47,814 bases of DNA from Candidatus Poseidoniia archaeon (GTDB lineage: Archaea; Thermoplasmatota; Poseidoniia; MGIII; CG-Epi1): NCBI GenBank assembly GCA_022449785.1, contig JAKURQ010000006.1, forward strand, positions 1-47,814. The letters are read 5' to 3'. The notes beneath the pieces are model-generated. The model did not search any database and was not told the origin of the DNA. It was given only the letters and a program-made list of their open reading frames with translations. Made by a program: the position numbers and the translations under genes. This document shows positions 1 to 47,814 of the stretch, piece after piece (the stretch's first letter is position 1; each line of letters opens with the position of its first letter).

Positions 1-1850
1 CCTGTGAAAGCCAAATCCTTAGCTCCCAGATTAATTTCCCAGTCAATATAGATAGACTCATTAGAACTTGGCAAATAATTGACCTGTTGCCAAGATTTAC
101 CATTGACACTGTACTCTATTCTATCTACAGAACCACTTCTTGACCAGGAGTGACCTGTGATTTTATTCGTAGAACTACCTGTTTGCCATCCTGTTTGGGT
201 GTCGATTATGTAAGTCTGTAAATCAACATTAATGTTCTCAGTATCTGTATTCAGTAAAGATGAGGTAACTGCTGCATGGGCATCTACCATACCCCATCCA
301 AAATGACGATTCCAATACGGATCTAACTCTGGTGCTGTTGCCCATGGTCCTTCTTCAACCCCTTCACCATCTGCTGACGATAAAGTGTCTTTTCTCTCAG
401 AAGTTAATTTCAAGATTTCTCGGAGCGCTAAAGGATCTAGATCTGGATTAGCTTCAATCATCAATGCAAGAATACCTGAAACTGCAGGAGTTGCATATGA
501 AGTGCCACTACCTCTTCCACTATATCCATTATTTGATGCGTCTTGTCCTGGAATTCTGTTATAGCAACCTCCGCCACTTGCATGACAGGCCTCGGCCTGA
601 ACTATATTTGTTCCTGGAGCTGAAACATCAGGTTTCATCTCATCGTAAGGATTACCGTCATTATTGTCTCTGCGTGGTCCTCTACTAGAATAAGAAGCTA
701 TACCATCATCTTCTCTGTCTATAGTATTTTTATCATCTAGAGCACCTACTGTTATAGATAGACTAGAAGCACCCATACCTGAAAGACCGTCATTGTCTGA
801 ACCTGAATTACCTGCAGCAACTGAAACTACAACACCTGCTAGAGTTGCCTCATCTAAAACTTGTGAAAACATATCAGAACCATCAGAACCACCAGTTTCA
901 TGTGAAGTTATTCCCCAAGACAAGGAAATTATATCTATTCCGTGGCTTTCATTGTCTGCACCAGCCCATGCTGTATCTTTGTTATCAATGACCCAATTAA
1001 GTCCGTCCATAGCTGATTCATAAAATTCTTGTTCAATAACGTAATTTTCAAAAGGACCTGCCCCAAAAGCAGTGCCTATTCTTACATCTACTAAATTAGC
1101 ATCAGGAGCAGCTCCTGTAAAATTAGATGACTCTCCACTAGGTAGAATCCCATTACTAGTTGCCATACCTGCACATGCAGTACCATGTTGATTTTGATCA
1201 TCTGGATCAAAGGATCCATCATCTTCTTGAAAAGAAGCAAGACACAAGGGGTCATCTGAACAAACTGCATCATATCCAGCAACCGCTTTTCCTGCTAAAC
1301 CAGGATGCTCATCATCTATACCTGTGTCAACAATTGCAACATTAACACCACTGCCAGTATATCCTAAATCCCAAGCACCTTCAGGATATATTGAAGAATT
1401 ACTAGCTTTTATTGCAGGAGTTTGAACATCTCCATAAAATACTACTTTACCATAGGGTTCAATCATCAAAACCCCTGGAAAATTACTTATTGTCTCAAAT
1501 AAACTTGAATTTACTGTACCCAACAATAGACCATTAACTGTGGTAACGTGGTATTTGACCTCTATACCTATATCATTTAATAATTGAAAATCGTCGTTTG
1601 TTAATTGGTGATCATACATAACACCAATCTTGTATTCATCTTCTATTTGCTCTAACCAGTCAACAATACCATTCCTATTCAAATCTCTAGAAGTTGTTTC
1701 CCACCAAGGTAATTCCTCCCAATTATTTTCCTTTACGACAGGTATTTCTGAAATTTCGGAAGCTAATGAATCAGGTGCACTTAGACCTGAAACTGGAAGT
1801 GCCGAGAAAATCAAAATTGCAACTATAGCTAGCGCACGTAATCTTTCCAC
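1..1850 (-). CDS. Secreted subtilisin-like serine peptidase (S8), C-terminus cut by window edge
   Basis: This open frame is not in the ORF track because it runs off the left edge. A GTG start at 1850 gives a signal peptide (MERLRALAIVAILIFSALP...). It is followed by a prodomain-like segment (about residues 60-130) and an S8 catalytic domain. The triad is visible: Asp in VAIVDTGIDD (about residue 174), His in QHGTACAG (about 220) and Ser in GTSYATPAVSG (about 449). The oxyanion-hole Asn lies in AAGNSG. After the catalytic domain comes an Ig/FN3-like region (SWSRSGSVDRIEYSVNGKSW) that continues past position 1, so more beta domains or a membrane anchor are expected outside. The likely role is extracellular protein degradation for nutrition. 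The family is certain; the start codon is less so because no strong RBS is seen. Confidence 0.93.
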   Translation of the reverse strand, partial: MERLRALAIVAILIFSALPVSGLSAPDSLASEISEIPVVKENNWEELPWWETTSRDLNRNGIVDWLEQIEDEYKIGVMYDHQLTNDDFQLLNDIGIEVKYHVTTVNGLLLGTVNSSLFETISNFPGVLMIEPYGKVVFYGDVQTPAIKASNSSIYPEGAWDLGYTGSGVNVAIVDTGIDDEHPGLAGKAVAGYDAVCSDDPLCLASFQEDDGSFDPDDQNQHGTACAGMATSNGILPSGESSNFTGAAPDANLVDVRIGTAFGAGPFENYVIEQEFYESAMDGLNWVIDNKDTAWAGADNESHGIDIISLSWGITSHETGGSDGSDMFSQVLDEATLAGVVVSVAAGNSGSDNDGLSGMGASSLSITVGALDDKNTIDREDDGIASYSSRGPRRDNNDGNPYDEMKPDVSAPGTNIVQAEACHASGGGCYNRIPGQDASNNGYSGRGSGTSYATPAVSGILALMIEANPDLDPLALREILKLTSERKDTLSSADGEGVEEGPWATAPELDPYWNRHFGWGMVDAHAAVTSSLLNTDTENINVDLQTYIIDTQTGWQTGSSTNKITGHSWSRSGSVDRIEYSVNGKSWQQVNYLPSSNESIYIDWEINLGAKDLAFT

Positions 1851-1887
1851 TAATTGCTATGTAATGGTTATCATAAAAGTTTTGAGG

Positions 1888-4800
1888 TCAGCTTTTAGAG
1901 CCAAAACCCCCTCCACCAGGGGTTTTGATAACAATGGTTTCACCTGATTGCACTACTTTTTCGAATTTGCCGCCTAAATCTATCTCTTCTCCTGAATTTT
2001 TTCGCAAGTGATTTGAACCGCACGAACCTTCATCACCTCCTGACATGCCGTATGGAGGGAAAGTTCGTCTTTCAGAAAGGATAGAAACCCTTCTAGGCTC
2101 TAAAAATTTAATTTCACGGATAACACCATCTCCTCCTCGGAAGAGACCATCACCGCCTGAACCTTGCCTAATTGCAAATTTTTCGAGTCTAATTTCTTCA
2201 AATCTATGCTCAAGAATCTCTGGATCTGTTGAGCGAGTATTAGTCATGTGGACTTGAACTGCTGATGCTCCATTATTTTGACTAGTAGCTCCTGAACCTC
2301 CTGCTATAGTCTCATAGTATTGTTTTCCAGAACCATCATCAGAGCCAAAAACAAAATTGTTCATGGTTCCCTGTGATGCACCTGCAATCCCTAAGGCTCC
2401 TAACAACACATCTGTTATCCTTTGTGAGGTCTCAACATTGCCTCCAACTACTGCAGCTTCATCTGTTGGATTCAATATTGATTCTTCAGGAATTATTATC
2501 TTTATTTGGTCCAAACATCCTGAATTTAGGGGTATAGTTTTGTTAATTAATAATCTAAAAACATACAAGACTGCAGCCTTTGTTACAGCAATGGGAGCAT
2601 TGAGATTATTTTGTGTTTGAGGGCTAGTTCCACTAAAATCAACAATTGCATAAAAAGGAGGATCCTGTGTTTCATCTTTCATAATATTTATCTTCACTGA
2701 TATACGAGAACCATCATCAAGAAAATCTTCGAAACTATTTTCTTTAGCCTCTTTACCATCAAGATATTTTTCTAAAGCATCACTCATCGCTTCTGCTGAA
2801 TTCTTTCGAATATGGTGCATATATGACTTCACAGTTTGTAAACCGTATTTAGAAATCAAGTTATCAAGTTCTTTTATTCCTCGCATCACAGCTGCAATTT
2901 GAGCATTAATATCGTGCTTTCTTTCATCTATATTCCGAGCAGGATAATCTGAATCTTTTAGTAAATTTACAAATTCCTTTTCCCTTAATTTTCCATTTTC
3001 CAATAATAGAAAATTATCAATAATTATCCCTTCCTCGTAAATTGTTTTGGAGAATGGAGGTATTGAACCAGGAGTTATACCTCCAATATCTGCATGATGA
3101 CCTCTGCTTGCAACATAAAATATAGGTGAGGTTTCAGTTGAGAAAACAGGAGATATCACTGTCAAATCAGGCAAATGAGAACCTCCTCTATGAGGATTAT
3201 TAATAAGGTAGCAATCTCCCTTCTTCATTTGATTCTTGTTAGAACTAATTATCGACTTTACAGACTCACTCATTGCCCCTAAATGTACTGGAACATGGGG
3301 GGCGTTTGCAACTAGATTGCCCTCACTATCAAATAGGGCACAAGAAAAATCTAATCTTTCTTTTATATTAACAGAATGAGACGTGTTTTGTAATGTAAAA
3401 CCCATTTCTTCTGCAATACCCATAAAGAGATTATTGAAAATCTCAAGAGAAATAGGATCTCTTTCTGATGACGTTTCTAACTTTTCTTTTGTCAATTGAT
3501 TTATTACCAAATGACTTTGCTTATTTACACTTATTTTGAAACCAGGTTCAACAACTGTGTTTGAATTGCGATCTGTCACTATGACTGGACCAACTAACTC
3601 AGTTCCTATCGGGAGATTCTCACGTTCATAAATCTCTGTTCTAACAAATTCATTCTCAAAAAAGACTTCGTATTGTGAAATGGGTTTTACTTTTTTAGTA
3701 TCTATGACATTATAGTCCGTTAATCTTGCAGTTTGGCCTCTAACTTCAACTCTTAAATTAGCAACTTCTAATTCTTTAGACGGGAAAAAACCAAATAAAT
3801 TCTTATGCCTATTTCTAAATTGTTTAATGACTGTTTTATAGTCTGCAAAGGGTATTGTCAAAAACTTATCAGTCCCTTTAACTCTCAAATCAAAAAAATG
3901 TTGACTAACAACATCTTCTATTCCTAGTTTGGTTATTTCATTAATTAATGGTTTTTCGAGATTTTTGAATTCAGACGATGATTGGGAATTAAAATCAGCC
4001 GTATATTCAGTTACTACTGATTTAACCTCATATCTAAACTGATCTGCATTTGCAATACCATAAGCTGAAAGAAGACTAGAAAGTGGATGGATTATTATTT
4101 CACTAATATCTAATGCTTGGCCAATACCACAACAATGTTGTGGAGCTGCACCTCCAAAACATACTAATGAATGATCACGTATATCGTAACCTCTTGATAC
4201 TGAAACTTTTTTGATAGCGCTTGCCATTTTTTCATTAGCTATTTTAACAAAACCCATTGCTAATTCCTCTATAGTAAAATTAGAATTAGTTTTGCTATTG
4301 ACTTCCAGTCTTAAGTCCTCAAAAGCTGCACGTGTCTTTTCAATATCTAATTTTGAATTTCTGTTAATGCCAAATGCTTTAGGGAAAAAATCTGGGCTAA
4401 TTCTTCCTAAAATTAGATTGGCATCTGTTATAGTCAAAAGACCATTGAGACCGTAACAAACAGGTCCTGGAATTGCTCCTGCTGATTCAGGGCCGACTTG
4501 TAATCTTTGACCATCAAACCACAACAGGGAACCTCCACCTGCTGCAACCGTTTCTATGTCAAGACTTGACGTCTGAAATTTTATTCCCCCGGCTTCTATT
4601 TCTGATGATTTAGTATAAGAACCATCATACCTAGAAACATCTGTAGAAGTGCCTCCCATGTCGAAACCAATAACGGATAGAGAATTGTTTGCTTCACCAA
4701 CAATTGCACTTCCGATAACTCCGCCTGCTGGGCCAGACAAAACTGAGTCTTTACCTGTTAATGATTCTGAGTCAATTAGCCCTCCAGAACTTTGCATAAA

Positions 4801-5502
4801 ATCAATAGGTATATTACCCAAATCCTCTTTTAATGATAAAATATAATCACTGAGAACAGGATAAAGATAAGAATCTACAACTGTAGTTTGTCCTCTATTC
4901 ACTACATTGATTAATGGCATGACTTCACTTGAAAGTGAGATGTTTGTAAATCCAATTTGTGTAGCAATATCGAAACAAATCTCCTCATGAATGGAATTCT
5001 TCCAAGAATGCAACAAAACAATAGCTATTGATCTATAACCACTATTGTACAAATTAAGAAGATTCTTTTCCAATTTTGTTTTGTCTAATTTAGTTATTAT
5101 ATTTCCACCAGAATCTAATCTTTCATTAACTTCAGTAACTGAAGCATACAATTGTTTAGGTTTGACAATAGAAAGATCAAATAATGAGGGCCTAGCTTGA
5201 TTACCTATTTCTAGAAGATCCTTAAAACCTGAAGTTATTAGCAATGCAGTAGTGGATCCTTTTCTTTCAAGCAAGGCGTTTGTTGCAATAGTTGTACCTA
5301 TTCGTATTCTTTGTATTTTATCATGAGGAATAACTTCATCCTCTTCTAAATTCAAGATTTGTCTTATTCCTTCAACTATCGAATCTTTATACGATAAAGA
5401 CTCAGAAAGAAGCTTGCTTGTATGAAGTTTTTTTTGGGGATCAATACCAATAATATCGGTGAAAGTACCACCTTTATCTATTGCAAAAACCCACTTGCTC
5501 AT
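1888..5502 (-). CDS. Fused HyuA-HyuB, ATP-dependent 5-oxoprolinase / hydantoinase family
   Basis: The 1204-residue protein joins both hydantoinase subunits in one chain. The HyuA half has the N-terminal phosphate motif IDKGGTFTDII (8-18) and a second FDMGGTSTDVSR (about 280) followed by AAGGGS. The HyuB half starts near residue 681 (DPISLEIFNNLFMGIAEEMG) and ends with the glycine-rich PGGGGFG tail. Single-chain architecture and length match OPLAH-type 5-oxoprolinase, which hydrolyses 5-oxoproline with ATP to glutamate. Separate subunits are more usual in archaeal hydantoinase or acetone-carboxylase-like systems. The start overlaps the stop of the upstream 91-residue gene by 4 nt (ATGA), so it is co-transcribed with that gene and the acyl-CoA ligase. 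The exact substrate (5-oxoproline versus a hydantoin) cannot be fixed from sequence alone. Confidence 0.88.
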   Translation of the reverse strand: MSKWVFAIDKGGTFTDIIGIDPQKKLHTSKLLSESLSYKDSIVEGIRQILNLEEDEVIPHDKIQRIRIGTTIATNALLERKGSTTALLITSGFKDLLEIGNQARPSLFDLSIVKPKQLYASVTEVNERLDSGGNIITKLDKTKLEKNLLNLYNSGYRSIAIVLLHSWKNSIHEEICFDIATQIGFTNISLSSEVMPLINVVNRGQTTVVDSYLYPVLSDYILSLKEDLGNIPIDFMQSSGGLIDSESLTGKDSVLSGPAGGVIGSAIVGEANNSLSVIGFDMGGTSTDVSRYDGSYTKSSEIEAGGIKFQTSSLDIETVAAGGGSLLWFDGQRLQVGPESAGAIPGPVCYGLNGLLTITDANLILGRISPDFFPKAFGINRNSKLDIEKTRAAFEDLRLEVNSKTNSNFTIEELAMGFVKIANEKMASAIKKVSVSRGYDIRDHSLVCFGGAAPQHCCGIGQALDISEIIIHPLSSLLSAYGIANADQFRYEVKSVVTEYTADFNSQSSSEFKNLEKPLINEITKLGIEDVVSQHFFDLRVKGTDKFLTIPFADYKTVIKQFRNRHKNLFGFFPSKELEVANLRVEVRGQTARLTDYNVIDTKKVKPISQYEVFFENEFVRTEIYERENLPIGTELVGPVIVTDRNSNTVVEPGFKISVNKQSHLVINQLTKEKLETSSERDPISLEIFNNLFMGIAEEMGFTLQNTSHSVNIKERLDFSCALFDSEGNLVANAPHVPVHLGAMSESVKSIISSNKNQMKKGDCYLINNPHRGGSHLPDLTVISPVFSTETSPIFYVASRGHHADIGGITPGSIPPFSKTIYEEGIIIDNFLLLENGKLREKEFVNLLKDSDYPARNIDERKHDINAQIAAVMRGIKELDNLISKYGLQTVKSYMHHIRKNSAEAMSDALEKYLDGKEAKENSFEDFLDDGSRISVKINIMKDETQDPPFYAIVDFSGTSPQTQNNLNAPIAVTKAAVLYVFRLLINKTIPLNSGCLDQIKIIIPEESILNPTDEAAVVGGNVETSQRITDVLLGALGIAGASQGTMNNFVFGSDDGSGKQYYETIAGGSGATSQNNGASAVQVHMTNTRSTDPEILEHRFEEIRLEKFAIRQGSGGDGLFRGGDGVIREIKFLEPRRVSILSERRTFPPYGMSGGDEGSCGSNHLRKNSGEEIDLGGKFEKVVQSGETIVIKTPGGGGFGSKS

Positions 5503-5774
5503 ACTTTTTTAGAGCAATAAGGACACATAGACCATTTTTTATCTACTGCTTTACCACAATGAGAACATACTTTCATTTCTCTTTCTTTCTCATCTGGGGC
5601 TTCAGACCACAAATCCATAGATGGTGGCGGTGGTAATGGCTCTGGCCAAACAACAGCTATACCTAAACTTGCTAATAAACAAATGGCCAACAATAATTGA
5701 ACTAATAATTCATCGGTAAGAAGAAAATTAATTGCTGAAATAATACTAATGCCTAGAAATGAATATCTTAACAT
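5499..5774 (-). CDS. Small membrane protein with C-terminal zinc ribbon
   Basis: This 91-residue protein has two hydrophobic segments (about 5-22 and 25-43), a Pro-rich linker (PEPLPPPPS) and a C-terminal zinc ribbon with CSHCGK and CPYC pairs. No enzymatic function can be assigned. It sits 4 nt after the acyl-CoA ligase stop and overlaps the 5-oxoprolinase start by 4 nt, so it is the middle gene of a three-gene operon. The ribbon probably faces the cytoplasm. It could be an adaptor or a stability/assembly factor; that is inference only. Confidence 0.75.
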   Translation of the reverse strand: MLRYSFLGISIISAINFLLTDELLVQLLLAICLLASLGIAVVWPEPLPPPPSMDLWSEAPDEKEREMKVCSHCGKAVDKKWSMCPYCSKKV

Positions 5775-5778
5775 TCAA

Positions 5779-7569
5779 TTAATCAGTATACATTGCTTCT
5801 ATTTCTTTCGCCCAATTCTCATTAATCTGTTTTCTACGAATCTTGAGAGTTGGTGTTAATTCTCCCTCATCTACGTTTAAATCTCTTGGAAGAATTGTGA
5901 ACTTCTTAACTTGTTCAGGATTGTTAAATTTCTTATTCAATTCTTGAACCTGAGCATCTATTTCTGCTCGGATTTCTGGACTTTCAGTATAATCTGATAA
6001 CTTAGCTCCAAGTGATTCTAACTTGGCAATTTGCTCATTAGGATCCTTAGGTACTTCAGTTGCACCGTCTAAACCATGTTTATCTCTTAGAATAGCTCCC
6101 ACATCAAGTGTGAAAAGTGCACTACAGTATTTTCGATTATCACCAACTAACATACATTGTGATACTAATGATATTGACTTCATTGTCTCCTCAATAACTA
6201 GTGGGGCAATATTCTTACCTGCAGAATTAACATAAATCTCTTTTATTCTTCCTGTAACATAAACAAATCCTTCTGAATCTTTTTTACCTAAATCTCCAGA
6301 TTTTAACCAATCTCCAGTCATTGTTTCTGATGTTGCTTTTGGATTCTTGTAATACCCTTTCATTACATGACGGCCACGAAATTGAATTTCTCCATTACCT
6401 TGTTCATCCGGATTATGTATTCGTATTTCACCTGCAAAAGTTGTCCCAACAGAACCAATTTTGTTTGCACCTTTGTGCCCTATCGTAGCTCCAGCTGAAG
6501 TTTCGGTCATACCATATCCTTCAAACAAAGGTACTCCGAGTTTATGGAATAATTCTAAAATTTCTGGATTGATAGGAGCTGCACCTGTGATTGCATAGAC
6601 ACAGTTTGACATACCTATCTTTGCCTTTGCCTTTTTCTTAATAATTCCTCCCAGAATAGGAATTCCTAGAAGCTTAACTTTGCCTCCTAGACCTGCAACT
6701 AAATTCGAATAAACCTTTTCGTAAATTCTTGGAACGCCTATGAACAAATGAGGTTGTACTTCCTTACAATAGTCAATAGCATGTAAAGGATTGTCAACTA
6801 CATGCATATGCAATCCTTCACGTATCCATGCATGATTGTCAACTAATTGCCCGAATACATGAGCGCATGGTAACCAAGAAACATACTTGTCACCTTGATT
6901 ATAGCTCTGTATTTCAAGAACTTTTGATATCTCATACTCAAAATTATCATACGTTAATTCAACACCCTTAGGGTTTCCTGTAGTTCCTGAAGTATAAATC
7001 AAAGTAGCTGTGTCTTCTGGCTTTATTGATTTAATAGATTTATGGATCTTAGACTCCTTTGTATCTTTTCCTTTTGATATAAAATCAGACCAGGATATTG
7101 CCTTATCATGTTTGGGCATATCTACTCCATCCATGACAACTACATGCTCGACTTTGTCAAGTGAATCAAGGATCTTATGCAATCTGTGCGAACACATTTT
7201 CTCAGTATCACCACCATCCATTGGATTATGACCTACAAACACAAACTTGGAATCTGAATTACCAACAACCCATTCGACCTCTTCAGGTGAACATGTATGG
7301 TATACTCCTACCCCTGCACCATTACAAAAATTAGCTGCTGCATATGCAATGTACCATTCTTTTCTGTTGTAAGAATAAATGCTTAATTTATCATTCTTTT
7401 GAAAACCAAGTGCCATAAGAGACTTGGATACAGCCATAGTATCATCATAAAATTCAGACCAGGTTGTTGTATTCCAATTTCCTGAAGTGTCTTTAGAAGA
7501 TAGTGCAGATTTATCTGCATATTTCTTTGCATTCTCAATCAAATATTCGGAGGTAGTTGGAGCTGACAT
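5779..7569 (-). CDS. Long-chain fatty acyl-CoA synthetase (AMP-forming)
   Basis: The 596-residue ANL-superfamily enzyme activates fatty acids to acyl-CoA through an acyl-adenylate. Visible motifs are the P-loop YTSGTTGNPKGVELTYDN (about 191-208), GYGMTETSA (about 351), SGDLG (about 424), and the hinge/A8 segment GRIKEIYVNSAGKNIAP (about 440-456) with the downstream catalytic lysine region. Length and the long C-terminal lid resemble FadD15/ACSBG-like long-chain ligases. The start is supported by a TATA-like box (CTTAATATAAT) centred about 26 nt upstream of the ATG, implying a leaderless transcript. It is the first gene of the operon with the zinc-ribbon protein and 5-oxoprolinase. Chain-length preference is not readable. 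Confidence 0.93.
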   Translation of the reverse strand: MSAPTTSEYLIENAKKYADKSALSSKDTSGNWNTTTWSEFYDDTMAVSKSLMALGFQKNDKLSIYSYNRKEWYIAYAAANFCNGAGVGVYHTCSPEEVEWVVGNSDSKFVFVGHNPMDGGDTEKMCSHRLHKILDSLDKVEHVVVMDGVDMPKHDKAISWSDFISKGKDTKESKIHKSIKSIKPEDTATLIYTSGTTGNPKGVELTYDNFEYEISKVLEIQSYNQGDKYVSWLPCAHVFGQLVDNHAWIREGLHMHVVDNPLHAIDYCKEVQPHLFIGVPRIYEKVYSNLVAGLGGKVKLLGIPILGGIIKKKAKAKIGMSNCVYAITGAAPINPEILELFHKLGVPLFEGYGMTETSAGATIGHKGANKIGSVGTTFAGEIRIHNPDEQGNGEIQFRGRHVMKGYYKNPKATSETMTGDWLKSGDLGKKDSEGFVYVTGRIKEIYVNSAGKNIAPLVIEETMKSISLVSQCMLVGDNRKYCSALFTLDVGAILRDKHGLDGATEVPKDPNEQIAKLESLGAKLSDYTESPEIRAEIDAQVQELNKKFNNPEQVKKFTILPRDLNVDEGELTPTLKIRRKQINENWAKEIEAMYTD

Positions 7570-7587
7570 GAACTTACTGATATGCCC

Positions 7588-7601
7588 AGATTATATTAAG
7601 T
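7588..7601 (-). promoter_or_regulatory. TATA box for the acyl-CoA ligase operon
   Basis: On the minus strand CTTAATATAAT is centred near 7595, about 26 nt before the ATG at 7569. That is the archaeal TATA-to-TSS distance, so transcription should start at or next to the ATG (leaderless). Confidence 0.55.
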
Positions 7602-7606
7602 TTAAG

Positions 7607-8839
7607 TTATAGTTTCAATAGTTTTGATTTAGCAATAACAAATTCTTCTTCGCTTAGGATCCCGCTCTCTCTCATTTCAGCTAACTGAACTAATTTTGAC
7701 ATGAGTTCATCCTCTCCTGAGTCTGCTCCAGAAGTCATTGAGGACTGCTTTTCCATTTCATTTCTTTCAATCCTTCTTTCATTAGGTGTCATTTCACTTT
7801 CGATAATACGTGCTTCACGTGCAGAACGGCGAGCTTGTTGTACAGTAACTAGAAAATCAAGATGGTTACCTGATTTGAAATTAGATTCAGCAGACTTAAA
7901 GTATTTTTTGGCAGTTGTTGTATCTAAATTCTCGTTAAAAGCCTTCTCTATTCTTTTACGAGTATGCAATAATAAACGTTTCAGATAAGGCTCTAAACTG
8001 TACTTGTAAACGCCACCTCTTCCTCCCAAAAATACTGAGCCACCTCCACTAGCCATAACTCCTTTGGGAGATGGTCTCGGTTTAAATCCCCAAACTTTAC
8101 GACCCTCTTTCGTGAAAAGGGTTATCTTTGCTGAGGATTCTCCTATTGTTACAAAATCTGCAGTTTGTGTCATGTCAATCCAAACCGGTTGCTGATCGAA
8201 GGTTTTTTCCCATAAAATTCGTGAGCTTTTAACACCAAAGTAAAAAGTCCGGTCTGCCGTCAAATATCCAAGATAGTCTCCATTAGAACTTATACAAGTT
8301 TGTAAAACTTCTGCAGACGTTTCCTTAGCCCAAAGAATTTCTCCATTCCTATCATATAAATAAATGTGTGAATAATCAGTTCCAGCCAAAATAAATTGGC
8401 CATCTGATGACACATTAACTGTATTCACGGGAAAATCCGAATTACTGAGATGTGTTTCCCATTTAACTTTGCCCTTCCCATCGTAAACAATTAGGCGCCC
8501 TAGAGAAGTTCCAACAGCAATTAAATCTCCATTAGATGAGATACTGGTTGAAACTGCTGAACTTTGTAATTCTCTATGCCAAATAGCTTCCCCGGTGCGC
8601 TTTACAAGATAAATGACTTTCTGTGCACTGGCTATAGACATCTTGCCAGTTCTTGTTGAAACGGAAATGTCCTTTATTCTACGTATCTTATTATTATTCC
8701 AAACTGGGCGTCCATTTTGATTAAGTAAAGTCAATCCTGATTTGTTTCCTACTCCTGCAAATTTACCATCTAAACTTATAGACAATGCTGTAGGAGAGGC
8801 TCCGCCCTGAAATGTCCATAATGGTGCACTTTCACGCAT
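7607..8839 (-). CDS. Cytoplasmic PQQ/WD40-like beta-propeller protein with C-terminal SHOCT domain
   Basis: The 410-residue protein has no signal peptide. Residues about 5-285 form repeated blades of the pattern SxDGxxxAVGTxxGxxxxYDxxGxxxW, for example ISSNGDLIAVGTSLGRLIVY, typical of PQQ-like/quinoprotein propellers. A helical Lys/Arg/Glu-rich region follows (about 290-370). The last about 35 residues (LAEMRESGILSEEEFVIAKSKL) match the SHOCT short C-terminal domain, normally found at the ends of oligomeric or membrane-associated proteins. No cofactor-binding dehydrogenase residues are evident, so a scaffold or sensor role is more likely than catalysis. It is monocistronic between the ligase operon and pdaD. 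Confidence 0.8.
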   Translation of the reverse strand: MRESAPLWTFQGGASPTALSISLDGKFAGVGNKSGLTLLNQNGRPVWNNNKIRRIKDISVSTRTGKMSIASAQKVIYLVKRTGEAIWHRELQSSAVSTSISSNGDLIAVGTSLGRLIVYDGKGKVKWETHLSNSDFPVNTVNVSSDGQFILAGTDYSHIYLYDRNGEILWAKETSAEVLQTCISSNGDYLGYLTADRTFYFGVKSSRILWEKTFDQQPVWIDMTQTADFVTIGESSAKITLFTKEGRKVWGFKPRPSPKGVMASGGGSVFLGGRGGVYKYSLEPYLKRLLLHTRKRIEKAFNENLDTTTAKKYFKSAESNFKSGNHLDFLVTVQQARRSAREARIIESEMTPNERRIERNEMEKQSSMTSGADSGEDELMSKLVQLAEMRESGILSEEEFVIAKSKLLKL

Positions 8840-8892
8840 CTTGCAAAAAATAGCAAGTTATTGTAGCATTTAAGCAATTTGGTCATTTTAAT

Positions 8893-9459
8893 TCATAGAA
8901 CTAAAACTGCTGCTGCAACCGTAGTGGTCCAACGTCCTTCTACATCTACTAGTCCAGTTTGAACTACAGAACGGGTTTTTACTATTCTATTATCTATGCT
9001 CCACAATTCTCTCTTTTCATCCCAAGAGGCATCCGGATCAAACTTGATTCCATATGTAGTAGCTAGCATTTCCGCCGCTAAATCTTCAACATATTCTTCC
9101 ATTTGATTATCATCCATATCAAATCCATGATGTTCTGAAAGATAACCATAGTGCTCTTTGTCACGCGGTACTGCAACACCAACTCCTGAGCTAACAAGAG
9201 TTGAGGGTTTGTTACTCTCTGATCTAGCTAATACAATAGGTACTATCTGGCCTGGAGACAATAGTTTGACTCCAGTTTCTTTATCCACAAATTCACATTC
9301 AGGTGGAAGTATACTTGAGACTGTAATAAGATTCAATGCAGCGATACCTGCATCTCTTAAAGCTAATTCAAACGAAGCAAGCTTTTCCTTGTGTACACCA
9401 ACCCCCTTCGTCAGAAAGATTTTTCGCGGTACAAAATTTGTTGAATTCACTTTTTTCAT
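8893..9459 (-). CDS. pdaD: Pyruvoyl-dependent arginine decarboxylase
   Basis: The 188-residue proenzyme makes agmatine and CO2 from arginine, the first step of archaeal polyamine synthesis, and supplies agmatine for tRNA-Ile2 agmatidine. The self-cleavage site that generates the pyruvoyl group is visible as VSSILPPE with the Ser-Ser pair at residues 48-49. The region HYGYLSEHHGFD carries the conserved glutamate. Length agrees with the family (about 160-190 residues). The start is supported by a Shine-Dalgarno-like AGGTG 9 nt upstream (minus strand, 9469-9473). Confidence 0.93.
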   Translation of the reverse strand: MKKVNSTNFVPRKIFLTKGVGVHKEKLASFELALRDAGIAALNLITVSSILPPECEFVDKETGVKLLSPGQIVPIVLARSESNKPSTLVSSGVGVAVPRDKEHYGYLSEHHGFDMDDNQMEEYVEDLAAEMLATTYGIKFDPDASWDEKRELWSIDNRIVKTRSVVQTGLVDVEGRWTTTVAAAVLVL

Positions 9460-9515
9460 TAAAATTACACCTATTTAATATTTCCATAAAATAGAAGAAT
9501 AAGTTAATTGCCGAA

Positions 9516-9540
9516 TTATAATACACATATAATTAAATAG
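9516..9540 (+). promoter_or_regulatory. Probable TATA region for the regulator-mvaS operon
   Basis: CATATAATTAAATA is centred near 9534, about 27 nt before the GTG start at 9561. This suggests a leaderless transcript for the first gene, whereas the downstream mvaS has a Shine-Dalgarno. Confidence 0.45.
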
Positions 9541-9560
9541 ATGCGCCAAAGTCAATAATT

Positions 9561-10241
9561 GTGCAGGAACAACTCACTAGACGTATTGCTGGAGAAATTG
9601 TCGTTTCGAACAAACCAGGAGACACTCTTAGGAAGTGGAGAGAAATTTTCCATCTTTCCCAAAAAGAATTTGCGACTCTTTTGGAAGTAAAACCATCTGT
9701 TGTCTGTGATTTTGAGAAGGGCAGAAGAGCATCTCCAGGAATAGGGACTGTAAGAAAATTCGTAGAAACTATGGTTGATTATGACTATGCACATGGTGGT
9801 AAAATTATCAATAGTATGTCTGGAAGACGTACAAACGAAGCTATAGTTGACATCAAAGAATTTACTAGTGGAATATCTATCGAAAGCATGCTAGATACAA
9901 TAGAAGGTGAAATACTTGCTGGAAGCGAGGAGTTAATTGGAAGGCCAATTTATGGATACACCATGGTTGATTCATTGAAAGCAATAACTACTTTCAATGC
10001 GTTTGGAGAAATGTATGGTTGGTCTAATGAAAGAGCCGTGTTCTTTTCAGGTGTACAATATGGAAGATCGCCAATGATTGCAGTTAGAGCACATCCTGTG
10101 AAACCAAGAATGGTAGTATACATAAAACCAAAATCTGTCGACCAGCTAGCACCTAAATTAGCTGATATGGAAAGAGTTGTTCTAGTTAAAACCAAACTTG
10201 ATGAAAAAACAATAATTGAAAAATTGAGGTATCTAAAATAG
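9561..10241 (+). CDS. XRE-type HTH transcriptional regulator (archaeal COG1709-like)
   Basis: The 226-residue protein has an N-terminal Cro/C1-type helix-turn-helix (about 20-75: LRKWREIFHLSQKEFATLLE, then VKPSVVCDFEKGRRASPG). The C-terminal domain of about 140 residues is typical of the archaeal family often found beside HMG-CoA synthase. GTG at 9561 is used; the upstream in-sequence ATG at 9541 is out of frame and quickly stopped. It lies 9 nt before mvaS in the same direction, so it probably controls the mevalonate-entry operon. The effector (possibly a CoA ester or an isoprenoid) is unknown. Confidence 0.82.
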   Translation: MQEQLTRRIAGEIVVSNKPGDTLRKWREIFHLSQKEFATLLEVKPSVVCDFEKGRRASPGIGTVRKFVETMVDYDYAHGGKIINSMSGRRTNEAIVDIKEFTSGISIESMLDTIEGEILAGSEELIGRPIYGYTMVDSLKAITTFNAFGEMYGWSNERAVFFSGVQYGRSPMIAVRAHPVKPRMVVYIKPKSVDQLAPKLADMERVVLVKTKLDEKTIIEKLRYLK

Positions 10242-10243
10242 GA
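10239..10243 (+). promoter_or_regulatory. Shine-Dalgarno of mvaS
   Basis: AGGAG lies 7 nt before the mvaS ATG at 10251 and overlaps the TAG stop of the regulator. It fixes the mvaS start and shows that internal operon genes use SD-led initiation. Confidence 0.65.
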
Positions 10244-10250
10244 GAAAAAT

Positions 10251-11297
10251 ATGAACGGAATCGTAAGCTACGGTGCATATGTACCCAGTCACAAAATAGA
10301 AACTGGAGAAATAGCATCTGTATGGGGTGCTGATGGTAGTGCTTGGGCTAAAAATCTTAATGTCTACTCAAAATCAGTACCTGGCCCTGATGAAGATGTA
10401 ATAACCATTGCAGTAGAAGCTACAAGACAAGCAATGAAAAGAGCCAATTTGAATGGTGATTTAATTGGTGCTATTTACACAGGTTCTGAGTCTCATCCTT
10501 ATGCAGTAAAACCAACTTCAACAATTGTAGCAGAAGCAATTGGAGCAACGCCTAATCTGACTGCTGCAGATTTTGAATTTGCATGTAAAGCAGGTACTGC
10601 AGCAATTCAAACTTGCTTAGGAATGGTTGGAGATAAACAAATAGATAATGGAATTGCAATCGGTGTTGACACCTCACAAGGTGCACCTGGTGATGCACTA
10701 GAATATAGTGCCTCGGCAGGAGGTGGTGCACTGGTTATCGGTACTAAAAATGTAATCGCAAAAATTAATCATACTACTTCCTATACTACTGACACTCCTG
10801 ATTTCTGGAGAAGAGAAGGTCAAAAATATCCCAGACATGGAGGAAGGTTTACTGGTAAACCTGCATTTTTCAAGCATGTAGTAAGCTGTGGAATGATGAT
10901 GATGCAAAAAGCAGGTACTGAAGCAAAAGATTATGATTATGTTGTAACACACCAACCAAACGGAAAATTTCCAATCAGGGCTGCAAAGACCTTAGGATTT
11001 ACAAAGGAACAATTTGAAACAGGATTGTTAACTCCTAGAATTGGGAATACATATTCTGGGGCTGTTTTCTTGGGACTTGCAGCAATATTAGATATAGCAA
11101 AACCAGGTGATAGAATATTAGCAGTAGCTTATGGATCTGGAGCTGGAAGTGATGCTTTCGATATAACTGTTACAGATGAAATAGCTAAAATGGATAGAAG
11201 TGAAACAGTAGAAGAATTAATCTCCAGAATGAAAATTGTAAATTATGCAACATATGCTAAATATAGAGGCAAACTCAACATGGGGGCTTCAAAATGA
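10251..11297 (+). CDS. mvaS: Hydroxymethylglutaryl-CoA synthase
   Basis: This 348-residue archaeal-type enzyme condenses acetyl-CoA with acetoacetyl-CoA to HMG-CoA, committing carbon to mevalonate and isoprenoid lipids. The catalytic residues are all present: Glu80 (TGSESHPYA), nucleophile Cys112 ([11 protein letters not shown]) and His234 (VTHQPNGKF). The C-terminal [16 protein letters not shown] matches archaeal MvaS. The stop overlaps the thiolase ATG by 4 nt. In studied archaea thiolase, HMG-CoA synthase and DUF35 form one channelling complex, which this gene order mirrors. Confidence 0.97.
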
Positions 11298-12460
11298 GAG
11301 AAGTAAGTATAATTGGAATAGGAATAACCAAATTTGGCGAATTATGGGATAAATCTCTTCGCCAATTAGGCCTTGAAACTGGCCTTGCTGCAATCAGTGA
11401 TGCAGGAATTACAAGTAAGGATATTGATGCATTGTACATAGGAAACATGGCTGCAGGATCAACTCTTCAACAAGAACATGTCAGTGCTTTGATGGCAGAT
11501 TATTGTGGATTAGCCAGTCAAAATATACCTGCCACAAGAGTCGAGGCTGCATCTGCATCAGGTGGTTTAGCAGTTCGCCAGGCATACATGGCTATTGCAG
11601 GAGGATTCATAGATATTGCAGTTGTTGGTGGTGCTGAAAAAATGACTGATGTAAGTGACTCTGAATCATCATATACTGTTAGTATGGGATCTGATGAACA
11701 ATGGGAATCAAAAGCTGGAGCAACATTTGCATCTTTACATGCAATGATGACCCAAAGTCATATGGCTGAATATGGAACAACAAGAGAAGAACTGTCAGCA
11801 GTATCTGAAAAGAATCATTTTCACGCCTCAATGAATCCAATGGCTCAGTTTCCGTTTGCAATAAGCGCTGAAGCGGTGTCAAACTCGGGAATGGTCTCAA
11901 GTCCACTAAGAATGCTTGACTGTGCTCCAAACAGTGACGGGGCTGCGGCAATTGTTCTCTGTGCTACAGAAAAAGCAAAGAAATACAAGAAAAAATCGAT
12001 TAAAATCATAGGATCTGGTCAAGCTTCTGATACTTTAAGTTTGCATCATCGTAAGCACCTAAATCAAATGCCAGCAATAAGAATGGCTGCTAAGAGAGCG
12101 TTCAAAAGTTGTGGTAAAAAAGCTAGTGACTTAGACTTAATAGAAATACACGATAATTTTACAATCTCTGAGATTATTGCATTGGAAGAAATAGGTATAT
12201 TCAAGAGAGGAAAAGCCGCTCAAAGTATATTGAAAGGCGAAACTAAACTTGGTGGTAAAATTCCAATTAATACGAGTGGAGGTCTAAAAGCAAGAGGTCA
12301 TGCACCTGGTGCAACAGGAATTGCCCAAGTCGTAGAGATTGTGCAACAGCTTAGGGGTGAAGCCGGAGATAGGCAAGTTAAAAATGCAAAAATTGGAATG
12401 GTAGAGAACCATGGAGGAACTGCTGCAACTGCAGTTGTTCATATTTTGGAGGGTGAATAA
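11294..12460 (+). CDS. Archaeal acetoacetyl-CoA thiolase family protein (SCP2-like) with Ser at the nucleophile position
   Basis: The 388-residue thiolase-fold protein lies between mvaS and DUF35, with 4-nt and 1-nt overlaps. It should supply acetoacetyl-CoA from two acetyl-CoA. Conserved elements are the N-terminal [14 protein letters not shown], the helix [50 protein letters not shown] with the catalytic His, and [17 protein letters not shown]. The usual nucleophile-cysteine motif (VEAACASGG in relatives, recalled) reads VEAASASGG here, with codon TCT at 11552-11554 giving Ser87. Either it is not a normal thiolase, it works within the complex by another route, or this is a one-base error (TGT to TCT). 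Family certain; activity uncertain. Confidence 0.9.
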
Positions 12461-12909
12461 TGTCTGTACCTAGATTCTGGAGAGAGTTAGATACTAGATA
12501 CAATTTGATTGGTTCATATTGTAAAATAACAAAAACTTACCATTACCCAAGAAGAAGTTTTAACCCAGAGGCAGGAAGAGAATCAATAGGCAGCATGGAG
12601 GACTACCAGTTCAAAGGAACTGGAGAAATCGTTAGTTCTACAGTTGTCCATCAGGCACAGACAGGTTATGAGATGTTTGGACCATATTGTATAGCAATAA
12701 TAAAATTGGATGAGGGGCCACAAATAACAACGCAAATTGTAGACTGTGATCCTGAAATTGTTAGGCCAGGGATGAAAGTTAAATCTGTTTTTAGGAAGTT
12801 GGGTGAAGATAGTGAAAGTGGAATATTACACTATGGAACTAAATTCATATTGAATGAGGTTTCTAATTTAGAAGAGCCCGAAGAAAACATACCTGATATT
12901 GAAGTTTAA
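12460..12909 (+). CDS. DUF35 OB-fold protein of the thiolase/HMG-CoA synthase complex
   Basis: The 149-residue protein has the DUF35 layout: N-terminal helix (PRFWRELDTRYNLIGSYC), a rubredoxin-like ribbon region, then an OB-fold (FKGTGEIVSSTVVH, YCIAIIKLDEGPQITTQIVD, GMKVKSVFRKLGED). In family members the ribbon carries two CxxC pairs that bind zinc. Here only one Cys remains (GSYCKITKTYHYPRRSFNP). The start overlaps the thiolase stop (TAATG). In methanogens the DUF35 subunit bridges thiolase and HMG-CoA synthase and holds the CoA arm; the same role is inferred here. Confidence 0.88.
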   Translation: MSVPRFWRELDTRYNLIGSYCKITKTYHYPRRSFNPEAGRESIGSMEDYQFKGTGEIVSSTVVHQAQTGYEMFGPYCIAIIKLDEGPQITTQIVDCDPEIVRPGMKVKSVFRKLGEDSESGILHYGTKFILNEVSNLEEPEENIPDIEV

Positions 12910-12914
12910 GCTTT

Positions 12915-12930
12915 CGAAACTTATATATCT
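12915..12930 (+). promoter_or_regulatory. BRE/TATA promoter of lonB
   Basis: CGAAAC followed by TTATATAT (12921-12928) is a classic archaeal BRE-TATA. It predicts a TSS near 12950 and a leader of only about 7 nt before the ATG at 12958. Confidence 0.65.
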
Positions 12931-12957
12931 GTAGCCAATAAGGTCTGTTCCTTACTA

Positions 12958-14910
12958 ATGGCAAAGAAGACCACAAAATTAGAAGACCCACGAAAATGGG
13001 TGAAAAATTTAGATATAGAATCTACAGAGGATATTGCCGTCCCAAAAATGCTCGTTGATCAAGTAATTGGTCAAGAGAAGGGTGTGGAAATTGTAAGAAA
13101 AGCAGCTGAACAACGAAGACACGTTATGCTAATTGGAGATCCTGGTACTGGAAAATCAATGTTAGCTCGTTCAATATCTGAGCTTCTACCTAAAGAAGAA
13201 CTACAAGATGTTTTGGTTTACAATAATCATGAGGACAATAATGAACCTCGAATACGTGTTGTGCCAGCTAGTAAAGGAAAAGAAATTGTTCAAGTCCAAA
13301 AAGCTCAAGCAATGATTGAGAAAGAGAAGAAAGCAAAATCTCAGATGCTATTGATATTTGCCATTATTGGAATTGGAATTATTTTCTTCATTAGCACTGG
13401 ATTTAATCCAATGATGATTTTCTACTCTCTAATCGCGGCTGCCTTTGTTTTTATGGCTATGAGATATGCTACTCAGAGAAACGAAAATGCAAATATTCCC
13501 AAAGGACTTGTACTCCATGATAAAGACATGACTGCACCATTTGTAGATGCAACTGGCACACACGCAGGGGCACTATTGGGTGACGTAAGGCATGATCCTT
13601 TCCAATCAGGAGGGCTTGAAACTCCTGCTCATGATCGTGTAGAAGCGGGAGCAATTCACAAGGCTCACAGAGGTGTACTGTACATTGATGAAATTAATTT
13701 ACTAAGAATTGAATCTCAACAATCTCTATTAACTGCAATTCAAGAAGGTGAATTTTCTATTTCAGGTCAATCTGAAAGATCTGCTGGGGCAATGACAAAA
13801 ACGGAACCTGTGCCTTGTGATTTTGTACTTGTAGCGGCTGGAAATCTTGATGCAATACAAGGAATGCATCCTGCCTTAAGGAGTAGAATCCGCGGGTACG
13901 GTTACGAAGTTTATATGAATTCCACAATACCTGACTCAAATGAGAATAGAGAAAAATTGGTAAGATTCATTGCCCAAGAAGTATCTAAAGATGAAAAAAT
14001 AGGTCATTTTTCCAAAGAGGCTATTGGTGAAATCCTGCATGAAGCTCAGCGAAGAGCTGGAAGGCAAATGCACTTGAGTCTTAGATTAAGAGAACTAGGC
14101 GGCCTAGTTAGAGTGGCAGGAGATATTGCAAGAGAAGTTGGAGAAGATACTGTTACGGCTGAACATGTTGTCAAAGCAAAAACAATTGCAAAACCATTGG
14201 AGCAGCAAATTGCGGATAGATATGTCGAGCGTAGAAAGGACTACAAGACTTATTCAATTGAGGGGTCTGAAATAGGAATGGTAAATGGTTTAGCTGTGAT
14301 GGGTGCAAATTCGGGAATGTCTGAAATGGCTGGAATAATGATGCCTATTGTTGCTGAAGTTACGCCTGCACAATCAAGAGATAGAGGTAAAGTAGTGGCT
14401 ACTGGAAAACTTGGGGAGATAGCAAAGGAAGCTGTTGAAAACGTCTCTGCTTTAATAAAAAAATACACTGGTGAAGACATTTCCAAGTATGATATTCATG
14501 TTCAGTTTGTAGGAGCTTATGAGGGCGTTGAAGGAGATTCTGCATCTGTGTCTATTGCAACTGCCGTAATTTCTGCACTTGAGAATGCTGAAGTCGATCA
14601 AACCGTTGCTCTTACAGGATCATTAAGTGTTAGGGGACAGGTTCTTCCAGTAGGTGGCGTAACTGCAAAAATAGAAGCTGCTGCTGAATCTGGAGTCACT
14701 AAAGTATTGATACCTGCAATGAATATGCAAGATGTTCTCTTAGATTCAAAATATACTGACATGGTGAAAGTTATTCCTGTAGCAACCCTAAAAGATGTAT
14801 TAGATAATATACTAATTGCTGGACCCAAAAAAGAAGGATTGTTGAAAAATCTTACAAAATTTTTACCTGGTTCTGGTCTCACCAAAAAAGTTGGAAATCC
14901 AACTGCCTAG
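12958..14910 (+). CDS. lonB: Membrane-anchored ATP-dependent Lon protease, archaeal LonB
   Basis: The 650-residue AAA+ protease degrades misfolded and regulatory proteins at the inner face of the membrane. Walker A GDPGTGKS lies at 60-67. A two-segment transmembrane insertion (about 128-170, [16 protein letters not shown] and [15 protein letters not shown]) interrupts the AAA domain as in archaeal LonB. Walker [12 protein letters not shown] is at about 239. The protease domain has the Ser-Lys dyad Ser528 (VEGDSASVS) and Lys571 ([10 protein letters not shown]), 43 residues apart as in bacterial Lon. The stop overlaps that of the convergent pantoate kinase by 4 nt. Confidence 0.97.
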
Positions 14911-15722
14911 TATTTTCTGACCTCTCCAAATTTTTCCAAGGAACTAGACAATGCATCTATGTCTTCTGATGTTGCAATAATAGATGTACCTAAGTGTGCA
15001 ACAGAAGAAACTGTTCCAAGTGGCATTCTATCAATTATCTCAGATATGTTGTCATTAATTAATCCTGATTTCTCAGTAAATAAACGGCCAACTTTAATTG
15101 CCGATCTTAAGTTTACATTGTTGAAATGTATCCCTAGAGCTGCTGAATTAATCAATTCAACCCATTTTTCATCAGATATAATCTCGGAAGTATCTCTCCC
15201 CAGACCTGATACACAAATTGCAAATTTTTCTTTTATTTGAACACAATCTACTTTGCCCTCATATCCAGGAGTATTGCGAATTACTATGGCTGGAAACATG
15301 GTCTGTCTAATTGATTCAGCTATAGCGACCACATCACCTAATCCTGTTCTAAATTCCACTTCAGCTTGATGAGCTGCTTTAACACACAAATCAATATCCT
15401 TTTCCAATTCCAAACAAGCTGCTAAAGCTGAAGCTCCTGATATACCAAAACCAGAACCTAAGGGTAAATCATGCCTTAGATAAATTGTCAAACTTTTGTC
15501 TTTAAAACCAAGTAAATCTATAGCTCTTAGAGTTACTGCATCATCAACCTCTTTATTCTCTCTTATAACTCTATTTTGTTTTACTTCTGATTGTTCCTTA
15601 ACAATTGCACAATGCACTCCTTGTGGTAAGACAATACCAATACCTGTAGAACCCATTTTCAATAAATCTTTATCTGGCCATATTGCAAAGGTTAGGCTGA
15701 CATGCCCTGGAGCAAAACTCAC
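14907..15722 (-). CDS. Pantoate kinase (archaeal CoA biosynthesis, GHMP family)
   Basis: The 271-residue GHMP-fold kinase phosphorylates pantoate to 4-phosphopantoate, the archaeal route to CoA. The start [11 protein letters not shown] and the ATP loop [15 protein letters not shown] (86-100) are those of the COG1829 pantoate kinases; GTGLGDVVA-like [17 protein letters not shown] is also typical. Length fits the family (about 270-300). The ATG overlaps the stop of the upstream glycosyltransferase by 4 nt, so the two are co-transcribed, although their functions have no obvious link. A partner phosphopantothenate synthetase is not in this window. Confidence 0.88.
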
Positions 15723-16834
15723 AGTATTTCCTCATAAAGTGAAATAGTCTTTTCGATAGTTACAGACCAAGTTCTTTCCTTCGAAGCATAAGTAAATGCT
15801 GAATCTGCTAATTCATTCAACAGTTTGTTATTGTCAATAATTCTAGAGATGGCATCGGGCATTTGGCCAGGTCTTACTAACAAAGCATGGCCTTGTGTAG
15901 CTTCTTCTACTGAAGGTAAAAGTGTAGCTACAACTGGAAGCTTGCACCCCATATATTCATAAATTTTAAGTGGTGAAAAACCATAATCAACGTTCGGATA
16001 AGGTGCCAAACCAATATCTGCCTCAATTAATAGTTGAGGAACTTCATCACGAGTAAGGCGACCTATGTGATACAAATTATCTACAACAGGTATATTTTCG
16101 CCATAACCGCCTCCTGCAACAACAACATTTATTGAAGGGTTTTTCTTAGCTATCTGTACTAATTCATCAATACCATGCCAAGGCCCTAATGCACCCACAA
16201 AGACCGCAATTTTTCCATTCAAACCTAACCTTTTTTTGATTCCCAAAGGTTCAGCACTCATATTGAATCTATCATCTTCATATCCATTCTGAATAACTGA
16301 AAACTGCTTTGCTTTTTTATTCCAAACAGAAATTTGATCCCTGAGTATAGAACTTACAGTAAAACCTCCATCGGCAAGTTCTATCTGTCTACGGCAAGAT
16401 CGAATAGCTTTCTCATGGTAAGGCCACAATCTAGCAATTCTAGTTGCTGATAACTCAGAGCGCATCCAATTATCATCTACCTGCAAGACTGATTTTACAC
16501 CCATTTCTGAGGCTGCTTGCACTCCTGAACCTGCAAAAATATATCCTCTGTCATGTACAATATCAAAACTTTCAGATTTTAATTCTTCCAAGACTTTCTG
16601 GTATGCGTGTCTAGTGAAAATTATCCTTTCAAATGGAATTCCGGGATTAACTATGGAAACAAACTTCAGATTAGGATGGAATTTTGTGCCTTTTGAAGCA
16701 TCTGCATTGTATCTACATAATAGAGTTACCTCAATTCCTGACTCTGCTAAACCATTAGCTAGAGCTAATTGATGAAGTGTCTGGCCTAATGTGTCGGGGA
16801 CCCTCACAGAGGGGGCTACCATCAAAACTTTCAC
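15719..16834 (-). CDS. GT4-family glycosyltransferase
   Basis: The 371-residue GT-B enzyme probably makes cell-surface glycans or N-glycans from nucleotide-sugar donors. The N-terminal Rossmann half starts VLMVAPSVRVPDTLGQTLHQ. The C-terminal donor-binding half has FVGALGPWHGIDELVQIA and the EX7E-type segment FSPLKIYEYMGCKLPVVAT. The start is GTG at 16834. It diverges from another GT4 gene 50 nt away, with one AT-rich element midway (16856-16863). Acceptor and sugar are unknown. Confidence 0.88.
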   Translation of the reverse strand: MKVLMVAPSVRVPDTLGQTLHQLALANGLAESGIEVTLLCRYNADASKGTKFHPNLKFVSIVNPGIPFERIIFTRHAYQKVLEELKSESFDIVHDRGYIFAGSGVQAASEMGVKSVLQVDDNWMRSELSATRIARLWPYHEKAIRSCRRQIELADGGFTVSSILRDQISVWNKKAKQFSVIQNGYEDDRFNMSAEPLGIKKRLGLNGKIAVFVGALGPWHGIDELVQIAKKNPSINVVVAGGGYGENIPVVDNLYHIGRLTRDEVPQLLIEADIGLAPYPNVDYGFSPLKIYEYMGCKLPVVATLLPSVEEATQGHALLVRPGQMPDAISRIIDNNKLLNELADSAFTYASKERTWSVTIEKTISLYEEIL

Positions 16835-16855
16835 AAAAACTCATTGATGAACAGG

Positions 16856-16863
16856 GTTTTAGA
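16856..16863. promoter_or_regulatory. Midpoint TATA-like element, bidirectional (GT4 pair)
   Basis: GTTTTAGA is centred at about 16859.5, 25 nt from the minus GTG (16834) and 25 nt from the plus GTG (16884). It is the weakest sequence match of the four midpoint elements but has the same geometry. Both transcripts would be leaderless. Confidence 0.4.
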
Positions 16864-16883
16864 ACTGTTCCTATAGGTGCATT

Positions 16884-17975
16884 GTGGCAAATATTGCAGT
16901 AATATGCGATCGCGAATTCTTTCAACCCTTTGACCAACGCGTCTATAAAGAAGTTTTAACACTCAAAAAAGCAGGCCATAATGTAGAAATTATCACGCCA
17001 CATAATACTACTAAAACTAAAGAGATTGAAGGCATCAAAGTACATTGTTTGACAAAAGAGGGAGTGCCTGGTTCTACAGCATACAGATTGATTAAAAAAG
17101 CGTTAGAAAATAATTATGATTTATACTATTGTCATGAATTAGATCCATTAATCTATAGTTTTTTCTTGAGATGGGCAACTAGGAAACCGATAATCTGGGA
17201 TTGCCATGAATACTTAGTCCCTATGAAAAAAGAATTGCAAGGTAACCTTGCAGCAGTCCTAACTGATATTGCAATCAGAATTGCTGCACCACGCGTAAAT
17301 CATATTGTAACAGTTGATAACTTACTTGGAAGACAACTTGTCTCTTTGAACAATACAACAGTGATACCAAATTATCCTACTCTCGCTGATTTTCCCGTGG
17401 CTGAAAGAATACCTGATAAAAAAATACCAAATTTACTCTATGTAGGTGGCTTAACAGAGGAAAGAGGACTCAAGGTCATGCTTAAAGCACTTAAAATTGT
17501 TAAATCTGAAATTGAAGTGAAGCTTACCCTCGTTGGAGGTTTTTATGACAAAGAATTAGAGAATTGGGCAAAGAATTATGATAAGAAAAATGATCTCGAT
17601 ATAGAATGGGTTGGATGGGTTAATTATAGAGATTTAGCACCTATCTTCTCAAGAGCAACTCTTGGCTTATGCCTTTTACAAGACCAAGCCCGTTATGATA
17701 GAGCAATAGCAACAAAGATTTTTGAATATTTGTTAATGGGAGTTCCAGTTCTAACTTCAAATGGATATTTGGTTGAAAAACTAATTCAAAAAGCCGAATG
17801 CGGTAATGCTGTTAATGCAACTAATATTTCAGAAGTAGCTGAAGGAATGATAACTTTACTTGGGAATAGTGATTTAGAAAAAATGGGTAAAAGAGGAGCT
17901 GATTTTTCTAGGGACAAATTTGTCTGGGAGAAAAGAGAAACTAATCTTTTAAAAATTATAGAGGAAATGATATAA
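16884..17975 (+). CDS. GT4-family glycosyltransferase
   Basis: The 363-residue GT-B enzyme starts with GTG at 16884 (MANIAVICDREFFQPFDQRVYKE). The acceptor half contains YYCHELDPLIYSF. The donor half has LLYVGGLTEERGLKVMLKAL and the EX7E-like AIATKIFEYLLMGVPVLTSN. It is divergent from a second GT4 gene, so the pair probably acts in one surface-polysaccharide or glycoprotein pathway. It is not a recent duplicate, since the two sequences differ throughout. Confidence 0.88.
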   Translation: MANIAVICDREFFQPFDQRVYKEVLTLKKAGHNVEIITPHNTTKTKEIEGIKVHCLTKEGVPGSTAYRLIKKALENNYDLYYCHELDPLIYSFFLRWATRKPIIWDCHEYLVPMKKELQGNLAAVLTDIAIRIAAPRVNHIVTVDNLLGRQLVSLNNTTVIPNYPTLADFPVAERIPDKKIPNLLYVGGLTEERGLKVMLKALKIVKSEIEVKLTLVGGFYDKELENWAKNYDKKNDLDIEWVGWVNYRDLAPIFSRATLGLCLLQDQARYDRAIATKIFEYLLMGVPVLTSNGYLVEKLIQKAECGNAVNATNISEVAEGMITLLGNSDLEKMGKRGADFSRDKFVWEKRETNLLKIIEEMI

Positions 17976-18014
17976 TTATCTACTAGATTAGGTAATACAA
18001 ATATTCAATGCTAA

Positions 18015-18024
18015 TATTTTATAC
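18015..18024 (+). promoter_or_regulatory. Probable TATA box upstream of the acidic repeat protein
   Basis: TATTTTATAC lies about 80 nt before the ATG at 18099 and would give a leader of roughly 50 nt. An AGGAG Shine-Dalgarno follows at 18090-18094, 4 nt before the ATG. This is one of the few genes here with a real 5' leader. The 123-nt gap (17976-18098) otherwise shows nothing. Confidence 0.45.
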
Positions 18025-18098
18025 TCGTGGAAAACTATACTAACTCCAAGGTAATGGAAGCATTCCAAATCTGGTGTAGCTAAAAAGTAAGGAGTAAA

Positions 18099-19700
18099 AT
18101 GGCAACGGGACAACCACAAAGTTACGGATCTATACGCGAATTCTTAGATAACTTGCCAAATCAGCCTTGTATCTGGCAGCCAGAAAATGCAAATATTTGT
18201 GTTACTTGTTTGAGAATAAATGAACCTGTAGCAAGAATTTGTTCAGTTTGGGCTCAGGCTCTTGAAGAAGCCCCATTGGAGGAAATTGATTTCGAAGAAG
18301 AAGTAAGATCGTTGCCTTCTGTTGTTGAAGTTGAAGATGAATTCGAAATAGTAGAAACTGCACCTGCTGTAGAAATGGCCGCACCTGTAGCTGAAATTGA
18401 TATTGTAGAAGCAAGTAATGATTGGGACTTGTCAATAGAACCAGTAACGGAAACTGCTGAAGAGATTACCGAGGATGTAGCTACTGAAGAAGTAGCTGAA
18501 GCTGCTGTTGCAGAACCTGTGGCTGTTGAAGATACTGAAGAAGTAGCATTGGAAACTGTACAAGATGCTGTAGATGCTGAAAATATAGCAAAAGAAAATG
18601 TAGAAATTGCTTCCCAAGAAGAAGAAATGGCTGCTGAAGCTGTTGTTGAGGCTGTTGATAAAGAAGCAGAGGCTGTTGAAGCTTATGCTGAAGCTGTAAA
18701 AGAAGAAGATACAGCAGCTGAAGCAGTTGTCGAGGCTATTGAGGCGGAAAATGTGGCTACCGAGGCTGTGATAGAAGCAACCGAACAGATTACTGAATTA
18801 GTTGAGAAAGAGGCTGATGAAAGTGAAATTGAAGAAGCTGTAACTGAACTAAAAGAAGTCGTTGAAAAACAAGAAGAAGCAGAAGAAGCTTTAGTTGAAG
18901 CTGTCACAGTTGAAGAATCTGCAGCTGAAGTGGTGGAAACAACATCTACCAAAGAAGAAGTGGCTGCTGAGGGATTAGAAAAAGCTATTCAAGTAGAAGA
19001 AGAAGCTAGTGAGAAATTAGAAGAAGCTATAGTCAAAGAAGAAAAGGCTGAAGAAGAAGTCAAAGAAACAATCGAAGTCGCAAAGAATGTTGAAGCTGAG
19101 GCTGAAGAAACAGGTACTGAAGAACCATTTTCAATAGGAGAAATGGTCTCGCATGGTGTTTATGGAGATGGAGAAATACTTGATTTGAATAAAGCTGGAA
19201 AACATTGGTCTGTAGAAGTTAATTTTGAAGAAGGAAAAAGAAGAATACTTGGGACCTTTTTGACCTCTAAAGGAAAGCAAAATAAGACAAAAGAGATTGA
19301 TGAAGAATCATTCAAAAAACCTGAAGAAACAAAAAAGGAAGAAATTACTGCTGTTGTGGCTGATACAGTAGAAGTTGATCATGGAGAATATGAACCTGGA
19401 ACTAAAGTTAAACACGAAATTTTTGGAATAGGTGAAGTGAAAGAAAGTACTCCTAAAGGTGAAAATTATCGCTTAATGATTAAATTTGAAGATGAGACTT
19501 ACAAAACTTTACTATCTACATTTGTTGAAATAGTAAAGAATAATAGTATAGATAACGATGAAGCTGTAGAAGCCGAACCTGTAGTAGCTGAACCTGTAGA
19601 AGCCGAACCTGTAGTAGCTGAAGTAGACATTGTGGACACTAACAGTGTTTACAGTAGGCCAAAAGAAGAAAAGGAAACCGAACCTGAAGACAAAGACTGA
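18099..19700 (+). CDS. Acidic Ala/Glu/Val-rich coiled-coil-like protein with two C-terminal PcrA/UvrD-tail-like (Tudor-like) repeats
   Basis: The 533-residue protein has three parts. Residues 1-55 carry four cysteines (C24, C34, C37, C48; CVTC) that could form a zinc site. Residues about 80-340 are extremely acidic and repetitive (units such as AAEAVVEA, EAVEAYAEAVKEED), probably helical or coiled coil. Residues about 345-392 and 430-478 are two related beta modules, IGEMVSHGVYGDGEILDLNK and GTKVKHEIFGIGEVKESTPK, each followed by a V-x-F-E/D-(D/E) strand. They resemble the small Tudor/SH3-like module at the C-terminus of PcrA/UvrD helicases. There is no signal peptide. Function unknown; the tail modules suggest binding to nucleic acid, RNA polymerase or another protein. 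A good AGGAG sets the start. Confidence 0.72.
   Translation: MATGQPQSYGSIREFLDNLPNQPCIWQPENANICVTCLRINEPVARICSVWAQALEEAPLEEIDFEEEVRSLPSVVEVEDEFEIVETAPAVEMAAPVAEIDIVEASNDWDLSIEPVTETAEEITEDVATEEVAEAAVAEPVAVEDTEEVALETVQDAVDAENIAKENVEIASQEEEMAAEAVVEAVDKEAEAVEAYAEAVKEEDTAAEAVVEAIEAENVATEAVIEATEQITELVEKEADESEIEEAVTELKEVVEKQEEAEEALVEAVTVEESAAEVVETTSTKEEVAAEGLEKAIQVEEEASEKLEEAIVKEEKAEEEVKETIEVAKNVEAEAEETGTEEPFSIGEMVSHGVYGDGEILDLNKAGKHWSVEVNFEEGKRRILGTFLTSKGKQNKTKEIDEESFKKPEETKKEEITAVVADTVEVDHGEYEPGTKVKHEIFGIGEVKESTPKGENYRLMIKFEDETYKTLLSTFVEIVKNNSIDNDEAVEAEPVVAEPVEAEPVVAEVDIVDTNSVYSRPKEEKETEPEDKD
19571..19620 (+). repeat. 30-bp in-frame tandem repeat
   Basis: The unit agccgaacctgtagtagctg (then aacctgtaga) occurs at 19571-19600 and again, for 20 bp, at 19601-19620. 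It encodes EAEPVVAEPV repeats at the C-terminus of the acidic protein. It looks like coding-sequence slippage, not a regulatory repeat. Confidence 0.8.
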
Positions 19701-20194
19701 TGGAACTTCAAAGTGAAAGACTTACTCTTCGACATTATATGAAGAGTGACAAAGAACCATTGATAGATTTATTAAACGATAAAGAAGTTAGTAAATGGAC
19801 TGAGAGAATCCCTTTTCCATATCTAGAAAAACATGCAGATTGGTGGATTAATAACAAACCAGTGAACGAACACGTATATGCAATTATCAAAAGAGATGAA
19901 AACTGTCTAATTGGTGGAACTAACATATCTATCAAAGGTGAAATTGGATGTTGGATTGGTCGTAGTTATTGGAATCAGGGATTTGCCACAGAAACAATAG
20001 AAAGAATTGCAAAATTCGGATTTGAAGAACTTCAGGTTGGAAAAGTGTGGGCTGCAACACGAAAAGAAAATGAAGCCGTTTTCAGACTAATGGAGAAGAC
20101 CGGATTTTCAAGAGTGAAGGATCGACCCTATTATGTTGAAGGTATTGGTGACACTAAGATAAGGCCACACTTTGAATTGCTAAACAGGCCTTAA
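19700..20194 (+). CDS. GNAT acetyltransferase, RimJ/RimL type
   Basis: The 164-residue protein is a ribosomal-protein/N-terminal acetyltransferase-like GNAT. It starts MELQSERLTLRHYMKSDKE and has the acetyl-CoA region IGRSYWNQGFATETIERIAKF followed by VGKVWAATRKENEAVFRLME and KTGFSRV. The usual substrate in this subfamily is a protein amino terminus, but small amines are possible. The ATG overlaps the preceding TGA by 1 nt, so translation is coupled to the acidic repeat protein. Confidence 0.88.
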   Translation: MELQSERLTLRHYMKSDKEPLIDLLNDKEVSKWTERIPFPYLEKHADWWINNKPVNEHVYAIIKRDENCLIGGTNISIKGEIGCWIGRSYWNQGFATETIERIAKFGFEELQVGKVWAATRKENEAVFRLMEKTGFSRVKDRPYYVEGIGDTKIRPHFELLNRP

Positions 20195-20220
20195 ATCACC
20201 CCCTCCTGTGAAATAATCGT

Positions 20221-20296
20221 GGCCCTGTGGGGTAGTTTGGCATCCTTGTGGCTTTGGGAGCCATAGACCCCGGTTCAAATCCGGGCGGGGCCACCA
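20221..20296 (+). tRNA. tRNA-Pro (anticodon UGG), CCA encoded
   Basis: The cloverleaf folds cleanly. The acceptor is GGCCCTG/CGGGGCC with one T-G pair. The anticodon arm is GTGGC-TTTGGGA-GCCAT with TGG at positions 34-36. The T arm is CCCGG-TTCAAAT-CCGGG, with discriminator A and an encoded CCA. No intron is seen. It lies only 2 nt from the stop of the convergent glutamine synthetase. Confidence 0.95.
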
Positions 20297-20298
20297 CT

Positions 20299-21309
20299 TT
20301 ATTTGTACGCAGATTTAGTTGTAGTAATTATCACTGATGCAATTTTGTATGGGTCTCCATTAGATGAAGGCCTACGATCTTCTAAGCGACCTTTCCAACC
20401 ATCCTCTACTGTCCCTACTGGAATTCTGATAGAGGCACCTCTATCTGAGACTCCGTATGAGAATTCATGAATAGATTGTGTTTCATGTAGACCTGTTAAC
20501 CTCTGCTCATTGTGTGCACCATATACATCCATGTGTTTCTTAATATTCTTTCCAAAGGCTTCACAAACCTTGTTGAAAACTTTCTCATCACCACATTTTC
20601 TTAGAGTACTATCTGAGAAATTAGCATGCATTCCAGAACCATTCCAGTCTGTAGCTCCGAGAGGTTTAGGGTGCCATTCTATAGCAAGCCCATATTTCTC
20701 TGCATTTCTCTCAGCTAAATAACGTGAAACCCAAATTTCATCCCCTGCATTTTTAGCTCCCTTTGAGAATATCTGATATTCCCATTGACCTACTGCTACT
20801 TCAGCATTGATACCTTCAACATTAAGTCCGGCATCCAGGCATTGGTCAAGATGGTCCTCAATTATTTCTCTACCGAAAGTATTCTTAGCACCAACTGAAC
20901 AGTAAAACTGACCTTGTGGTGTCTGGTCCCTTGGAAATCCTAAAGGAAGGTTTGTCTCTGGATCCCACAAAAAATACTCTTGTTCAAATCCAAACCAAAA
21001 ATCATTATCATCATCATCTATGGTAGCTCTAGCATTTGTATCATGAGGAGTGCCATCTGCATTGTAAACTTCATTCATCACCAAATATGCATCTCTCCTA
21101 TCAGGATCTGGAAATATTGCTACTGGTTTTAGTATACAATCTGAATCATTTCCTTCTGCCTGGCGAGTTGAACTACCATCAAATGACCAATCAGGGCAGT
21201 CTTTCAATTTGCCTGAAAACTTTTTTCGAATTAAAGTCTTACTTCTAAGACTCTGTGTTGGCTCAAAGCCATCTAACCAAATATATTCTAATTTTGAGAT
21301 TTTACCCAT
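20299..21309 (-). CDS. glnA: Glutamine synthetase, type II (eukaryote-like GSII)
   Basis: The enzyme makes glutamine from glutamate, ammonia and ATP. Sequence and length (336 residues from ATG 21309) are those of GSII: beta-grasp start YIWLDGFEPTQSLRSKT, then WSFDGSSTRQAEGNDSDCIL, metal/glutamate site FGFEQEYFLWDP, the ammonia/ATP region EVAVGQWEYQIF, NGSGMHANFSD, and GASIRIPVGT with EDRRPSSNGDPY. Bacterial/archaeal GSI is about 450 residues and differs. The track start is a TTG at 21318; the ATG nine bases in (MGKISKLEY) is preferred. It is divergent from an Lrp/AsnC regulator with shared promoter motifs, implying nitrogen control. Confidence 0.95.
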   Translation of the reverse strand: MGKISKLEYIWLDGFEPTQSLRSKTLIRKKFSGKLKDCPDWSFDGSSTRQAEGNDSDCILKPVAIFPDPDRRDAYLVMNEVYNADGTPHDTNARATIDDDDNDFWFGFEQEYFLWDPETNLPLGFPRDQTPQGQFYCSVGAKNTFGREIIEDHLDQCLDAGLNVEGINAEVAVGQWEYQIFSKGAKNAGDEIWVSRYLAERNAEKYGLAIEWHPKPLGATDWNGSGMHANFSDSTLRKCGDEKVFNKVCEAFGKNIKKHMDVYGAHNEQRLTGLHETQSIHEFSYGVSDRGASIRIPVGTVEDGWKGRLEDRRPSSNGDPYKIASVIITTTKSAYK

Positions 21310-21324
21310 AATAATCAATGTTAT

Positions 21325-21404
21325 ATTGAAACATAGTATATAAAAAAAACGCTAAAATTAGTTTATTCATCTAAAAAAACAATAATAATTGAATTGAAAC
21401 ATAG
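21325..21404. promoter_or_regulatory. Divergent GS/Lrp control region with duplicated 12-mer
   Basis: ATTGAAACATAG occurs twice on the plus strand, at 21325-21336 and 21393-21404, each beside a TATA element. For GS (minus) the TATA is TTTATATA (21337-21344) and the 12-mer lies between it and the TSS. For the Lrp gene (plus) the 12-mer abuts the upstream side of TTTATATATA (21408-21417). The pattern suggests one regulator binding both promoters. Confidence 0.55.
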
Positions 21405-21420
21405 ATATTTATATATAGGA

Positions 21421-21434
21421 TGAACAAATGTTCA
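21421..21434. promoter_or_regulatory. Palindromic operator TGAACA-AA-TGTTCA upstream of the Lrp gene
   Basis: This 14-bp inverted repeat has perfect 6-bp arms and an AA spacer. It lies between the TATA box (21408-21417) and the ATG at 21439, just before the expected TSS. Occupancy there would block transcription, so autoregulation by the Lrp protein is likely. Confidence 0.6.
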
Positions 21435-21438
21435 TTTT

Positions 21439-21885
21439 ATGGCGCTGAATTACAAAGATTCTGAACTTTTGAAACATTTGAGCAAAAATGGGAAAGCATC
21501 TCAAAGAGAACTTGCAGAAGTAACCGGGCTTGCGCTAGGTACTGTGAGCAACCATCTAAAAGTGCTTGAAAAGAATAAAATTATCAAAGGATACTCTGCA
21601 AATATTGATCCTGAGAAAGTAGGATTCACACTATCTGCAACAATTCACTTAAGGATAACAAAAGGGAAAATAATGGATGTTCAAGCATCTATTGCTAAGC
21701 ACCCTAGAGTTTACATTGTATATGATATAACTGGCGAATGGGACTCCTTAGTCTTAGCACGTTTCAAAGATCGAGAAGAAATGGATGAATTCATAAAAAC
21801 CACATTATCACAAAAAAATATAGAACGAACTAGTACATCTCTAGTTCTAAATAATGTGAAAGAAGAAATGAGAGTAATAATCTAA
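21439..21885 (+). CDS. Lrp/AsnC-family transcriptional regulator
   Basis: The 148-residue protein has an N-terminal winged HTH (LLKHLSKNGKASQRELAEVTG, then LALGTVSNHLKVLEKNKII). A RAM ligand-binding domain (about 65-148) contains VYIVYDITGEWDSLVLARF, the usual Gly-containing effector loop. Length is typical. It is divergent from glutamine synthetase; with the operator-like motifs between them it is the best candidate regulator of glnA, sensing an amino acid such as glutamine. Confidence 0.93.
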   Translation: MALNYKDSELLKHLSKNGKASQRELAEVTGLALGTVSNHLKVLEKNKIIKGYSANIDPEKVGFTLSATIHLRITKGKIMDVQASIAKHPRVYIVYDITGEWDSLVLARFKDREEMDEFIKTTLSQKNIERTSTSLVLNNVKEEMRVII

Positions 21886-21928
21886 AATTATTATAACTGT
21901 AATATGTCTGCGGCCAGTAGGTACAGTG

Positions 21929-23338
21929 ATGAGGAATATCATTAGAATTGCATTTTTGGTTTCCATAGCCCTTGTTGTTTCTGAAGATGTAGAGGCTGCT
22001 GAGCCTGAACAAATACATTTAGCAGCTAATGGAAATAAAGGCGAGATGGTGATTCAATGGGGCACTATAGAAGACACATGGAACTTCTGTCCCTCATCAA
22101 ATAATGTTGAATATGGTTTTGATAGTGATAATTTAAATTTTACAAAAAGTGGAAGCAGTGATATGTACCTATGGAATACCTGTACACACACAGTAATTTT
22201 AACTGAACTAGAACCAAATATGACATATTATTATCGTGTTGGGGGCGACGGAGAATGGAGTGATATTTTTTCATTTGTTACATTAGAAGAAAATCCTGAA
22301 AGAATTGTTGTTGGAGCCATTGCCGACCATGGAACGTCAAGTAATGCCCAAGAAACAACAAACAATATGGAAAATGAAGACATGGATTTAGTAATACATG
22401 CCGGAGACCTATCCTATGCTAACGGTGCTGGATCTGGGAATGGAATTGGAGATCAGAGTGTTTGGGATGAATATCAAAATCAAATTGAAAATGTAGCATC
22501 AAGAACACCTCATATGTATGCCCCTGGAAACCACGAAGAAGATGCTGAGCCCTATGGTTTTGACGCTTATGAAAGCAGATTCTTTAATCCTGGCCCTAAT
22601 AGTTTTTGGTACAGTTTCGATTTTGAATTCATACACTTCATTTCAATTTCTGCAGAACATGATTATGAACCTGGAAGTAGTCAATATAGTTGGCTACTGA
22701 ATGATCTTGAAGAGGCAAATGAAAATAGGGAAAATGTACCTTGGATTGTGATATTTGCACATCGCCCAATGTACAGTTCAAATGGTGACGGAGATGGGCA
22801 TGGTAGTGATATAGAATTTAGAGAAGCAATGGAAATTTTACTTTATGATTTTCAAGTTGATTTAGCAGTATGGGGTCATGACCATCATTACGAAAGAACA
22901 TATCCTGTTTTCGAAGAGAATGTATACTCAAATAATAGTGGGACCATGACAGACCCTTATTACAAGCCTGGTGCGACAATTCACATAGTTGCAGGAATGT
23001 CTGGAAGGTCGGCATATGATGGATTAGTTGAGCCAAAACCTGCCTGGAGTGCATATAGAGAAGTTGCATATGGATATACTATTTTTGAAGCGACCCCAAC
23101 AAGCATAAATTACAAATTTATTAGAAATAGTGATGGAAATGTCGCCGATGATTTTTGGATTATTAATACCTTAGAGGTAGATTTACCTATAGAAATTCCT
23201 AATAATAGAACCACAAATGAAACTGATGATGAAACAATAATTGATCAAATTAAAGAATTGAATTACAATAGTTTTGCTCTAACAACGGCAATTGTCGCTT
23301 TAACAGCGATATTTAATTTAAAGGTTAGAAAAAAATGA
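21929..23338 (+). CDS. Secreted, membrane-anchored purple acid phosphatase
   Basis: The 469-residue metallophosphoesterase begins with a signal peptide (MRNIIRIAFLVSIALVVS). An N-terminal FN3-like domain (about 28-118) resembles plant PAPs. The dimetal motifs follow: AIADHG, IHAGDLSYANG, PGNHEED, IFAHRPMYSS and VWGHDHHYERTYP. A C-terminal hydrophobic segment (FALTTAIVALTAIF) plus KVRKK anchors it in the membrane. It should release phosphate from organic phosphoesters outside the cell. The track starts at GTG 21926; the adjacent ATG at 21929 is preferred. The first metal motif reads ADHG where PAPs usually have GDxG, a variant worth noting. The 3' end overlaps the convergent thioredoxin by 21 nt. 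Confidence 0.92.
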   Translation: MRNIIRIAFLVSIALVVSEDVEAAEPEQIHLAANGNKGEMVIQWGTIEDTWNFCPSSNNVEYGFDSDNLNFTKSGSSDMYLWNTCTHTVILTELEPNMTYYYRVGGDGEWSDIFSFVTLEENPERIVVGAIADHGTSSNAQETTNNMENEDMDLVIHAGDLSYANGAGSGNGIGDQSVWDEYQNQIENVASRTPHMYAPGNHEEDAEPYGFDAYESRFFNPGPNSFWYSFDFEFIHFISISAEHDYEPGSSQYSWLLNDLEEANENRENVPWIVIFAHRPMYSSNGDGDGHGSDIEFREAMEILLYDFQVDLAVWGHDHHYERTYPVFEENVYSNNSGTMTDPYYKPGATIHIVAGMSGRSAYDGLVEPKPAWSAYREVAYGYTIFEATPTSINYKFIRNSDGNVADDFWIINTLEVDLPIEIPNNRTTNETDDETIIDQIKELNYNSFALTTAIVALTAIFNLKVRKK

Positions 23339-23653
23339 ATTCGCTTCTTCTATTTGATTAATAGTTAGGCCTTGTCCAAGAATACCGTTCCATCTTTTCA
23401 CTAACGCCCCATTCCTAAAAACAGCCATAGTAGGTACAACATTTATATCAAAGGAATCCCATAATTTCGAATCAACATCTGTAATATCTGCAATAAAAGT
23501 AGATTCAATATTTCCATAATCTTTCCAATTATTAAAAAAAGATACACAATAAGGACACCAATCTGCTGAAAAGAAAATAACTGATTTACCTTTATGTTCC
23601 TTAATTTTCAAATTGTCAAAATTAGAATCGTTAAGTCGTGGTAAATCTTTCAT
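23318..23653 (-). CDS. Thioredoxin-fold protein
   Basis: The 111-residue protein has the redox motif FFSADWCPYCVSFFNNW (CPYC, glutaredoxin-like dipeptide in a thioredoxin frame), a cis-Pro region VVPTMAVFRNG and C-terminal RWNGILG. There is no signal peptide, so it is a cytoplasmic disulfide reductase. It overlaps the upstream methyltransferase stop by 4 nt (co-transcribed) and the convergent phosphatase gene by 21 nt. Confidence 0.9.
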   Translation of the reverse strand: MKDLPRLNDSNFDNLKIKEHKGKSVIFFSADWCPYCVSFFNNWKDYGNIESTFIADITDVDSKLWDSFDINVVPTMAVFRNGALVKRWNGILGQGLTINQIEEANSFFSNL

Positions 23654-24252
23654 TTCTTTTTCCAGCGCATAAAAATTTCACGGTTCGCACGAGGTTCTAT
23701 AGACTCTCTAGGCATCTCTTCTTCTTCTAAAACCCAATGTAGGCTGAATAATTTGTGGAGATCCATAATATCTACACCCCAAGGAGGGCCTCCCTCCTCA
23801 ACTTCCTTATCTAATGGAAAAAATAAACCCAAAAGTTCTCCTTCTGGCTTTAACAATTGCCAAACAACTCTATCATATTCAAAGCGCCTATCTGGACTAA
23901 TGGCACAAAAACAAGTATACTCCATAACATAATCAAATTTACCATGTAATTCTTCAGGTAAATCAAATATATCTTCACGTAAGACCTTCATTGAGACTGC
24001 AGCATTTCTTGCATTTTCTCTGGCCTCTAAGACGGCAGTCTCTGTAAAATCAACTGCTGTGACATCGAAACCTGCTTTGGCAAATGTAACAGCATCATAA
24101 CCTCGACCACAACCAATTACACAAATTTTTCCTTTAGGAATCTCAGAAGCTAGCCTTTCGAAGAATGGAGTAGGGCCACCTAAATCCCAATTATCCATTT
24201 CTGTTTCGTAACAAGCTTCCCAGAATTCTGATGTATTTACGGGGTCTTCCAC
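23650..24252 (-). CDS. SAM-dependent methyltransferase, thiopurine/thiol methyltransferase (TPMT) type
   Basis: The 200-residue class I methyltransferase starts with GTG at 24252. The TPMT-like N-terminus FWEACYETEMDNWDLGGPTPFF precedes motif I CVIGCGRGYDAVTFAKAG and acidic motif II VTAVDFTETAV. The segment FDYVMEYTCFCAISPDRR is characteristic of the TPMT/halide-thiol methyltransferase family. Substrates could be thiols, selenite/tellurite or halides; sequence does not decide. Pairing with a thioredoxin fits thiol chemistry. Confidence 0.85.
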   Translation of the reverse strand: MEDPVNTSEFWEACYETEMDNWDLGGPTPFFERLASEIPKGKICVIGCGRGYDAVTFAKAGFDVTAVDFTETAVLEARENARNAAVSMKVLREDIFDLPEELHGKFDYVMEYTCFCAISPDRRFEYDRVVWQLLKPEGELLGLFFPLDKEVEEGGPPWGVDIMDLHKLFSLHWVLEEEEMPRESIEPRANREIFMRWKKK

Positions 24253-24323
24253 AATATTCTCAAAAAGAGGTATTGTTAAAAGATAGGGTCAAAGCTTTTT
24301 GACACCTCTCTTAATCATATTGT

Positions 24324-24803
24324 ATGACTACTGTCATGATGAGAACAAGTGCTGGAGATATAACTATAGAGCTATTTGATGATAAAGCTCCTAAGACCGT
24401 CGAAAATTTTTTGAAATTAGTCGATAAAAGATTTTACAATGGATTGCATTTCCACAGAGTTATCAAGGATTTTATGCTACAAGGAGGGTGTCCTAATTCA
24501 AAAGATCCAAATAACCCAAAAGCTGGAACTGGAGGTCCAGGATACCAAATTAATTGCGAATTTCATCCTGAATTGAAACACGATAGACCAGGTCTACTTT
24601 CTATGGCAAATGCTGGACCAAATACTGGCGGTTCCCAATTTTTCTTAACCACTGTACCTACTCCTTGGCTTGATGGGGCTCACGCAATATTTGGTGAAGT
24701 GACTAATGGTATGCAAACCGTTCAAAAAATTGAAAATTGTAAAACAGGCCATATGGACAGACCGAACAAGCCTCAACAAATCATATCAGTGTCGAGACTT
24801 TAG
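24324..24803 (+). CDS. Cyclophilin-type peptidyl-prolyl cis-trans isomerase
   Basis: The 159-residue cytoplasmic cyclophilin catalyses proline isomerisation in protein folding. The catalytic Arg region [32 protein letters not shown] and [12 protein letters not shown] are all intact. There is no signal peptide. The SOUL-family gene follows after 8 nt and is probably co-transcribed. Confidence 0.96.
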
Positions 24804-24811
24804 TTATCTAA

Positions 24812-25348
24812 ATGACCGAAGATTTAGAAGAACCTAAATTCAAGGTTATACGAGAATATGAGGGTTTTGAAATCCGCAAGTATGCTGATACAATACAAGC
24901 ACAAGTTGCTTCAGCGTTAACTAAAGAAGTAAGTTCCAGTACTCATTTCAGAGAAATTGCAAGTTATATTTTTGGAAATAACCGTAAATCTCAAAACATA
25001 TCAATGACTGCTCCAGTTCACACTTGGAATAAGAATGATGAAACTCTAATGGCTTTTACAATGCCTTCTAAATTTAATATTGAAAAATTACCTAAACCAA
25101 ACAACGATAGAGTGAAATTACTGAAAATTGAAGGCGAATTTATAGCTGCATTAAAATTTTCTTGGTTTTCTGGAAAGAAGCGGGCTGAAAAACTAATACA
25201 AAAACTTCAAAAGTTGATTAAAACTGAAGGATTAAAACAAACTGGAATCCCTAAATTAGCAGTCTATGATAATCCAATGACAACTCTCCCATTTGCGAGG
25301 AGAAATGAAATACACATACCAATTGAATGGCCTATTAATCGTCAGTAG
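24812..25348 (+). CDS. SOUL family heme-binding protein
   Basis: The 178-residue protein matches the SOUL/HBP fold: FKVIREYEGFEIRKYADTIQA, IASYIFGNNRKSQNISMTAPV, and the end LPFARRNEIHIPIEW. Known members bind heme or porphyrin, but the function in archaea is not established. It overlaps the convergent LVIVD gene by 14 nt. Confidence 0.9.
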   Translation: MTEDLEEPKFKVIREYEGFEIRKYADTIQAQVASALTKEVSSSTHFREIASYIFGNNRKSQNISMTAPVHTWNKNDETLMAFTMPSKFNIEKLPKPNNDRVKLLKIEGEFIAALKFSWFSGKKRAEKLIQKLQKLIKTEGLKQTGIPKLAVYDNPMTTLPFARRNEIHIPIEWPINRQ

Positions 25349-27140
25349 AAGAACCTTCTTCCATATAGGGCATATCTATGTCTAACTGAGCGATATACAA
25401 ACCTGAAGTTATACAAGAAAGATAGGTATAGCCATCATGATATTCTGCAGCCCATAAGAAAGGAATCCAACCAAAATCGTAGAAATTAGAATCTAAAGGT
25501 TCACCATAGGCATTATTTTGAGGTAAAATATAAGCTACTGTTGATGATAAATGAGAAGCATTTCTATCCTCAGAATTTCCTGTTGCAATTATTGTTTCAA
25601 CATCAACAATCCATAATCCTGCATGGTAATGTGAAATGTATAATCTTCCATCCCATCCTCCACCATAACTTCGATCTGGCTTTTCTTCATCAGTAATAAA
25701 GTGACCTGAATCTAAATTATGTGGACTAAAGAGTAACCACTCATCACCATTCGCATGAGCTTCACATGAAGAACCAAAACAATGCAGTCCAGATGTAGGA
25801 ATTTCCCAATCTCCTACTAATTTAGGGAGGAAACGTAAATTTCCATTTACTACTTCATAATCTGTATTATCAATAACATAAATCATTCCTGTACCTACTG
25901 TAGTTGACAGAACCTCCACTGCTGCTGTGATTAAATGACGCTCACCTTCTAATTCAGGACGTATATGTGAGATATCAACCATTTCAGGATAAGGCTCCGT
26001 ATAATGTATGTAGGAGGAACGACCGCCATTTTCATTACCTGTCGAACCACTATCTGGTTGTCCATCACCATCAAAATCTGCAAAATCCATCCAATATCCT
26101 ACTTCAGGAGCACGCCACAGACAAGTCACTGGTGACCCAATTGTACTTTTACATCCTAAACCATAAAACAAATAATTTTCAGGGCTGTTGATTGGGTGAG
26201 GGACGTCCGTTACATCACCAATTCTTACGCCAGCCTCCCAATACGCTCCATACACATATGTCCTTCCATAACGAGGATCTTGCGGATCATTACCTGGCCA
26301 AGTTTGTACTGTCATATCATGAATGTAAATCCATCCACCTCTTGTTGTTTCCCAAGCAACTTCATATTCTCCAACTTTGATTACTGTATGGCCATATCCT
26401 GCACCAGGTACTCCTTCCAAAGTTCTAGCTACTGAACCTTGAAGATTCAAATGAGCTATAGTAACTCCTCCGCATGCTTCTCCAACAGCAATATCACAAC
26501 CTTCATAGTCTGGATTTGCAACGAAAATATACCATTCACCATCTATCATATGTGTGTACAAATTATGTGGTCCACTAGGATGATCTGAATCATACCAGCT
26601 ATCAACCCAAACTGGATTTGTTTTATCTGTAACATCAACTAAGACTACACTGACTTGTGTTGGATCGCCCCACTCACCAACTTGCGGATCTGCATAGCCA
26701 GGATCGACCAATTGGTTTTGTAAAATTACGTATTCTCTACCACTAAATTCAAGATATTTAATATCTAAAAGTTGGGTATTAGGATCAGTATATTTTCCCA
26801 TTACTGTTGTGTTGTAAGGATCGGTAACATCAGTTATATGAAATTCGGACCAGCCTGCCTGATAAGCATATGTTCTACCATCTGGAGAATCTGCAACTGT
26901 AACTTCTGCATTACCTCCATTTGTTAGTGGATTATATGATATTTGCTCAATATTGCCACTACTCATATTGTGCATTGATGCGTCCATATGATCATGACCC
27001 TCATCTTGTAGAAGTGGATCCTCAAGTACTATTGTGTCATTATCTGTGGATGTTTCATCATCTGATACTAAAAAATATGTAAGTGCACTGATTAGACTTA
27101 TACCAATCAAAGCTGCCAGTGCTATCTCTTTAGTCTGCAT
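25335..27140 (-). CDS. Membrane-anchored extracellular LVIVD-repeat beta-propeller protein
   Basis: The 601-residue protein has one N-terminal membrane segment (IALAALIGISLISALTYFLV). A His/Asp/Met-rich stretch follows (DEGHDHMDASMHNMSSGN), then an extracellular region made of beta-propeller-like repeats with signatures such as FHITDVTDPYNTTVMGKY, VVLVDVTDKTNPVWVDSW and GLWIVDVETI, which define LVIVD-type propellers. Cys pairs (GCDIAVGEACGG, HCFGSSCEA) suggest disulfides. No catalytic motif is recognised. The His/Met stretch could bind copper or another metal. It is divergent from a cupredoxin-like protein through one central TATA element, so the two may act together. Confidence 0.78.
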   Translation of the reverse strand: MQTKEIALAALIGISLISALTYFLVSDDETSTDNDTIVLEDPLLQDEGHDHMDASMHNMSSGNIEQISYNPLTNGGNAEVTVADSPDGRTYAYQAGWSEFHITDVTDPYNTTVMGKYTDPNTQLLDIKYLEFSGREYVILQNQLVDPGYADPQVGEWGDPTQVSVVLVDVTDKTNPVWVDSWYDSDHPSGPHNLYTHMIDGEWYIFVANPDYEGCDIAVGEACGGVTIAHLNLQGSVARTLEGVPGAGYGHTVIKVGEYEVAWETTRGGWIYIHDMTVQTWPGNDPQDPRYGRTYVYGAYWEAGVRIGDVTDVPHPINSPENYLFYGLGCKSTIGSPVTCLWRAPEVGYWMDFADFDGDGQPDSGSTGNENGGRSSYIHYTEPYPEMVDISHIRPELEGERHLITAAVEVLSTTVGTGMIYVIDNTDYEVVNGNLRFLPKLVGDWEIPTSGLHCFGSSCEAHANGDEWLLFSPHNLDSGHFITDEEKPDRSYGGGWDGRLYISHYHAGLWIVDVETIIATGNSEDRNASHLSSTVAYILPQNNAYGEPLDSNFYDFGWIPFLWAAEYHDGYTYLSCITSGLYIAQLDIDMPYMEEGSSTDD

Positions 27141-27159
27141 TAATTTAGTTAGTATAACC

Positions 27160-27172
27160 TTTTATTTATAGG
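27160..27172. promoter_or_regulatory. Midpoint TATA box, bidirectional (LVIVD / cupredoxin-like)
   Basis: TTTTATTTATAG is centred at 27166, exactly 26 nt from the minus ATG (27140) and 26 nt from the plus ATG (27192). It reads as a TATA box in both directions (TTTATTTATA and TATAAATAAAA), predicting two leaderless transcripts. Confidence 0.65.
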
Positions 27173-27191
27173 CTATTTGCAATACAAATAC

Positions 27192-27803
27192 ATGAAGGCG
27201 AAAGAAGTAGTACTAAGTGTAGCGATTGGACTGCTTTTCTGCTTTCAAATTATTTTCCCCGTAGCTACGGCACATACTGGAGGAATCTTTACAATAATTG
27301 TTTCAGAAAATGGCGTTGTTCCTGGAAATGTGCAAATGCTAGTAAATGATACGGCCCGTTGGATTAACGTAGATGACAGAGAAAATATAACTCATAGAAT
27401 TCTAGTAGACTCAGATTCGGATGGAATCTATGATGGAGAAAATGATTGGGATTCCGGAAACCTGACTGATTCTTGTGAGCATGTAAACGGAACAAAAGTA
27501 GATGAAAATTGTAACGCTTATTTTGATGTTATTTTTAATGAAACTGCTTTGAATATGAGTTATTATGACATTGTAGGGACGTATGCATTTGTCGATATTG
27601 TTTCTAATGGAGAAAAAGTCTATGGAAATGTAACTGTCAATCCCGATACACATCTTACAGCTGGCTTCCAAGAACCAATAAATGAAGAAAAAGATGATGA
27701 AGGTGAAGAAAGGCCTGCTTTCTTGCTAATAATTGCAGCTGTGTCTGGCATCGGTGCTGTAATACTTGGAGCTATGATTATCTTTGGTAGTAAAGACGAA
27801 TAA
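27192..27803 (+). CDS. Secreted cupredoxin-like protein lacking the usual copper ligands, membrane-anchored
   Basis: The 203-residue protein runs from ATG 27192 (the track's TTG 27177 is less likely given the TATA position). A signal peptide (VVLSVAIGLLFCFQIIFPVATA) precedes a plastocyanin-like domain: GGIFTIIVSENGVVPGNVQM, TARWINVDDRENITHRI, DWDSGNL, VGTYAFVDIV and YGNVTVN. Cupredoxins normally end with a CxxH...M loop before this last strand; here the loop reads FVDIVSNGEKVYG, without Cys, His or Met. One His (THRI) remains, plus an inserted Cys pair. A C-terminal TM (LLIIAAVSGIGAVILGAMIIF) anchors it. It may bind copper differently or be purely structural. Confidence 0.75.
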   Translation: MKAKEVVLSVAIGLLFCFQIIFPVATAHTGGIFTIIVSENGVVPGNVQMLVNDTARWINVDDRENITHRILVDSDSDGIYDGENDWDSGNLTDSCEHVNGTKVDENCNAYFDVIFNETALNMSYYDIVGTYAFVDIVSNGEKVYGNVTVNPDTHLTAGFQEPINEEKDDEGEERPAFLLIIAAVSGIGAVILGAMIIFGSKDE

Positions 27804-28320
27804 ACAAGACCTCCTTAAGGGACTATTACTCGGATTAATAACTATCTCAATACTAAGTAGTGTATATTACCTAAATACTAATTCAAACCAGAAGGAAGAT
27901 CCCATAGGAAATGATTATCTTAAAAGTGAGATATGCTATTATGCATTACAAGGGATAAAATCGGATTACCATTATCATTTACAATTGAACATAACCATTA
28001 ATGGCGAACGGATTGAAATTCCAACTAATATAGGGTTTGAGAAAGATGAAAATGGTGATACTCTCTTCTTACATCCTATTCACACCTATGACAACAGTGG
28101 AAGAATACATGTAGAAACTACAAGAAATGCAACGGCCGAGTTAGGGTTCCTTTTTGATATATGGGGAGAGGATTTCTCAAGAAATAAAATTCTTGATTAC
28201 AATGTTGATGAAGAACATATTATTGAGATGACCATGAACGGTGAATCGGTAGACACATTTGAGAATACTATTTTGGAACCATATGTTTTCATCGATATAA
28301 ATTATAAAATTAAAAACTAA
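27784..28320 (+). CDS. Small single-pass membrane protein, extracellular beta domain, unknown function
   Basis: The 178-residue protein starts with TTG at 27784, overlapping the cupredoxin-like gene by 20 nt. One N-terminal TM (LLKGLLLGLITISILSSVYYL) precedes an extracytoplasmic domain with HYHLQLNITINGERIEIPTNIGF and LFLHPIHTYDNSGRIHVETT. The pattern of short beta strands and conserved-looking HxHT resembles small extracellular domains of marine archaea, often next to copper or redox proteins, but no family is firmly recognised. It is coupled to the cupredoxin-like gene. Confidence 0.6.
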   Translation: MVVKTNKQDLLKGLLLGLITISILSSVYYLNTNSNQKEDPIGNDYLKSEICYYALQGIKSDYHYHLQLNITINGERIEIPTNIGFEKDENGDTLFLHPIHTYDNSGRIHVETTRNATAELGFLFDIWGEDFSRNKILDYNVDEEHIIEMTMNGESVDTFENTILEPYVFIDINYKIKN

Positions 28321-28351
28321 ATTTTATTTTAGCGCCCTAACATAATGAACT

Positions 28352-29818
28352 ATGGGCTCTATTATGGATGGATTAAAACCAGAAAATGTATGGAAACATT
28401 TTGAAACGTTAACTAAAATCCCAAGGCCTTCCAAGCATGAAGAAAAAATATTGCAATATCTAAGAAACTTCGCTGAAGAAAGAAATCTAGAGATGAGAGA
28501 GGATTCTACAGGAAATATAGTAATACTAAGGCCTGGAAGTGGAGGTGGAGAGAATGCACCTACTGTGATTATTCAAAGTCATGTGGATATGGTCTGTGAG
28601 AAGAATCGAGACGCAGACCACGATTTCATGAATGATCCCTTGGACCTTTACATTGAAGATGGGTGGTTGAAAGCAAAAGAAACAACTCTTGGAGCCGACA
28701 ATGGAATCGGTGTAGCTTCAGCTATGGCTTTACTAGAAATGCCTAATGAAAGTCGATTACCGCCTCTTGAGTGTCTTTTCACTGTTGATGAAGAAACAGG
28801 ACTTACTGGAGCATTTGCTTTGAGCGGAGACATAATCAAAGGAAGAACCATGCTAAATCTGGACACTGAAGATTGGGGAGAAATTTGCATTGGTTGCGCT
28901 GGTGGTGGTGATTCAAGCATAAACTTGCCTATTGAATATAGAGATGCACCAACAGATTTTCTTTCTTTTCAATTATCTGTAGAAGGATTGAAGGGAGGAC
29001 ACTCGGGAGTAGATATACATGAAGAAAGAGGCAATGCAATTGTTTTCTTATCATCTATTATGGATGCAGTGCAAAATGAAATGGATTGTCGCTTGGTATC
29101 TATTCAAGGAGGCGATAAACATAATGCAATACCAAGAGAAGCTTTCGCTACAATTCTAGTTAGCCCTGAATCTGCTGCAGATGCGCAAATTATAGTTTCA
29201 AAAAGAAGTGATGCCTTATCAAAAGAATTCGGTTCTATGGAAACCAATTTACAAGTTAATTTATCAGGACTTGATGATTCTCCAGATAAGACATTAACTA
29301 AAGATAGTCAAATTCAGATTATTTCGCTATTGCGTACACTTCCTCATGGCGTATTGAAATATTCCCATGATGTAGAGGGTTTGGTGGAAACATCTAACAA
29401 CTTAGCTTCTGTGAAGATGGGAGGAGCAAATATTACCGTACATTGCTCAACTAGATCCTCTATTGCTGAAGCTTTGGAAGCACAAAGGGAACGAATTAAA
29501 ATCATGGGAGCTTCATACGGAGCTGTTGTTGAACAAGACGAGCCATATCCTGGATGGGCTCCAAATTTAAATTCACCGATCTTAGAAACTACTACAAAGA
29601 TTTACACTGAAATTCTCGGTAAAGAGCCTCATATATGTGCTATTCACGCAGGATTAGAATGTGGAGTTATAGGTGAAAAAGTGGAGGGAATGGATATGGT
29701 ATCTTTTGGACCTACGATTAAGGGACCTCATTCACCTGATGAAAGAGTAGAAATTGAATCAGTCGATAAATTTTGGGATTTGTTACTAAAAATCCTGAAA
29801 AACCTTGCAGCAAAGTGA
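28352..29818 (+). CDS. pepD: Aminoacyl-histidine dipeptidase (M20C, PepD-type)
   Basis: The 488-residue cytosolic dizinc peptidase cleaves Xaa-His and broader dipeptides. The metal and catalytic residues are in place: VIIQSHVDMVCEKN (His, Asp), LGADNGIGVASAMALLE (bridging Asp), VDEETGLTGA (catalytic Glu), LNLDTEDWGE, and the lid motif GGHSGVDIHEERGNA. C-terminal AIHAGLECG supplies the last ligands. The Nudix gene starts 14 nt before its stop. The role is to finish degradation of imported peptides. Confidence 0.95.
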   Translation: MGSIMDGLKPENVWKHFETLTKIPRPSKHEEKILQYLRNFAEERNLEMREDSTGNIVILRPGSGGGENAPTVIIQSHVDMVCEKNRDADHDFMNDPLDLYIEDGWLKAKETTLGADNGIGVASAMALLEMPNESRLPPLECLFTVDEETGLTGAFALSGDIIKGRTMLNLDTEDWGEICIGCAGGGDSSINLPIEYRDAPTDFLSFQLSVEGLKGGHSGVDIHEERGNAIVFLSSIMDAVQNEMDCRLVSIQGGDKHNAIPREAFATILVSPESAADAQIIVSKRSDALSKEFGSMETNLQVNLSGLDDSPDKTLTKDSQIQIISLLRTLPHGVLKYSHDVEGLVETSNNLASVKMGGANITVHCSTRSSIAEALEAQRERIKIMGASYGAVVEQDEPYPGWAPNLNSPILETTTKIYTEILGKEPHICAIHAGLECGVIGEKVEGMDMVSFGPTIKGPHSPDERVEIESVDKFWDLLLKILKNLAAK

Positions 29819-30467
29819 AACATTGATAGAAAGACTTCAGAAAAGATTAGCAGGAGAATTACCTGGAATTAAGTCATGGGAAAGAATGGCTGTAAAGTCC
29901 CAAAAAGGACAAAGTATTGAAAGTGAAAGCCTCCAGAAATACAGTGACTGGTTAACTAAAGAAAAATTGTCTGTAATGAAAAAGGCAGCTGTATTAATTG
30001 GATTATTCCAAAGGGATGGTGAATGGTATTTTCCATTAATAAAGAGGCCAATGCATGAAAAAAACCATCCAGGTCAAATTGCCCTTCCAGGAGGTGCAAT
30101 GGAACAAGATGAAACCCTTGAAACTACAGCTATAAGAGAAGCATTTGAAGAAGTTGGAATAACGCCTAATGATGTTGAAATAATAGGTGAAATGACACCT
30201 TTACCTGTTCCAGTTTCAAATTATGTAATATCTCCATTTGTAGGAATAATAAATAAAGAACCTAAATGGAAAATTAATAAGGATGAAGTTGAAGAACTTA
30301 TAATACTGAAATTAGACGATCTAATTAGTGCAGATAATGGCTATTCAGAAGATTGGAATCTAAGAGGTAACCAAGTTAAGGTACCAATTTTCAAATTAAT
30401 GGATAAAACAATATGGGGAGCTACAGCCACTGTATTGTGCGAATTGATTGACCTAATCAAAGAATGA
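29805..30467 (+). CDS. Nudix hydrolase, CoA pyrophosphatase (NudL)-like
   Basis: The 220-residue protein has the Nudix box GGAMEQDETLETTAIREAFEEVGI. The preceding RPMHEKNHPGQIALPGG and the helix before it resemble CoA/NADH diphosphatases of the COG0494 NudL group. A TTG start at 29805 overlaps pepD by 14 nt; the next in-frame candidate is TTG at 29823. It may hydrolyse oxidised CoA or nucleotide diphosphates. It ends in a 15-nt overlap with the convergent prepilin peptidase. Confidence 0.85.
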   Translation: MQQSETLIERLQKRLAGELPGIKSWERMAVKSQKGQSIESESLQKYSDWLTKEKLSVMKKAAVLIGLFQRDGEWYFPLIKRPMHEKNHPGQIALPGGAMEQDETLETTAIREAFEEVGITPNDVEIIGEMTPLPVPVSNYVISPFVGIINKEPKWKINKDEVEELIILKLDDLISADNGYSEDWNLRGNQVKVPIFKLMDKTIWGATATVLCELIDLIKE

Positions 30468-31370
30468 ATTAATTGGTTCTACAAGATAAGTTGAGAACAA
30501 ATCTCCAAAAAATGCAGTAGCAAAGAAAGCTAATGTTAATGGAATTATATACGGTATCTTGAATGATATCCAAGGTTCAGTAATCCCTTTTTCCTCTAAT
30601 TTATTCCATTGTGATTCTGAATCTACTTTCTGCTTAACAAAAGTAACTAAAATTGGTTTCTCCCCAACAATTTGTTGCATTGGCCAGACGAAACTTTCAC
30701 GTGCTTTGTCCAAAGGCATTTTAGTCCCAAAAAAAATCTGGAAATAGGGTTTTTCAATATTACCTTTAATTAAATTATAAACGGCCAAAGCAAGAGGAAT
30801 GGCCAAATAAAGTAAAAGTGAATTCATAAAAACAACAAAAGGATAAGGAAAACCACGGGTATCGAAAGCCATCATTGGATTATCACGTATTGAGAAAGTA
30901 AAAGGAACAACTAAGCCTATAGTCATTATTGCTTTTACATCAGCACCTCCTATTGTGGGTCCAAAATAGAACCAAACATACATCAGTATCATTAAAACAG
31001 AGATTGCTAAAACATCGAGTAATTTGTAGTTGTCATAAGAGACTTCTTCGGAATCAACCTTAATGAAAAAATATATTGCTGAAACTATTGCCAAAATTTG
31101 TGTAGCCTGCCAAACCATAACTTGATTGGCATCAAGAACATACTCATCAACGAATGCATTATAGAACAAGACAATTGTTGCAAAAATAAGAGCCCAAATA
31201 TGATAATCCCATTCTTCAGCAGACATTTCATAAATTAATAGTAAAGAAGCCAAACTCCCTGAAACAAGCCAAACTTGATTCGGGACACGACGAGTCATTA
31301 AATCTGTCCAGGACCCATAACAAAGCATTGAAGCTCCAAGAAAAAAACGAATCCAATCAAGTAATTCCAT
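30453..31370 (-). CDS. Prepilin/prearchaellin peptidase (A24, archaeal PibD/ArlK-like)
   Basis: The 305-residue polytopic membrane aspartyl protease removes class III signal peptides from archaeal pilins or archaellins. The two catalytic aspartates are visible: YGSWTDLMTRRVPN (first TM boundary) and GPTIGGADVKAIMTIG (GxGD-like motif, here GGAD). About six hydrophobic helices are seen. A cytoplasmic loop between helices near the C-terminus is longer than in PibD. The ATG is 25 nt from the midpoint TATA shared with the divergent 569-residue gene. Confidence 0.85.
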   Translation of the reverse strand: MELLDWIRFFLGASMLCYGSWTDLMTRRVPNQVWLVSGSLASLLLIYEMSAEEWDYHIWALIFATIVLFYNAFVDEYVLDANQVMVWQATQILAIVSAIYFFIKVDSEEVSYDNYKLLDVLAISVLMILMYVWFYFGPTIGGADVKAIMTIGLVVPFTFSIRDNPMMAFDTRGFPYPFVVFMNSLLLYLAIPLALAVYNLIKGNIEKPYFQIFFGTKMPLDKARESFVWPMQQIVGEKPILVTFVKQKVDSESQWNKLEEKGITEPWISFKIPYIIPLTLAFFATAFFGDLFSTYLVEPINSFFD

Positions 31371-31389
31371 ATTTGTCCAATAATAAGGG

Positions 31390-31400
31390 CTATTAATTTG
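31390..31400. promoter_or_regulatory. Midpoint TATA-like element, bidirectional (prepilin peptidase / unknown)
   Basis: CTATTAATTT is centred at 31395, 25 nt from the minus ATG (31370) and 26 nt from the plus TTG (31421). It is nearly palindromic (ATTAAT), so it can serve both strands. Confidence 0.55.
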
Positions 31401-31420
31401 TCTTCTTTCATAAAATCATT

Positions 31421-33130
31421 TTGAAAAAGTTAATTATAGATGCATGTTCACCTAAAACAGTGGATATAACAGAACAATTCCTGCCAAGTGAGAAATTTCT
31501 CAAAAAATATGACGATGTTACGGTCGATAGGAAATCCGGATTCTCTATTGTTGTAACCAATTTACGTATATTCATAGCAAACCAGTCTGAATTATGGGAC
31601 ATACAGACTGACAAAATAGACTATCTGGGAAGGACATTCATTCCTAGGTTTTCGTGGTGGTGGCAGCTTCTTTTCATACCTTTAGCAATGATTAGCGTTT
31701 CTAATCCTCTGTTTTTTGGGTTATTTCTACTTTTATCTGTTGCTAGACAATTTGTTAGAATTGAAGCTTTGATTATTGGAATTTATTCAAAGGAATGGAA
31801 GATAAGCAAAGATAATACAACACTTGATCAAATAGTCGAAAATATACGTGCAAATTCAATTGTGGGATTAAAGAGAAGTGATGGTAAACAAATCTTGGAT
31901 GCAGATTCAGTTGATGAGGAAATTACAGGGTTGGAATTAGATTTAGTTGGTGAAAATGAATCTAGAGTATTAAAAATGGCATGGACTTTTGCAATTTTGT
32001 CATTCTTTTCATATTACATGGGTTCTTTTCGTATAGGTACTGGATTTTGGACGTTTCTTTTTGCTGCCACATCTTTCGGATTTTTCGTATTACATCGTGA
32101 TAAAAGAAAAACCAACGAATTCAGAAATGTTAAAGCAAAAAATGGATGGACTTTGCAAGCCTGGATAGCTATTCTTAATTTCATGAAAATCCAATTCATA
32201 GAGGCTAAATGGTCTTTCAAAGTATTTGACACTGTAATTGATGTAAAAAAATTAGGTTATCAATTATGTTGTGTCTGCCTTTTCTTAGGATTATTATTTA
32301 CACATACTCAGGCCAGTATGATTCCATTGCTTCAAAGCATCTGTATTGGTATTCCTCTTTATCTTACTGGAAAAGTCTTAGCAGGAATTCCAAGAGAAAA
32401 ATGGCGAATGGCCCTACGAACAACAGGGGCTGCATTCATTGCATTAATTATTGTATGGCCTTGTTTAGCACTAATACCATTGTACGAAACCTCATCAGTT
32501 ATGATTCCAAAAGAACACATCCAGGGCGATTCTGGTAATGGCTGGAAAAGTGTAATGAATGAATATGATGAATATGGATTAGGATTAGCCTCAAGCTCCT
32601 TTGTTCTTTATGCAGATGATGGCATGGATGAAGAGGAAAATCAGGATGGCTATCCTGCATTATTGTTTGTAGTAGCAATAAAAGTTCCATTTAATCTTGA
32701 AGAAGAAAATATGTTAAGTGTATTGGACGAACAATTTAAAGAAATGGCAATCGATCAAGAAATTGATTTAGATACTCAAATAGAACAAGGAAGTCGGGTT
32801 ACGACTCAGGGTTATAGTACTCAATACTCAATTTATAATGGAACTGCAAAAACGGAAGAATTTGGATTTGGGGACTTTACTAGAAGTGTAACTAAGGGCT
32901 CTGAGAGTAGATATATTGGAGAAGTTTGGAAAGCTCCAGAACACAATCTAATTGTTGTGGCAATGGGTATAGCAATAATTTCTGAAGAAGAAATTAATGA
33001 TCAAACAGGAATAGAACCTATTGATGACATTATAGATATTATACCAAATAACCCTAATGATACTATTGACACACAGAATTGGGAAGAATTACAGAATCTT
33101 ATACTCGAAACTATGTGCTATAATAGTTAG
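31421..33130 (+). CDS. Polytopic membrane protein with N-terminal PH-like domain and extracytoplasmic C-terminal domain, unknown function
   Basis: The 569-residue protein starts with TTG at 31421, the start predicted by the midpoint TATA. Residues about 20-75 (SGFSIVVTNLRIFIANQSELW) resemble a bacterial PH-like domain of membrane proteins. Two hydrophobic helices follow (about 82-112). A second PH-like strand set comes next, then about four helices (about 190-235 and 285-355), and a soluble acidic domain from about residue 365 to the end, probably outside the membrane. No enzymatic motif is seen. The order PH, TM pair, soluble, TMs, exodomain is unlike families I can name. Confidence 0.6.
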   Translation: MKKLIIDACSPKTVDITEQFLPSEKFLKKYDDVTVDRKSGFSIVVTNLRIFIANQSELWDIQTDKIDYLGRTFIPRFSWWWQLLFIPLAMISVSNPLFFGLFLLLSVARQFVRIEALIIGIYSKEWKISKDNTTLDQIVENIRANSIVGLKRSDGKQILDADSVDEEITGLELDLVGENESRVLKMAWTFAILSFFSYYMGSFRIGTGFWTFLFAATSFGFFVLHRDKRKTNEFRNVKAKNGWTLQAWIAILNFMKIQFIEAKWSFKVFDTVIDVKKLGYQLCCVCLFLGLLFTHTQASMIPLLQSICIGIPLYLTGKVLAGIPREKWRMALRTTGAAFIALIIVWPCLALIPLYETSSVMIPKEHIQGDSGNGWKSVMNEYDEYGLGLASSSFVLYADDGMDEEENQDGYPALLFVVAIKVPFNLEEENMLSVLDEQFKEMAIDQEIDLDTQIEQGSRVTTQGYSTQYSIYNGTAKTEEFGFGDFTRSVTKGSESRYIGEVWKAPEHNLIVVAMGIAIISEEEINDQTGIEPIDDIIDIIPNNPNDTIDTQNWEELQNLILETMCYNS

Positions 33131-33291
33131 CCTTCTTTAGACAAATCAGATATTAGAGGAAAAGAAACAAAGTCTCCCTCCCAGCGGACTTCTGCATCTT
33201 CGTCAATTAGTCCTGCATCAACCAATTTCCCCATCATCATCTCTGCATGCTCTTTAGGAACTTTCATGTACTGTCTTTCGTCTTCACTCAT
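33127..33291 (-). CDS. 54-residue protein resembling the Trm5/TYW2 N-terminal (D1) domain
   Basis: This gene is too short for the ORF track. ATG at 33291 begins 1 nt after the ALDH stop, and the TAA overlaps the convergent gene's stop. It encodes MSEDERQYMKVPKEHAEMMM, then GKLVDAGLIDEDAEVRWEGD and FVSFPLISDLSKEG. The pattern VPKE-x-AE-(8)-L-x-x-x-G-L-(I/L)-D-x-D-(4)-R-x-x-x-(F/Y)-V-x-x-P matches the N-terminal domain of archaeal tRNA m1G37 methyltransferase Trm5 and TYW2 (from memory). No methyltransferase domain follows: the next sequence belongs to another gene on the opposite strand. It is either a genuine stand-alone domain or the relic of a lost gene; tight coupling to ALDH and a clean frame favour a real gene. 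Confidence 0.7.
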   Translation of the reverse strand: MSEDERQYMKVPKEHAEMMMGKLVDAGLIDEDAEVRWEGDFVSFPLISDLSKEG

Positions 33292-33292
33292 G

Positions 33293-34804
33293 TTATCCAA
33301 ATTCTATTCCCTGTGCTAAAGGTAAATCATCAGACCAATTAAGTGTATTGGTCTGTCTCCTCATGTATATCTTCCAAGAATCTGAGCCTGCCTCTCGCCC
33401 ACCGCCTGTATCCTTTTCACCACCAAATGCGCCACCAATTTCTGCACCACTGGTTCCAATATTTACATTAGCAATTCCGCAATCACTTCCTGCATGTGAA
33501 AGGAAATTTTCTACAGATTGCATATCTCTAGTAAAGATTGAGGAGGATAAGCCTTGATCGACTGAATTGTGCATTGAAATAGCTTCATTTAAATTCTCAA
33601 ATTCAAAAAGATACAGAATTGGAGCAAAAGTTTCTTCACGTGTAATTTCCATTTTGTTGTGGGCCTTAACTAGAGTTGGTTCAACAAAGAAACCGGGCCT
33701 ATCCAGCTTGTTTCCTCCATACAAAATTTCACCCTTTTCCTTTTTAATAATTTTCAGTGCTGCTTCGTAATCATTTACGGCACCACCATCCACCAAAGGA
33801 CCCATTATGGTGTCTGGATTAAGTGGATTGCCTATTTTTACTTGAGAATAAGCATCCACTAAACGTTGAGTGATATCTTTTGAAATATCTTTGTGTAAGA
33901 ATAAGCGTCTCGTACTTGTACACCTTTGCCCAGTAGTCCCTACTGCTCCAAATACAACAGCTCTAAGAACTAATTCTGGATCTGCATCAGGCATTACAAT
34001 TATTCCATTGTTACCTCCTAACTCAAGCAAGGAACGACCTAGTCTCTTAGAAACAGCTCCACCTATCTTACGACCCATATTACAAGAACCTGTTGCAGAA
34101 ATCAGTGGTGCTCTTCTGTCATGTACTAACATTTCTCCAACATCTCTGCTTGATCCAACTAAAAGTGACATTACGCCATTCCAGCCCAATGGTTCTAAGA
34201 CGCGATTAACTATTTTTTGAATGGCTATTGCTGTAAGTGGAGTTTTAGAAGACGGCTTCCAAACCATTACATCACCACAAACTGCAGCAATCATTGCATT
34301 CCAAGCCCAAACTGCTCCTGGGAAATTGAAAGCGGTAACAATTCCAACTATTCCTAAAGGGTGCCATTGCTCATACATTCTATGATTTGGACGCTCTGAA
34401 TGCATTGTTTTGCCGTATAATTGACGACTTAGACCTACTGCATAATCTGCAATATCTATCATTTCCTGGACTTCACCTTCACCTTCTGCCTGAATTTTAC
34501 CCATCTCCCAAGAAATTAGTTTACCAAGAGAGACTTTGTACTTTCTAAATTCGTTGGCTAAGAGCCTGACAACTTCCCCTCGCTTAGGGGCTGGCTCCAT
34601 TCTCCACCTTGTGAAAACATTAGATGCATCTTGCATTATTTTTTCATAATCTCCAGAATCACACTGTTGAATACTGGCAATTTTACTTCCATCTGCAGGC
34701 GCAATAGATTCTAATTCATTACCTGAACCTAACCATTCTGTAGAAAAACCACCTAAATTAACATCTTCAATACCTAACTCACTAAGAAAATCAAGCTTAC
34801 TCAT
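33293..34804 (-). CDS. Aldehyde dehydrogenase, ALDH7/antiquitin type (alpha-aminoadipic semialdehyde dehydrogenase-like)
   Basis: The 503-residue NAD-dependent enzyme has the antiquitin fingerprints MHSERPNHRMYEQWHPLG, GIVTAFNFPGAVWAWNAM and FGAVGTTGQRCTSTRRLF (nucleophile Cys), plus the catalytic Glu in LLELGGNNGI. ALDH7 members oxidise alpha-aminoadipate semialdehyde in lysine catabolism and also betaine and lipid aldehydes. A TATA-like box (CTTTATTTT, minus strand, centred near 34829) lies 25 nt before the ATG. The mini-gene at 33127 follows directly. Confidence 0.92.
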   Translation of the reverse strand: MSKLDFLSELGIEDVNLGGFSTEWLGSGNELESIAPADGSKIASIQQCDSGDYEKIMQDASNVFTRWRMEPAPKRGEVVRLLANEFRKYKVSLGKLISWEMGKIQAEGEGEVQEMIDIADYAVGLSRQLYGKTMHSERPNHRMYEQWHPLGIVGIVTAFNFPGAVWAWNAMIAAVCGDVMVWKPSSKTPLTAIAIQKIVNRVLEPLGWNGVMSLLVGSSRDVGEMLVHDRRAPLISATGSCNMGRKIGGAVSKRLGRSLLELGGNNGIIVMPDADPELVLRAVVFGAVGTTGQRCTSTRRLFLHKDISKDITQRLVDAYSQVKIGNPLNPDTIMGPLVDGGAVNDYEAALKIIKKEKGEILYGGNKLDRPGFFVEPTLVKAHNKMEITREETFAPILYLFEFENLNEAISMHNSVDQGLSSSIFTRDMQSVENFLSHAGSDCGIANVNIGTSGAEIGGAFGGEKDTGGGREAGSDSWKIYMRRQTNTLNWSDDLPLAQGIEFG

Positions 34805-34851
34805 AAATCACTTATTTAAAGGCAAAATAAAGAGGTTAGCCTGCACTATTC

Positions 34852-34860
34852 TCTTTTAAT
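34852..34860 (+). promoter_or_regulatory. TATA box of the idi-GGPP synthase operon
   Basis: CTTTTAAT is centred near 34857, 26 nt before the idi ATG at 34883, predicting a leaderless mRNA. The divergent ALDH uses its own box at about 34829, in contrast to the single-box gene pairs. Confidence 0.5.
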
Positions 34861-34882
34861 CAGACCCTTAATACAGATTATA

Positions 34883-35554
34883 ATGAAGTCATCAAGACCT
34901 GAACTTCAAGGGTACGACTCCGAACAAATTGAGATGATGGAGGAAAATTGTATTCTTGTTGATGAAGAAGATAATATAATTGGAAAAGATTCAAAGGTTA
35001 ATTGTCATCTAGGTGAGGGTAAATTGCATAGAGCTTTTAGTGTTCTTCTGTTTAATAGTTCAGGAAAATTACTGATTCAAAAAAGAGCTAGGGAGAAAAT
35101 AACCTTTCCATCAATATGGGCTAATAGTTGCTGTAGTCATCCTTTACACACTGAAACTGAAATTAATGGCGTAGACGGTGCTAAAAGAGCTGCTAAAAGA
35201 AAAATGGAACAAGAACTTGGAATTAATCCAAAAGAAATTGACTTGGATAAACTGAACTATATTACTAAAATGAGATATAAAGCGAGAGCTGATAAAAAAT
35301 GGATTGAATATGAGATTGATTATATTTTTGCAATAAAATGTGATGTTGAGATTAACCCAAACCAAATTGAAATAGAGGATACAAAATACGTTAATCCTGA
35401 TGAATTAGAAAATATTTTCCAAGACGGAGAATCTAAGATCGGGCCTTGGTTTAGAATAATAAAGGAAAACTTTTTGAATGACATTTGGAAGTCATTGGAT
35501 TGCTTGGAAGAGGTTGGGGACAAAAAATTACATCATATGGGAGATTGTGAATGA
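34883..35554 (+). CDS. idi: Isopentenyl-diphosphate delta-isomerase, type 1
   Basis: The 223-residue Nudix-fold enzyme interconverts IPP and DMAPP. Key elements are CHLGEGKLHRAFSVLLFNSSG (metal His), ITFPSIWANSCCSHPL (catalytic Cys) and the Nudix-like helix AKRAAKRKMEQELGI; the second catalytic Glu lies in KWIEYEIDYIF. Many archaea use the unrelated flavoprotein type 2; type 1 occurs in haloarchaea and others. It is translationally coupled (4-nt overlap) to GGPP synthase. Confidence 0.94.
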   Translation: MKSSRPELQGYDSEQIEMMEENCILVDEEDNIIGKDSKVNCHLGEGKLHRAFSVLLFNSSGKLLIQKRAREKITFPSIWANSCCSHPLHTETEINGVDGAKRAAKRKMEQELGINPKEIDLDKLNYITKMRYKARADKKWIEYEIDYIFAIKCDVEINPNQIEIEDTKYVNPDELENIFQDGESKIGPWFRIIKENFLNDIWKSLDCLEEVGDKKLHHMGDCE

Positions 35555-36531
35555 ATCTAAAAGAAAAACTAGCAATTAAGGCAAAACCAATCAATAAAGC
35601 ACTTGAAGAGTACCTAAAAGTCAGAGAGCCTGAAAAACTCTACAAAGCAAGTGCTCACATCCCCTTAGCTGGCGGTAAGAGACTGAGACCTGTAATGGCT
35701 ATGATTACATGTGAGATGGTTGGTGGTGATTCTGTGAAAGCAATCCCTTTTGCTGCAGCCTTAGAAGCAATACACAACTTTACTCTTGTACATGATGATG
35801 TAATGGATGATGATGACTTGAGGCACGGAGTGGATGCATGTCATACCATATATGGACTTTCAACTGCGATTTTAGCTGGAGACACTTTGTTTGCATATGC
35901 CTTCGAAATGATTACGGACTGCGACATTGATGATCGTGTTAAAGCAGATTTGGTGAAAAATGTAGCATACATCGTCCGGAAAATTGCAGAAGGGCAGCAA
36001 ATGGATATAAATTTTGAAGATGAAGAAACTGTAGATGCTAAAGAATACTTAGAGATGATTCGCCTCAAAACTTCTATTTTGTTTGGCGCTGCAGCTTATG
36101 GTGGAGCCAAAATAGGAGGTACTTCTGAGGAAGAAGCTCGAGAATTAGAGATGATGGCAACCAATGTAGGACTTGGATTTCAAATCTGGGATGATTATTT
36201 GGATGCAACAGCTACTGAAGAAATATTAGGAAAACCTTCAGGATCAGACATAAGACAAGGAAAAAGAACTCTACTAGTTATCGAAGCACTTAATCGAGCG
36301 AATGCTAATGATCGTGAAAGACTTATAGAAATTTTAGACTCAAAAAATACAGATGAAGAGGTAGCTGAAGCCGTGGAGATTATGGATCGATGTGGGGCTT
36401 TAGAAGAATGTCACAAACAAGCTAATGGATATCTTGAGGGTGCACGTAATACACTATCTAATTATCCTGAAAGTGAAGCTCGCCAATTATTTGAAGAATT
36501 ATTAGAATATATGGTTACAAGAGGGCATTAG
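35551..36531 (+). CDS. Geranylgeranyl/farnesyl diphosphate synthase
   Basis: The 326-residue trans-prenyltransferase has the first Asp-rich motif LVHDDVMDDDDLRHG and the second FQIWDDYLDA, plus the IPP-binding GGKRLRP and KTSILFGAAA. The residue five before the first motif is Phe and the fourth is Thr, the arrangement reported for archaeal GGPP synthases, so C20 product is likely. GGPP feeds archaeal ether lipids. It is downstream of idi and 2 nt upstream of the GltB-like gene. Confidence 0.93.
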   Translation: MNLKEKLAIKAKPINKALEEYLKVREPEKLYKASAHIPLAGGKRLRPVMAMITCEMVGGDSVKAIPFAAALEAIHNFTLVHDDVMDDDDLRHGVDACHTIYGLSTAILAGDTLFAYAFEMITDCDIDDRVKADLVKNVAYIVRKIAEGQQMDINFEDEETVDAKEYLEMIRLKTSILFGAAAYGGAKIGGTSEEEARELEMMATNVGLGFQIWDDYLDATATEEILGKPSGSDIRQGKRTLLVIEALNRANANDRERLIEILDSKNTDEEVAEAVEIMDRCGALEECHKQANGYLEGARNTLSNYPESEARQLFEELLEYMVTRGH

Positions 36532-36533
36532 TC

Positions 36534-37952
36534 ATGAGTGATTCTGATGACTCTTGGAGCTCTAGTGTAATTAACGAACAATTGCGTAAGAGACTAGAAA
36601 CGCACAACTCTGCAAAGGTGACGAACCTCAATTCACAGCCATGTATTGCAGTAAATATGCCACGTGAGAAAACCCTTACCTTTGATGGAGATGCTGGAGA
36701 TAATTTTGGAGGAATGAATAATGGAACTAATATTGTTCTAAATGGTGATGCGGGTCGATTTGTTGGAAATGGAATGAATAGTGGTGAGATTATCATAAAT
36801 GGAAATTGTGAAGATGGAGTAGGTCATTGCCTTTCAGGTGGTATGATTGTGGTACAAGGATCTGTAGATGGCAATGTAGGCCCTTCTATGAAAGGAGGCG
36901 ATTTGATAATTTCTGGAGATGTCCGTGGAGATTTAGCCACATGTATGAGTGGTGGAAGTTTAATTGTCTGCGGAAATGTTTTAGGAGATATTAGTAAGAT
37001 GCAAACGGGAGGAAAAGTATTTGTTGGCGGAGAAATAGATGAGAATCCAAATATTATTGCTAAAAATATAGCTCCTGCTGATTGGAAAGCTGTTCAAAAA
37101 ACACTTAGAGATTATGGTGTAGACCCAAATGGTCTAAACTTTAGAAGTATAGATACAAATTTCAAGGCCGTAGGAAAACAGCCTACTGAAGAAATTGGTA
37201 AGTCAATAAGTGACACTATTACATTGCTTCATGCTAAGCTTAGTAGAAGGCCAAGAACCGTTAACTTAGATGAAATCAATATGTCTTTATCTATTGGGAA
37301 TAATAAAGAAGAGCCTCTAAATTTAACAATACCACTTTTGTGGACTGGAAACAATGCACCAACATATTCAATCTGGGGAATAAATGAAAAATCGCCAACG
37401 AATCTTGATTCAGCCAATATGGCTATAATTGACCTAAGTACTACTGAAATAAATCGAAGACTTGATATGAAAAGGCCTACAGACTTAGCATTTACTGTAG
37501 AATTAATAAGGCAGAGCACTTCCAAAAGAATACCTATAATGATTAAGTTAAAAGCCGGCGATGTGGAAAACGATCTAAGTATTATTACTAAATCTGGTGC
37601 AGATGGAGTTATATTAACAAATGGTGAAATGCCAATAGAAGCTGCAATTACTGCTGCTAGACCTCACAAAGATAACCTGACGATTTTAGCCTCTTGTAAA
37701 GAATTAGATTGTCGATTTGCTGCAAAAATAATTGCATTGGGAGCTTCAGGCCTATTTTTGGATGGCGAATGTCAAAGTGCAAAACTAAAAACATTTGGTA
37801 GCGACCTCGCCAAAACTATTGGATCACTGGGCGTTGGTAACATAAGTGATTTGAGTAGTGATAATCTCCGAACAACCGATCAGAATACTGCAGCAATGAC
37901 TGGTGTTGCAATAGCTGGGTATGATTCTGTTTTACCTATGTGGCGACATTAA
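36534..37952 (+). CDS. GXGXG (glutamate synthase C-terminal) domain fused to a degenerate GltB FMN-barrel-like domain
   Basis: The 472-residue protein has two parts. Residues about 50-170 form a right-handed beta-helix with repeated GG-x-(I/V)-x-(I/V)-x-G-(N/D) turns (GRFVGNGMNSGEIIINGN, GGMIVVQGSVDGNVG, GGSLIVCGNVLGD), the GXGXG domain of GltB/FwdC. Residues about 225-470 resemble the last part of the GltB FMN/Fe-S barrel (RIPIMIKLKAGDV; KSGADGVILTNGE; ILASCKELDCRFAAKIIALG; SLGVGNISDLSSDNL). The GGTGAS phosphate loop and the CxxxxxC..C 3Fe-4S cysteines are missing. In GltB the barrel precedes GXGXG, so the order is reversed. It lies in the idi operon; glutamate synthase activity is unlikely. 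Confidence 0.72.
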   Translation: MSDSDDSWSSSVINEQLRKRLETHNSAKVTNLNSQPCIAVNMPREKTLTFDGDAGDNFGGMNNGTNIVLNGDAGRFVGNGMNSGEIIINGNCEDGVGHCLSGGMIVVQGSVDGNVGPSMKGGDLIISGDVRGDLATCMSGGSLIVCGNVLGDISKMQTGGKVFVGGEIDENPNIIAKNIAPADWKAVQKTLRDYGVDPNGLNFRSIDTNFKAVGKQPTEEIGKSISDTITLLHAKLSRRPRTVNLDEINMSLSIGNNKEEPLNLTIPLLWTGNNAPTYSIWGINEKSPTNLDSANMAIIDLSTTEINRRLDMKRPTDLAFTVELIRQSTSKRIPIMIKLKAGDVENDLSIITKSGADGVILTNGEMPIEAAITAARPHKDNLTILASCKELDCRFAAKIIALGASGLFLDGECQSAKLKTFGSDLAKTIGSLGVGNISDLSSDNLRTTDQNTAAMTGVAIAGYDSVLPMWRH

Positions 37953-38488
37953 GACTTCATTTGTGAAGAGCGTAAATAAGCCCAAGTAGAAATTGAAGTC
38001 AATAAAGCTGAAACAGTCATTACCGTTTCATATTTATCCCAACTTGTAGCGATTATTACTAAAGAAACCAAACCAATAATTCCGGCCCAAAATTTTGCTT
38101 TATCTGGATCGTCGGTGAAAAAAGAATGATTCTTTCCAGACATAAAAACCCAGATTGTAATGAAAACCATAGCGGATATCAAAATTGATGTTGAAAGGGC
38201 TCCACTTGTATTACTAATATTAGTATTTGGGCTAAGTATTGGAATATCCATCTTTTGATGAATTACAAGAACAAGATAAACCACAAGTGCTCCATAACCT
38301 ACTCCTGCAATCAAGTAAAGCATACCTCTTTGAGAATCTTCGTCACTTGTTCCATTAGTCCAAGTTTCTGCGGATGAAGAAGTTTTAGTTAATTCTGATT
38401 CGTTTTCACGACGGATTTCTTCAGTAGATTCTTCTTCCTCTAATTCTTGTCCTGGCAAGGAACCGTCAATATCCAAATCATCCATCAA
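37949..38488 (-). CDS. Four-helix membrane protein, unknown
   Basis: The 179-residue protein has an acidic cytoplasmic N-terminus (about 1-55, rich in Glu/Ser) and four hydrophobic helices (LYLIAGVGYGALVVYLVLVI; STSILISAMVFITIWVFM; FWAGIIGLVSLVIIATSW; MTVSALLTSISTWAYL). No family is recognised. Its ATG overlaps the stop of the ArsR-like regulator (ATGA). A regulator-plus-membrane-protein pair may act as a one-component membrane response unit (inference). Confidence 0.7.
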   Translation of the reverse strand: MMDDLDIDGSLPGQELEEEESTEEIRRENESELTKTSSSAETWTNGTSDEDSQRGMLYLIAGVGYGALVVYLVLVIHQKMDIPILSPNTNISNTSGALSTSILISAMVFITIWVFMSGKNHSFFTDDPDKAKFWAGIIGLVSLVIIATSWDKYETVMTVSALLTSISTWAYLRSSQMKS

Positions 38489-38991
38489 TCTTCCTCCTTT
38501 AATGGAACTATATTATGGCCCTTGAAATCAAATTCAACGGAACGGCGCACTAAGCCTTTCAGTGTTAAGGAACTGACGCCTAAATCTCTAGAAACATCAT
38601 TAGCAAACGTTCCTTCGGAACCAATCAATTCTACTATCTTTGCTTCGTATTCTTTGAATTTCTTTTCTGGCATTAATACCACTGTCAGAAGTTCTTGAGT
38701 TTCATCAAAGGTTAAAGATGTTGAAATTTGAAAAGCATTGTAAAAAGTTCGATAACCTTTCTCTGGACGCCCACTCTCATTATTAACTTCCCACCTTGAT
38801 TCAACTAATTTGAATTTCTCAAAGTAGGTTATTGCTGCGTATGCACCCTCACCATGCTTAGATACCAAATCACTAATCATCGTCCAACCTTCGGCTAGTG
38901 TAGTGAGTACATCACGTCTTTCTTTAGAATCAACTGCTCTAAAAAGTGCCACTAACTCGGCAGGGTCATTAATGAGTTTTACGCGTTTCAT
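38485..38991 (-). CDS. ArsR-like winged-helix transcriptional regulator
   Basis: The 168-residue protein has an ArsR-type wHTH at about 12-75 (VALFRAVDSKERRDVLTTLA, AAITYFEKFKLVESRWEV). A second HTH-like segment comes near the C-terminus (TFANDVSRDLGVSSLTLKGL). No Cys metal site is seen. A TATA-like CTATTTTATAG (minus strand, about 39020-39030) precedes the start. It is coupled to the four-helix membrane protein downstream. Confidence 0.8.
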   Translation of the reverse strand: MKRVKLINDPAELVALFRAVDSKERRDVLTTLAEGWTMISDLVSKHGEGAYAAITYFEKFKLVESRWEVNNESGRPEKGYRTFYNAFQISTSLTFDETQELLTVVLMPEKKFKEYEAKIVELIGSEGTFANDVSRDLGVSSLTLKGLVRRSVEFDFKGHNIVPLKEED

Positions 38992-39046
38992 CTTTACTAT
39001 AATCTCCTATACAACATTCCCTATAAAATAGCAGTATGCACCCTTC

Positions 39047-41626
39047 TTAGAGGTCTATTTCTCCTTCCAAGCCACATTCAGAGCATCTAATTTCTTGAGT
39101 TCCTGAAACTTTAGGAATATCCATTCTTGCTGAACATTCTGGACACTCTATGGTCATAGTCTCCCTAACAACCTTTCTCTTTCGAACTCTACGCTCTTTG
39201 ACTGGGGATGGTTCGGGAACTACTGACTCCATAAATTCAGAACCTGAAACTGGTTCTGCTTTAGGAGGTGGTTCATAAGCTGAAGAATCTTCCCTTCGAT
39301 TCATGTAAAATAAAACTGCGCCAACAGCTACTATTACTAACAATATACCGCCGATACCAACTATTATCTCATTTTGAGAAAATGAACCTACAGTATTTCC
39401 TGAAGAAGCTTTACCTGTACTTATTTGTGAATTGTCATCCACAATACTTATTGTACATGTATCTCTAGCCACAAGACCATCGTCATCAGTGACTCTTACA
39501 ACAACAAGATATGTAGAATCTAGAGGTGTAAAATTGTAAGCATGAGTAGCAAAATCTGCGCCTTTGAAATCAACTGAATCAATGTCGCCAGTAGAACTAT
39601 TGAAATCCCACTCATACAACACTATACGGCCTCCTCCCTTATCACTAGCAATTGCTGTAAACAAAGCTTCCTCATTTAGAACCACTTCTTCATCACACAC
39701 TGCTGAAACTAATGGCGGGGAAAGTATCTGGATTGTGATAGTTAGTGATTGACTAGTAGCTCCAAAAGAATCTGTAACTATTAGATAAACTTCTTTCTCG
39801 CCAATATCAGAATCTGAAGTAATAACACTAGAACCATTATCTGAACTTTCATATAAATTCTGACCATTTGCAAAGAATAAAGATTCTGAAGTCCAGGTAT
39901 AAGTTATAGAATTACCATCAGGGTCAAAAGCCTCAGCGAACATAATAACACTCTCTCCTGCAACAACAGGATCTGGATCTACAGTAACAGTATTTAGAAC
40001 TGGAATACCATTAACAACTAAATTCGCAGTTACGTTAGATGACCAAAAACCAATATCATTAATAGCTCTGAAAGTTATTAAATGTGAGCCTCGGGACAAA
40101 TCAGAGGTACTGAAGGTTGGCTCTTCTGATAGTTGACCATCTATACTAGAAATCCATTGATAACCAACTACTTCTGTATCTTCTGATGCTTCAGAAACGG
40201 CTGAACCTGTGAAAACTACTGAAACTCCTTCACCAATAACACAATCTAGAAGAGATAAACAACCAGTAATTGAATCTATACTGGCTTCGGGGAAATCTCC
40301 GATACCAATATTCATTGCTACTTCTTTACTCCAGCGACCTTCATTATCCATCACACTGAAAGAAATAATATGATATCCCATACTCAAATTTGATATCGTG
40401 AAATTTGACGCATTTGACAAATTACCATCGAGATTTGAATGCCACAAATATGAATCAATAGTCCCATCAGAATCTAATCCTGAACCAACCATAGTAACAG
40501 GCGTGTTTGGTAATGCAGTAGTTGGATTAATAGATTCAATTATTGCAATTGGCACTTGATTATCTAACTGCCTTTCATAATAGAGAGCCAAGCCTGCATC
40601 AGTTCCAACAGCAATGTTCTCACCTCTGTAAGACAATGCCACACTGTTTATGTCTCCAAAAACGGAAGTACGCCATAACTCATCTCCATTACTTGTGTTA
40701 GCCAGAACTAATTTTTTGTTAGTAGATCCTGCAACCAAATATTTTGCATCTCCATTGAAATCAATATCTGTAATGGCTCCTCCTATGTTTTTATCCCACA
40801 ACTTAAAATCTATAGATAAATCAAGAACTGTAATTAATCCTTGATCTGTTCCAAACGCATAAAAATCAGGATTGAAACTACCTGTAACACAAGTTACCTC
40901 ATCAGATTGACCATATTCTAATGCAGGGTCTCCTCCCTCTGAAGCATAAACATAAACTTTCCCATTTTCAGATCCGATAATCAAGTAATTACTATCTCCT
41001 GAGAAAGCCAAATCTGTTATTTTTCCGTCAAGTGTACCTGAATGATACCAGTTTGGATTCTCTCCTGATGATGTTTCATAAACATACACGTTTCCATCCT
41101 CTGTACCTGCTGCAATATATTGGTGATTTGGAGATATTGCAACTGCAGTCATGGTATCACTTGCATGGTTATCAACCCAAATTTCATCATCTGAATTTGT
41201 ATTGAAATAATAGACATTACGGAAATCGACTACTGCTAGTCTTGTACCATCTGGAGTCAGAGCAACTTCGCCTACACTCAAGAAAAAATCAGTTTTTTCC
41301 CAATTTTTTGAACCTTCTTCCCAAAGGGTTACGGTAGTATCTGTTTCTTCACCAGTAACAACAAATCTACCACTCGATGACATATCCATAGATGATATTC
41401 CTTGGCCTACTGTCTTAGAATTATATGGCGTCGAGGTATCATTTCTCCAAAGTGAAACAGTTTTAGCATATGTAGCAGAGATATTTACAGAATCATCGGA
41501 TATTTCTACATTTGAAATTGCGTCTGTAGAATAATGCTGCCAAATTGGATCTTTATCTGCTTGAACGCCCGAAAGTGTGAATGTGAGTGCCACTAAAATC
41601 AATACTGCTACATCTAAACGTCTCAT
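39047..41626 (-). CDS. Large membrane-anchored exoprotein: PQQ/WD40-like propeller, PKD/Ig domains, TM, cytoplasmic zinc ribbon
   Basis: The 859-residue protein starts with a signal peptide (MRRLDVAVLILVALTFTLSGVQA). A beta-propeller (about 25-350) has blades such as FSGDSNYLIIGSENGKVYVY and VALSYRGENIAVGTDAGLAL. Four PKD/Ig-like domains follow (about 360-725; for example DSDGTIDSYLWHSN, DPDGNSITYTW, ALFTAIASDKGG). One TM (IIVGIGGILLVIVAVGAVLFYM, about 752-774) precedes a basic linker (KERRVRKRKVVRE) and a C-terminal zinc ribbon (CPECSARMDIP..CSECG). The propeller resembles that of the cytoplasmic SHOCT protein at 7607. A receptor-like role from outside to inside is possible; no enzymatic motif is seen. 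Confidence 0.82.
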   Translation of the reverse strand: MRRLDVAVLILVALTFTLSGVQADKDPIWQHYSTDAISNVEISDDSVNISATYAKTVSLWRNDTSTPYNSKTVGQGISSMDMSSSGRFVVTGEETDTTVTLWEEGSKNWEKTDFFLSVGEVALTPDGTRLAVVDFRNVYYFNTNSDDEIWVDNHASDTMTAVAISPNHQYIAAGTEDGNVYVYETSSGENPNWYHSGTLDGKITDLAFSGDSNYLIIGSENGKVYVYASEGGDPALEYGQSDEVTCVTGSFNPDFYAFGTDQGLITVLDLSIDFKLWDKNIGGAITDIDFNGDAKYLVAGSTNKKLVLANTSNGDELWRTSVFGDINSVALSYRGENIAVGTDAGLALYYERQLDNQVPIAIIESINPTTALPNTPVTMVGSGLDSDGTIDSYLWHSNLDGNLSNASNFTISNLSMGYHIISFSVMDNEGRWSKEVAMNIGIGDFPEASIDSITGCLSLLDCVIGEGVSVVFTGSAVSEASEDTEVVGYQWISSIDGQLSEEPTFSTSDLSRGSHLITFRAINDIGFWSSNVTANLVVNGIPVLNTVTVDPDPVVAGESVIMFAEAFDPDGNSITYTWTSESLFFANGQNLYESSDNGSSVITSDSDIGEKEVYLIVTDSFGATSQSLTITIQILSPPLVSAVCDEEVVLNEEALFTAIASDKGGGRIVLYEWDFNSSTGDIDSVDFKGADFATHAYNFTPLDSTYLVVVRVTDDDGLVARDTCTISIVDDNSQISTGKASSGNTVGSFSQNEIIVGIGGILLVIVAVGAVLFYMNRREDSSAYEPPPKAEPVSGSEFMESVVPEPSPVKERRVRKRKVVRETMTIECPECSARMDIPKVSGTQEIRCSECGLEGEIDL

Positions 41627-41682
41627 GTCTTATTACCAGAAGTGCTATTCGCTTAATAATAGGGGGGATTATTACAGTGCGC

Positions 41683-42288
41683 CTAACCTCTCATCAAATT
41701 ATAGCGTCCTCTCAACTCTAAAACTTTTAGAGCTTCAAGTACTGATTTAGAAGCTCCTGTCGAATAAGCTTCAAGAAAGATATTGCGACCATTAATTTCT
41801 GAATGATGTGAGTCTAGTGACTCTAGAAAAACACGCAAATCAGAGGCTCTATCTTCATCATCATCAGATATACTAGAAAGGCCAAAATCAATTGCATAAA
41901 TTTTATCATTAACTAAAAAATTACTAGTTGTAGGATCGCCATGTACTACATTTAATGAATGAATCCTCGATAGGAGATGAGCTGTTTGAATTAGATGTTT
42001 TTTGAAGTCTTTTCCACGCAAGGCTCTCTCAAGGGTCTGACCTTCGATAAATTCCATAAAAATACTATTGTCAGATGTATTAACACTGAAAATTGCTGGA
42101 ACTGGAACGCCTTGTGAAATTAGTCTTTCCATTATACGAGATTCGCTACGTAATCTTTCCACAACTAACCTTTTTTCCAAAGCAGGATGACGATAGCCTC
42201 TCTTATTACGCATTTTAGATATGACTGTTTGGCCATTCCACTCTATTGTTTCAACAATAGCCTCCGCACCCCTAAATTTCATCTCCAA
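41683..42288 (-). CDS. bud32: Bud32/PRPK-family atypical kinase of the KEOPS complex
   Basis: The 201-residue kinase-like ATPase works with Kae1 in the KEOPS complex for t6A37 tRNA modification. Visible motifs are RGAEAIVETIEWNGQ (N lobe), KMRNKRGYRHPALEKRLV, VVHGDPTTSNFLV (catalytic loop) and IYAIDFGLS (DFG). The start overlaps the kae1 3' end by 10 nt. Several euryarchaea fuse Kae1 and Bud32; here they are separate. Confidence 0.95.
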   Translation of the reverse strand: MEMKFRGAEAIVETIEWNGQTVISKMRNKRGYRHPALEKRLVVERLRSESRIMERLISQGVPVPAIFSVNTSDNSIFMEFIEGQTLERALRGKDFKKHLIQTAHLLSRIHSLNVVHGDPTTSNFLVNDKIYAIDFGLSSISDDDEDRASDLRVFLESLDSHHSEINGRNIFLEAYSTGASKSVLEALKVLELRGRYNLMRG

Positions 42289-43262
42289 GTAACCTCAACC
42301 ATATCTGTTCTATATTTCTGATTAACCATATTATCTTCGTCTTTTATTTCATAATTTGCAGCCATCATCTGATAACCAAGCCAGCCAATCATTACACCAT
42401 TATCAACACACAAAGCCCTCTCAGGAACAAAACATTTGACTCCGCGCTCTTCTGCCATGGTCATAGCCATCTCTCTAAGTCGTGAATTACAAGCCACGCC
42501 ACCTCCCAATACTAGCTCTGTCTTTCCAGTGTGTGCTAAGGCTCTTTCAGAAACTTCACAAGACATTGCAAACGCAGTTTCCTGAACTGAATATGCAACA
42601 CTAGGTAAGGAATAACCAGAATCTACTTTTTGCTTTGCTGCAGTCATTAGTCCTGAGAAGGCTAAATCCATTCCCTTAACTGAATATGGTAAATCTATTA
42701 GTTCATCTCCTTCTGCAATCTTTTCAAGTTTGGGACCTCCTGGAAAACCCATGCCTGCTTCTCTAGCAAACTTATCCAACCCATTCCCTATTCCTATGTC
42801 AATAGTTTCCCCAAAAACTCTGTAACGGCCATCGGCATATGCAATAACTTGTGTATTTGCACCTGAAAGATAGAGTAAAACTGGATCTGTTGCACCCTCC
42901 AAAAGACCTATCTCTAAATGAGCCACGCAGTGATTCACACCCAAGAAGGGGATATTGTGTGCATAAGCGAAGGCCCTAGCTGCAGTTGCGCCAGTTCTTA
43001 GACAGGGACCTAAACCGGGACCTCTTGCATAAGAGACTAATGTGATATCCTTTGGGGACAAATTAGCTTCCTCGAGAGCACTCTTGAATAATATTGGAAA
43101 CTTTTCTGAATGATGATTTGCAGCTTCTCTAGGATGTATTCCTTCTCCTTTATCTGGAATATAAACTGACCTTTGATTAGAAAGAATCTTACCTTCTGAG
43201 GTTATTATTCCTACACCTGCAGTATGTGCTGTTGACTCAATACCAAGAATTATTTCGCTCAC
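42279..43262 (-). CDS. kae1: tRNA N6-threonylcarbamoyltransferase Kae1
   Basis: The 327-residue ASKHA-fold enzyme transfers threonylcarbamoyl to A37 of tRNAs. The metal-binding HxxxH is at His111/His115 (VNHCVAHLEIGL). YARGPGLGPCLRTG, LYLSGANTQVIAY, GNGLDKFAREAG and LVLGGGVACNSRLREM are all intact. It is in an operon with the upstream beta-helix exoprotein (5-nt gap) and downstream bud32. Confidence 0.97.
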   Translation of the reverse strand: MSEIILGIESTAHTAGVGIITSEGKILSNQRSVYIPDKGEGIHPREAANHHSEKFPILFKSALEEANLSPKDITLVSYARGPGLGPCLRTGATAARAFAYAHNIPFLGVNHCVAHLEIGLLEGATDPVLLYLSGANTQVIAYADGRYRVFGETIDIGIGNGLDKFAREAGMGFPGGPKLEKIAEGDELIDLPYSVKGMDLAFSGLMTAAKQKVDSGYSLPSVAYSVQETAFAMSCEVSERALAHTGKTELVLGGGVACNSRLREMAMTMAEERGVKCFVPERALCVDNGVMIGWLGYQMMAANYEIKDEDNMVNQKYRTDMVEVTWR

Positions 43263-43267
43263 TTCAA

Positions 43268-44701
43268 TTACTCTTCTTCAGATGAAGAATCTGGTATTGC
43301 CATTTCCCTTTTGTCCTCATCCTGAACTGCCTCACTATTTGAGTCTGGTTCTTCTTTAGATTCACCAGAATCGGATATTTGGTCCTCAGCTCCAGTGTAT
43401 ATTATGTAACAGCATAGACTTAATATGATGAAAATTGCCAAAAGACCAGCCCAAGAACCGTCTGACTTTGAGAAATCATCTCCAGATTCAATCTCTATGA
43501 ATCTGTTCAAAGATATAGTGTAATCATCAGTTGAATTGTCGCTATAATCAACAACAACTGATTCTACTGAAATTGAAAGTGGACCTTCTTTAGAAGCAAT
43601 CCAAGTTACATTTGTTATTTGTGTGCTGTTAGATGTAAGAGAAATACTCGATCTAGAAGATGTGACCTTATTATTAATGAAAAGATTGACATATAAATTA
43701 TTGAAATTTATATCTGTTGGGTTAAAAATAGACACACTAAAATTAACATTAGAGAATTTAGGTGCTTTTTCACCTATGATATATGGACTTTCATCCACAA
43801 AAAGAGTACCTGATTCAAATATGACTTTTGAATGATTAAGGTCAAAAGATTCAATGATATCTGTATTATCATCAATATACCCCTCCCATGACTTTTCTAC
43901 ATAGCCAAAACCAAGATTTAGATAGAATGTGAATCTAGCTTGATGGTCTAAAATTTGGCCTGAAGAATCAATCTCATATTGTTTTGCCCAATTCCAGGAC
44001 CCGACAAGCATTTCTCCATTCCACTGCCTTACTTCAAATCCTTCAATAGGTAAGTTTGTTGAAGATTCTAAAGCTGAAAAAGTAATCCACCATTCTTGTG
44101 TCATGCGTGTACTGCAATTGTAATAATATATCGACTCTAAATCAGGTTCTGAACCAATAGAACGTAACCCTAGTGTGTAATTTCTTATATTGACTCCAGA
44201 AGCAGTTAGATTAGTATCTTCCGAGAAAATACCATAGTTAATCTTACTAAAACCATCAAGTGCTAAACCTGTAATATCTGCATTGCCTCCAACCAACCAT
44301 ATCATGCCATAGTAAATTGTTGAATCATAAATTGATAAATTTCCTGCATCTGAAACTAAGGTATATGGAGAGATTAGAATTTCACTAGTATTTTCACCAA
44401 GATGGTATTCGGAGGTACTTATTGTAGTGTTAATTATATCTAATTGACCACCTGGATTGATTCGAATCTCAGAAGTTGTGTAATCTAAGGTCCTATTAAC
44501 ATTCAAATAAGAATCTTTTATTACTAAATGCCCATCAATAAGTATATCTCCACAAAGCCAAATATGTTCACTATCTAATACTATACTTTGATCACTAGAT
44601 ACAGTCATATTCTCATATTGGCATTCTTCAGATTCTGCATTCAATGTTAGAAAGAGAACCGCGAAAACAAAAATAGCGCTTATTATACTCAGGACACGCA
44701 T
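43268..44701 (-). CDS. Secreted membrane-anchored beta-helix/CARDB-like protein
   Basis: The 477-residue protein has a signal peptide (VLSIISAIFVFAVLFLTLNA). A short right-handed beta-helix or pectate-lyase-like region follows (about 35-180: IWLCGDILIDGHLVIKDSYL, GGQLDIINTTI, NLSIYDSTIYYG). A CARDB-like Ig domain (about 315-400: NVNFSVSIFNPTDINFNNLY), a TM (AGLLAIFIILSLCCYIIYTG) and an acidic Ser/Glu tail complete it. Many NxS/T sequons suggest N-glycosylation. The ATG lies 25 nt from the shared midpoint TATA. It heads the kae1-bud32 operon, a functionally unrelated pairing. Confidence 0.78.
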   Translation of the reverse strand: MRVLSIISAIFVFAVLFLTLNAESEECQYENMTVSSDQSIVLDSEHIWLCGDILIDGHLVIKDSYLNVNRTLDYTTSEIRINPGGQLDIINTTISTSEYHLGENTSEILISPYTLVSDAGNLSIYDSTIYYGMIWLVGGNADITGLALDGFSKINYGIFSEDTNLTASGVNIRNYTLGLRSIGSEPDLESIYYYNCSTRMTQEWWITFSALESSTNLPIEGFEVRQWNGEMLVGSWNWAKQYEIDSSGQILDHQARFTFYLNLGFGYVEKSWEGYIDDNTDIIESFDLNHSKVIFESGTLFVDESPYIIGEKAPKFSNVNFSVSIFNPTDINFNNLYVNLFINNKVTSSRSSISLTSNSTQITNVTWIASKEGPLSISVESVVVDYSDNSTDDYTISLNRFIEIESGDDFSKSDGSWAGLLAIFIILSLCCYIIYTGAEDQISDSGESKEEPDSNSEAVQDEDKREMAIPDSSSEEE

Positions 44702-44720
44702 GATATTCTAAAAGAGTCTC

Positions 44721-44730
44721 CATATAAATA
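44721..44730. promoter_or_regulatory. Midpoint TATA box, bidirectional (beta-helix protein / 284-residue protein)
   Basis: CATATAAATA is centred at 44726, 25 nt from the minus ATG (44701) and 27 nt from the plus GTG (44753). It reads TATAAATA and TATTTATATG on the two strands, a good TATA both ways. Confidence 0.62.
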
Positions 44731-44752
44731 CAATCTATGGTCGCTCTTTAGT

Positions 44753-45607
44753 GTGATATTAGTTTTAAAGGGAGCTTTATTTGACATAGTAATGAAGCGC
44801 ATTTTAGGAATAATTCTGACGTTTGTTTTGCTTTCACAGCCATTAGTAAGTAGTGAAACTGATAATTACGTGAGTCATCCAGGAAACATACCTGATTTTC
44901 ATAATTTTGCTACTCCTCAATTAGAACCTGGTGAAAGTGGAGATTTTGCTTTAGATATTTACAATAGATATGGATATTCTCTAGACAATGTAACCATCAT
45001 GGCTGAAATATACCATAGAGCAGACATAGATGAATCTGAAGCTTTAGACAATATTCAATCTGCTGAAAGGCCATACATTAACAAAAAATGTTGGAAATCA
45101 TTACCTGAAGGGGATAAAAACTGTGGAGATAATGAAGGAGAATTAGTTGAATATAGCATAGGAACTATTGAAACCAATACTACAATATTTCTTGAGTTTA
45201 ATATTGTCACTAAAGAAAATACCAAAGAAGGAACCTATTTTGTTAGATTCTCTATGGATTTTGAATATAACGGAACTGCCAGAAGCATGCAGTCCAGAGG
45301 TCACTGGAACATGGAATTGTGGGAAGAAGCCACTACGAATGTGACTGAAGGATCACCTGGCAATATCAATTTAGAAGTTCTAGGAGTAGATGGAATTATC
45401 CCGGATTCTTCTTTTGGAGTCAAAAAGCCAATACCAAAATGGCCATTGTATGCTCTTATTACATTAACAATTGTATTTGCAGGGCTTTCTGTTATATTTT
45501 ATCTTGAAGAAGAAGGGAACTATCCTGAATTAAATAAATGGCTTCAGAAGCAAAGGGGCAAACTTAATGAGCTTAGGTTGCGCTTTAAGTACAGAAAAGG
45601 CAGCTAA
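44753..45607 (+). CDS. Secreted membrane-anchored protein with one Ig/NEW3-like domain, unknown
   Basis: The 284-residue protein has a signal peptide (MKRILGIILTFVLLSQPLVSS) and an extracellular beta domain with FATPQLEPGESGDFALDIYN and TIFLEFNIVTKENTKEGTYF, a pattern of NPCBM/NEW3-like or COG1470-type domains of archaeal surface proteins. A TM (PLYALITLTIVFAGLSVIFYL) and a basic tail (RLRFKYRKG) follow. The start is either GTG 44753, favoured by the midpoint TATA, or ATG 44792, favoured by the compact signal peptide. The last 78 nt overlap the convergent geranylgeranyl reductase. Confidence 0.72.
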   Translation: MILVLKGALFDIVMKRILGIILTFVLLSQPLVSSETDNYVSHPGNIPDFHNFATPQLEPGESGDFALDIYNRYGYSLDNVTIMAEIYHRADIDESEALDNIQSAERPYINKKCWKSLPEGDKNCGDNEGELVEYSIGTIETNTTIFLEFNIVTKENTKEGTYFVRFSMDFEYNGTARSMQSRGHWNMELWEEATTNVTEGSPGNINLEVLGVDGIIPDSSFGVKKPIPKWPLYALITLTIVFAGLSVIFYLEEEGNYPELNKWLQKQRGKLNELRLRFKYRKGS

Positions 45608-46708
45608 AGAAGCATAATCTAAATCACCTGTTTTTTCTATTGCATCTTTTACTTTGGGTTCACCAAGTATTGATATTATTTCGGACAATTGATCATCACT
45701 TAAACTCAGGAAAGCCTTACGCAAATGGTGCCCTTTCGTCAATTCACCACCTATTCTCTGACTTATAAGATCTTGATATGGGCTCAAGGTTTTCGAGTCC
45801 AATTTATTTTTCTCTAAGGCCTTATTTGCGACTTCAAAAGCGGCATCCGCAGAAATCAAACCTGAATATATTCCACCACCAGAAGTGGGTTTGGCCATTC
45901 CTGCCGCATCTCCTGTTAAAAGAACATTGTCTGTATAACTTGGATTTCGAGTACCAAACGGAATCAGACCACTAACTCGATTAATTATCTTAGCTCCTCC
46001 AAGTAACTTTGAAGGTGCTCCTTTGTGAAAATAATCTCTGAAGAAATTTTTAGGTCTATTTGGTAAAACAGTTGCCATGCCTATTCTACCTTCATTAGGT
46101 CCAGTAGGAATTCCCCATCCAAAAAATCTTGGTGCCAACTCTGAACCAACGAAAAGGTCAACATGATTATCACGGCCTTGATATCCCTCAACATCAGCTC
46201 CAAAGGCTGCCAAGACTTCTCTTTTAGTGCTAAGTCCTGCATCACGTGCAACACGAGAAGCAGGGCCATCTGACCCTACAATCAAACGAGACTTAATCTC
46301 AATTTTACCATTTTTGCTTTGGACTGTCGCAGTAATTCCTTCCTCGGACTTCTTATGGCCCAAATATCTATGACCTGCTCGCATTTCTGCTCCTGCATCA
46401 ATTGCCCTGTTAGCAATTGATCTATCCAAGTCAGGCCTATCTATAACCAAAGCTTTGGTCTCTGATGCTTGAAAATCAAGAAACGAATCATTGGGACCCC
46501 ATAATCTTGCCCCATTCATTTCTTGAAATACGGGACGTTCATATCCTAAATATTCAAACGTACGAGGTGTGATTAATCCTGCACATTGACACGGTTCTCC
46601 TATGATTTCATCTTCTTCTACAATTGTTGTAGAATAGCCTGCCTTGGCTAGATTCCATGCCGTCCTAGAACCACTAGGTCCAGCCCCTATGACTAAAGCA
46701 TCAATCAT
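45530..46708 (-). CDS. Geranylgeranyl reductase family FAD enzyme (archaeal lipid saturation)
   Basis: The 392-residue flavoprotein has the dinucleotide-binding start ALVIGAGPSGSRTAWNLAKA, EPCQCAGLITPRTFEYLG (substrate/Cys segment), LIVGSDGPASRVARDAG, and the second FAD motif LLTGDAAGMAKPTSGGGIYS. These define the GGR family that reduces the geranylgeranyl chains of archaeal ether lipids. The stop lies 78 nt inside the opposite-strand gene's frame. The upstream CARDB-Ubl gene ends 9 nt before its start, so they may be co-transcribed. Confidence 0.93.
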   Translation of the reverse strand: MIDALVIGAGPSGSRTAWNLAKAGYSTTIVEEDEIIGEPCQCAGLITPRTFEYLGYERPVFQEMNGARLWGPNDSFLDFQASETKALVIDRPDLDRSIANRAIDAGAEMRAGHRYLGHKKSEEGITATVQSKNGKIEIKSRLIVGSDGPASRVARDAGLSTKREVLAAFGADVEGYQGRDNHVDLFVGSELAPRFFGWGIPTGPNEGRIGMATVLPNRPKNFFRDYFHKGAPSKLLGGAKIINRVSGLIPFGTRNPSYTDNVLLTGDAAGMAKPTSGGGIYSGLISADAAFEVANKALEKNKLDSKTLSPYQDLISQRIGGELTKGHHLRKAFLSLSDDQLSEIISILGEPKVKDAIEKTGDLDYASLAAFSVLKAQPKLIKFAPLLLKPFI

Positions 46709-46717
46709 TATGCCTTA

Positions 46718-47814
46718 CTATTCGAGGGGGACTAAATCTATTTGGCAACTATCTGTCAAACCTGCATCAGCTAATGACAGATTAACGTCAACTGCTGCAC
46801 CATTTAACATAACTGCAAAATTAGCATGTGGTAGTTGGAATTTCTCAATACAATTCTGTAATAATTTATTTACAGGCATGTTTGAAGGAACTTTAACGTT
46901 TGCCGTTTTACCATCTACTGTAGATACGATTACTACTCCTATCTTCGAAGGAACTGCTGTAGTTTCTTCTTCACCGGAATCATCATCTGATTCTTCATCA
47001 TCTGTAGGTCTTGATTTAGATCTTCCACGGCCGCGTCTTCTCAAGATTGGTACTGCTACCATTGCAAGAACCAAAGCAATACCTGCTAATGCGGGATAAA
47101 GAAGAGGAACTCCCTTAATCAATTCTCTCTCAGTTAGATAATTAATAGCTTCAATCTCTCCTAAAACTGCAGGCAATACTAGTGGCAATGTATCTGTATA
47201 TTCATCATTGTCAGTTCCACCGCCTGGTGATGAATCATCACAAGTATCACATTGCTTAATTTCGAAATTACCAGTTCCTGCATCAATTGTCCAGGTCAAT
47301 GTAAGCTCATCCTTATTGTCCTCATCAGGGACTGTCCAAATGAATTTTACTTCAGTTGTATCTGCTTGATTAATTGATTCAGATACTGATTCTGATTTCT
47401 CATAACCAGTTCCATCCTCAAATATGACGGATAATGTCTTTGTTGGTGACCAATCAGCATTACCTATGTTCTCAACTGTTACTGTAATCTCAACCTCTTC
47501 TCCAACTTCTGGATTACGTGGATCCATCACTACTTTCTTAATTCTGAAATCTGGAAGAGTTTCAAACTTAACTTCTACCTCATTCTGTGTGAAAATTCCG
47601 GAACGTGGATATTCATTATCTGCATACCTGCCTAATTCATCAAACATACGGTCCGTTTCAACTGCAAAACCATCACCTTCTGATTCACACTCGAATTCAT
47701 GGATGTTGTAATCATCACATACTGGATTTACTTCAGCCCTGAAAGAACTCCATTCTTCTCCAACTGTCTTCCAACGGAATCTAACATCTGTTGTTTCCCC
47801 TGCATCAACATCGA
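46718..47814 (-). CDS. CARDB-domain membrane exoprotein with cytoplasmic ubiquitin-like tail, N-terminus cut by window edge
   Basis: The track starts at an internal Met (47647), but the frame stays open to the window edge (DVDAGETTDVRFRWKTVGEE...), so the gene is 5'-partial here (at least 365 residues). It contains the end of one CARDB/Ig domain, another complete CARDB domain (FRIKKVVMDPRNPEVGEEVE), a disulfide-prone CDTCDD, a TM (PALAGIALVLAMVAVPIL) and a stop-transfer RRRGRGRSKSR. An acidic linker leads to a C-terminal beta-grasp domain of about 75 residues (KIGVVIVSTVDGKTANVKVP, NMPVNKLLQNCIEKF, ADAGLTDSCQIDLVPLE) resembling EsaB/YukD-type ubiquitin-like domains. There is no terminal GG. 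Confidence 0.8.
   Translation of the reverse strand, partial: DVDAGETTDVRFRWKTVGEEWSSFRAEVNPVCDDYNIHEFECESEGDGFAVETDRMFDELGRYADNEYPRSGIFTQNEVEVKFETLPDFRIKKVVMDPRNPEVGEEVEITVTVENIGNADWSPTKTLSVIFEDGTGYEKSESVSESINQADTTEVKFIWTVPDEDNKDELTLTWTIDAGTGNFEIKQCDTCDDSSPGGGTDNDEYTDTLPLVLPAVLGEIEAINYLTERELIKGVPLLYPALAGIALVLAMVAVPILRRRGRGRSKSRPTDDEESDDDSGEEETTAVPSKIGVVIVSTVDGKTANVKVPSNMPVNKLLQNCIEKFQLPHANFAVMLNGAAVDVNLSLADAGLTDSCQIDLVPLE

Follow-up and report, generated by a model that had tools for sequence, protein, structure and literature searches.

Can a single TATA element lying midway between two divergent start codons serve both genes? The question is raised by positions 27,141 to 27,191 of the 47,814-nt stretch analysed here (the window), which is contig C56 in the 1.04 Mb genome (86% complete) of a Marine Group III (MGIII) euryarchaeote. 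An earlier note had proposed that four divergent pairs in the window, 16834/16884, 27140/27192, 31370/31421 and 44701/44753, are each built around one AT-rich element near the midpoint, with start codons 50, 52, 51 and 52 nt apart, respectively. For the analysis we collected ~0.96 Mb of the same genome (G000), alongside samples of G001, G014 and G021; G014 is a 65% GC member of the same family and the source of locus L153. Genes in G000 were called with our own small codon-pair caller, in which promoter information was unused, giving 905 genes and 121 divergent pairs.

Promoter boxes and leaderless-type starts

In leaderless genes the transcription start site (TSS) is the start codon, and hence the promoter box lies at a fixed distance from it. 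An EM motif search with first-of-operon genes of G000 recovered TTWWAW at −28 to −23 from the start codon in 67% of 338 upstream regions. This box is the dominant upstream signal of such genes, and the three columns upstream of it carry little information. Among divergent genes with gaps >60 nt, the starts of TATA-like hexamers peak at −30 to −26, and Shine–Dalgarno-like words were found in 24% of these genes compared with 56% of tightly packed tandem genes. The genome therefore has what is expected of leaderless genes, a box ~25–28 nt before the start codon and no requirement for a Shine–Dalgarno sequence, and leaderless TSSs are predicted from the position of the box. The motif and its position were the same in G014.

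Since the box is centred at −25.5, one box can be used by two leaderless genes only if their start codons are 51 nt apart; given the box position and correct starts, sharing follows from geometry. The proposal of a single box ~25 nt from both starts, with a spacing of 50–52 nt, was right in this respect, as the position of the box at −28 to −23 predicts 51 nt and conserved pairs of this kind exist. A different box is seen in the first 400 kb of G021 (MGIIa-type, loci L112–L131), where TT[CG]A[AT], typically CTTTCAAG and not TATA, is located at −30/−29, ~28 nt before starts, and TTTAT is nearly missing. In the divergent pairs of G021 whose starts are 53 or 54 nt apart, a single TTCAA box likewise lies at the centre.

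Divergent pairs in the window

The pair that frames the region in question consists of P0001 (25335..27140, minus strand), a 601-aa secreted or anchored protein with a leaderless-type ATG at 27140 that is kept in 7 MGIII loci, and P0002 (27192..27803, plus strand), a 203-aa protein with a leaderless-type ATG at 27192 and, by inspection, a signal peptide and a C-terminal membrane anchor. P0001 is conserved in MGIII and MGII, being 94% identical to its counterpart in the Marine Group III euryarchaeote CG-Epi1 (L251), 89–95% in other MGIII loci and 63–70% in MGII (Poseidoniales) orthologues. Neither P0001 nor P0002 has a family match in Pfam, NCBIfam or PDB sequences, though the divergent pair (25335–27803) is retained across MGIII and MGII. 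The putative shared TATA element, TTTTATTTATA (27160..27170), occupies −32 to −22 from the plus start and −30 to −20 from the minus start, and scores 4.83/4.81 bits on the two strands with the genome's own TATA model. This 11-bp A/T core is invariant in 8 MGIII sequences, with more diverged flanks, and in 7 of 7 MGIII relatives the orthologous genes begin with ATG/ATG at a spacing of 51–53 nt.

The orthologous pair in MGII (24 loci) also encloses a conserved core, of 12–14 bp and mostly GTTTKGWCTTTAT, which is located 23–25 nt from the minus ATG and 22–25 nt from the plus ATG (28 nt in one locus), the plus start being assigned solely by taking the first ATG in frame beyond the core. Identity across these loci is 93% in the core compared with 35–42% in the flanks, and the start codons are 57–65 nt apart, with 13 of the 24 pairs at 58 nt. 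Three further MGII loci, L047–L049, lack the core. The MGII core may consist of two boxes side by side and not of a single shared one, in which case the midpoint would be retained while its content differs.

Both genes of the 16834/16884 pair encode glycosyltransferases. The minus gene (15719..16834) starts at GTG 16834, with ATG 16822 as an alternative that is also conserved, and the plus gene (16884..17975) starts at GTG 16884, which is conserved in L251 and L153. Between them lies the putative shared box GGTTTTAGAA (16855..16864), the core of which is conserved as GGTTTTAGAACT in L251 and L175 and as GCTTTTAGG in L153. The spacing is 47 nt in L251 and 50 nt in L153, where, in a genome of 65% GC, CTTTTAG is the sole AT-rich patch between the orthologues. 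With scores of 3.58/4.64 bits, the box, like that of 27140/27192, fits the TATA model of the genome on either strand when placed at promoter distance. The box model favours 16834 as the minus start (4.64 bits compared with 0.55 for ATG 16822); use of ATG 16822 would give a spacing of 59–62 nt and a short leader, which counts against the shared leaderless reading. The pair arrangement has broken up in L175, where 742 nt separate the plus glycosyltransferase from the minus gene. The box and the minus start are retained there, and the box thus serves a minus gene whose plus partner is displaced.

Comparison with relatives gave a different outcome for the remaining two pairs. The box TATTAATTT (31391..31399) is assigned only to the minus gene at 30453..31370 (type IV leader peptidase family), with no sharing with a start at 31421. 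TTG 31421 was rejected as a start because 7 of 10 relatives have an in-frame stop between this region and the conserved GTG (31460), and in the remaining 3 no start codon occurs at that place. The true spacing, 31370/31460, is 90 nt. A candidate box of the plus gene's own, TTAATTATA (31430..31438), is located −30 to −22 from GTG 31460 and has a weak PWM score in the window; in several relatives a TTTTATATA box occupies the same place before the conserved GTG. As the box model in the window is undecided (1.9 bits for 31421 compared with 1.0 for 31460), the verdict against TTG 31421 rests on the relatives.

Similarly, ATATAAAT (44722..44729) is assigned only to the minus gene that starts at ATG 44701, and GTG 44753 was rejected as the plus start because its reading frame is disrupted in L259 and L260 and runs into a stop in L261. 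The conserved start is ATG 44792, from which the protein begins MKRILGIILTF..., resembling a signal peptide, and the spacing becomes 91 nt. The box of the plus gene, TTTTAAAG (44763..44770), is ~28 nt upstream of this ATG and scores 6.8 bits with the PWM compared with 3.9 for 44753. Judged by this comparison, the 31370 and 44701 pairs are ~90 nt apart, with two predicted boxes each. Since the start codons at 31421 and 44753 are unsupported, two of the four reported pairs are real: 27140/27192 and 16834/16884 are upheld by relatives, while the spacings and near-midpoint elements of 31370/31421 and 44701/44753 hold only if the named codons are taken as starts. The idea that geometry decides between non-ATG starts led to two wrong choices, TTG 31421 and GTG 44753, and with two wrong starts in four pairs the 50–52 nt rule is unfit to be used alone for choosing start codons.

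Divergent spacing and box symmetry

When starts were called without reference to promoters, the interval of 49–53 nt held 7 divergent pairs in G000 compared with 3.1 expected from the smoothed distribution (p = 0.03). With the discovery window excluded, 5 pairs remained at 49–53 nt compared with 2.6 expected (p = 0.12), no significant excess; nor was there one at 47–55 nt, with 7 pairs compared with 4.7 expected (p = 0.18). The sharp genome-wide peak at 50–52 nt that had been predicted was not found, there being no significant spike outside the window. The main mode of the divergent start-to-start distance in G000 is at 74–82 nt, with 19 pairs compared with 9–11 expected (p = 0.002–0.011), perhaps reflecting a tight back-to-back packing of two core promoters. 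Six divergent pairs of G000 are exactly 79 nt apart. A box-aware start caller was also tried as a measure of the peak and raised the G000 count at 47–55 nt from 9 to 15, yet it chose the refuted TTG 31421; it was rejected for this use because it is circular.

Outside the window, the box-aware caller put forward two further shared-box pairs, each of them borne out by a single orthologue: C4:13710/13760, at 50 nt (50 in orthologue L149), and C9:6396/6445, at 49 nt (48 in orthologue L148). In G014, divergent genes spaced 48 or 51 nt apart have one AT patch between them, near the midpoint, while those spaced 69 or 70 nt apart have two.

The symmetry of the box was assessed by reading ordinary boxes backwards, with a virtual start placed 51 nt upstream, and comparing this reverse score with that of a control position. 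The median was 2.48 compared with 1.05 for the control in G000 (p = 1.5e-5), and 4.35 compared with −4.40 in G014 (p = 1e-11). Ordinary boxes thus also score well in reverse, and boxes in general are near-symmetric. The six shared pairs that were scored reach at least the 70th percentile of this ordinary-box baseline on both strands, and near-symmetry is thus slightly stronger in shared pairs in this small sample (n = 6). A seventh entry, G014 C2, was left out because its coordinates were wrong.

A probable shared core promoter and its alternatives

It seems probable that each of 27140/27192 and 16834/16884 has a bidirectional archaeal core promoter, in which one shared box would give two leaderless mRNAs, and that the 31370 and 44701 pairs belong to a two-box class. 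In the proposed mechanism, one near-palindromic TATA element would bind TBP, and TFB would join on either side of it. RNA polymerase would then initiate ~25 nt to one side or the other, on or beside the start codon there, so that two leaderless mRNAs would result, one each way. The shared box would presumably hold one complex at a time, and the TSS positions and binding in both orientations are likewise presumed. Wider-spaced divergent pairs would have one box per gene. What has been demonstrated for the bidirectional reading, at the level of sequence, is the position of the box, the spacing and its conservation, and the near-symmetry of the box.

Each gene could instead have its own TATA, the two one-way boxes overlapping or merely touching. 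In MGII, where the spacing is 57–65 nt, the core GTTTKGWCTTTAT is readable in this way, as a pair of adjoining hexamers, each of them −28 to −23 from its own start; the 11 bp of A/T in the MGIII core leave room for two offset registers, and a G014 pair at 54 nt has CTTAAC followed by CTTATC. However, the A/T stretch at 16834/16884 and in the G014 pairs with spacings of 48 and 51 nt is just ~5–7 bp, too short for two boxes, and we regard separate touching boxes as rather unlikely. It is also conceivable that the midpoint element drives one gene only, or is a regulator's operator, with the other gene using another signal. The 16834 box that is kept in L175 without its plus partner would fit this, as would the conserved block at 27140 (GTATAACC...GCCTATTT), which is longer than a TATA box. 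Such a role appears improbable, given that in MGIII, and in MGII despite its different core, the element keeps its distance from both starts while the flanks diverge, and that no second conserved block was found between the P0001 and P0002 genes.

Coincidence in a compact genome has to be weighed too, since ~7% of divergent pairs fall at 47–55 nt anyway and the choice of starts sharpens the pattern. Two of the four pairs were indeed start-choice artefacts, and the genome-wide excess is weak. Nevertheless, chance is an unlikely source of a spacing and core conserved at 27140/27192 in 7 MGIII and 24 MGII loci, and two further pairs were confirmed by orthologues; we consider this explanation very improbable.

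The proposed shared box has counterparts elsewhere. Warman et al. 2021 (Nat Microbiol 6:746) reportedly described bidirectional promoters that arise by DNA-sequence symmetry in bacteria and archaea, with a symmetric core element and a preferred TSS spacing; the pairs described here are alike in having such an element, with divergent transcription predicted. In Escherichia coli the spacing is set by the −10 element, 18 bp being commonest (PMC12825309). Bidirectional BRE-TATA-BRE promoters of Pyrococcus furiosus have one TATA midway between opposite TSSs ~50 bp apart, and those of PF1918 lie 49 bp apart in vitro, which was credited to symmetric TBP binding (PMC6640164). In P. furiosus, head-to-tail genes were the source of the motif, and the second RNA, being antisense, is presumed to have no function (PMC6640164). 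The element is centred in 27140/27192, 16834/16884 and their MGIII orthologues, here between start codons, 47–53 nt apart, rather than TSSs. In contrast to P. furiosus, both products are proposed to be leaderless mRNAs, so that the spacing is visible between start codons. The fixed distance from box to start codon resembles that of leaderless transcription in haloarchaea such as Haloferax volcanii, a different lineage. A search by terms of a study on H. volcanii turned up nothing on divergent, bidirectional or head-to-head promoters (PMC4983044). The literature searches yielded nothing more on divergent leaderless genes with a shared promoter, whether in archaea or in Poseidoniales. The sharing of one TATA element by TSSs ~50 bp apart is therefore already published (P. 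furiosus, PMC6640164), and what is new here is the lineage, the start-codon readout and the class-wide conservation at one gene pair.

Because the genes are predicted to be leaderless, promoter geometry shows in the start-codon spacing, so that bidirectional promoters of uncultured archaea can be read from sequence alone. The conserved 27140/27192 pair forms a natural series for how one promoter balances two genes. We suggest, tentatively and with some doubt, that this pair has a two-way leaderless promoter kept across the class Poseidoniia, the centre of which may have stayed fixed midway while the box changed form, being a core of two adjoining hexamers in MGII (mostly 58 nt) and a single shared TATA in MGIII (51–53 nt). 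If this is true, selection holds the P0001 and P0002 genes under one mutually exclusive initiation site.
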